Assembly (NCBI GenBank): GCA_009936795.1
Contig: JAACDM010000246.1
Coordinates: 1 to 41,434, forward strand
Length of the DNA stretch: 41,434 nt
Direction: 5' to 3'
Origin: Verrucomicrobiaceae bacterium
Lineage (GTDB): Bacteria > Verrucomicrobiota > Verrucomicrobiia > Verrucomicrobiales > DEV007
Shown: one piece after another, positions 1 through 41,434 of the stretch
How positions within the stretch are numbered: position 1 is the first letter of the stretch
How the letters are laid out: each line of letters begins with the position of its first letter
The notes under the pieces: model-generated
The model's input: only the letters and a program-made list of their open reading frames with translations
Databases searched by the model: none
Told to the model about the DNA's origin: nothing
Made by a program: the position numbers and the translations under genes

Positions 1-278
1 AGCGGCTCACCGAAAGAGGCGTCGGGATGCACGTAGGCAAGTTGCCAGGGGAGGCTGCCTCTCACGGATGTCTGCGATTCCCTGTGGGCGTGATGCCGTT
101 GATCTATGCGAGGACGAAAGTAGGGACAAAGGTGACTATCGTGGAATGATGGTCTGCTACTTAGTAAACTGTTCAGACAGGTATCGATCAGTGATTCATA
201 TGGCGATGCTTTTATGTGCACGAAGACTCCGTAACCCATTGATCACGAACAGAGTAAGTGTTTGAAAGGGGCGGTGGC
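1..278. other. No confident gene in the left edge
   Basis: I see no supported gene here. The only plus-strand open frame (68-265) has no recognisable motif and overlaps the start region of the next gene. The last bases carry the ribosome-binding site of the rhodanese gene (AAAGGGG, 8 bases before the ATG at 279). Confidence 0.4.
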
Positions 279-869
279 ATGAGACTTGCATTGATAAGTG
301 GAATGCACCAACCAGCAACGCCATTTCAAACCAGTCCGACGGAGCTTATCGATGCATTGAGCCGAGTTGTGAAACCAGATCTCATTGATTTCAGAGATAT
401 TGATGAGTGTCGTTTCGAAGCTATTTCAGGCTCAAGGCTTCTGCCTCTATCCTTGCTAGAGAAAGAGGCGCCGTTGTTAGACAAAGACCGTGAGATGATT
501 CTTGTCTGCCAGTCGGGTAGGCGTTCTGAAGAGGGGCAAGAGAAACTGGCTTTGCTAGGATTCAACAAAGTGGGCTATCTCGGCGGCGGAATCAACGCTT
601 GGAAAAGTGAAGGACACCTTGTCGAGAAAGCGCGAATGGTCTGGCCGTTGGAACGGCAAGTCAGATTCACCGCAGGCTTGCTTGTCGTCATTGGCGCGAT
701 GCTCAGCTTCTTCGCCAATGCTCACTTTATTTGGTTCTCAGCTTTCATCGGCGCGGGTTTAATGTTCGCGGCCTTCACGAATACTTGCGGCATGGGGGTG
801 CTGCTTGCCAAGATGCCATGGAATCGTTGTCCATCGATTGTCTCCCCAGCGTCAATGAGAACGCAATGA
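279..869 (+). CDS. Rhodanese domain protein with C-terminal membrane hairpin (YgaP-like)
   Basis: A sulfurtransferase of 196 residues. Residues about 15-115 form a rhodanese domain whose active-site loop reads CQSGRR, with the persulfide-forming cysteine at residue 77. Residues about 120-175 are two hydrophobic helices with a conserved-looking CGM...MPWNRCP end, as in the YgaP/DUF2892 membrane domain. The ATG at 279 is preferred over the upstream GTG at 258 because AAAGGGG lies at the right distance before it. Known family role: membrane-anchored transfer of sulfane sulfur. It is followed 41 bases later by a persulfide-dioxygenase-like gene on the same strand, so the two probably form a sulfide/persulfide detoxification unit (inference). 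Confidence 0.85.
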   Translation: MRLALISGMHQPATPFQTSPTELIDALSRVVKPDLIDFRDIDECRFEAISGSRLLPLSLLEKEAPLLDKDREMILVCQSGRRSEEGQEKLALLGFNKVGYLGGGINAWKSEGHLVEKARMVWPLERQVRFTAGLLVVIGAMLSFFANAHFIWFSAFIGAGLMFAAFTNTCGMGVLLAKMPWNRCPSIVSPASMRTQ

Positions 870-910
870 TCCACGGTACATTCGAACCATACTAATTGCT
901 ACCGGTTAGC

Positions 911-2269
911 ATGAATATCAAACGCTACTTCGTCGACGGCCTGGCCCACGCGTCCTACCTCATCACTTCTGAAGAGCAAGCCGCTGTGATCGATCCCAGT
1001 CGCGACGTGGATCATTACATTGATGACGCTAGGGATGCAGGCGCTAGCATCGTTGCCATAATGGAAACACATCCTCATGCCGACTTCGCCTCCGGACATG
1101 TGGAGCTGGCCGAGAGAACCGGGGCCTCGATCTATGTCTCCCATCTCGCTGCGGCGACGTATTCGCATGTAGATGCCTATCAGGACGACCAAATTCCGTT
1201 AGGCAAGACGCACCGTATCAACGTCATCGAGACGCCGGGCCATTCATCAGACAGCCTATGTTTCGTGATCATTGAAAGTGGTTTGCCGACTGCGGTTCTC
1301 ACGGGAGACACACTCTTTGTGGGTGACGTGGGGCGTCCTGATTTCCGTGACGCCACCGAAGATCCGACGGTCATGGCAGCGGCACTCTACGATTCCTTGA
1401 GTCAGCTGGCAAAGCTCCCTGACCACGTGGAAGTGCTCCCAGCACATGGAGCGGGTTCTCTCTGTGGACGAAGGATCTCCTCGGCCCCTTCGAGTACCAT
1501 TGGGGCGGAGAAATCTGGAAACTGGGCTTATCAAATTGCCAATAAGCAGGATTTCGTTAGAGAAATGACCTCCAATCTGCCCGACCGGCCAGGCTACTTC
1601 GCGCATTGCTTGGCAATGAATCTTAGAGGTGCTCCTCCGTTTTCGAACCACGTAAAGGTGACACCGATCAAACCAGAAGCACTTCATGACCATGTTAGTC
1701 AGGGTGTCGTTCTCGACATTCGCCCCCCATCAGACTTCGGCTGGGGCCACCACCCTGGCAGCCTGAATATCGGCCTCGCGTCACCCCTATTCGCCACCTG
1801 GGTAGGCTTCTTCATCTCTGCCGAATCCCCGATGGTCATCGTCGCCGCGAGTGTTGAGGATGTGGCGATTGCTAGACTCGAACTAGCGAGAATTGGTTTC
1901 GATCACGTGGTTGGCTGTTTACTAGCCAAAGACTTGCTAAGCAGTTCCAGTCATATTCCCCAATTGGAGGCCTGTGATCTCCGCGAAGAGCTTCGCGACG
2001 GACAACAAGGAGCCTTGCTTGATGTGCGAACGATTGGTGAATTGGACGCTGGGCATATTGAGGGCGCAAAGCATATTCCATTGTCCAAGTTGTTGGGGCG
2101 CTTGGCGGAACTGCCGAAGAATAGCGACCACACGGTCATCTGCGATAGCGGCTACCGAAGTTCGATCGCCTGCAGCCTGATGGCAAAGCACGGCTACACT
2201 CATTCACAGAACCTTAGTGGTGGGATGACGAACTTCGCGGAGAAGGACTACAATGCCTTGAAGTCCTAA
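911..2269 (+). CDS. MBL-fold persulfide dioxygenase-like protein with two rhodanese domains (CstB-like)
   Basis: A 452-residue protein. An N-terminal metallo-beta-lactamase fold contains the motif THPHADFASGH (His54, His56, Asp58). The usual second-site histidine of HxHxDH is Phe59. Persulfide dioxygenases (ETHE1 type) use a single iron held by two His and one Asp, so this is compatible with that activity rather than with a two-zinc hydrolase. A first rhodanese-like domain (about 270-350) has no catalytic cysteine (it reads IVAASVED). A second (about 365-452) keeps CDSGYRSS with Cys411. This MBL-rhodanese-rhodanese order is the CstB type, which oxidises low-molecular-weight persulfides. A TTG at 896 would add five residues, and ATG 911 is preferred. 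It is probably co-transcribed with the rhodanese gene upstream. Confidence 0.85.
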   Translation: MNIKRYFVDGLAHASYLITSEEQAAVIDPSRDVDHYIDDARDAGASIVAIMETHPHADFASGHVELAERTGASIYVSHLAAATYSHVDAYQDDQIPLGKTHRINVIETPGHSSDSLCFVIIESGLPTAVLTGDTLFVGDVGRPDFRDATEDPTVMAAALYDSLSQLAKLPDHVEVLPAHGAGSLCGRRISSAPSSTIGAEKSGNWAYQIANKQDFVREMTSNLPDRPGYFAHCLAMNLRGAPPFSNHVKVTPIKPEALHDHVSQGVVLDIRPPSDFGWGHHPGSLNIGLASPLFATWVGFFISAESPMVIVAASVEDVAIARLELARIGFDHVVGCLLAKDLLSSSSHIPQLEACDLREELRDGQQGALLDVRTIGELDAGHIEGAKHIPLSKLLGRLAELPKNSDHTVICDSGYRSSIACSLMAKHGYTHSQNLSGGMTNFAEKDYNALKS

Positions 2270-2490
2270 GGGCTCGTTTACGAGTGTCCTTTGATATTCT
2301 GAGTGTAGATCCGCCAACGCGTTCACCAGTGGTGGCTAGACTGAGCATCAAAAATACATGTTCCCTCGGTGGGGTGAACGGGCTAGTATTGGACCGGTCT
2401 TCTTAGTGGCAGCGGGAGCATGTAGCCACGGCTATTCCTTTCTTTGCGTATCGCATACCAAAGCGACGCCTCTACCGAAGAGTATAGATC

Positions 2491-4713
2491 ATGGAGAAAA
2501 CCACCAGAACGGCAAGAGAAGCCGATACGGGCAACTCGGTTAGTAGCGGTCCGAAGATCATCCTTCACCTTGAGGATGAACCGAATAAAACCGGGAAGAT
2601 CAATCGTGCGATCATCAATGACGTAGCGAATGCCTTGGTTAGCGTTGCCAACTCAAAGGAAGCGTTTCGCGCTTCGTTAGAAAATCCTGCATTGGGACTC
2701 ATCGTTGCCGATGATGGCGTCGAAGGATTCTCTTGCCTTGAGGCTTTGGCCATTGCCAAGGAACTGCGCCCAGATGTTCCGTTTGTCGTTGGCTCGGACA
2801 TGCTTTCCACAAGCAAGGGGCGTCAGGCAGTGACTGAAGGAGCCGACGATCATATCCGGAAAGAAGAACTTTGGCGCTTGGGACCGATTGTGCAGAATGC
2901 GCTCTTTGACGGTTCGATCACGAACTCTCAAGAAACGATCGATCGACACAAGACCGCAAGCGAAGTCCTGGTCGCGGCAATCACCCAGTTGGTGCAAGTC
3001 GATTCCACGGAAGAGATCGGTGCCATCATCGTTAAGGCTGCGCGAAATCTGACGGGAGCGGATGGCGCAACCCTCGTCATGAAAGAGGGCAATCAGTGTT
3101 ACTACATTGATGAAGATGCGATAAGCCCGCTATTCAAAGGTCAACGCTTACCGCTTAACAGTCGCATCTGTGGATGGTGCATTCGCAACAAGCAACAGGT
3201 CTCCACACCCGATGTCTATGCGGATGATCGTATCTCTGCTGAAGATTATCGCCCGACTTTCGTCAAGAGTCTAGCCGTCGCCCCGGTCGGCAAAGCCGAG
3301 CCATTGGCAGCTATTGCTGCTTACTGGGCCACGCGCCATCAACCGACTACTGAAGAACTACGCCAATTGCAACTGTTAGCAGACTCCACGGCCTTAGCCA
3401 TCGAAGGCGCAAACCAGCGCAATGATAGTCGCATGCGCATCGAACGCTTGCAGGCTCAACGACGGTGTCTGGTAAAGATCGCGCGTTCCCCTCTCGTTAC
3501 ATGTGGAGATGTCGAAGGAATGGTTCGTTTCGCAACCGAACAAGCAGCCCTGGTGACGGGAGCGGACCGGGCAAGTGTCTGGGCAGTTGACGACCCGAGA
3601 GAGAGCTTTATCTGCAAGGATGTTTATGAGCCTAGCAGTGGCGAGCATCTCGCATTCGAGTTCGCCATCGTGAGAGCGGAGTATCCCGAATACTTTTCGA
3701 GATTCGATACGGATCAGTATGCCGTGCTTGTGGAGGGAACGACCGACGAAGCGAATAAGGCAGTAGTTCAGGATTTCCTCGTTCTCAATGGAGCCAAGAG
3801 TGCCCTCGCGGTGCGGATCATGACTGATGACGGCTTAGGAGGTATCCTCTCTATCAATTCAGCCAATGCTCGTGAATGGGAAGACGACGAGATCCGGTTC
3901 GCCTTGGCTCTAGCCAGTCAGATACGTATCACAATGGCCACTGACGAGAGGAGGAAAGCCGAGGAATCTCTAGCTGAAATGAACGTGCATTTGGACCAGT
4001 TGGTGCAAGAACGCACGCAGGAGCTGGAGATCGCGAATCGAGAACTCGACGCCTTTGCCAGGACACTATCGCATGATCTTAAGAACCCTGTCGCCGTGAT
4101 CGAAACGAGCTGTTGGCTCATGCGCGATCAGTGTCAACTCCCCGAGGATTCCTTGAAACCACTAACAAGGATTGAAAGCGCGGCGAAGCGGATGAAGGTA
4201 CAGATTGCTTCCATGTTGCAGTTGTACCATTTGAGCCAAGAGGAGATCATTCGCGAACCGTGTGATCTTACAGCCATGGCTAGAGACATTGCTGAGGACC
4301 TTGTGACGGGCCAAAGCGCAAACCATATCGAGTTCACGATCCAAGAGAACATGCTGGATAAAGCGTCTCCAGATCTATTGCGTTCCGCATTGGTCAACCT
4401 ATTATCGAATGCCTTCAAGTATTCGTCAAAGTGCGCAAGGCAGCACATCGAATTCGGAATGACCCCCGCAGATGGTGACGTATCGACTGTCTATCATGTA
4501 CGCGACAACGGTGTCGGATTTGACATGGCCAATGCCGACAAACTCTTCGGCCTCTTCCAACGCTTCCATTCGGCATCGCAGTTCGAAGGCACCGGAGTAG
4601 GCCTAGCATCGGCACGACGTATCATTCAGAACCACGGAGGCAGAGTCTGGGCAGAATCCAAGCCCAACGAAGGCGCGACCTTCTACTTCACCCTCTGCGG
4701 AGATCGAGGTTAG
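2491..4713 (+). CDS. Hybrid sensor histidine kinase: receiver-GAF-GAF-HisKA-HATPase
   Basis: A 740-residue cytoplasmic kinase with no membrane helix or signal peptide. Order: a receiver-like domain (about 22-145; LHLEDEP acidic pocket, VADD at the phospho-acceptor strand, HIRKE lysine); two GAF-type sensory domains (about 165-310 and 320-475); a coiled linker; HisKA with the motif SHDLKNP (phospho-acceptor His528); and an HATPase domain with NLLSNAFKYSSK (N box), DNGVGF (G1) and GTGVGLASARR (G2). All catalytic boxes look intact. The N-terminal receiver suggests a phosphorelay input. Its output is unknown: the nearest separate receiver protein is at 37.9-38.3 kb on the other strand. It stands alone between the sulfur genes and IS debris. 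A 220-base gap upstream holds no recognisable gene. Confidence 0.85.
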   Translation: MEKTTRTAREADTGNSVSSGPKIILHLEDEPNKTGKINRAIINDVANALVSVANSKEAFRASLENPALGLIVADDGVEGFSCLEALAIAKELRPDVPFVVGSDMLSTSKGRQAVTEGADDHIRKEELWRLGPIVQNALFDGSITNSQETIDRHKTASEVLVAAITQLVQVDSTEEIGAIIVKAARNLTGADGATLVMKEGNQCYYIDEDAISPLFKGQRLPLNSRICGWCIRNKQQVSTPDVYADDRISAEDYRPTFVKSLAVAPVGKAEPLAAIAAYWATRHQPTTEELRQLQLLADSTALAIEGANQRNDSRMRIERLQAQRRCLVKIARSPLVTCGDVEGMVRFATEQAALVTGADRASVWAVDDPRESFICKDVYEPSSGEHLAFEFAIVRAEYPEYFSRFDTDQYAVLVEGTTDEANKAVVQDFLVLNGAKSALAVRIMTDDGLGGILSINSANAREWEDDEIRFALALASQIRITMATDERRKAEESLAEMNVHLDQLVQERTQELEIANRELDAFARTLSHDLKNPVAVIETSCWLMRDQCQLPEDSLKPLTRIESAAKRMKVQIASMLQLYHLSQEEIIREPCDLTAMARDIAEDLVTGQSANHIEFTIQENMLDKASPDLLRSALVNLLSNAFKYSSKCARQHIEFGMTPADGDVSTVYHVRDNGVGFDMANADKLFGLFQRFHSASQFEGTGVGLASARRIIQNHGGRVWAESKPNEGATFYFTLCGDRG

Positions 4714-4733
4714 TTGGACTTGGATGCTTGGTC

Positions 4734-4985
4734 TCAATTCACAATCTTCAGCTCTAACTGACTGCGATTCGCGGCACTCGCTACGGGCTGACCGTCGTCG
4801 CCTACGGCGTCGTCGGCCATCCCTGCGCTCGCACTAAGGAACTGGTTCTTCCAATTACGCAGGCTGGCAACACTGACGCCAAGCTCTCGGGCAACTTGGG
4901 AGAGCGGCCGGTCACTGGTCCTCAAGAGGTCCACGGCTCCTTCTCGGAACTCCTGCGTGTAGGTCTTTCTTCTTATCTTTAACAT
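4734..4985 (-). pseudogene. IS3-family transposase OrfA, truncated remnant
   Basis: 83 codons. Residues 7-50 match the helix-turn-helix of IS3/IS911-type OrfA (YTQEFREGAVDLL, then LSQVARELGVSVASLRNWK). The reading frame then ends soon after a low-complexity stretch, without the usual leucine-zipper tail, and no OrfB (DDE integrase) follows. The 3' end stops 20 bases from the histidine-kinase stop codon, so the rest of the element has been deleted. It cannot encode an active transposase alone. Confidence 0.8.
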
Positions 4986-5045
4986 GGTCTGTGTCTGGTT
5001 GTGTCAGACCTGTCCAATCGTGTCCACTAATTCAGGGGAACTTCA
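4734..5045 (-). mobile_element. IS3-family remnant including a probable left end
   Basis: Read on the minus strand, the element appears to begin at 5045 with TGAAGTTCCCCTGAATTAG followed by TGGACAC. This is the usual look of an IS3-family terminal repeat (TGA...CCCC...TGGACA). OrfA starts 60 bases further in. The right end and OrfB are missing. The boundary is assigned by appearance only. Confidence 0.55.
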
Positions 5046-5372
5046 ATGGCGAAGAATGATGATCTCTAACTGCAATCTTTTAACAGAAAGGAACTTACCT
5101 GTCAGAAGATTGTCTTGGCATGGTTTAAGCGATTACTCAGTGTATGAAGAAGACTCACAGTGGGCACAAGCCCTTCACGGCAGTTCGGCGACTACCATTC
5201 TATAATCGCGCAGCATCGATACGTGTTCGTAAGCCAATCAATGTTGAGGCAAAGACACAAAGACGTGAGGTAGTTCCTAAATGGTTCATCCCAGATCCTA
5301 GGTGACCGATTCTGTTTCAGCGTAAGCCGCATTTAACTGATGAGACAGAGTTTGCAGAAGTAAGACCAACAA

Positions 5373-5381
5373 CTTCAGACT
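5373..5381. repeat. Target-site duplication of the IS4 element, left copy
   Basis: CTTCAGACT, directly repeated at 6854-6862 on the other side of the element. Confidence 0.85.
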
Positions 5382-6853
5382 CAATGTCGGTGAGTTAAGG
5401 TCCAACTCTAATCTTTGTTGCCAAATGTATGATATATGTTAGTTTTCGTTGAACGACTCACGTCAACAATCTTAACTACCACAACTCTAATTATAGTGGC
5501 TATGGCGTGAAAATCCCTCTCATTTATCTAAAGTCTGCGAAATTCTTGCAGGTACTATTACCAACGCCCTTCGCGATCGTGATTTCGTCGATCGACATCG
5601 CACGACTTCAGAGGCATTCACTCGGGAACGTAAACTGCCCTTCCATCGTGTCTGCCTCATTCTCATTTGGAATCTGCGAGCTGCACTTCAATCGGATCTC
5701 GAACGCTTCTTTGATCGATTGGGTGAGAGTGGTTCGGCTCCCCATCGCACGGCTTTCTCGAAAGCCCGCTCCTTCCTCAAGCCTAGCGCATTCATTGATC
5801 TTAACGACCGTATGATTCAAGCGGCTCACGACCTCGGCTTACGTAAAAACACTTGGCACAGATTACGACTTCTTGCGGTGGACGGCTCCACGTTGAGGTT
5901 GGCCAAGGGCAGCAAAGAGATTGCAGAGCACTTTGGCGGAATGGATACGCGTCACGACACTTTCTGCCCCTTGGCACGCATGAGTTACCTCTATGAAGTG
6001 CGCACCGGGCTGATTCTCTCAGCACAACTTTCGCCTTTGGCGGAAGGGGAATGCACGCAGGCTTATGAACTCCTTGGTGAACGCGTGTGGGAGGAAGATT
6101 GCGTTCTCTATGACCGCGGCTACAACGATCCCCGGATTATCGCTTGGACGCTTGCTCAGAAATCTAACTTTGTCATCAGAGTCGCAGCAGGAAAGAGTAA
6201 AGCCGCTCAGGATTTCATTGCCCGAGGGACAAAGGAACACGAATTCTGTTATGTTTTTGATGACGAATTGGTCAACGAATTCGAGAGATGCGGACTAGCG
6301 CTTTCAAAATCATGTCGCCTAAGATTCATTCGAGTGGAGCTTGAAACGGGTGAAATGGAAGTGCTCGTTACGAACCTGACAGACTCGAAGACATACCCTG
6401 CTGAAGAGTTCAAAGAACTCTATCACGAAAGATGGGCAGTAGAAGAGGGAATCAAGACAGCCAAGTGCAAGATTGAGGTAGAGAACTGGACGGGAAAGAC
6501 GGTCCACTCAGTGGAACAGGATTTTCAAGCACGAGTGGTGTGCCAGAACATCGCCGTCTTCCTTTCTCAAGCAAGCCAAGCTACATTGGATCGAATCATG
6601 GCAGGACACAAACATACATACAAGATCAACATCAAGCGAGCCCTCGGCCTGATCCGCGATCAATTCGTTCAAATGATGACAGGAACGAGAAAGGCATTCA
6701 TGGAAGCAGCCGAGAAACTCGCCTCAAGGCTTCCGCAATCCGCGTCGCTGGTGAGGCCTGGAAGATCATTCCCCCGCAAGAGCCCAAGAAGAATCCCCGC
6801 CGCCCAACCTTACAAGCCCATCGAATGACATTACGCTAACTCACCGACATTGG
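5382..6853 (+). mobile_element. IS4-family insertion sequence, complete with inverted repeats and target duplication
   Basis: The left end at 5382-5397 reads CAATGTCGGTGAGTTA. Its perfect reverse complement lies at 6837-6852 (16 of 16). The 9-base sequence CTTCAGACT occurs immediately left (5373-5381) and right (6854-6862), a target-site duplication. The element is about 1,472 bp and encodes one transposase with an IS4-type YREK signature. Uneroded ends and an intact target duplication suggest a comparatively recent insertion, unlike the eroded IS3 debris elsewhere in the window. Confidence 0.9.
5497..6828 (+). CDS. IS4-family DDE transposase (start codon unclear)
   Basis: The open frame runs from 5497, after a TAG at 5494-5496, to 6828 (about 443 codons), the usual size for IS4 transposases. 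Catalytic features are present: first Asp in AVDGST (codon 5881), second Asp in YDRGY (about 6112), and the YREK signature with correct spacing in YHERWAVEEGIKTAK (from 6421). The conserved N-terminal part (FTRERKLPFHRV, then LERFFDRLGESGSA) is upstream of the first possible TTG start at 5719, so translation must begin earlier. No ATG, GTG or TTG lies in frame there. An ATG at 5502 is one base out of frame and meets TGA two codons later, so a one-base insertion near the start or a non-standard start is likely. Confidence 0.85.
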   Translation, partial: WLWRENPSHLSKVCEILAGTITNALRDRDFVDRHRTTSEAFTRERKLPFHRVCLILIWNLRAALQSDLERFFDRLGESGSAPHRTAFSKARSFLKPSAFIDLNDRMIQAAHDLGLRKNTWHRLRLLAVDGSTLRLAKGSKEIAEHFGGMDTRHDTFCPLARMSYLYEVRTGLILSAQLSPLAEGECTQAYELLGERVWEEDCVLYDRGYNDPRIIAWTLAQKSNFVIRVAAGKSKAAQDFIARGTKEHEFCYVFDDELVNEFERCGLALSKSCRLRFIRVELETGEMEVLVTNLTDSKTYPAEEFKELYHERWAVEEGIKTAKCKIEVENWTGKTVHSVEQDFQARVVCQNIAVFLSQASQATLDRIMAGHKHTYKINIKRALGLIRDQFVQMMTGTRKAFMEAAEKLASRLPQSASLVRPGRSFPRKSPRRIPAAQPYKPIE

Positions 6854-6862
6854 CTTCAGACT
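6854..6862. repeat. Target-site duplication of the IS4 element, right copy
   Basis: CTTCAGACT, identical to 5373-5381. Confidence 0.85.
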
Positions 6863-7177
6863 GGTTCTTTCATCATCGGCGTCTCATACCGATCCTTGTG
6901 GCACTAGGCTTCGTTCTCTTTGTTCTCCTTCTGGCGAATTTGTCCGGAGGCCATGACTCAGCGGGTCCATAAGGGTAGTGGTAGCCGTGAGGCTCAAGAA
7001 TATCGTGACAGTCGAGATGTTGGCTTTCAGGGAGCCCAAAGTTTACAAACAGTCAACTTCACAAACAGTCCGAACGTCTTATTGCCCCTCCCACACTGGA
7101 ACTCAATCGACATAAAGGTCTTAGAGTGAACACCTTGAGCGAAGGGGCTTAGGATTGGCCCGAAGGTTGCTTAGGAT

Positions 7178-7888
7178 GTGGAAACCTTTCTCACCCAAAT
7201 GAACTCCATTTACCACGTGAACGCCCTTGAGCGCGATCTTGTCAAAGCACAAGCCCTCCTTAGAGGAGGACTTGCCTCTGCACGTGAGCATCTTCAGCAA
7301 ACCGCGCACAAAGCCTCCCAACTATGGAGCTGCAGTCCTTCAAGTAGACTGAAGCCCTCTGGTTCGTTCTGTTTGGCACCCATCGTTGCTGTGGAGGTGC
7401 AACTCCGCGAACTGCACTATCTTGATGCTGACTATGGACTTGATAACCCAGACGATCTAGAACGGACAACGAAACCGTTGCTGGCAGCTCTGAAAAAGGC
7501 CCGGCAGGAAATCGTAGAAATAGCTTCTACTGAAAGTGAGCATGTCAGGATGCTTGACGACTCTCTGCTCGAACTTCAACTCCATATCGAAATGGTGCGC
7601 TTGCACTTGATCCTAGTCACGAATAGCGATGACCGCGTACCTCCAGAACTCAAGACAAACCTAGGTGCGACTCTTGCTGCTGCAGCCCGCAAGGCTACGA
7701 CTGATCCTCGCATTGCCAAACAGATTGTGCAAGTGGCCGTTCGCGAGCTTGGGCCTCTGAAACAAGCAGTAGGAAACTGCCTCGGCGTAATCTTCGATCG
7801 TAGAGCAGGTCAAGGTACGAGTGCTGTCTCACCCGAAGATATCGACTCTGACGACGATGAAGAAGATCTCATTCATGCGGGAGACTAA
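7178..7888 (+). CDS. Uncharacterised helical protein with acidic C-terminus
   Basis: 236 residues from GTG 7178, or 229 from ATG 7199. Neither start has a clear ribosome-binding site. I do not recognise the family. The sequence predicts as mostly alpha-helical: residues about 20-50 and 75-130 are heptad-like and charged, followed by an Ala-rich segment (GATLAAAARKA). The tail is extremely acidic (DIDSDDDEEDL). There is no signal peptide or membrane helix, so it is probably cytoplasmic. It lies just after the IS4-interrupted gene and before relics of cbpM and transaldolase. Codon use looks coherent across the frame, which supports it being real, but no function can be assigned. Confidence 0.55.
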   Translation: METFLTQMNSIYHVNALERDLVKAQALLRGGLASAREHLQQTAHKASQLWSCSPSSRLKPSGSFCLAPIVAVEVQLRELHYLDADYGLDNPDDLERTTKPLLAALKKARQEIVEIASTESEHVRMLDDSLLELQLHIEMVRLHLILVTNSDDRVPPELKTNLGATLAAAARKATTDPRIAKQIVQVAVRELGPLKQAVGNCLGVIFDRRAGQGTSAVSPEDIDSDDDEEDLIHAGD

Positions 7889-8017
7889 CGGAGTGCCTGT
7901 TTCAAAAGCGTTGGATGCAGGCGCAACTGGCCCTAGCGCTATGCTCAAACGTGATGAAGACCGACTACTCGATCATCGCCATTTCGGAGGCTCCTCACCA
8001 GGTTAGTATTCACACGG

Positions 8018-8145
8018 CCAGTCAACTCTCAGGCATGCGCCCCGCGAGGGCCCTCGATGTGTAGCGTCGATTTTGGTATTCAAGAATCGCGCTGCGATCC
8101 TACTTTGATGACGAGGCCGAAGGGCGACTGAAGCAGATGGAAAAC
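8018..8145 (+). pseudogene. Relic of a cbpM-like chaperone-modulator gene
   Basis: This stretch aligns by eye with the cbpM-like gene at 26604-26930. Both contain TCAGGCATGC followed by CCCGAG/CCCGCGAG, and both contain TTTGATGACGA(A/G)GCC, the bases for FDDEA. In between, the copy here has small insertions and deletions and several stops, so it is non-functional. It has the same orientation relative to the transaldolase relic that follows as the functional cbpM has to the functional transaldolase. It is inferred to be a remnant of a second copy of the island. Confidence 0.6.
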
Positions 8146-8164
8146 GCAACGTTCTACGGGGGGC

Positions 8165-8440
8165 ATGCACACGAATCATAGAGCACGACGAGTGCACGTG
8201 CCTTGGCAGCGGTGCCTTCAATATCAAAAGGAAGCCGGGCATCAACTTATGTTGAAGCTTGCACTGTCACAATCTAAAGAATCTCTGTCTAACGCGGACG
8301 ATCGAATCGTCGGTCACAAGATCAACGCGCTCCTCGCCATTTCTGCACGCGGCTTCCGGTCGCGTAAATTGCACCGTTCCACACGGGCAAGTATTCCTCC
8401 TTCTGAAGTGCGCTTAGATGGAGAGAGCGTTCGCGGTCGA
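8165..8440 (-). pseudogene. Relic of a transaldolase gene
   Basis: On the minus strand, fragments in shifting frames match the functional transaldolase at 32966-33925: LSALQKEEYLPVWNGAI here against [17 protein letters not shown] there, and DARLPFDIEGTAAKAR here against [16 protein letters not shown] there. At the nucleotide level CACAAGATCAACGCGC matches GACAAGATCAACGCGC. The copy covers about residues 39-121 and lacks the catalytic lysine region and both ends. It is degenerate and has no open frame, so it is a dead paralogue rather than a gene. Confidence 0.85.
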
Positions 8441-8627
8441 GTCCAGATCGCCGCCAAGGCTGGGCTAGTTGTCCACGAGAGGTGAGCGCGCAGCATCGAA
8501 GAACTGAGTTCACAGCTTACATCTTGAATAGAAGCGATCCGATGTGGCCCTGATAGGCTTGCAATCCGAAAACGAAGAAACATCTCAATGTGCACGCCGA
8601 CAAGCACTTACAACATTTCGAACGGCC

Positions 8628-8643
8628 TGGCACGAGTCGTGCA
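8628..8643 (+). promoter_or_regulatory. Candidate sigma-54 promoter or palindromic operator
   Basis: TGGCACGAGTCGTGCA differs from the sigma-54 consensus TGGCACR-N4-TTGCW at one position and keeps GG and GC exactly ten bases apart. It lies about 80 bases before the secreted-protein gene at 8725. The same bases also form a perfect dyad, GCACGA-g-TCGTGC, so an operator is an equally good reading. Confidence 0.35.
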
Positions 8644-8724
8644 ATTAACCTAGATAGTCTTACCCAGACGACGTGCGCCGCACCGAAGTGGGTTAGCGCA
8701 AAATCTACAAGACCATATCACATC

Positions 8725-9387
8725 ATGATAAGTACAACCAAGATCGCAACCGCAGTAGCCGTTCTCGCGACGACGTCATTCTTACAAGCTCAGGCAAAGA
8801 CTCTTTCCGACTTCGCCGACCTTGACAACAAACCTGTCAAGACTTTGGAAGTAGAAGCAATTGCCTTCACCACTCAGGATCTTCACAAGATCCTCGGACA
8901 ATCTCTGACAGAATTCGATGGGGAAGCCCTGGAATCTTCAGCGGACCTGATTGGCAAGGCCTCTAAAATGGTTTCGGGTGAAGCTGGAATCTTTCCTCAG
9001 AGAGATGACCAGAAGAAGCTGAAACAAGACTCCAAGTCGTTGAAAAAACTGGCCACAAGTGTAAGGGACGGGCTCACGAAGGATTCTAAAGATCTAAAGC
9101 AGGCGTATTCTGAAACCAATCACCTACTCGCTATGCATTACATCACTTCTTCCGAAGGCGCGAAAAACAAAGCGCAAGGCAACTTCCTTCTTGGTGCAGC
9201 ACACCATGCAGAGCAGGCAGTCTTAGTGACAGGGGACAAAGTTTCTGAAGCTAACAAAACCGTATTCGAAAGTGTGCGAAACATGGCAAGAGAGTTGGTC
9301 AAGGGTGGAAAAGTAGACTCTGTCAAGCTTGACTCTGGAATCAGCGATCTTACCAAGGCCTGTGCGAAGCACGACCGTACTTCCTAG
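8725..9387 (+). CDS. Secreted helical protein of unknown function
   Basis: 220 residues. The ATG at 8725 gives a classic signal peptide: MISTTK, a hydrophobic core (ATAVAVLATT), then LQAQA as a type I cleavage site near residue 24. An upstream frame extension to 8590 would bury the signal and is unlikely. The mature part is lysine-rich and helical (KKLKQDSKSLKKLATSV), with no metal or enzyme motif I recognise. It probably resides in the periplasm. It is preceded by a possible sigma-54 promoter at 8628-8643. Single-copy and isolated here, with the small basic gene at 9704 downstream on the same strand. The family is unknown to me, so only location and fold class can be suggested. Confidence 0.7.
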   Translation: MISTTKIATAVAVLATTSFLQAQAKTLSDFADLDNKPVKTLEVEAIAFTTQDLHKILGQSLTEFDGEALESSADLIGKASKMVSGEAGIFPQRDDQKKLKQDSKSLKKLATSVRDGLTKDSKDLKQAYSETNHLLAMHYITSSEGAKNKAQGNFLLGAAHHAEQAVLVTGDKVSEANKTVFESVRNMARELVKGGKVDSVKLDSGISDLTKACAKHDRTS

Positions 9388-9703
9388 TCCGCACGCTGTC
9401 GTAGTTGAGAGAATCTCAATGAATCCGGTACTGCTTTAACACTGTCAAAGTTATCGGCGGCGTTCAGTGAATCGCTGCAAGTGACTTTGAACGTTCAACG
9501 GAGGTGCTCCCGTGAGGGGGCACCCTCTTGAAATTGGTCGGAACTGTTAGGTTCGCAAAGACACTCAGGTTCGCCATCCTGCAAAAACGGGCAGGCGTTA
9601 GCGCCACGACTTGTTTGTAGAATTCCCGTTCCCAGCCCTTGGTGAGCGCCTCGGGCCCCACAACTAAATTATCATTCACATTCACTACTCACTACCTATC
9701 CTT
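9388..9703. other. Intergenic region with a stem-loop, no supported gene
   Basis: It holds the hairpin at 9503-9524. A minus-strand open frame (9464-9685, 73 codons) crosses most of the gap, but it has no recognisable motif, overlaps the hairpin and has no partner gene on that strand, so I do not call it. Confidence 0.4.
9503..9524 (+). other. Strong stem-loop with a GUGA tetraloop
   Basis: GGTGCTCCC (9503-9511), loop GTGA (9512-9515) and GGGGGCACC (9516-9524) form a nine-pair stem with one T-G wobble and a GNRA-type loop. No T-run follows, so it is not a classical intrinsic terminator. It lies 116 bases after the secreted-protein gene and could be a 3' stabilising or terminator-like structure. 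Confidence 0.5.
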
Positions 9704-9871
9704 ATGAAATCTTACATCGCCTCTATACAAACTTGCGCCAGAAACTTCACCAATGCCATCTCCAAGAGATTCCGAAAAGATGGAGAAAAGAAAACTAAGG
9801 TGACTACGGAGATCGCCAAGAGAGACGCCGACGGAAAGCCAATTGAGGCTACCATTAACGGTTCCGAGTGA
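9704..9871 (+). CDS. Small basic protein, 55 residues, unknown
   Basis: An ATG at 9704 opens 55 codons ending at TGA 9869-9871. The product is very basic in its first half (AISKRFRKDGEKKTK), then charged (EIAKRDADGKPIEATING). It has no signal peptide, membrane helix or recognised domain. Support is limited to a clean frame with coherent codon use between two plus-strand genes. A strong ribosome-binding site is not visible. It could be a lineage-specific small protein or a chance frame. Confidence 0.4.
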   Translation: MKSYIASIQTCARNFTNAISKRFRKDGEKKTKVTTEIAKRDADGKPIEATINGSE

Positions 9872-9971
9872 ACTATTCGACTCAAGGTCCTTCGTAGGTC
9901 GCGCGGTGTCGTGAAATCCTCTCCAGCCTAAATCGCATATCGTATCAAGTAGAAGCTCAGATTAAATTTCC

Positions 9972-11384
9972 ATGAATATTTCAACGTTAGATATCAGTGA
10001 TATCGACCAAACAGCGGGAGACTTTCGCTATCCCGAAAACCACCGCCTCAACGCGGGAATGGGACTCACGGAACACACGATTGACTACATTTCTGAAGCT
10101 AAAGGTGAGCCGTCATGGATTCGAGAGTTTCGTCATCGGGCGCTGAGAATTTTCAATGAAAAGCCTCTGCCGACTCACTGGGCTAGCAAAGAGCTTGAGG
10201 CAATCGACTTCAATGAACTCCGTTACTATCTAAGCTCCGGTGAGGCTCCTAAAAGGTCTTGGGATGAAGTTCCAGACGACATTAAGAACACCTTCGAGCG
10301 GCTTGGAATCCCCGAACAAGAACGCAAATTCCTAGCGGGTGTGGAGGCGCAGTTCGATAGCGAAGCTGCCTACTCCAACATCAAGCAAGCTGTTTCGGAG
10401 CAAGGTGTCATCTTTGTAAACAGCACGGAAGGGCTGCGAGATCATCCAGAAATTTTCCGTAAGTGGTTTGGTAAAGTTATCCCCACTGGAGACAATAAAT
10501 TCTCGGCGCTTAACAGTGCCGTCTTTAGTGGCGGCAGTTTCATCTATGTTCCTCCCGGAGTAAAAGTGAAGCACCCGCTCCAGGCCTACTTTCGAATCAA
10601 TGCTGAAAGTTTTGGGCAGTTTGAGCGTACGCTGATCATCGCAGACGAGGGTTCCGAAGTGACTTACATGGAAGGTTGTACTGCCCCTAAATTTGAGACT
10701 GTGACGCTGCATAGTGCCGTAGTCGAGTTGGTCGCCATGCCGGGAGCTAAATTGCAATACATCACTGTCCAAAACTGGAGTTCAAACGTCTTTAATCTGG
10801 TGACTAAACGAGCGTTGGCTCATGAGAATGCAGATGTGCGTTGGATCGATTGCAATATCGGCTCCCGCCTGACCATGAAATATCCTGGTGTGATCTTAAA
10901 AGGACGGAAGGCGCGTGGCGAGGTTATTAGCATTGCTTTAGCCAATGATGGCCAACATCAGGATACGGGTGCAAAGATGATTCATGCAGCCGACGAAACC
11001 ACTTCGAACGTTGTTTCCAAGAGTATCAGTATAGGCAAGGGCCGCTCGACCTACCGCGGGCAGGTTCATATTCCAAAGGGTTTAAAAGGTTGTCGTAACA
11101 ACACTGAGTGCCATGCCATGCTTATCAATGCCGCTAGCCGCACAGACACGTATCCTGCTATCACCGTGCGAGGAAACAAGCACGCGGTCCAACATGAAGC
11201 CAGTGTGAGCCAGATAAGCAAAGATCAAATATTCTACATGCGTCAGCGCGGGCTGACTGGAGCAGAAGCTATGAGCCTCGGCGTGAACGGTTTTGTAAAC
11301 GACCTAGTACGCGAATTTCCGATGGAGTACAGCGTGGAACTCAAGCGACTCATTGACCTGGAGATGGAGAACAGTGTTGGTTAG
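9972..11384 (+). CDS. sufB: Fe-S cluster assembly scaffold SufB
   Basis: 470 residues, full length for SufB, the scaffold subunit of the SufBCD complex that builds Fe-S clusters in the cytoplasm. Recognisable blocks: [49 protein letters not shown] and [10 protein letters not shown], plus the C-terminal beta-helix with VQHEASVS and FYMRQRGL. The start at 9972 gives the expected N-terminus (the family motif [11 protein letters not shown] is near residue 31). No sufC, sufD or sufS is nearby, so it is an orphan here. Partners must lie elsewhere, or this is a second copy. The 180 bases after it contain no gene, only two short inverted repeats. Confidence 0.93.
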
Positions 11385-11563
11385 TTTGATTGTATTCAAC
11401 GTCTGCGCGGCAATCGGAATCACTTCCGAATGTATTAGAAACCCATTGGGAAACGGGAGCAGAGTAGACTTGAGGTTTTTTTCTGACCAATGGCGTGTCT
11501 AAATCTAGTGTTCTGCTAGACTTCAGCGGGCTGTAAGGGTTTTTAACTGTGCATCTCTATCTC

Positions 11564-12607
11564 TCAAGAGCGCTGGTCAAGTATCTCGGCATAGACGGCT
11601 TCGTATCCTTTGACCATCGTCTCGGTCGTGAATCGCTCTTCGACGCGGCGACGGCACGCGCGGCGCTCGATCTCGTCAATCCGATCGACTGCCGCTACAG
11701 CACTCGAGACGTCGTTGACGAGGAATCCTGTTCCTCCGGAATCGATCACTTCGCGACAGGATCCGAGATCGGCGGCAATCACTGGCACACCCGCCGCATT
11801 GGCTTCGGCGAGCACGAGGCCGAATCGTTCTGGGATCGTGTTGAGATGGAGCAGTGCCGATGCACGCGCGAACAGTTGGTTCTTCTCCTCGGGGCCGACC
11901 GGCCCGATGAAGGTAATCTGTCTTCCGTCAATGTGCGGTTCGACCTGTTCATGGAAATAGGTTTCGTCTTGAACTATTCCGGCGATGATCAGAGGCCGTC
12001 CGCACGCAAGCGCGACCTCAATCGCGAGGTGGACGCCTTTGTCAGGATGGATCCTACCAAGGAAGATCAGATCGCCACCACCTGTTTCGTGAAATGGATA
12101 TAGAGAGAGATCGATTCCGTTGTAAACCGTGGCGAGGTAGTTCAATCCCTCGGCACGATCGGAGTCGCTGATGGAAACGAAATTGCCGTCGCGATACTTC
12201 TGGTAGATCGGCATGATCTTTGGGGGAGAGAAGCCGTGAACTGTGGTGAGAACTGGCGTCTCCACCAGTCTGCTGAAACTCAGCGCCATGAAATCGTAGT
12301 GGCTGTGGATGAGGTCGAATTCATTCGCGTGTTCGAAGAGTTCCGATAGGTGCTGATACTCGGCGACTTTGGGATCGATCTCCCGGTCTTCCTCGTAGCC
12401 TCGGCCGACGACTGCGTGCAGCCGCCCTTTGGTGATCGAATCGCCCGTGGCAAACAAGGTGACATCCCACCCGCGAGCAACCAAGCCTTCTGCGATGTTA
12501 CTCGCGACAGTTTCCCAAGCACCGTACTGGACTGGAGGGGTGCGCCAGGCTACCGGCGATAGGATAGCCACCTTGTTCTTGGCGCGATGAGAGGGGCTTA
12601 TTGGCAT
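11564..12607 (-). CDS. GT4-family glycosyltransferase
   Basis: 347 residues with a GT-B fold. The N-terminal half has RTPPVQYGAWETV (acceptor side) and LIHSHYDFMAL. The C-terminal half has the nucleotide-sugar site, with GRIHPDKGVHLAIE and the family motif PERFGLVLAEANAAGVPVIA (E-x7-E type glutamates). This is the retaining GT4 layout, typical of mannosyl- or glucosyltransferases. It is cytoplasmic. Just upstream on the same strand is a relic of a GH130 gene (12620-12780), so it once followed a GH130 gene as the intact GH130 follows another GT4 gene at 14.3-18.1 kb. Substrates cannot be read from the sequence. Confidence 0.88.
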   Translation of the reverse strand: MPISPSHRAKNKVAILSPVAWRTPPVQYGAWETVASNIAEGLVARGWDVTLFATGDSITKGRLHAVVGRGYEEDREIDPKVAEYQHLSELFEHANEFDLIHSHYDFMALSFSRLVETPVLTTVHGFSPPKIMPIYQKYRDGNFVSISDSDRAEGLNYLATVYNGIDLSLYPFHETGGGDLIFLGRIHPDKGVHLAIEVALACGRPLIIAGIVQDETYFHEQVEPHIDGRQITFIGPVGPEEKNQLFARASALLHLNTIPERFGLVLAEANAAGVPVIAADLGSCREVIDSGGTGFLVNDVSSAVAAVDRIDEIERRACRRRVEERFTTETMVKGYEAVYAEILDQRS

Positions 12608-12619
12608 ATTGTTAGAGAT

Positions 12620-12780
12620 TTGAGAAGATCGTTCAGCGACACACTAGCGATCGCAGAGGCGTGGTCGCTGACCCGCAAACGGGAGGATTAATTGGCGTCC
12701 GTGGAGCAGCGATCCACTTTGACAGCCTCCCACATGGCGCAGGACGCAAGATAATCTCAGGGTTCGGTACAGTAGTGAAG
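12620..12780 (-). pseudogene. Relic of a GH130 glycosidase/phosphorylase gene
   Basis: Two patches align with the intact GH130 gene at 14343-15815. Near 12625-12715, CGCAGAGGCGTGGTCGCTGA and GGCGTCCGTG correspond to the region around 14370-14465 (C-terminus). Near 12720-12770, CTCCCACAT...CAAGATAATCT corresponds to 14690-14730. The middle between them is deleted and no frame is open. It is a dead second copy. Confidence 0.65.
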
Positions 12781-12807
12781 GTCGAAACGATCACTTGGTC
12801 GGCGATT

Positions 12808-12972
12808 CTAACGCTTTTTGTCTTGTCTGAGGTTTATATTATATCTTCTCATTTCGGCGATTTGTCTTAGCGCTGCGATGACGATGGCATTATCGAAATA
12901 GGCACGGAGCAGAGCATGCTTTCTTTCCGTTCCTGGAGCATCGTCTTTCACATCGGAGGTTGGCTGGTACAT
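12808..12972 (-). CDS. Small charged protein, 54 residues, unknown
   Basis: An ATG at 12972 (minus strand) opens 54 codons ending at 12808. The product is charged and helical (DDAPGTERKHALLRAYF, then AALRQIAEMRRYN), with no signal peptide or known motif. It starts 12 bases after the AraC regulator stop on the same strand, which suggests co-transcription. Its reality rests on frame coherence and position only. Confidence 0.4.
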   Translation of the reverse strand: MYQPTSDVKDDAPGTERKHALLRAYFDNAIVIAALRQIAEMRRYNINLRQDKKR

Positions 12973-12984
12973 AGTAGTCGATGG

Positions 12985-13932
12985 TTAAGAGGCGACGGGA
13001 AGGAGAGTGATTTGATGTCCAGTGTGAGCCGGCATTTCTAAGGTTGCTTCCTTCTCAACCTTTTTGACGCCGCAGCGGAACTTGGTTGGGGATTCGCCGA
13101 CATACCGGGAGAACATCCGGTTAAACTGCGAAAGCGAGGTGAAGCCGACATCAAGAGCGATCTCGCTAACTGAATGCGAGGAGTTCAATAAGAGCAGCTT
13201 TGCCTTCTCAATCCGCAGCCGTCCAATGAACTCCGTTAGAGTCGTTCCGGTTGCCTTTTTGAAGCACTTACACAGGTAGAAAGGGCTTACGTCTGCCTGG
13301 TAAGCCATCTGGTCGAGAGACAGATTTTCCGTTAAGTTCTCGACGATGAATTGTTTTGTTTTGGCGATGGCTGGTGGCTCATCCTTCAATCTCATCAGCA
13401 CAAGAAGATTGATATGATCTTCCAGTTGATGGGCGAATAGATCGACTAACTCAACGATACCGGCGTAGCGATTGGGTGATATGACCGTTACCTCGAAGTA
13501 GGCCTCTTTCAGCCGAGTCATGTCGTAGAGACCGCGCTTTTCAGAGAGGCGCGCCACGGCTTGCTTGAAACCGGCCTCGGTCGGCTGGCTTTGCCGTACC
13601 TGCCCCAGCCTCAAATACCCTACGGTTACTTTGTTGTTACGGATGGGAATGGCGGATTCAAGCATGCCGCCGATAGTGGTCGTTGTTACCGCTCCACCAT
13701 TCACTTGTGCCTCTGCTTCCAAAATGGCATTCGCGATTTCCCACGATTGTCCGGATCCTTCCCGAAGCTGTCGGCACAAAGCGCTCTCGTACTCGTGTCC
13801 TTCGTAAGGTAACCGGTGCGCTTCGTTGGCCGGGACGAAGTCGAGAGGCAATCCGATTCCGGCAGCAAAGGCGGTTTGATAGTTCCTGAAGAAATCGCTT
13901 CGAAGAACTCGATCTGCAATGGTGTCATTCAT
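12985..13932 (-). CDS. AraC-family regulator with N-terminal PocR-like sensory domain
   Basis: 315 residues. The N-terminal part (about 10-180) resembles the PocR ligand-sensing domain. The C-terminal 100 residues are two AraC helix-turn-helix motifs (NLSLDQMAYQADVSPFYLCK and SVSEIALDVGFTSLSQFNRM), with the family signature through SPTKFR. Canonical PocR domains carry several conserved cysteines and a CHAGL-like patch. Here only one early cysteine remains (ALCRQ) and the patch reads TTIGGM, so metal or cofactor sensing of the classical kind seems lost. It lies downstream of the GT4-GH130 genes on the same strand, with the broken DUF302 gene between, and may regulate them (inference). Confidence 0.85.
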   Translation of the reverse strand: MNDTIADRVLRSDFFRNYQTAFAAGIGLPLDFVPANEAHRLPYEGHEYESALCRQLREGSGQSWEIANAILEAEAQVNGGAVTTTTIGGMLESAIPIRNNKVTVGYLRLGQVRQSQPTEAGFKQAVARLSEKRGLYDMTRLKEAYFEVTVISPNRYAGIVELVDLFAHQLEDHINLLVLMRLKDEPPAIAKTKQFIVENLTENLSLDQMAYQADVSPFYLCKCFKKATGTTLTEFIGRLRIEKAKLLLLNSSHSVSEIALDVGFTSLSQFNRMFSRYVGESPTKFRCGVKKVEKEATLEMPAHTGHQITLLPVAS

Positions 13933-13944
13933 GGTTAGTTATGG

Positions 13945-14331
13945 CTAATGTCGGCTGATTGCCGCTTCGTTCATGATCTTGACGATGGTCTCCTCGATTT
14001 CCTCCGCCACCTGTTGCAGTTGCGGTGTATCGAACCTTGAAATAGCATAGTGGGTTTGAGAGTAGAGAAAACCGTCTGCCCGTCCTCACGATAGATCGAG
14101 ATCCGGCAAGGCAGCGCGGTGGAGGCGCTCATGTCGAGGTCCAGCACGCGTTGCGCCTGCTCTGGCTGACAGATTTCGAAGATTTGACAATCGTGACCAA
14201 ACTCGACGCCCCTTTTCGCCATGGTCTCCTTGAGATTATAGAGATGCATGACCCCGAACTCATTCGACACGCAGGGCGGTGGGCGCAGCAGTGATAGTCT
14301 TGGGAGTGATGACGGTGATGAGAGAGTTCAT
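13945..14331 (-). pseudogene. DUF302-family gene broken by two frameshifts
   Basis: An ATG at 14331 begins MNSLITVITPKTITAA and stops at once after ALRVE (TGA). The frame resumes one base off as EFGVMHLYNLKETMAKRG and ALPCRISIYREDG, a clear DUF302 core. Near 14040 the frame shifts again: the expected helical tail (FDTPQLQQVAEEIEET) is in another frame, ending at 13945. All three pieces are in order and of normal total length (about 128 codons), so the gene was intact recently. DUF302 function is poorly defined. It sits between the GH130 gene and the AraC regulator on the same strand. Confidence 0.8.
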
Positions 14332-14342
14332 AGAGCGGGATG

Positions 14343-15815
14343 TTAGGATTGCTCAGGGGCATTGGCCATTAGGGCGGCGAGCAGATCATCTAGTGATATG
14401 CTGACAATGGCAGAGGCCTGATCACTCATCGCATAGGGCAGAATCAGAGTGCGTCCGTGAACAAGTGAGCCACAGCTATAGACGACGTTCGGGACGTAGC
14501 CTTCGCGTTCGATGCCTTCGGGCGATAGCAACGGTTCTCGCAGGCGACCAATGACTTTCGTTGGGTCGTTCAAGTCTAGCAGTGCAGCGCCAATGCAGTA
14601 CTTCCTCATGGGTCCGACGCCGTGCGTGATGACCAGCCACCCGGCTTCAGTCTCGATCGGCGAGCCGCAGTTTCCGATCTTCACCGACTCCCACATCTCA
14701 CACGGTCGTAGAATAATCTGTGGGTCGCTCCAGTGATGCGGACTGTCGGAGAACATGATGAATAGATTCTCGTTGTCTTGGCGCGAGAGCATCGCATAGT
14801 TGCCATTGATGAGGCGCGGGAAGAGAGCCATGCCCTTGTTCTGCACCCCGCTACCATTGAGCATTTGAATGCGAAAGTGCAGGAAGTCCTCTGTTTCGAT
14901 GAGCTGCGAGACGATCGTGCTTCCATTGTAGGCCGTGTAAGTGGCGTAGTACGTGACCGTTTGGTCGTCGTCGACGAAGCGGACAAATCGAGCGTCCTCA
15001 ATGCCACTGCTTTCATTGATCGAAACCGGGAAGATGATGCGTTCGGCCATCTCGAGCGTGGGAGAGAAGCGCAGTTCGTAGTTAGAATCGGCGACCCACT
15101 GGATGCATTCGAGAGTGCGATGCAGGCTCGAGGTGGCGGGTCGAGTTTCTCGTCTGACGGTGTGGACACTTCTGTCTAGCTCGCTACGCGTAAATTCCTC
15201 GCCCAGCGGCGCCATGACGGCAGAAGCGTGACTATCATCCAGATCCAACTCATGAAGCTTTGTCAGGAAGCGTCTCTTTTGGTAGCTGGGATCTGGAACG
15301 ATCTCCGGCACCGTGACGAAACGTGAAATAGGCAGGATATCGATGTGCCCCTTCGCCGAGATCGTGCCGACACGGAACTCGATGGATGAGATGTGGCCTT
15401 CACCGGTTGCGCGTAGGCTCATGATGAAACGAAAACCACCGTCGGGCACATCGCTTTGATCGGGGTGAGGCACGATGGACGGATTGAACAAAGCCGCCGA
15501 TTCGAGGGCGTATTCACCGGAGAACAAGGCACCGATTAATAGCCGCCTTTCATTCGATAGAGATCGGTGGGTGAAGACGTGCGTCTTCATCTTGTCATAG
15601 TGCGAGAGCAGGATGCTTTCGATATCGAAGTGCCGCTCGTCAAACTCCTCACGGACGGCGGTCAGTTGCACGAGCACTTCCTCTTCGGTGAGTGCTAGCG
15701 CACGCCCGATGATGGTCGTGATGCTATGGTCATCGCCAGGAATGAATTGCCGGATAATGACACGCGTGCTTTCGGGGTGGAGCGTCAGCTGATGACGGCA
15801 GAGGGGAATACTCAT
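14343..15815 (-). CDS. GH130-family glycoside phosphorylase/hydrolase
   Basis: 490 residues from the ATG at 15815, which overlaps the stop of the upstream glycosyltransferase gene (ATGA), so the two are translationally coupled. The five-bladed propeller family is seen from SGIEDARFVRF (the GH130 ED-x-R block with the catalytic Asp), TYTAYNGSTIVSQL, NKGMALFPRLINGNYAMLSR and GWLVITHGVGPMRKYCIGAALL. GH130 enzymes mostly cleave beta-mannosides, usually with phosphate, and release mannose 1-phosphate. A start further upstream at 15857 would only add residues inside the neighbouring gene. With the glycosyltransferases it probably makes and recycles a short mannose-type oligosaccharide in the cytoplasm (inference). 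Confidence 0.88.
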   Translation of the reverse strand: MSIPLCRHQLTLHPESTRVIIRQFIPGDDHSITTIIGRALALTEEEVLVQLTAVREEFDERHFDIESILLSHYDKMKTHVFTHRSLSNERRLLIGALFSGEYALESAALFNPSIVPHPDQSDVPDGGFRFIMSLRATGEGHISSIEFRVGTISAKGHIDILPISRFVTVPEIVPDPSYQKRRFLTKLHELDLDDSHASAVMAPLGEEFTRSELDRSVHTVRRETRPATSSLHRTLECIQWVADSNYELRFSPTLEMAERIIFPVSINESSGIEDARFVRFVDDDQTVTYYATYTAYNGSTIVSQLIETEDFLHFRIQMLNGSGVQNKGMALFPRLINGNYAMLSRQDNENLFIMFSDSPHHWSDPQIILRPCEMWESVKIGNCGSPIETEAGWLVITHGVGPMRKYCIGAALLDLNDPTKVIGRLREPLLSPEGIEREGYVPNVVYSCGSLVHGRTLILPYAMSDQASAIVSISLDDLLAALMANAPEQS

Positions 15816-18097
15816 GATAGAGGCATGGGGCGCGGCGTGATCCAATGTTCGGCACAATTCATTTCAGCGAGTGCTAGTTGGAAGGCCAGCGTGGACTCGG
15901 CTCCCTGGTTTTCGCTTACGCCGTCTTCGTGCAGACCATCGCTGCAACCGCCCGTGTTAAAGTCGTAGAGCGGAAGTCCGAGATCATTACGGCCGAGAAA
16001 CCACTCAAAGGCGCGCTTCGCTTCGCGTGGCCACACGGGATCATGCGTGATGCGAAAGGCTTGGTGGCATGCGGAAACCATCGCTTGAGCTTCGACAGGT
16101 TGTTGGTCGAACACCGCTCGGATTCCGTCGCGCTGGTAAAAGCCGTTACTGCCGATCGGTCGGAAGCATCCAGAATGCCCCTCCTGAATCGATACGAGCC
16201 AACGCAGGGACTTCAGGCCAATTTGCAGCGTCTCGCCTTGTGGCTTCCATTTGCCATCAAGGATGAGCGCCTGACAGATGCGCGCATTGTCGTAGGTCAC
16301 GTAGGGTTCGAGCCAAGGCCACTCTTCCGTGGAACAGGCGTGCCAGAGACTCACAAGTTTCTCAGTTAGGGTCTCACGCATCGCATTGATCCAACTGCGG
16401 TTCTCGAATTGCCGAAGGTATTCGTGAATCCCAAGTAAGGCGAAGCTCCATGCACGCGGCGAGGTGAAGCTTTCGGCCGCAGGTAGTCCCTGTTCGAAGA
16501 GCTGTGCGGCTAGCCTGCGGTGGCCGTCATTGTGCGGACGTCCAGCGCCTGTCCCCGTCGCCCAAAGCGCACGGGCATGGCTATCTTCACTACCAGCGTC
16601 CTCCAGCCACTGCCGCCCATGACTCATAAAGTTACGAAAACGTCCGCTGTCGTAATCGAGTGCGGCTGCTAGAAAGGCCAGATAGGTGGTCGCGAACTGG
16701 CTCATCTTTCTACTCGGAGGCTGACCTTCAATTTCCTCAAGCAAGCAGCAGAGGATAAAGGAGCGTGCGTTGTCATCGGTGCAGTAGCCTTCATGGAAGT
16801 GGGGCACGTCGAAGATCGCGTGTTGGAAGATGCCCGTGGCATCGCTCATACGCTCGACGTGATCGAGCCGCAGTGGTGGCAACGCGTAAGGCCTACTGTC
16901 GAGTGTCCAGCCCGCGAATGCTTCCCTAGGCAGAGCGCTACGATCCGAACGCGCGTGTTGAAAGGACTCTAAGTACCGCTTCGCGATGGCGGGCCAGATC
17001 ATTTCCCGACCTAACGCATAGGCGTCGCTGCGCATCCGATTCATGCGCTCGGGGTCACTGAGCAACTCGTTGACGCCCTCAGCAATCGCTTTGGGATCAT
17101 GAAAGGGAACGAGCACGCCGCGATCCTCCGCGAGCAGCTCCTGCGCATGCCAGTATGGGGTCGACACCACCGCTTTTCCCGCACCAAACACATAGGAGAG
17201 CGAACCCGAGGTGATCTGCGCTTCCTGAAGGTAGGGGGTCAAATAGATGTCCGTGGCGCCGATGAACTCCTTAAGATCTTCGAGCGACACGAAGCGGTTG
17301 TAGAAGATGACATTCTCTTTAACACCGAGATCTTCGGCCAAACGTTCGAGCCCTAACCGATAGCGTTCACCCTCTTGCTGCACCAAGTGCGGGTGTGTCG
17401 CCCCAAGGATGAGGTAGACCGTTTGTGGGTTCTCCCGCACGATTTCAGGCAGAGCTGGAATCGCGTGCTCAATGCCTTTGCCAGGCCCGATCAGGCCAAA
17501 GGTGAGCAGAACCTGCCGCCCCTCCACACCGAGCTGTGCTTTGAAGCAGCTCGATTCCTCGAATGGCACGTCCGGGATACCGTGCGGAATGATATCAATC
17601 TTCGCTGCGGACACACCGTAGGTCTTACGCAGGATTTCCTCGCCTTTGTTAGCCATGACGACAAGCCGGTCGCTGAGACGAACCACTTCATCGAGCACCT
17701 GGCGTTGTGCCGCACTGGGTTTTTCCAGAATGGTGTGCAGCGTTGTGACTATTGGCATGCGCACCTCTTTCATTAGTGCAAGTAAGTGGCTGCCAGCGGG
17801 GCCACCGTAGATGCCGAATTCGTGCTGTACGCAGAGGACATCAGCATTATTGAAGTTCAGGTAGTCAGCTGCCCGGCGATAGGAATCGAGATCCTTCTCT
17901 TGAAGTTCAAGACGAACACGGGACGGATAGTCGTAGCCCCCGACTCTATCACTGACCGCAACGACAAAGCATTCAGCATCGGGCACCGCACGCGCTACCG
18001 CTTCGCAGATATCCTGGGTAAAGGTGGCGATCCCGCAGAGTCTTGGCACGTAGCCGCCTAGAAAGGCGATGCGTTGCGGCAGTGAAGAAGCAGTCAC
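15812..18097 (-). CDS. GT4 glycosyltransferase fused to a large alpha-helical C-terminal domain
   Basis: 761 residues. Residues 1 to about 390 form a GT-B glycosyltransferase: GGYVPRLCGIATFTQ at the start, VQHEFGIYGG, DIIPHGIPD, LTFGLIGPGKGIEHAI and the donor-site region ITSGSLSYVFGAGKAVVSTPYW. Residues about 400-761 form a helical domain (DDNARSFILCCLL, YVTYDNARICQAL, NTGGCSDGLHEDG, NQGAESTLAFQLAL). It resembles the alpha/alpha-barrel regions seen in other fused enzymes of such clusters, and its activity is not known to me. Its promoter region is the 48-bp element at 18150-18197, which places transcription start near 18145 and a 5' leader of about 48 bases. It is coupled to the GH130 gene by an ATGA overlap. 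Confidence 0.88.
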   Translation of the reverse strand: MTASSLPQRIAFLGGYVPRLCGIATFTQDICEAVARAVPDAECFVVAVSDRVGGYDYPSRVRLELQEKDLDSYRRAADYLNFNNADVLCVQHEFGIYGGPAGSHLLALMKEVRMPIVTTLHTILEKPSAAQRQVLDEVVRLSDRLVVMANKGEEILRKTYGVSAAKIDIIPHGIPDVPFEESSCFKAQLGVEGRQVLLTFGLIGPGKGIEHAIPALPEIVRENPQTVYLILGATHPHLVQQEGERYRLGLERLAEDLGVKENVIFYNRFVSLEDLKEFIGATDIYLTPYLQEAQITSGSLSYVFGAGKAVVSTPYWHAQELLAEDRGVLVPFHDPKAIAEGVNELLSDPERMNRMRSDAYALGREMIWPAIAKRYLESFQHARSDRSALPREAFAGWTLDSRPYALPPLRLDHVERMSDATGIFQHAIFDVPHFHEGYCTDDNARSFILCCLLEEIEGQPPSRKMSQFATTYLAFLAAALDYDSGRFRNFMSHGRQWLEDAGSEDSHARALWATGTGAGRPHNDGHRRLAAQLFEQGLPAAESFTSPRAWSFALLGIHEYLRQFENRSWINAMRETLTEKLVSLWHACSTEEWPWLEPYVTYDNARICQALILDGKWKPQGETLQIGLKSLRWLVSIQEGHSGCFRPIGSNGFYQRDGIRAVFDQQPVEAQAMVSACHQAFRITHDPVWPREAKRAFEWFLGRNDLGLPLYDFNTGGCSDGLHEDGVSENQGAESTLAFQLALAEMNCAEHWITPRPMPLS

Positions 18098-18149
18098 GGC
18101 ACGTTAGGAGGTAGAGTCGTGTCGTCCTGGTTGAAGAAGTTTCATGCAG

Positions 18150-18197
18150 ACACCCTAGAGCGACCGGTATTTTGGCTCAATGGGGTGAAACCCTACC
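18150..18197 (-). promoter_or_regulatory. Shared 48-bp promoter element, copy 1
   Basis: Identical at 45 of 48 positions to 38308-38355. On the minus strand it reads as a GGGTTTCACCC dyad, then TTGAGC (18175-18180), 17 bases, then TAGGGT (18152-18157), a sigma-70-like spacing. It faces the glycosyltransferase gene whose start is at 18097. The dyad GGGT-N3-ACCC at 18183-18193 lies just upstream of the -35 position, where an activator would bind. Confidence 0.7.
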
Positions 18198-18309
18198 AGC
18201 GGGGCAATTGTTGATCTGAAAACGGGAACTCCGCCTTCCAAGCAGGGTGCAACGGACTACCGTAGTGTTTCTCCCCATAAGCGCCTCACCGCGCCAGTAG
18301 CATGCGCCT

Positions 18310-18500
18310 GTCAATTGGAAGGCATTGGCTCGGTGGGACTCGCTCTAAAGTTAGATCCGAGCGACGAGCAGGGTGATGGCTTTGACTTAATCGGCCACGG
18401 CGAAAGGGCCGATCGGTTTCACATCGGCGGCATGCAGGTGGGAGTGAACGTTCGCAACTCGTCCAGATCTGCAGCTCGCCTAACGGGGGTGGATGGCCGC
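18310..18500 (-). pseudogene. Relic of an N-ATPase gamma-subunit gene (atpG)
   Basis: Aligns by eye with 38790-38965 inside the intact atpG. Shared blocks include CTCGGTGGGACTCGCTCT, GGCCGATCGGTTTCA and CGTCCAGATCTGC, with insertions, deletions and substitutions between. No frame is open. It lies next to copy 1 of the 48-bp element, as the intact atpG lies next to copy 2, so gene end and promoter were duplicated together. Confidence 0.8.
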
Positions 18501-18613
18501 TTGTGGAGGTAACTAGGGCAGTTGACACGGATGTCCGGTCGAGCAATTGGCACGAGTAGAAGGGCAATCCACGCGCGGCAACTTCCACGTTCTTATGATC
18601 AGGTTCTCGCATC

Positions 18614-18715
18614 ATGAGATTCGATCGTTTCACAATTAAGATGCAAGAAGCATTGCAAGCCGCTCAAGAAATGGCGGCTGACAAGGGAAACTCGGAGATC
18701 AATAGCGCGCACCTC
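18614..18715 (+). pseudogene. Detached 5' end of clpB (first 34 codons)
   Basis: An ATG at 18614 encodes MRFDRFTIKMQEALQAAQEM and continues through INSAHL, the exact start of the ClpB N-terminal domain. Similarity ends after codon 34. The frame then reads unrelated residues and stops. The ClpB-like sequence resumes at 23985 in a position equivalent to about residue 89 of ClpB, so roughly 54 codons are missing and about 5.3 kb of other DNA intervenes. Confidence 0.85.
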
Positions 18716-18920
18716 CCGATACGGTGTATGCGAACGTATCCGAATGGTTAGGTCGTCAGCCGACCGCAACTGGGACCGTCGCAGCTCAGCCGAACATGGG
18801 GAACGAGCTAGATGCCCGCCGTAAAGAACACCATCCGCATTTTCAGCTGCAGGCAACCGCCGAAACTGAATTCCGCGCTTCCATTCCAGTGAACAACCGG
18901 CGTTTGTACGATAGCGGGCA
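18716..18920. other. Junction DNA between the clpB 5' fragment and nhaA
   Basis: A plus-strand open frame (18724-18924) reads DTVYANVSEWLGRQPTATGT and on, without a start of its own. It looks like coding debris, but I do not recognise the family. No other gene is supported here. Confidence 0.35.
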
Positions 18921-20285
18921 ATGAAACATGAGCAAAATCACGTGGAGAGCCCGTCGCAGCTCCCCCCAGAGCGGATTGACTGGCTGAACAAGCCGGTCGC
19001 TCGTTTCATTCATTTCGGCACATCGGCCGGCGCGGTTCTTCTCATCTTCTCTATCGTCGCCATGGTTTTGGCAAACTCGCCTTGGAGCGGAGGGTTTCTT
19101 CGTTTTTGGGAGACCGAGATCGGCGTCAACGCCGGCTCGTTTGAAGTGTCGCGCCCGTTGCGGGGATGGATTAATGACGGGTTGATGACCATATTCTTCT
19201 TCGTGATCGCGCTGGAGCTCAAACGGGAAGTGGTGCTGGGAGAAATGCGCAATCTCCGGATTGCCGCGCTCTCCGTATTTGCGGCCATCGGGGGTATGGT
19301 AACACCGGCTCTGTTCTACCTGACAATTCAGATGGGACAACCTGGTCAGGGCGGATGGGGGACGGTCATGGCCACCGACACTGCGTTTGTCATCGGCTGT
19401 CTGGCGCTGCTCGGCTCACGCATCCCGCAAAGCCTGCGCATCTTTATGCTGTCGCTGGCGATCGTCGACGATGTCGGGGCGATTCTGGTGGTGGCCATCG
19501 GCTACGGCCACGATTTCAACTGGCTGGCATTGGGCCTGGCCGCTTCCGGTTTCGTCGTCGTGTTTGGAATGGGTTGGCTCGGCATCCGTCACATGGGGAT
19601 CTATTCTCTGGCCGGGATTTTCATTTGGATCGCGATGGACGCTTCGGGGGTACACGCGACGGTAACCGGCGTCGTGCTCGGCTTGATGACCCCAACCCGC
19701 AGCTGGGTCAGCGACAGACGCTTGCGCTCTATCCTGAATCGGGTGGTCGCACATCCGTCGGGAGACCACTGGAGCGGTGACACCGAAGATCGCAAAGAGT
19801 TGCGGATGGCCGAGACAGCGGCGCGCGAAACCTTGTCGCCGGTGGAACGGCTCGAGATGGCACTGCTCCCTTGGGTGGGCTTAGGCATCATGCCGCTCTT
19901 CGCCCTGGCGAATGCCGGGGTTCCCGTCTCGCTCAGCGGACTCGGGGGTTCCGTCACGGTGGCCGTAATCATCGGGTTCGCGCTCGGAAAACCGATCGGG
20001 GTTTTTGCCTTTAGCTGGCTTGCAGTACGCACCGGGGTCGCCGTGCGGCCTCCTGACCTCAGCTGGGCATTGCTCGCTGCGGGGGGCTTCCTCGCCGGGA
20101 TCGGATTCACCATGGCGCTGTTCATCGCCAATCTCGCGTTCGAACCGGATCTCATCAACGATGCAAAAATCGGAATCTTGATCGCGTCTGTGCTCTCCGC
20201 GGTGGCCGGCACGGGCATGCTCGCGGTGTGGTCGTCGCGGCGGCGGCGTGAAGAATGCCGCGGCGGCACGCTGGAGGATGGTTGA
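18921..20285 (+). CDS. nhaA: Na+/H+ antiporter NhaA
   Basis: 454 residues with about twelve membrane helices, an inner-membrane electrogenic antiporter that exports Na+ in exchange for protons. Key residues are present: Asp153 in VMATDTAFVIG, and the ion-binding pair Asp183-Asp184 in AIVDDVGAILVV. FFFVIALELKRE and the end motif ALFIANLAF are also typical. It is longer than E. coli NhaA (388), with a 20-residue N-terminal extension, a hydrophilic loop around 275-300 and a basic tail. The ATG at 18921 is the natural start. Base composition is visibly richer in G+C than the flanking island. It lies inside the segment that splits clpB, so it was probably acquired separately. Confidence 0.93.
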   Translation: MKHEQNHVESPSQLPPERIDWLNKPVARFIHFGTSAGAVLLIFSIVAMVLANSPWSGGFLRFWETEIGVNAGSFEVSRPLRGWINDGLMTIFFFVIALELKREVVLGEMRNLRIAALSVFAAIGGMVTPALFYLTIQMGQPGQGGWGTVMATDTAFVIGCLALLGSRIPQSLRIFMLSLAIVDDVGAILVVAIGYGHDFNWLALGLAASGFVVVFGMGWLGIRHMGIYSLAGIFIWIAMDASGVHATVTGVVLGLMTPTRSWVSDRRLRSILNRVVAHPSGDHWSGDTEDRKELRMAETAARETLSPVERLEMALLPWVGLGIMPLFALANAGVPVSLSGLGGSVTVAVIIGFALGKPIGVFAFSWLAVRTGVAVRPPDLSWALLAAGGFLAGIGFTMALFIANLAFEPDLINDAKIGILIASVLSAVAGTGMLAVWSSRRRREECRGGTLEDG

Positions 20286-20575
20286 TGCACACGATGAGGA
20301 ATTCACACCCCCTTAGTCACTTTCCCTGCGGCACGGCGAGGAGTGAATCGCATGGGCTACGATTCAATTGACGTACCCTGGAGATTCGAATCGAATTCGG
20401 TAAGATGCTGGCAACTCGTCAACACGCACTATCCTATCCTAGCGTCCAGCCTCTCATCGTAGGTTCAACTTACGTTTTTGCCGCGGCTTGCCCCTGAAAC
20501 CTGAAACACCGACATCGGCGGTTGAGAATCTTGGCATCTGAGCAAGATGCTCCGGGAACCAACCGCAGGACGACC
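20286..20575. other. Intergenic region upstream of fumC
   Basis: No gene seen. It contains a 10-bp palindrome GATTCGAATC at 20383-20392. The promoter of fumC must lie here or upstream, but no convincing -35/-10 pair stands out. Confidence 0.35.
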
Positions 20576-21982
20576 ATGACAGACCAGACTGTATCACCGC
20601 GAATCGAATCCGACACCATGGGAGAAATTGAGGTGCCAGGAGACGTTTACTGGGGGGCCCAGACCGCGCGGTCGTTGCACCATTTCAACATAGGGTCCGA
20701 CCTGATGCCGCGCCCGGTCATTCGCGGAATGGGAATTTTGAAAAAGGCGGCCGCGTTGGTCAATCAGGATTTGGGCGAATTGAACGACGTGCTCGCCGGA
20801 TTAATCTGCAAAGCAGCCGACGAGGTCATCGAAGGCAGTTTGGACGCGCACTTCCCGGTCCACATCTGGCAAACAGGAAGCGGAACGCACACGAACATGA
20901 ACACCAACGAGGTGATCTCGAACCGGGCCATCGAAATGGCCGGGGGCGCGCTCGGAAGCAAGGTTCCCGTCCATCCCAACAACCACGTGAACATGTCGCA
21001 ATCGTCGAATGACGCGTTCCCGACCGCGATGCACATTGCTGCAGCCACGGAGGTTCAGGAGACCTTGCTGCCCATGCTCGGCAGGATGATCGCTGCCTTG
21101 AAAGCTAAGATGGAAGAATTTGGCGAAACCGTCAAGATCGGCCGCACCCACCTCCAGGACGCCACACCCATCACTCTGGGACAGGAATTTTCGGGATACG
21201 TGTCGTTGTTGGAACGAGACAGGGCGCGCATCGAATTTGCGCAGGGCGGCCTCTTTGAACTTGTCCTCGGCGGCACCGCCGTCGGCACTGGCGTCAACGC
21301 GCATCCAGAATTCGCCGAGCGCAGTGCGCGGCGCATCGCCGAGCTGACCGGCCTCCCGTTCGTCACGCACCCGAACAAGTTCGCCGGACTCTCCGCCCAC
21401 GACGAGATCGTCATGGCCAGCGGCACGCTGAAGACTCTCGCCGCATCGTTGATGAAAATTTCCAGCGACATCCGCTGGCTTGGCTCCGGTCCCAGGTGCG
21501 GCCTTCACGAACTCGTGCTGCCCGCAAACGAGCCGGGTTCCTCCATCATGCCGGGAAAGGTCAATCCGACGCAGTCCGAAGCTATGACCATGGTGGCTTG
21601 CCAGGTGATGGGTAACGACGCCGCGATCGGATTCGCCGGCTCACAAGGAAACTTCGAACGGAACGTTTTCAAGCCGGTCATCATCCACAACTTCCTCCAC
21701 TCCGTCAGGTTGCTCGCTGAAACGATGCGTTCCTTCAGCGACCATTGCCTCGAGGGGCTCGGCGTCGACCGCGCGAGAATCGAACACTATGTGGCGAATT
21801 CGCTCATGCTCGTCACCCCGCTCAGCCCCGTCATTGGTTATGAGAAGGCCGCCGAAATCGCCAAAACGGCTGACAAACACGGCACCAGCCTTCGCGAGGC
21901 GTGCCTGGCCCTCGGCTACCTCAGCGGCGAGGAATTCGACGAAATCGTGGTGCCGGAGAAAATGACCCGGCCATTGAAGTGA
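20576..21982 (+). CDS. fumC: Class II fumarate hydratase
   Basis: 468 residues, full length for the Fe-independent class II fumarase that interconverts fumarate and malate in the TCA cycle as a cytosolic homotetramer. It has the three conserved regions of the fumarase/aspartase superfamily: [29 protein letters not shown], and the signature [11 protein letters not shown] (residues 321-331) on the catalytic loop. The start is set at the ATG at 20576 (MTDQTV), since the family N-terminus [13 protein letters not shown] follows ten residues later. It lies in the G+C-rich insert (42 of 60 bases are G or C at 21241-21300). Its neighbours nhaA and the acyltransferase are not functionally linked to it. 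Confidence 0.94.
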
Positions 21983-22352
21983 TCCTTTGGCGGCTCCCTG
22001 GAAGCAAGGTAGTCCTGCGGGAGTGCGCAACCCTGAACTGGTGTTCTGGCGTCGGCCTGGCGGCGTTCGGAAATCGATTGAGGCCGAGGATGCGCCATTG
22101 ATTTGGATCGCTCTACGGAATCGCCAGGCGTTACTCTCTCCCTCCAGGAACGGGGTGGCGTCAGCAAGAGCTCCCCAACGGAGAACCACGCAGAATGGCC
22201 CCATGCATGAAGTCGTAGGGCGTGAACATGAACGCTGCGCGGAAAACCTTCGCAATCCGCATGAACGAGCAGAGCCGGCAGCCGGTCGCTAATAGCCGGA
22301 GACGGCTCTCCCAGCCACTATCCCGTTTCCCGGCTGCGCTGCGGAATCCGCC
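21983..22352. other. Gene-free region after fumC
   Basis: No supported gene on either strand. A small hairpin AGCCG-gaga-CGGCT lies at 22294-22307 without a T-run. The open frames here lack motifs and a plausible start. Confidence 0.4.
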
Positions 22353-23474
22353 TCAAATTCGTTGGTTCTCCCAATAAATCCGGATCCGCACCCGCTTTTG
22401 CAAGATGACGATCAAGGAAAGCGCCACGCAGTTGAAGAGAAACTCCATTACCAACTTGACCGGGGGAGGCAGGTGGAAGCCGGAGAAGATGTAGTTGGAC
22501 ATGAAAAGCAGCACAAGGCTCCAGAGGTAGATCCAGTAGGAGTTTGCACTAAAGAACTCCAGCGTGCGCCGCGGAAACCGTTCCAAGAAGAAGCTTTGGA
22601 AAGACAGAAAGAAGCTCAGCAGCACCAAGGTTACCGCCATCCCGAGCGTCAGGTAGTAGGGAGAGGGAGGAAATTTGTTAGCCTCGATCAGGATGGGCAG
22701 TCCCAGCGCGCGATAGGTCACATGTACCGCCAGAAACATCAGCACCGCGATGAAGGTCACCTTCATGTCCTTTTTCATGAAACGCCCATCCGTATAGAGC
22801 TTCTGCAATGAAAAGCCAAAGATCAGGACCAGGCTCCATCCGAGGATGAAACTCAATCCCATCAGCAGGACCGGCACCGTGGCGAAGGCCGCCTCCGCAT
22901 AGCGGGAAAGATCGACCGGATAGATGATGTTCAGCACGCTGCTGGCCAGAAATGTCACCACCAGAAAGGCGATCATCCATGGCTGGTTCCGGTAGGCATG
23001 CCGGAGGAAGGGAAACAGCAGAGTGAGCAGCAGCAGCAGGATCACGATCCACTTGAGCAGGATCCACGCGAAGGGAATCCCGCCGTGGTTGGCGACGGCA
23101 AGGAACGGATAAGCCTCCGGCAACCACTTGGAAAATCCGGGGAAGAACAGGGCCGCGATTCCATACAGGACGGTCGAGATGACCGCGTAGTGCGCCCACG
23201 GCAGCAGCAGCCTCCTGACCCTTTTGCTGTAGAATGCCAGTACGGAACTCCCAGACAGCTCGGAATCCGCTGTGGAAAGATACAATGAGAAACCGGAGCA
23301 GGCGACCAAGGTGACCACGCACAGGTTGGGCAGGTCGCGGAGCGTGAAAAGTACGGGCACCGCGGAATACTCCGTGGGCGGCATCCCGCTAAGCGGGAGG
23401 ATTAAATGCGCGAGGATCAACGCCAGGATCGCCAAGGCTCTGAGGTAATCGATGGCAAGTTCTTTCCGTTTTAT
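22353..23474 (-). CDS. Membrane acyltransferase (acyltransferase family 3), non-ATG start
   Basis: About 373 residues with ten or so membrane helices, the layout of acyltransferase family 3 proteins that O-acylate cell-surface sugars or glycans. The family hallmark near the N-terminus (KRKELAIDYLRALAILALI) is upstream of the first TTG (23435). Extending the frame gives an ATA at 23472-23474 directly before KRKEL, where an ATG would be expected, and the nearest stop is 8 codons further up. The start codon therefore appears mutated or non-standard, and expression may be weak. The usual catalytic histidine after the first helix is present in LILAHLILP. It sits within the insert that splits clpB. 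Confidence 0.75.
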   Translation of the reverse strand: MKRKELAIDYLRALAILALILAHLILPLSGMPPTEYSAVPVLFTLRDLPNLCVVTLVACSGFSLYLSTADSELSGSSVLAFYSKRVRRLLLPWAHYAVISTVLYGIAALFFPGFSKWLPEAYPFLAVANHGGIPFAWILLKWIVILLLLLTLLFPFLRHAYRNQPWMIAFLVVTFLASSVLNIIYPVDLSRYAEAAFATVPVLLMGLSFILGWSLVLIFGFSLQKLYTDGRFMKKDMKVTFIAVLMFLAVHVTYRALGLPILIEANKFPPSPYYLTLGMAVTLVLLSFFLSFQSFFLERFPRRTLEFFSANSYWIYLWSLVLLFMSNYIFSGFHLPPPVKLVMEFLFNCVALSLIVILQKRVRIRIYWENQRI

Positions 23475-23500
23475 GGTGCAGGGATGGATTGCTGGTTACA

Positions 23501-23520
23501 GGAAGAGCTTTCTCTCTTCC
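23501..23520. other. Perfect 7-bp hairpin upstream of the acyltransferase
   Basis: GGAAGAG (23501-23507), loop CTTTCT and CTCTTCC (23514-23520), followed on the plus strand by TTTCT. It could be a weak plus-strand terminator or a 5' leader structure for the minus-strand gene. Confidence 0.45.
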
Positions 23521-23535
23521 TTTCTACAGCAACAT

Positions 23536-23547
23536 TTTCACGTGAAA
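23536..23547. promoter_or_regulatory. 12-bp palindrome, operator candidate
   Basis: TTTCACGTGAAA is perfectly symmetric and lies about 62 bases before the acyltransferase start. It is typical in size for a dimeric regulator site, but there is no other copy to support it. Confidence 0.35.
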
Positions 23548-23668
23548 GCGTCTAAAATCCATCGCGCCTTGCAGTTAGTGAAAGACGTAGACTGATAACT
23601 GTATTCACGCCTCCACCCAGGGGCGATTCGCGGTTACGGAGCCGTGAGAACGAAGTTGCGGTGAGCAC

Positions 23669-23830
23669 TCACACGGCGTGAACTCTGGAGACATTCCCGT
23701 CAGCATCCATGGGTATTGTTGGCGTCTGAACCAAGAATTCGCGTTCCGTCACGGCTGCGAAGTCCTCACCGGTCCAAGGATCAGGATGCTTGCCGAAGAA
23801 TCGCTTCAGCGTGGTTTCATCCTCCGGCAT
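23669..23830 (-). CDS. Short open frame, possibly a gene fragment, unknown
   Basis: Minus-strand frame of 53 codons from ATG 23830 (MPEDETTLKRFFGKHPDPW, then TEREFLVQTPTIP) to TGA at 23669. The residue mix looks like real coding sequence. The frame stays open upstream to 23870 or so, overlapping the reductase relic on the other strand, so this may be the 3' end of a lost gene. I do not recognise the family. Confidence 0.3.
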   Translation of the reverse strand: MPEDETTLKRFFGKHPDPWTGEDFAAVTEREFLVQTPTIPMDADGNVSRVHAV

Positions 23831-23975
23831 GGAGGCGGGTGCCAAGGTTGTCTTGAACGCGGCAGGGCCCTACAGCAAGTACCACGCCGCCCACATCGTG
23901 GGTGCGTGCGCTCGCTCGGGCACCCACTACGCCGACCTCTCCGGCGAGTACTACTATCAGCGGCGCATGAGCTAG
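23831..23975 (+). pseudogene. Fragment of a saccharopine-dehydrogenase-family reductase
   Basis: The plus frame reads AKVVLNAAGPYSKYHAAH and then GACARSGTHYADLSGEYYY. This is the Rossmann-domain block of saccharopine dehydrogenase/trans-acting enoyl reductase proteins (VVLNAAGPF...CVxxGTHYVDLTGE). Only about 40 residues are present, ending at TAG 23973-23975, in the same frame as the clpB body that begins 9 bases later. It is a scrap at the right junction of the clpB insert. Confidence 0.7.
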
Positions 23976-23984
23976 ATAGATAGC

Positions 23985-26318
23985 GTGCTCAAGGTGGCAG
24001 AGAAGGAGATGAAGTCGTTGAAGGACGAGTATCTCTCGGTCGAACACTTTCTCCTTGGGTTGGCAAAGAGCAAATCCTCTGTCACTGACATCCTTAAATC
24101 ATTGGGGGTCGATCACAAGACGGTGCAACAAGCAGTCACTGCGGTACGCGGGTCTCAAAGGGTGACCGATCAAGATCCCGAAGGCAAATATCAGTCGCTG
24201 GAGAAGTATGGCACTGACCTCACCGCACGAGCGGAGGAAGGGAAGATCGACCCCGTCATTGGCCGTGACGACGAGATACGCCGCATCATGCAAGTTCTGT
24301 TGCGGCGGACGAAGAACAATCCGGTGTTGATCGGAGATCCTGGAGTGGGCAAGACCGCCATTGCGGAAGGGCTCGCGCGGCGTATTGTTAGCGGTGATGT
24401 GCCTGATAGCCTAAAGGGCAAGAGATTGATTTCGTTAGACATCGGAGCCATGATTGCGGGTGCCAAGTATCGGGGAGAATTTGAGGATCGCTTAAAGGCG
24501 TTTATCAAAGAGATCACTAGCGCTGAGGGGCAGATCATTCTCTTCATTGATGAACTCCACACCATCGTCGGTGCTGGGAAGACCGAGGGTGCCATGGATG
24601 CTTCGAACCTTCTCAAGCCCGCACTCGCTCGTGGAGAACTTCGTACCGTAGGAGCGACCACACTTGATGAGTATCGCAAGTATGTGGAGAAAGACCCGGC
24701 TCTCGAGAGGCGCTTCCAACCTGTGTTCGTTGGCGAACCCACAGTAGAAGATACCATCGCCATTCTGCGAGGATTGAAAGAGCGCTATGAGGTACATCAC
24801 GGCGTGCGCATTCAAGATGCAGCGTTGGTGGCGGCGGCCTTGCTCAGTGATCGCTACATCGCCGACCGTTTTCTACCTGACAAAGCCATTGATCTTATCG
24901 ATGAAGCAGGGTCGCGTCTTAAGATCGAACTAGATTCCATGCCGACGGAAATCGATCAGTTGGAGCGTCAGATTATGCAGCTTGAGATGGAGAAACAAGC
25001 ACTCTCCAAAGAGAAAGATGATGCAAGCAAGACGCGCACGGTGAAGATTGACCAGGAATTGGCGAATCTGAAAGAGGAGAGTTCGCAACTCAAAACTCAA
25101 TGGCAGAACGAGAAGAATGCCATTCAAGGGGTCAGCAAGCTTCAGGAGGAACTGGAACAGCTTAAGATTCAGTTTGAACAAGCACAACGCGATGGGGATC
25201 TAACACGAGCGAGTCAGATTCAGTACGGCGAGATTCCTGACAAAGCGAAATCGCTGGAAGAATGCAAAGCCAAGACGGCGGAGATCCAACACGGGGCAGG
25301 GATGTTGAAAGAGGAAGTCACTGATGAAGACATCTCTAAAGTTGTCGCAGCCTGGACGAGCATTCCGGTGGCACGCCTCCAGGAAAGCGAGCGGCAGAAG
25401 CTCGTTTACATGGAGGATCGTCTTGCCGAGCGTGTCGTGGGTCAGAAACCAGCGGTTATCGCTGTGTCTAACGCCGTGCGACGTGCTCGCGCCGGTCTGC
25501 AGGATGAGAATCGCCCCATTGGATCGTTTATCTTCCTCGGGCCGACAGGTGTGGGCAAGACTGAACTCTGTCGGGCTCTAGCGGAGTTCTTGTTTGACGA
25601 TGAAGCAGCCATGGTTCGGATCGACATGAGTGAATACATGGAGAAACACAGTGTCGCTCGAATGATTGGAGCGCCTCCGGGCTATGTCGGCTATGATGAA
25701 GGTGGTCAGCTCACGGAATCAGTTAGGCGTCGCCCCTACTCCATCGTGCTTTTTGATGAGATTGAGAAAGCCCATGGAGATGTGTTCAATGTACTCTTGC
25801 AAGTGCTTGACGACGGGCGCATTACCGACGGGCAAGGTCGCGTGGTCGATTTTCGTAACACGGTCATTATCATGACGAGTAACCTAGGGAGTCAGTTTAT
25901 CATGGACGAAAGCGATGCGAAGGCCCGGGAGACTAAAGTCATGGAAATTCTGCGGCAACATTTCAGACCCGAGTTCCTCAACCGCGTCGATGAAACTGTC
26001 ATCTTCGACCGCCTGGATCTCGAAGTCATCAAGGACATTGTGAAAATCCAGTTAGCCAGGGTGGTCGAGCGTCTGGCCAAGAAGGGGCTCACACTCACAA
26101 TAAGTGACGATGCAGCTAAGCTGATCGCCAAGGAGGGCTACGATCCGGTCTATGGTGCAAGACCAATCAAGCGCACCATTCAGCACCTGCTTTTGGATCC
26201 ATTGAGCCTCGATGTGCTTGAGGGGCGTTTCGTTGAAGGCGTGACTATCAGGGCGGATACTCAAGGTGGGAAGGTAACCTTCACTGCCTTGAGCGTAGCT
26301 GATCAACCAGCAGCGTAA
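23985..26318 (+). CDS. clpB: ClpB disaggregase lacking the first part of its N-domain
   Basis: 777 residues from GTG 23985, about 85 short of full-length ClpB. The product is the ATP-driven hexameric chaperone that rescues aggregated protein with DnaK. It starts inside the second repeat of the N-domain ([20 protein letters not shown]). It then has NBD1 with Walker A GDPGVGKT (117-124) and [12 protein letters not shown], the coiled-coil middle domain (about 320-430), and NBD2 with GPTGVGKT (519-526), [20 protein letters not shown] and the C-terminal [13 protein letters not shown]. Both ATPase modules look intact. An in-frame TAG lies 12 bases upstream and the true 5' end is stranded at 18614. 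A short ClpB without the N-domain can be made from an internal start in some bacteria, so the remaining protein may still work. Promoter unknown. Confidence 0.9.
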
Positions 26319-26324
26319 CCATTC

Positions 26325-26582
26325 ATGTCAGTCAAGTTTCGCGACTATTATGAAGTCCTCGATGTCGAGCGGTGCTCGTCGAAGGATGACATTCGCAAGC
26401 CCTCCGCAAGAACACCGAACTGCGTCTTCGTGGTAAGGGACTATCCAAAGGCACCGGTTCGAGCCTCGGGGGACCTATATGTAAGAACCCGCATTGAGGT
26501 GCCGGAGTCTGTCCCCGAAGATGAAAAGGCTCTTTGGGAACTGTTCTGCAGTCTATTCGAATTCAACCCACTAAAGACGTAA
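26325..26582 (+). pseudogene. Collapsed cbpA/DnaJ-type co-chaperone gene
   Basis: The frame begins as a J-domain (MSVKFRDYYEVLDVERCSSK, then DDIRK) but jumps after about 25 codons to the end of a CbpA protein. The bases for LRLRGKGLSKGTGSS are present around 26417-26461 in another frame, followed by GDLYVRTRIEVPESVPEDEK in the open frame. The HPD loop, the G/F region and most of the substrate-binding domain are missing. So a large internal deletion plus a frameshift have destroyed it. It lies 6 bases after clpB and directly before cbpM. Confidence 0.85.
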
Positions 26583-26603
26583 AGATCCTCACCCCTTTGT
26601 CCT

Positions 26604-26930
26604 ATGACTGACGGCAACTACACTCTCATACCCACCCATTCCGATGATTCGCGGGGTTTCGTTGACCTTGTATTGGCGAGCAAACTATCAGGCATGCATC
26701 CCGAGATGATCATTGAGCTTACGCGAGCGAATTTCGTTGTCGCGGCTCGCAAAGATCGCGCGGGCAATCTGTAATTTGATGACGAAGCCATCTATCGAAT
26801 GCGCAGAATTGAACATCTCCGGATTGTACAGCGCTTGCACATGCGCACCATTCGATTGATTGTTCAGCTCATGGATCGTGCTGAGAACGCCGAGCGAAAA
26901 GTACGTTGGCTGCGTGATCGCATTCGTTAG
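26604..26930 (+). pseudogene. cbpM-like chaperone modulator gene with an internal stop
   Basis: 109 codons from ATG 26604 to TAG 26928-26930. A single TAA at 26772-26774 (codon 57) interrupts it where an aromatic residue would precede FDDEAIYRMRRIEHLRIVQR. The second half (VQRLHMRTIRLIVQLMDRAE, then VRWLRDRIR) is typical of CbpM/MerR-like proteins that bind and modulate CbpA. Everything except the stop looks conserved, so the nonsense change is probably recent. Its partner cbpA immediately upstream is also destroyed. Confidence 0.8.
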
Positions 26931-27058
26931 GCCTGGGATACGCAACATCGGTACGATCAATCTTGAACCTTGATCTCCGAGTCAATAGCGCTCTATTGGT
27001 GCGTGGCGCTGGGCAACCGATGCGTGGCCCCAAGCTCAGGTGCGAGTACTGATCGTAG

Positions 27059-28615
27059 GTGGAAGCCCTGGCCTCATGGATTGAGCAACTCTCCCAACCG
27101 AAACGCTATCCCGGCGGGCCTGAGGACGTGGAGATTATACAAACCCACATCTCTGTCGTTTGTATTGCTGGGGACGATGTCTACAAGCTCAAGAAGCCGG
27201 TCAAGCTGCCGTTCCTCGATTTCTCTACCCCCGATCTTAGAGAACATTTCTGCCAGGAAGAAGTCCGATTGAACCAACGGCTTTGCCCACAGATTTATCG
27301 CGGCGTGGTACCGCTCTATAAGACAGGTGAAGGCGTTTCGTTCGTTCACGGACCTTCAGCCAAGATCGTGGATCATGCCGTTCTCATGGCGAGGCTCCCC
27401 CACGACCGGATGTTAGACGAATTGTTGGCCAAGGACGCCGTCTCAGAATCTGAGATACGCGGGCTGGCAAGGCACATGGTGGCATTCCATCACCGGGCTG
27501 ACAGAATTACTTCAACCGTTCTAGCGGGTGCACCCAATGGTTTGCATCGACTTGCGGCAAACAACTTCGAAGAGCTGGCTGAGTTGCGGGAGAACTTGTT
27601 CATGCCCCAACTCCATGACGTTCTCAGAGATCGAAACAGGCAAGATTTCGAGGAGAAGCTCCCCCTCATGGAGCAGCGGGCCCGCGAAGGGTTCGTGATG
27701 GATGGCCATGGAGATCTTCATGCACGGAACATATGCTTGACGAATCCGCCAGCGGTCTATGACTGCATTGAGTTCAATGATAGTTTCCGGTGCGAGGACG
27801 TGGCAACTGAGCATGCGTTTCTCGTCATGGACCTCCGTTACCGGAGGCATCGTGCCCTCGCAACCGCCTACCTGGATGAAGTCATCAGTCACAGCGGAGA
27901 CGAACAAATGCGAGAGCTGATCCCGATGCTGGTTCGCTATCGAGCCATGGTGCGGGCGAAGGTAGCGGCCTTCACCTCTTCAGAGGAAGAGTGTGGCCCT
28001 CAAGCTCGGCAATCTGCTGCTGTCTCTGCCCAACGGTATATGAATCTTGCAGCCATCACTGCAGTGGAAGATGGACAGCCCATGGTCTACCTTTCCTGTG
28101 GTTTGCCGGGAACCGGGAAGACGTATGTATGCGAGGAACTAGCACGGCAATCGGGTTGGACCTATGTGGCAAGCGATCACGTTCGCAAAGAACTGGCAGA
28201 TGTGCCGCTCGACACAGAAGCGCTGGCATCAGCCTATACAGAAGCTTTCTCAGCTAGGACCTATGAAGAGATGATAGCTCGGGCTGATCGCGCATTGGCA
28301 CTCGGACCTGTGATCGTTGATGCGAACTATCGTTCACGTGATCTCCGCCAGAGAGCCATCAACTCAGCGAGGGCATTGGGAGCACGAGTCTGTGTGCTCT
28401 GGTTCCAGGCGCCCGAAGCCGTGATCCTGGAACGGCTTTCTCAAAGAGAAGCAGGTCGAGACTCTGCTAGTGATGCGACGACGTCGGTCTATGAGCTTCT
28501 CAAGGCCACCTTTGAAGAGCCAACTGATGAAGAGGGCGCGAAGCTTATCAAAGTGAACGGTGCTCAAAGCAGCGACGAATCGATCGCTCACATCCTTTGC
28601 CATGCGATCGGCTAA
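27059..28615 (+). CDS. Fusion of an APH-like kinase and an AAA/P-loop kinase
   Basis: 518 residues from GTG 27059. The N-terminal two thirds are an aminoglycoside-phosphotransferase-like fold with the catalytic HGDLHARN (His217 on) and the metal-binding block CIEFNDSFRCEDVATE. The C-terminal part is a P-loop kinase of the AAA_33 type with Walker A GLPGTGKT (348-355) and a lid region (DANYRSRDLRQRAI, RLSQREAG). Proteins of this architecture are common beside phosphoketolase, Usp and ClpB genes. Their substrate is not established, and aminoglycoside resistance should not be assumed. Both active sites look complete. It is followed by the LOG-family gene 38 bases later on the same strand. Confidence 0.88.
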   Translation: MEALASWIEQLSQPKRYPGGPEDVEIIQTHISVVCIAGDDVYKLKKPVKLPFLDFSTPDLREHFCQEEVRLNQRLCPQIYRGVVPLYKTGEGVSFVHGPSAKIVDHAVLMARLPHDRMLDELLAKDAVSESEIRGLARHMVAFHHRADRITSTVLAGAPNGLHRLAANNFEELAELRENLFMPQLHDVLRDRNRQDFEEKLPLMEQRAREGFVMDGHGDLHARNICLTNPPAVYDCIEFNDSFRCEDVATEHAFLVMDLRYRRHRALATAYLDEVISHSGDEQMRELIPMLVRYRAMVRAKVAAFTSSEEECGPQARQSAAVSAQRYMNLAAITAVEDGQPMVYLSCGLPGTGKTYVCEELARQSGWTYVASDHVRKELADVPLDTEALASAYTEAFSARTYEEMIARADRALALGPVIVDANYRSRDLRQRAINSARALGARVCVLWFQAPEAVILERLSQREAGRDSASDATTSVYELLKATFEEPTDEEGAKLIKVNGAQSSDESIAHILCHAIG

Positions 28616-28653
28616 AGAACGTTTGGCATGAAATCGAACGAGAAAACCAACAA

Positions 28654-29454
28654 ATGAGTACATCGAAACCACCGAGAACGGACATCTGCCCCATTGAGCC
28701 GAAGATTGATGAGTCTACCCTGACGAAAGCTCGTCATGATAGACTTCTTACAGATGGCGACGCCAAGCTACTGGCCGGGCCACGCGCACGATTGAAGGAC
28801 CTTGCAACACTGGCGAGGGTTGGCTGCGATTTCGCGAAGGGATTTCGAGGGCTCAATGTCGTCGGTCCTTGCGTGACCGTCTTTGGCTCGGCGCGGCTTC
28901 TATCAAACGATCCGTACTACGAGTTGGCACGCGGCGTAGGGAGCATGATTGCGAAATTAGGGTTCACCGTCATGACAGGAGGCGGACCTGGGATCATGGA
29001 AGCAGCGAATCGAGGAGCAACGGAAGCTGGCGGTCACTCCATTGGTTGCAACATCAAGCTGCCGTTTGAGCAGAAGCCCAATGTCTACCTCGACCGCCAG
29101 GTGACGCTTGACTACTTCTTTGTCAGGAAGGTTCTTTTAGTAAAGTACTCCTATGCCTTCATCGTCATGCCTGGTGGCGCTGGCACCATGGACGAGTTCT
29201 TTGAGGCGTTGACCTTGATCCAAACCGGAAAGCTCTCCAACTTTCCTATCATTGTGATGGGAACCGAGTTCTGGAAGCCAATGCGCGAATTGGTGAACTC
29301 GATGCTCAAAGCGGGTACCATCTCGGAATCAGACCTCGAGCTGGTCACGGTGACGGATTCCATTGACGAAGCCAAGGAGCAGCTGCGCGAATGTGCGATC
29401 AGGCAGTATGGTCTACAGAGAAAGAGCGAACACCTCGGGAAACCAAAGTGGTAG
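28654..29454 (+). CDS. LOG-family (TIGR00730) nucleotide hydrolase-like protein
   Basis: 266 residues from the ATG at 28654. Family motifs are GGGPGIMEAANRGA (from residue 109) and MPGGAGTMDEFFE (the PGGxGTxxE motif, from about residue 172), the nucleotide-binding and catalytic parts of LOG proteins. Family members act as cytokinin-nucleoside-monophosphate phosphoribohydrolases or as nucleotide 5'-monophosphate nucleosidases, and lysine decarboxylase is an outdated label. The longer form starting at 28597 would overlap the previous gene and lacks support. It ends 26 bases from the stop of the convergent acetate kinase gene. Confidence 0.87.
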   Translation: MSTSKPPRTDICPIEPKIDESTLTKARHDRLLTDGDAKLLAGPRARLKDLATLARVGCDFAKGFRGLNVVGPCVTVFGSARLLSNDPYYELARGVGSMIAKLGFTVMTGGGPGIMEAANRGATEAGGHSIGCNIKLPFEQKPNVYLDRQVTLDYFFVRKVLLVKYSYAFIVMPGGAGTMDEFFEALTLIQTGKLSNFPIIVMGTEFWKPMRELVNSMLKAGTISESDLELVTVTDSIDEAKEQLRECAIRQYGLQRKSEHLGKPKW

Positions 29455-29480
29455 CGAGAAGAGTTTCCACTGAACTTCGG

Positions 29481-30527
29481 TCAGGCGGTGTGAGTGATGG
29501 CATCTCGGACATGACGAGCCATCATCTGGCTTTCATTCGTTCGAACGACCTCTGTATCACAGTGGAGATACTCGAGCCCGCGAAGTATCTCATCACGCAC
29601 CTCCTTAGCATTCTCTCCCACTCCGCCAGTAAACACCAGAAGGTCCAGACCTCCTAAGACAGCACTCATTGCGCCGATGTGTTTGCGGACGTGATAGCAA
29701 TACATGCGAATGGCCAAGTCGGCTGATGGGCTTTCGCCTCGCTTGGTCAGTAGGGTTCTCATGTCAGACGTCAAACCGGAGACGCCCTTGAGCCCCGCCT
29801 CTTTGTTCACGAGATCATCCAAGGCATCTGGTGACAACTGCATCTCCCTCAACAAGTGAACGACAACACCTGGATCGAGATCACCGCTTCGAGAGCCCAT
29901 CATCAAGCCGCCAGCAGGCGTCATGCCCATCGTTGTGTCGACAGAAACCCCATCTAGCAGAGCAACCATGCTACTGCCGTTTCCGAGATGTGCGATGACC
30001 GTGCGCTTTGGAAGCCTCTCTCCTAACGAACGAACTACGTATTCGAATGACAAGCCGTGAAAACCGTAGCGGCGAATCCCTTGACTCCAAAGGCTTTCCG
30101 GGAGAGGAAACCGTTTCGCGACGTCAGGCAAGCCATGATGGAAGGCGGTGTCAAAGCGAGCCACATGATGCAAATTAGGGGAACGTTGTCGCACGATCTC
30201 AATTGTCCCGATAGCTATAGGTAGATGCTGTGGAGCCAAGTGTGCTAGCGAACGGAGTCCTTCCACAACGGTATCGTCTATGATCGTGCGAGCGGAATAC
30301 AGATCGCCCCCATGGACGACTCGGTATCCGATGCCAGCGAGCGAAAGACTATCCATGCTGTCGAGGACAGACTCAAGAGCATGCCGGTGGGATTCCAAGT
30401 CCCCCGCGTCCAACCCATCGACGTGGCGACGATCGATCTCTGTTTCGCCGTCCGATTCGTAAACGGCGTAGCGGAAAGCAGAGGACCCTGGATTGAGGCA
30501 TAAGATCCTGTCAGTCAAAGGCACCAT
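29481..30527 (-). CDS. ackA: Acetate kinase
   Basis: 348 residues from ATG 30527, two bases after the phosphoketolase stop. It converts acetyl phosphate and ADP to acetate and ATP in the cytoplasm. Motifs: ILCLNPGSSAFRY (nucleotide-binding start), FDTAFHHGLPD, RRYGFHGLSFEYV, HLGNGSSMVALLDG, DTTMGMTPAGGLMMGSRSGD and FTGGVGENAKEVRDE. It is about 50 residues shorter than E. coli AckA, with the shortening mainly in loops, as is usual for versions coupled to phosphoketolase. It lies third in the tal-xfp-ackA operon, so it consumes the acetyl phosphate made by the preceding enzyme. Confidence 0.92.
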   Translation of the reverse strand: MVPLTDRILCLNPGSSAFRYAVYESDGETEIDRRHVDGLDAGDLESHRHALESVLDSMDSLSLAGIGYRVVHGGDLYSARTIIDDTVVEGLRSLAHLAPQHLPIAIGTIEIVRQRSPNLHHVARFDTAFHHGLPDVAKRFPLPESLWSQGIRRYGFHGLSFEYVVRSLGERLPKRTVIAHLGNGSSMVALLDGVSVDTTMGMTPAGGLMMGSRSGDLDPGVVVHLLREMQLSPDALDDLVNKEAGLKGVSGLTSDMRTLLTKRGESPSADLAIRMYCYHVRKHIGAMSAVLGGLDLLVFTGGVGENAKEVRDEILRGLEYLHCDTEVVRTNESQMMARHVRDAITHTA

Positions 30528-30529
30528 GC

Positions 30530-32959
30530 TCAGACATGACCTCCTTCGCTTTCCCAATTGGAGATCTCTGGTGATTCGATAGTAGAACTCGCAAGCTCTT
30601 CGTCCCACTTCCAGTTTCGGATCTCTGGCATATCGATACCGTGTTCCCGAATGTAGTGACGATGCTCGATGAGCTTGTTCTCAATGGCGAGCTTCGCATA
30701 GGCAGCGACAGGAGAGAGTTTAGGGACGCGATCGATGACGTCGGCGACTAGATGATAGCGGTCGAGGTCATTGAGTACCACCATGTCGAATGGCGTCGTG
30801 GTTGTCCCTTCTTCTTTGTAACCACGCACGTGGATGTTCTTGTGATTCGTGCGCCGGTAAGTCAGTCGATGGATTAGCCAGGGGTAGCCGTGATAGGCAA
30901 AGATAATAGGTTTGTCAGTCGTGAAGATGAGATCAAACTCGCGATCAGTCAGCCCGTGCGAATGCTCGCTGGGTGGCTGTAGCTTCATGAGATTCACCAC
31001 GTTGACGACGCGAATCCTGAGGCTTGGAAAGGCTTTGTGCATGTAGTTGACCGCCGCCAGCGTTTCTAACGTTGGGACATCGCCAGCGCAGGCCATGACG
31101 ACATCTGGCTCAGACCCACGATCATTGCTAGCCCACTCCCAAATGCCGACGCCTCGGGCGCAATGCTTCACAGCGGCGTCCATGTCGAGCCATTGTGATT
31201 CTAACTGTTTGCCGGCCACGATGACATTCACATAGTCACGGCTACGCAGACAGTGATCGGCAACGCAGAGAAGCGTGTTGGCATCAGGCGGTAGATAGCC
31301 GCGAATCACCGAGGCCTTCTTATTGACGACATGATCGATGAAACCGGGATCTTGATGTGAGAAACCGTTGTGATCCTGACGCCATACGTGAGACGTCAGG
31401 AGGTAGTTGAGCGAGGCGATCGGACGCCGCCATGGAATCTCCGAGTGCGTGATCTTCAGCCACTTGGCATGCTGATTGAACATCGAATCGATCAGGTGGA
31501 TGAACGCTTCGTAACAGGAAAAGAAACCGTGTCTTCCCGTGAGGAGATAGCCTTCCAACCAACCCTGACAAGTGTGCTCACTGAGAATCTCCATCACGCG
31601 CCCATCTGGAGCTAGGAAGTCATCCTCAGGCACGGTCTCGCCTAACCACGAGCGATTCGTTTCCTCAAAGACTGCGCTCAGCCGGTTCGAAGCCGTCTCG
31701 TCCGGGCCGAACACGCGGAAGTTTTTTGAGGTCCGGTTAAGCTTAAGGACGTCGCGAAGCAGTTGCCCTAACACTCGCGTCGCCTCTGCCTTGACGGCAC
31801 CAGGACTCGGAACTGTTACGGCATAATCACGATGGTCCGGCATGCGCAGATTCTTGAGGAACATGCCGCCATTGGCGTGTGGAATGGAGCCCATGCGCCG
31901 ATTCCCGAGTGGCGCAAGTTCTCTCAGTGACTCAACTAATTGACCACTCTCATCGAACAACTCTTCGGGACGGTAGCTTTTCAACCAATCTTCTAGGATG
32001 CTGAGGTTCTTAGGCTCTTTGTGAAGGTCGGGAATGGGCACTTGGTGTGAACGCCAGGTGCCTTCGACCTTGTGGCCGCCGACTTCCTTAGGACCCGTCC
32101 AACCTTTCGGTGAGCGCAAGACGATCATTGGCCAGGTCGGTCGCGTTCGGGTGGTCGATACCCGGGCCTCTTGCTGAATGCGTTTGATTTCAGGAACAAT
32201 CTCATCAAGCACTTCCGCCATGCGTTGATGCATCTTCTCGGGCTCTGCCCCTTCGACAAACCAAGGCTTATGGCCATAGCCGATGAGGAGGCTTTCCAGT
32301 TCATCCTTCCCGATCCTATCAAGCAAGGTGGGGTTGGCGATCTTGTAGCCGTTTAGATGAAGGATAGGTAGTACCGCCCCATCGTTCGCGGGATCCAAGA
32401 ACTTGTTAGAATGCCAAGAAGCCGCCAATGGCCCCGTCTCCGCTTCACCGTCGCCGATGACACAGGCGACAATGAGATCCGGGTTGTCGAACGCAACGCC
32501 GTAGGCGTGTGATAGCGCATAGCCGAGTTCGCCGCCCTCATGAATGGACCCAGGAGTCTCTGGAGCCACATGGCTAGGAACACCACCCGGGAATGAAAAC
32601 TGTTTGAAGAGACGTTTTAGCCCTGCCTTGTCCTGTGAGATGTTAGGGTAGACTTCGCTGTAGGTCCCCTCAAGGTAGGTCTGAGCAACAGCAGCGGGAC
32701 CGCCATGGCCAGGACCGGCGATGAAGAGCATCTCGAGATCATCTCGACGAATGATGCGGTTCAAATGCGTGTAGATGAAATTGAGTCCCGGTGTCGTCCC
32801 CCAGTGGCCTAACAAACGCGGCTTCACATGATCCAAATGAAGCGGCTGTCGCAGCAAAGGGTTGTCCATGAGATAGATCTGGCCCACGGAAAGGTAGTTC
32901 GACGCTCTCCAATAGGCGTCTAGGGAACGAAGTTCCTCTGGTGAAAGCGGTGCAGTCAT
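30530..32959 (-). CDS. xfp: Phosphoketolase (xylulose-5-phosphate/fructose-6-phosphate)
   Basis: 809 residues, full length. This thiamine-diphosphate enzyme splits xylulose 5-phosphate or fructose 6-phosphate with phosphate into acetyl phosphate and a shorter sugar phosphate. Motifs: [11 protein letters not shown] (51-61), [19 protein letters not shown], the cofactor-binding GDGEAETGP (169-177) with N at the end of the block (LHLNGYKI), and SHQDPGF in the middle domain. Start ATG 32959 is six bases after the transaldolase stop. It sits between tal and ackA, so carbon flows directly along the operon. It is cytoplasmic. Specificity for one or both substrates cannot be told from sequence alone. 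Confidence 0.95.
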
Positions 32960-32965
32960 ACTATT

Positions 32966-33925
32966 CTAGCAAAGGGCCTTTCTAACAATGTCTCGGACTT
33001 TGAGCATGTCCTGACCGAACACGCGAATCCCTTGAGCGAGTTTCTCTGTCGCCATGGCATCTTCGTTGAGCAGCCAACGAAACGATTTCTCAGAAACATC
33101 AAGCCGAGCAATGTTAGTAGATTTCGCTGCCTCTGGTTCGAGTTTGCGGAGGACGTCGTTCGACAAGGAATGAAGTTCTTCCAGGAGATTCGGGCTGATC
33201 GTGAGAAGATCGCAGCCTGCGAGTTCAAGGATCTCACCGATGTTCCGGAAGCTCGCTCCCATGACCTCGGTCTTGTAGCCAAACCGCTTGTAGTAAGCAT
33301 AGATCTCCCGAACGCTCGCTACACCTGGATCATTCTCCGCCGTATAAGTTGTGTCCGTATTCGCTTTGTACCAATCAAGGATACGCCCAACAAACGGTGA
33401 GATGAGTTGAGCCTTCGCCTCAGCGCAAGCGACCGCCTGTACTAGGGAAAACAGAAGGGTCATGTTGCAACGAATACCATCCTTCTGAAGAATCTCGGCG
33501 GCCCTAATGCCCTCCCAGGTAGCCGCGATCTTGATGAGAACCCGGTCGCGTTCGATACCTTGCGCTTCATAGAGAGCGATGAGTTCACGCGCCTTGGCAA
33601 CCGTGCCTTCGATATCGAACGACAGTCGCGCATCAACCTCTGTCGAAACTCGCCCTGGCACAATCTCAAGAATCTTCAGCCCGAAACCAACGATCAGATG
33701 GTCAGTGACAAGATCAACGCGCGCCTCGCCACTCTTGCCTGCGGTTCCGGTCGCCTGAATAGCATCGTTCAGCACAGGCAAGTAGTCCTCCTTCTGGAGT
33801 GCTTTGAGAATGAGTGAAGGATTGGTCGTCGCGTCTTGCGGAGAATACTCTTCCATTAGCGCGAAGTCGCCGGTGTCAGCAACGACGGTGGTAAACTTCT
33901 TTAAGGCTTCGAGTGTGTTGGGCAT
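32966..33925 (-). CDS. tal: Transaldolase
   Basis: 319 residues of the TalB type. It transfers a dihydroxyacetone unit between sugar phosphates in the non-oxidative pentose phosphate pathway. [10 protein letters not shown] is near residue 31. The Schiff-base lysine is Lys132 in [13 protein letters not shown], followed by [30 protein letters not shown] and MGASFRN. It is the first gene of the tal-xfp-ackA unit and would feed pentose phosphates to the phosphoketolase. A degenerate second copy lies at 8165-8440. No copy of the 48-bp element was found upstream. Confidence 0.95.
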
Positions 33926-33957
33926 GATTAGTGTGGTCTCGGTTCAGAGCATTGCGC

Positions 33958-34146
33958 CTACTTGACCTCGCCAGGCCGTCTGGTGATGGCGAAGTAGATC
34001 ACGTAGATCCATGACAGTAGGGCAGCTAAGATCGCCCACAAGATCGAACGATGACGTTGCCAAGAACAGACCACAGCAATGGCGGAGCCAAGGCCAATCC
34101 CGGTACGGGTGAGTTCCGCGTGGGCTGCAAGTTGAGCAAGTATCAT
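33958..34146 (-). CDS. Small inner-membrane protein, 62 residues
   Basis: ATG 34146. Two hydrophobic segments (LTRTGIGLGSAIAVVCSW and SILWAILAALLSWIYVIYF) are separated by a basic turn (QRHR), with a basic end (AITRRPGEVK). Small proteins with a GSAIAVxxSW...SILWAI...SWIYVIYFAxTR pattern recur in Verrucomicrobiota and Bacteroidota by my recollection, which supports this one being real. Function unknown. It lies 32 bases before the transaldolase start on the same strand and could be co-transcribed with it. Confidence 0.6.
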   Translation of the reverse strand: MILAQLAAHAELTRTGIGLGSAIAVVCSWQRHRSILWAILAALLSWIYVIYFAITRRPGEVK

Positions 34147-34349
34147 TATGGCTGACTCTGGTGTCTTTCACAATCGACGCTCCGCTACGATTGATCTCGG
34201 GTATGCTTCTGTTGCCTCGGGACGAAACCACCTGTCGTCGCAATCAAGATCCAGCCCTGATGTCGAAACTCTGATCCTCAATCTAACAGATTTTACCGTG
34301 CTGGATTCGCACAGGACTGCTAGATGAGTTCTTAAACAGAGCAATCTGC

Positions 34350-34530
34350 TTAGGCTTGTGGCCCTCGGCGATCATCGACTACCTATGCGAAGCCGGGTCA
34401 GATCTTGTTGTGTCGGCGAAACGCCGAGAGACTAACATCTGTATGCTCCTTCTCATTTCGATGGCGGAGAGTATTCTCAACCACGAGCAGTGTTCTATGC
34501 TGGTTGTTAGCTCACGCCAGACTGAAGTCC
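34350..34530 (+). pseudogene. Relic of a universal stress protein gene (C-terminal part)
   Basis: The plus frame reads AIIDYLCEAGSDLVVSAKRR and then ESILNHEQCSMLVVSS. It aligns with the end of the intact Usp gene downstream (AIIDYSKKHDADLVVLGKHG and ERVVNHASCSVLVVSP). The nucleotides GCGATCATCGACTAC are identical in both. Only about 60 codons remain, the nucleotide-binding glycine loop is destroyed, and no start is present. It lies directly before the intact Usp gene. Confidence 0.8.
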
Positions 34531-34623
34531 TCGTTTCGAGGCATTTCGTGCGTGTCGTGAAGCAACCACTGCGCCGCTTTATCGGGATGATTGCCACAGA
34601 ATATCCAAACCACGTCACACGCT

Positions 34624-35505
34624 ATGACCCCATTGAAAAATATAGTTGTCGGAATCGATTTCTCTCCTGTCTGTGATCAGGCTCTTATGGAGGCAGAACG
34701 CATTGCCAAGTGGAGCGACGCCGAATTAACGGCAACCCATGTACTCGACGATGGCCTTGTCGAAAGCTTGAAAGCGCAAGAATCCGATCTTCGAAGTAAA
34801 ATCACATCGGGCGTCGAATCAGAAGTTAGGAGTCGAATAAGGACGGTGTTAGGCTCCGATCCTGCAGCTGAGGCTGGTTTTGTGATCGGTGATCCATTCA
34901 AGGAACTTGAAAAGGAAATCGCTCATCACAGCGCAGAGTTGCTGGTACTCGGGTCAGGGCATGATCCTGGCCATATCGGAGCGGTCGCGTCGAAGTGCGT
35001 CCGTCGAGGGAAATGCGATGTATTGCTAGTGCGTGAAGGGCAAAGATTACCTCTGCGCAAGGTCGTGGCCTGTGTAGACTTCTCTGAGACTTCCAGGAAA
35101 GCCGTAGAAACAGCCTTCAGCTTTGCAAAGAATAATGGCGCTACGTTAGAGTTGATCTACGTCTTCAAGCCTATCAACGAATACGTCACCGAGAAGTTCT
35201 ACTTCATTCCGGTTTCGCCAAAGGTTTTCGAAGACACTGATGCGATTGCTCTAGATAAAGTTCGCAAAGAGTTGGCGACGTTTGTTGATCCCATTGCCAA
35301 GGAGTTCAGTGGCGTTCAGTCTTCGAAAGTGATTCTGCAAAGCCTCGATCACAAGCAGGCGATCATCGACTACTCGAAGAAACATGATGCGGACTTGGTC
35401 GTGCTGGGTAAACATGGAAAGGCTCAATCGATTGTGTTGGGAACAACAGCCGAGCGGGTGGTGAACCACGCGTCTTGTTCGGTGCTAGTCGTCAGTCCAG
35501 CTTAG
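34624..35505 (+). CDS. Tandem-domain universal stress protein
   Basis: 293 residues from ATG 34624 with two Usp domains (about 1-140 and 143-293). Domain 1 starts KNIVVGIDFSPVCDQAL and ends VRRGKCDVLLVREG. Domain 2 starts RKVVACVDFSETSRKAVE and ends GKHGKAQSIVLGTTAERVV with NHASCSVLVVS. The second glycine loop is two residues shorter than the usual G-x2-G-x9-G(S/T), so ATP binding is uncertain. Usp proteins are cytoplasmic and rise under starvation or low energy. It is followed 23 bases later by the DUF502 gene on the same strand. Confidence 0.9.
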   Translation: MTPLKNIVVGIDFSPVCDQALMEAERIAKWSDAELTATHVLDDGLVESLKAQESDLRSKITSGVESEVRSRIRTVLGSDPAAEAGFVIGDPFKELEKEIAHHSAELLVLGSGHDPGHIGAVASKCVRRGKCDVLLVREGQRLPLRKVVACVDFSETSRKAVETAFSFAKNNGATLELIYVFKPINEYVTEKFYFIPVSPKVFEDTDAIALDKVRKELATFVDPIAKEFSGVQSSKVILQSLDHKQAIIDYSKKHDADLVVLGKHGKAQSIVLGTTAERVVNHASCSVLVVSPA

Positions 35506-35528
35506 TATAGCGAACGCAGTCGGCCCCC

Positions 35529-36224
35529 ATGAATAAGAGTCGTTCCCAAGATGAAAAGCCGCGCAGATCCGTGAGACGGTACTTCCTCACTGGTTTGGTT
35601 TCGATCATTCCCTTGTGGATCACTTGGTTGATTCTATCATTCCTCTTTCGCACGCTCTCGGGATTGGGGACGCCGTTCATCCGGTGGCTCGCCAGGATTG
35701 TGGGATCGCAGTTTCCCGAAGCCGCTATGTCGCTTCGGTCCGACACGGCGCAGTCCATCATGGCAGTGATCTTGGTGCTCGTATCACTCTTCCTCCTTGG
35801 GTGGTTTACCACCAACGTTGTCGGGCGCCGTCTATTCTCCGTGTTTGAAAAGGTGTTGGATAGAATCCCATTTGTGAAATCAGTCTATGGTTCGGTGAAG
35901 AAGCTGATGACGGTGCTTCAAGAGAGTCCGTCAGGTGATGTGCAGCGAGTCGTGTTGATCGACTTTCCCTCTCCTGAGATGAAAACCGTTGGATTGGTCA
36001 CACGCATGCTGAAGGATTCCGAAACCGGTCGAGAACTAGCTGCTGTCTACGTCCCAACGACTCCAAACCCAACCTCGGGGTATCTTGAAATCGTCCCTGC
36101 GGACCGGATCGTGTCCACCGATTGGTCGATCGATGAAGCCATGGCCTTCATCGTTTCTGGCGGTGCGATTGCTCCTGATAGGATGAACTATGATAAGTCC
36201 GCTCAAAAGAAAGTGGGTGGTTAA
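35529..36224 (+). CDS. DUF502 family inner-membrane protein
   Basis: 231 residues. It starts with a basic segment and RRYFLTGLVSIIPLWITWLI (first membrane helix), then a second helix (IMAVILVLVSLFLLGWF), the conserved block RIPFVKSVYGSVKKL, and a beta-rich tail with VVLIDFPSPEMKTVGLVTR and VYVPTTPNPTSGYL. This is the complete DUF502 pattern. Function is not known. Its place right after the Usp gene suggests a joint stress-response transcript (inference). Confidence 0.9.
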   Translation: MNKSRSQDEKPRRSVRRYFLTGLVSIIPLWITWLILSFLFRTLSGLGTPFIRWLARIVGSQFPEAAMSLRSDTAQSIMAVILVLVSLFLLGWFTTNVVGRRLFSVFEKVLDRIPFVKSVYGSVKKLMTVLQESPSGDVQRVVLIDFPSPEMKTVGLVTRMLKDSETGRELAAVYVPTTPNPTSGYLEIVPADRIVSTDWSIDEAMAFIVSGGAIAPDRMNYDKSAQKKVGG

Positions 36225-36335
36225 ATCTAGCCTGTCATATAGCTATCTTCTAAATCTCCCCTGAAGCCACCGGAACTTGAAACTCATTGAGATCACCGCA
36301 GAGGCATCGTGCACGGACGCGCTCCGAGAAGTCGC

Positions 36336-36411
36336 ATCGGGTAGGGCAGGGGCCTTGCGGCCCCGCTGCCCCCTCAGAACCGGACAAGCCTGATTTCCAG
36401 GCATACGGCTC
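36336..36411 (-). ncRNA. Group II intron 3' end remnant (domains V and VI)
   Basis: On the minus strand, 36411-36377 reads GAGCCGTATGCCTGGAAATC and then AGGCTTGTCCGGTTC, a good domain V helix with the GAGCCG start, GAAA-type loop and CGGTTC end. It is followed by a long G+C hairpin (GGGCAG/CTGCCC and GGGCC/GGCCC stems, 36343-36371) that fits domain VI, and by CCGAT as the probable 3' end. No reverse transcriptase or domains I-III are present in the window, so it is a remnant. Confidence 0.7.
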
Positions 36412-36568
36412 AAGCAACTCTAAGGCTAACCCCTTCGTTAGCCCAGCAGTTTTATCACAGTGGCCGGGGTCCGCAGTGACTCATTAAAACGGACACCGAA
36501 GGAAGGCTCCTGTTGGTGCTAGAAAGGGGTCGATGCCTCACAATTGAGGACACCGTGGCAAATGCCAC

Positions 36569-36700
36569 TGACCTGATACCGAAAAAGTAGACAGGTGGAA
36601 ACTAGAGATCTGCGTGGTAGAACCAAGAGCAGATCCATGAAACGAAAACGATTCAGTGAAGAACAGATCATCGGGATCCTGAGAGAGTCAGGGGCTGAGA
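36569..36700 (+). mobile_element. IS3-family left end with the first codons of OrfA
   Basis: TGACCTGATACCGAAAAAG and TAGACAG at 36569 look like an IS3 terminal repeat. An ATG at 36637 encodes MKRKRFSEEQIIGILRE, the typical OrfA start of the IS407 group. Homology stops after about 20 codons, where another transposase fragment follows in frame. Confidence 0.65.
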
Positions 36701-36704
36701 TCAC

Positions 36705-36912
36705 GACCAAGGCCACTTACACCAATGGAGACATCGAGCTGCTCAAGAACCTTTGGTTAGCTGCTGGTCAACCATGTGGCAAGCGTTTCGCGGGAGAGAT
36801 GTTGGGTCTTTGGTTGGACTCTTGGCAACGTCATCACGGCTCTCTGTCAGACACACAGCGCGATCGTCTTCTTAGAATCAGCGCCGCTCAGATCGACCGT
36901 GTTCTCGCTCCT
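36705..36912 (+). pseudogene. Fragment of an integrase-type transposase fused to IS3 OrfA
   Basis: In the same frame as the OrfA start, the residues switch to LLKNLWLAAGQPCGKRF, then LWLDSWQRHHGSLSD and LLRISAAQIDRVLAPHR. This is the N-terminal DNA-binding part of another integrase-core transposase family. No catalytic domain follows. The end abuts the truncated P-type ATPase. It is a chimeric open frame made of two dead elements. Confidence 0.65.
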
Positions 36913-36944
36913 CACCGTTGTGCATCCAAGAAGCGCAGAATCGC

Positions 36945-37704
36945 CAATCGCGATCACCTTGGTGAAACGTTCCATGCGTTTGAGTAAAGGTGGCTTGCCA
37001 CCACTTGTACTGACCACATCCAACGCGAGCTGCCCCACGTTGGTAGCGGTCCCAGTCGCCACAACGATGCCTTTCGCGCGCCCGCGCGTGACGATGCTTC
37101 CCGCAAACGACATGTTTGCCCGGTCGCCAACGGGTGCAGCTTCCTTCCCACGCCAAGTTGGGTCTTTCGTCACAGGAACAGATTCGCCCGTTAGTAGAGA
37201 TTCATCGGTCTCCAATCCGTGCGCGGTTAGAAGCCTAAGATCAGCAGGCACCCGATTTCCCGACTCCAACCACACGACATCGCCCGGAACCACCTCCTCC
37301 GCAGGGATCTCTCGAACGTCGTCGTCCCGCTGCACAGAAGCGCGTATCTGCAGCAGCTTTCGCAGGGCGTGGCTGCTCTTCTCCGCCTTCCATTCCTGAT
37401 AGCTACCGATATTGGCGTTGAGCACTAGCACGACTGCAATGAATCCTGCATTTTTCAGATCCCCAACAAAGGCCAATACCACAGCTGCGATAAGGAGAAT
37501 GTAGACCAAGGGACTGCAGAACTGCCGAAGTAGGATCTTCCACAACGCGGTCGGTGGCTTCTCTGGCAGCCTATTCGGGCCGTACTCACGGAGACGTGCC
37601 TCTGCCTCAGCATCCGTTAGACCATTGACACTAGCATTCAATGAATGCTGCAAGTCTGAAAGATCGGCAGTGTGCCATGGGCGGGCTGGTGGTAGTTGGC
37701 TCAT
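36945..37704 (-). pseudogene. Truncated cation-transporting P-type ATPase
   Basis: The 5' part of a P2-type cation pump. Residues 1-70 are the cation-ATPase N-terminal domain (GLTDAEAEARLREYGPNRL), then the first two membrane helices (LVYILLIAAVVLAF, GFIAVVLVLNANIG) and the actuator domain with VPADLRLL and ESLLTGESVPVTK. Similarity ends at MERFTKVIAI, before membrane helix 3. The phosphorylation site DKTGT, the nucleotide-binding domain and the remaining helices are absent. The open frame continues antisense through transposase debris to 36847. It is non-functional as a pump. The full gene would be about 900 codons. Confidence 0.88.
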
Positions 37705-37859
37705 CTTATCTTATGTTAGGTTATGTTGCCTCTGACAGCTAACGGCTTGTCGGTAACTCTTCTGCGGAGTTGGTGACAGACCTTAGCAATCCGACATCTC
37801 AGCCTCTACGCATCATTTGGCGTCATTTAGCCCGCGTGGTTGGGGCTAGACGAAGTGAG

Positions 37860-38303
37860 CTACTCGCCAGCAAATCCCTCTTTGATCAGTGAACAAAGCA
37901 TGTCGAGATCAACGGGCTTTGAAAACACACCAAGAGGGTTCTCCCCATGTGCTTCTTCAAGGCGATCAGAGAATCCGCTGATGAAGATCACAAATGCTTC
38001 GGGGCATAGAGGGCGTAGCCGCCGATACGTTTCCACTCCATCGATTCCCGGCATTCTGATATCCAGCAAGACCCCATCAGGCTTGGTCTGCTGCGCCATC
38101 TCGATAGCTTCCAACCCAGACCCTGCCACATCTACGTCGTAGCCTCGAAACTTCATGATTCTGCACATGCTGCTCAGCAAATCCGGTTCATCGTCAACGA
38201 GGAGCAGGCGCTTGCGGCCTAACTGAAACTGCGGCAACTTAGATTCTGCCATGATCCTTGTGGACTGCATTCGTTCATCGCAAGTCGCTTCAAGTGCAAT
38301 CAT
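37860..38303 (-). CDS. Receiver-only response regulator (CheY-like)
   Basis: An open frame of 147 codons with a single receiver domain: LLLVDDEPDLL acidic pocket, phospho-acceptor Asp in GVLLDIRMPGIDG, FISGFS (Ser in the Thr/Ser position) and FSKPVD (Lys). No DNA-binding output domain is present, so it acts by protein contact or in a phosphorelay. The hybrid kinase at 2.5 kb is one possible partner (inference). The promoter element at 38308-38355 places transcription start near 38303, so translation probably starts at the internal ATG at 38270 or 38252 rather than at 38303. It lies just downstream of atpG on the same strand. Confidence 0.85.
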   Translation of the reverse strand: MIALEATCDERMQSTRIMAESKLPQFQLGRKRLLLVDDEPDLLSSMCRIMKFRGYDVDVAGSGLEAIEMAQQTKPDGVLLDIRMPGIDGVETYRRLRPLCPEAFVIFISGFSDRLEEAHGENPLGVFSKPVDLDMLCSLIKEGFAGE

Positions 38304-38307
38304 CCAA

Positions 38308-38355
38308 ACACCCTAGAGTGACCGGTATTTCAGCTCAATGGGGTGAAACCCTACC
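38308..38355 (-). promoter_or_regulatory. Shared 48-bp promoter element, copy 2
   Basis: 45 of 48 bases identical to 18150-18197. Minus-strand layout: GGGTTTCACCC dyad (38341-38351), TTGAGC (38333-38338), 17-base spacer, TAGGGT (38310-38315). It faces the receiver gene. The conserved spacer and conserved dyad in two unlinked places argue for function. Confidence 0.7.
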
Positions 38356-38397
38356 GCTCGGATGCCCAGACCGCTTCCTCTTCAGTCATTCTCGTGG

Positions 38398-39279
38398 CTA
38401 GCTCAAGGCTTCGAAGCCGGAGACGACGTCAAATAGTTCTTCGTCTATGCTGCTCTGGCGGAGGCGGTGGAAGCCGTCTTGAAGGTTTGATAGTAGCTCG
38501 TCTATATTCTTGTCCGCACGTTGCATAGAGGCAAGACGGGTGGCGTTTTCGCTAGTTAAGGATTCGGCGCAGGCCTGGAAGAGGGTGATGAAGAGATACT
38601 CGCGGAGCAGGCTGCGCAGAGTTGTGCTACCACTGCCCACTATTTCGGGTAGGTTCTTGGACGGCCATTGGATGTCCGTTAGCCTCTGTTCCCAGGAGGC
38701 GTCGAGCGGGAGCAAACGCTGACTGACAGGTTCGTAGATTGAGCCAGGCAGTGGGCGATTGTGGAAGACAACCATGCTGCTGTATTCGCCTTTGACTCGG
38801 TGGGACTCGCTCTCGACTTGGATCTGAGCGACCAGCGGGGTGATTGCTTTGACGGTGTTTGGCACGGCGAGTAGGCCGATCGGTTTCAGGCCGGCGTCGC
38901 TCAAGCGGGCGTGGACGCGTTCGCCGATCGTCCAGATCTGCGGCTCGCCTGGCAGGGCGGCGAGGGGTTTGATGGCAAAGTCTGCCACGACGTCGTTGAA
39001 CTGACCGACCAGACCCTGATCGGAACCGAAGACGATAGCGCCCACCTTTTCCCCATCGTGCCGCTGGGTCTGATCGAGCAAAGTGGGCGTCGCCTTGTTC
39101 GCGCGCAGCCAGACGCTTAAGCCAAGCTCCCCCGCGCGATTGTAGTCCACCAGCGCGCGCACCGAGTTCTCGTATTGTCCGATACTCGACGCGGCAAGTG
39201 CCTTCATCGTGCGCACGACGGATTGCAGATCACCCGCGCTGTGAATCTGGCGTCGCAGGCTCTCGATGGTGTCACTCAT
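38398..39279 (-). CDS. atpG: N-type ATPase gamma subunit
   Basis: 293 residues from ATG 39279 (MSDTIESLRRQIHSAGDLQS), the central rotor shaft of the alternative F-type (N-) ATPase. The N-terminal helix (VVRTMKALAASSIGQYE) and C-terminal helix (SENATRLASMQRADKNIDEL) form the coiled coil, and VGAIVFGSDQGLVGQFND is the Rossmann-like middle part. It is more divergent than housekeeping gamma, as expected for the N-ATPase family. In known N-ATPase operons (order atpDCQRBEFAG) it directly follows atpA, but here a lipoprotein gene lies between. A decayed partial copy is found at 18310-18500. Confidence 0.85.
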   Translation of the reverse strand: MSDTIESLRRQIHSAGDLQSVVRTMKALAASSIGQYENSVRALVDYNRAGELGLSVWLRANKATPTLLDQTQRHDGEKVGAIVFGSDQGLVGQFNDVVADFAIKPLAALPGEPQIWTIGERVHARLSDAGLKPIGLLAVPNTVKAITPLVAQIQVESESHRVKGEYSSMVVFHNRPLPGSIYEPVSQRLLPLDASWEQRLTDIQWPSKNLPEIVGSGSTTLRSLLREYLFITLFQACAESLTSENATRLASMQRADKNIDELLSNLQDGFHRLRQSSIDEELFDVVSGFEALS

Positions 39280-39324
39280 GGTTCTAACGCTTCTGGGGCA
39301 TCGCACCGCTTCTCCGCGAACCGC

Positions 39325-39624
39325 CTACTTATTCTCCGCATCGAGCTTAGTTTCTGCAGCCTCAGCGGCCGCCTCTAATTTCTTCCTATCAGCGTCGAGT
39401 TGCGCCTGAGCGGCTTTCTTCTTGGCTTCGATGTCTGCCTTTTCGGTCACAGCATCGAGGTCTGCGCCCTTCTTCGCTTCCTTGGCAGCGACATCGACTG
39501 CTTCCTTCTGGCTGTCGATGGCATCCTCGCTAGCCTCTTTCTTTTGTTCGATAGCTTCTTCTTTGGCGCAGGAGACGAAAAGGAAAGCGGAGGCAATGAC
39601 AATGACAAGTTTTGAGTATTTCAT
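39325..39624 (-). CDS. Small lipoprotein with a charged helical repeat region
   Basis: 99 residues from ATG 39624. The signal peptide MKYSKLVIVIASAFLFVSC has a lipobox-like LFVSC, which predicts lipid anchoring at the cysteine. The mature part is almost entirely Lys/Glu/Ala/Asp helix with 7- to 11-residue periodicity (EAIEQKKEASEDAIDSQKEA), likely a periplasmic coiled coil. No enzyme motif. It lies between atpA and atpG of the N-ATPase operon on the same strand, with a weak copy of the 48-bp element upstream (39685-39706). It could be an unrelated insertion or an envelope-stress accessory. Family unknown. Confidence 0.75.
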   Translation of the reverse strand: MKYSKLVIVIASAFLFVSCAKEEAIEQKKEASEDAIDSQKEAVDVAAKEAKKGADLDAVTEKADIEAKKKAAQAQLDADRKKLEAAAEAAETKLDAENK

Positions 39625-39684
39625 AATGTTATCCACATCGTTTGTTTGATGCACTTGATTAGGTTGGCAAGGGAGTCCGACACC

Positions 39685-39706
39685 TTCAATGGGGTGTATA
39701 CCTACC
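39685..39706 (-). promoter_or_regulatory. Weak third copy of the promoter element's upstream half
   Basis: TTCAATGGGGTGTATACC and TACC match the first half of the 48-bp element at 18 of 22 positions. The -10 half is not conserved. It lies about 60 bases before the lipoprotein gene on the minus strand. Confidence 0.35.
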
Positions 39707-39765
39707 TGGAGGATGCCCCGCTTTTCCCATCGGAGAGTTTCTTCAACTGTTCTCGGTGCTGTTGC

Positions 39766-41295
39766 TCATTTCTCGAACAATTCTAGCGCTTGTGCGGCGA
39801 GATCGATGATGATCTCGCGATCAGCGTCGCTGAGTTTGTCCGCAGTCTCGAAACGCTCGATGACCTCGGAGGGAATTCTTTCGGCGGCATCGAGCACAGC
39901 TTTCTCTGCAAGCTTCATCTGATCGAGAGGCACCTTGTCGAAGAGCTTTGCTGTCAATGCTAACAGAATGGTAATCTGCGCAGGCACGGGCACGGGCGAG
40001 TATTCGGGCTGTTTCAAACACGCGCGGATGCGACGACCATGTTCGATCGTCTTGCGGGTGTCGTCATCAAGCCGCGCACCGAAACGGGCGAAGGCCTCGA
40101 GTTCCTCAAACTGCGCGTAGGCGAGTTTGAGGTCGCCCGCGACGGCTCGGTAGACGTTGCGTTGGGCTTTGCCGCCGACGCGCGAGACGGACTTGCCAAC
40201 ATCGACGGCAGGCAGCACGCCGAGTTCGAACAAGCTTGGTGATAGGTAGATCTGACCATCGGTGATGGAGATGAGGTTGGTGGGAATGTAAGCGGAGATG
40301 TTCTGCGCCTCGGTCTCGATGATTGGTAAGGCGGTCAGCGATCCGCCGCCGCAATCCTCGCTGAGATGCGTGGAGCGCTCGAGCAGGCGCGAGTGGATGT
40401 AGAAGATGTCGCCGGGGAAGGCCTCGCGTCCAGGAGGTCGGCGGAGCAAGAGCGAGAGTTCGCGATAGGCGCGCGCGTGTTGCGTGAAATCGTCGTAGAC
40501 GATGAGCACGTCGCGACCGGCTTCCATGAAATATTCGGCAATGCTAGTTGCGGCGTAGGGCGCTATGTATGCGAGTCCGGGTGGATCATTGCCCTCGGTG
40601 ACGACGACCACGGTGTAATCCATCGCGCCTTTCTCACTCAGGACTGCCACCGCTTTTGCAACTGTCGAGGCGCGTTGGCCGATGACGCAGTACACGCAGA
40701 GCATGTCTTTGCCGCGCTGATTCAGAATGGTGTCGATGGCGATGGCTGTCTTGCCCGTCTGGCGATCGCCGAGGATTAGCTCGCGCTGTCCGCGACCGAT
40801 TGGAATGAGGGCGTCGATCACTTTAAGCTCTGTCTGCAAGGGCACGGTGACCGGTGCGCGATCCATGATGCGGGCGGCGGGGCGTTCGATGGGCAGACGT
40901 TCGTCCGAGTCGACTGTCCCCTTTCCGTCCAGTGGTCGGCCGAGTGGATCGACGACACGTCCTAGCAGGCTATCGCCAACCGGCACATCCATCACGCGAC
41001 CGGTGCGTTTCACTTCGTCACCCGCTTGCAAATGCGCATAGTCACCTAGCAAGACGACACCGATTTCGTGTTCATCGAGATTGAACGCGATGCCGAACAC
41101 ACCTCCGGGAAACTCTAACAGCTCGTCATAACCAGCGCCAGGAAGTCCTTCTACGGTTGCGATCCCCGTGGACACGGTCGTGATGGTACCGATCTCATGC
41201 AAGTCGAGCTGCGGCGTGAAGCGTTCACGCGCCTGGCTCATGTGGTCGAACGCGCCATCGAGCACGGCTTGCAGACTATCGAGCATAGTGTTCAT
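39766..41295 (-). CDS. atpA: N-type ATPase alpha subunit
   Basis: 509 residues. Alpha subunit of the alternative F-type ATPase, part of the cytoplasmic catalytic head. The nucleotide-binding P-loop GDRQTGKT is at 176-183, followed by [53 protein letters not shown] and [35 protein letters not shown] carries the ATP-synthase alpha/beta signature region. In known N-ATPases the ring c subunit usually carries Na+-binding residues, but those genes lie outside this window, so the coupling ion cannot be told. Its ATG overlaps the atpF stop (ATGA). Confidence 0.92.
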
Positions 41296-41434
41296 GCGTT
41301 GGTTAGTTCCCCCACACTGTTCTCAAGCGACGCTAGGTAGTGCGCGATGCTCCACGCCACTTTCTGGCCATCTGCGGAGATCTCGATGCCACTAACCAAA
41401 TCGGGCGCGGTCTCGAACCGAAGCTGGATCTCGG
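41292..41434 (-). CDS. atpF: N-type ATPase AtpF (b/delta-like subunit), 3' end only
   Basis: Partial at the right edge of the window. The minus frame ends with [33 protein letters not shown] and a TGA overlapping the start codon of atpA. The ending RFETAPDL...GIE...[16 protein letters not shown] is typical of the subunit preceding alpha in N-ATPase operons, the stator stalk part. Only 46 residues are visible, so the identity rests on this tail and the operon position. Confidence 0.75.

Follow-up and report, generated by a model that had tools for sequence, protein, structure and literature searches.

We asked what a 48-bp promoter-like element is doing twice on the minus strand of one contig, before a glycosyltransferase operon and again before a receiver gene. 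The window, meaning the whole stretch analysed, is the 41,434-nt contig JAACDM010000246.1 of a Verrucomicrobiaceae bacterium (assembly GCA_009936795.1). An initial annotation, made from the sequence alone, had read the element as a regulon promoter controlled by one factor, and had also raised the possibility that it spread by duplication of the adjacent atpG-promoter junction. We find that the repeat is the real promoter of a large regulon, a 17-base operator fused to a promoter, although protein binding and the inducing signal are untested.

Sites in the window

Direct comparison of 18150-18197 with 38308-38355 gave identity at 45 of 48 positions, and a pattern scan for TAGGGTTTCACCCCATTGAGC-N17-TAGGGT found exactly two matches in the window, with 0.00 expected in shuffles. 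These results confirm the layout described for the minus strand: dyad, TTGAGC, 17-base spacer, TAGGGT. With blastn the homologous block grows to 56 bp at 91% identity (18142-18197 and 38300-38355). Transcription from copy 1 is predicted to start near 18145, for which there are no transcription-start data. The features are collected in Table 1.

Table 1. Promoter elements, target genes, relics and candidate regulatory genes (window coordinates unless a contig or locus is named)
Feature	Position	Strand	Basis or remark
Copy 1 operator core GTAGGGTTTCACCCCAT, TAGGGT-N3-ACCCCA dyad	18180-18196	-	weight-matrix score 37.5
Copy 1 -35-like TTGAGC, abutting dyad	18175-18180	-	general form at other sites T(A/G)GC(G/A)A
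Copy 1 -10 box TAGGGT (TANNNT class)	18152-18157	-	coincides with emergent T39, A40, T44 at sites of other genomes
Copy 2 operator core GTAGGGTTTCACCCCAT	38338-38354	-	weight-matrix score 36.5
Copy 2 -35-like TTGAGC	38333-38338	-	sequence comparison
Copy 2 -10 box TAGGGT	38310-38315	-	predicted transcription start ~38303
Third, weaker operator GTAGGTATACACCCCAT	39689-39705	-	score 22.4; G18, A40, T44 (CAACCT) retained
Glycosyltransferase family 4 gene, first under copy 1	15812-18097	-	Pfam
GH130-like gene, next after glycosyltransferase	14343-15857	-	same operon
Single-domain response-regulator receiver under copy 2	37860-38252	-	Pfam Response_reg, E 6.7e-21; start MAESKL...
Small lipoprotein-like gene between atpA and atpG, third-site target	39325-39624	-	homologues behind motif
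atpG relic, far side of copy 1 from glycosyltransferase	18325-18490	-	77% to 38792-38957 over 166 bp
Intact atpG, 3' end 43 bp from copy 2	38398-39306	-	Pfam ATP-synt
NarL/LuxR-type response regulator	C627:16529-17209 (L010)		Pfam Response_reg + GerE
First kinase-operon gene	L010:14672-15379		RsbU_N-family protein, HisKA_3-like phospho-acceptor region, no ATPase domain

The window holds a third site that the initial annotation had missed, with three mismatches to the core and a predicted start near 39654. Scoring used a weight matrix trained solely on other genomes, whose shuffle maximum was -2.5; besides the three sites, nothing in the window and none of the 3-mismatch matches on other contigs reaches 12. 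A two-mismatch match at 18262 on the plus strand was rejected, having neither G18 nor a -10 box.

Duplication with atpG

The atpG relic and copy 1 lie in the same order and on the same strand as intact atpG and copy 2. The two window copies share 17 of their 20 spacer bases, against an average of 5.9 ± 2.2 between pairs of sites, so that the spacer likeness was inherited by duplication and not selected. The proposal of spread through the atpG junction thus holds for the two window copies, which, judged by the relic and the spacer, share an origin by a duplication that included atpG. By the same figures the conservation of the 17-base spacer cannot be taken as a regulatory signal, and functional conservation of the whole 48 bp was rejected, since nothing beyond the core, G18 and the -10 box is common to unrelated sites.

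That common origin is also what would support the purely passive explanation, by which the copies are alike merely through copying of the junction and have no regulatory role. It does not account for the ten host sites, nor for the many others in the phylum, with their fixed -10 geometry and conserved targets, and divergence is smaller in the element (91% identity) than in the relic (77%; p = 0.02); we consider it hardly tenable.

Beside the atpG relic lies a relic of the clpB N-terminus (18614-18900) that had also gone unrecorded, with 78% identity over its first 97 bp to the clpB of contig C627; the stretch at 18.3-18.9 kb is a graveyard of duplicated gene fragments.

Sites elsewhere in the host genome

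The initial annotation had called for a genome-wide motif scan and would have been refuted had no further copies been found upstream of genes in this or related genomes; such copies were found in both. The 6.6-Mb host genome has seven exact occurrences of the core GTAGGGTTTCACCCCAT; with two single-mismatch sites (one in C528) and the third window site, the total is ten. Seven, none of them in the initial annotation, lie outside the window, six of these on contig C627, and nearly all host sites precede genes in the same direction. The C627 targets so oriented are a class I aldolase operon, a sigma70_r2 protein, a PRC-barrel protein, a PIG-L/glycosyltransferase operon, an operon for an RsbU_N protein, a histidine kinase and a NarL regulator, and a lipoprotein gene. 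Every host site identified through the core alone has G at the third position of the -35-like box, and at several of the host sites the -10 box is poor. The other weak host matches, with three mismatches, were rejected, none outside C605, C627 and C528 scoring above 12.

Distribution and promoter geometry

An exact match to the core plus one downstream G was sought in the GTDB collection (about 85,000 genomes), yielding at least 117 loci. Nearly all of the matches listed belong to Verrucomicrobiota/Lentisphaerae/Kiritimatiellae, and the groups among them include Verrucomicrobia, Akkermansiaceae, Lentisphaerae, Kiritimatiellae, Limisphaerales and Opitutaceae. G18 was fixed in this query, so its conservation there is not independent. 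The -10 region lay outside the query, nearly all of the 94 sites examined having been chosen by core and G18 alone, and a TANNNT box nevertheless emerges: A40 in 77 sites (p = 7e-31), T44 in 71 (p = 1e-24) and T39 in 53 (p = 9e-11), with no comparable signal at any other position from 60 bp upstream to 80 bp downstream. These are exactly the positions of TAGGGT in the window, as the initial annotation had called them. Of 388 genomes of the phylum, 34 have the strict pattern of core plus -10 box, at up to 14 sites each, and none has the reversed pattern. The further sites, the emergent -10 box and the strict-pattern scan all support a regulon under one factor. In one well-sampled genus (g19) neither the strict motif nor the regulator described below is present in any listed member. 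Most genomes searched are fragmented assemblies, and outside the window a simple ORF rule set the gene starts and the choice of first genes.

The dyad, centred near -43, abuts the -35 position, where most sites keep no more than T-N-G, a poor -35 box. With the operator at a fixed spacing from the -10 box and overlapping the -35 region, the arrangement is that of a class II activator promoter. Repressors also bind where the dyad lies, against the -35 region, and no expression data are available to decide, so one may ask whether the regulator or another protein instead blocks a constitutive promoter. The poor -35 box, the upstream position of the dyad with its centre near -43, and tandem arrays reaching upstream are typical of activator sites, however, and we think a repressor operator improbable.

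Genes downstream of the sites

The initial annotation had also proposed comparing the upstream regions of orthologues, and here the motif recurs: orthologues of the copy 1 target, at 57-59% identity, stand directly behind it in L150 (Kiritimatiellae), L156 and L157 (subdivision 3), followed by GH130 in L150 and L156. For the receiver gene the ATG at 38252 is most likely the start, rather than 38303, which gives both window promoters similar leaders of about 48-51 nt. The receiver protein resembles others only as receivers in general do, which leaves its membership of the circuit unproven. In L109 and L122, homologues of the third-site lipoprotein gene come immediately after the motif. In the window this motif-driven gene (39325-39705 with its site) sits within the ATPase operon, between atpA and atpG, and a stress circuit may read through from it into atpG and the receiver gene.

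Among 112 first genes the commonest families are BON, HisKA_3 (the kinase operon), ice-binding, DUF3309, DUF5670 and glycosyltransferase family 4; sigma70, PRC, RsbU_N, GH1, DUF4142 and phosphoketolase are also frequent. A general-stress function is suggested only by the presence of the BON, PRC, YflT, DUF3309, DUF5670, DUF4142, ice-binding and phosphoketolase families, there being no stress experiment. A large polyketide-synthase-like gene, at least 2,500 codons long, follows the motif in two Akkermansiaceae loci (L078, L088).

The candidate regulator and its kinase operon

The host genome encodes only two GerE proteins at E <= 1e-8, one of which is the NarL/LuxR regulator of C627. At E <= 1e-60, 27 of the 34 motif genomes have an orthologue of it, against 20 of the 354 others (Fisher p = 1e-22, without correction for phylogeny), while the host's other GerE regulator, also NarL-type and used as control, is found in 6 of the 34 and has no association (p = 0.15). 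The seven motif genomes without an orthologue at this threshold are all incomplete assemblies; three have a distant one (36-44% identity) and four have none even at 1e-35. Conversely, 20 genomes have the regulator without the strict motif, and most of these carry variant sites, numbering 85 against 14 for the reversed pattern in regulator-only genomes; where the regulator is absent the figures are 17 and 12. In 11 genomes, drawn from several families, a motif follows the regulator stop codon by 20-190 bp on the same strand, and the motif precedes the kinase operon in the host and in L092, L131, L133, L140, L145 and L245. The helix-turn-helix of the regulator and its C-terminal IIESSVQ signature are highly conserved.

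Pfam finds the RsbU_N domain in eight of nine members of the family of the first kinase-operon gene. The second protein is related to the first and adds HATPase_c, making it a full kinase, for which the first is possibly a decoy or phosphate reservoir. A Foldseek search of the RsbU_N/HisKA_3 protein model against PDB gave no match at E <= 0.001; it was uninformative owing to the model's long coiled coil, and the RsbU_N assignment rests on Pfam.

The NarL/LuxR regulator with its RsbU_N-domain kinase most likely controls the promoter and its own genes, with binding inferred. Since one copy precedes the receiver gene, the initial annotation had supposed that the circuit might regulate itself indirectly; autoregulation does appear probable, but by a direct route, through the motif before the kinase/NarL operon on another contig.

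We therefore hold with good confidence that the element is an activator-dependent sigma70-type promoter of an autoregulated NarL-regulator stress regulon, its two window copies having been duplicated with atpG. The motif, promoter geometry, conservation, targets, regulator association and duplication are established at the level of sequence; it is inferred, without binding, expression or transcription-start data, that the C627 regulator binds the core, that the effect is to activate and not to repress, and that the signal is stress. In the proposed mechanism the phosphorylated regulator would bind the 17-bp dyad, abutting the poor -35 box, and the bound dimer would recruit RNA polymerase to the TANNNT box at its fixed spacing (class II activation). 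The regulator would be produced together with the histidine kinase, which has an RsbU_N-like region, and with the RsbU_N/HisKA_3 protein of the first gene, which lacks the ATPase domain, and the motif before their operon would make the circuit autoregulatory. The regulon would then serve general stress or survival and be conserved over much of Verrucomicrobiota, and in the window it would drive the glycosyltransferase-GH130 operon, the receiver protein and the lipoprotein inside the ATPase operon.

The promoter could also be real and the bound protein a different one, the NarL regulator being merely a co-inherited target. Candidates are the small sigma70_r2 protein at C627:7924, which lies 69 bp from its own motif copy, an AraC/PocR protein (12985-13932) and an unknown DNA-binding protein; sigma-like genes stand behind the motif in L084 and L101, and the four motif genomes without a close regulator fit as well. 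Yet a dyad with a TANNNT -10 box suits an activator working with the housekeeping sigma factor better than an alternative sigma factor, AraC-type homologues occur in just one motif locus, and it is the NarL regulator that tracks the motif and is in operon or synteny with it in many families. Another factor seems unlikely, if somewhat less so than repression, and we retain the NarL regulator as the probable activator.

Comparison with known systems

The circuit shows the sequence features expected of NarL/LuxR class II control, namely a dyad operator shared by many promoters, a co-occurring receiver-GerE regulator and a fixed distance to the -10 box, direct binding and activation being inferred. 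In its working it most resembles DosR/DevR of mycobacteria and OsdR of Streptomyces, which likewise combine a NarL-type regulator, GGG...CCC dyad operators, autoregulation and stress or dormancy genes; OsdR governs a NarL-family dormancy regulon with the consensus AGGGCCGATCGGCCCT (PMC5069765). The core GTAGGGTTTCACCCCAT does not match that operator type, differing in arms and spacing, and the circuit is for this reason not assigned there. TAGGGT-N3-ACCCCA has a closer arm spacing, occurs in a different phylum and keeps a rigid class II distance to the -10 box. DosR-type kinases rely on haem GAF sensing; here the kinase has an RsbU_N-like region, and the target list is largely different.

SigB partner switching (RsbU, RsbT) shares RsbU_N at the input and the target families YflT, CsbD-like and general-stress proteins, but here a NarL response regulator and a DNA operator form the output, in place of an alternative sigma factor having its own -35 and -10 boxes. 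The SigB arrangement of RsbU_N on a PP2C phosphatase, RsbV/W and sigma output is absent: RsbU_N is fused to HisKA_3, a full kinase gene follows, and the operon ends in the NarL regulator. In the EcfG/PhyR system of Alphaproteobacteria, two-component input controls a stress regulon across a large taxon and PhyR frees a sigma factor. Two-component input and wide taxonomic range are found here likewise, with a DNA-binding response regulator and a sigma70-like -10 box instead.

In the open-access literature (subscription papers were mostly not covered) we found no description of this circuit, of a stress regulon in Verrucomicrobiota or of any regulon there with this operator. Whether the general stress response of Verrucomicrobiota is a dedicated RsbU_N-kinase/NarL system on a class II promoter code, and not an alternative sigma factor, is a proposition that we find evenly balanced. 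If true, it would add another kind of general stress response to the SigB, RpoS and EcfG/PhyR types of other bacteria, and its promoter code could be read from genome sequence alone. Because the reversed pattern had no matches, the operator with its -10 box is specific enough to read regulon membership from metagenome-assembled genomes of mostly uncultured species. The hypothesis of a single regulator lends itself to testing in cultured relatives, and brings many orphan stress families and carbohydrate operons together under a common switch.

Variant and tandem operators

In family f9, variants like GTAGGG-N4-GCCCCAT stand right behind the regulator gene with the same -10 spacing (G371:C72:15944, G205:C1:2255838, G353:C1:1777427 and G148:C10:7050), which suggests co-evolved specificity. 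A near-perfect palindrome, ATGGGGTGTTCACCCCAT, is found before a YflT stress gene on the minus strand of the host contig (C627:7130; L010:7130-7150); it was not counted despite this position, having one extra base between the arms and a score below 12. Tandem operators, two or three copies at 23-bp spacing before a single promoter, occur in Lentisphaerae (L068, L089, L104, L115 and G449:C11:11355-11445).
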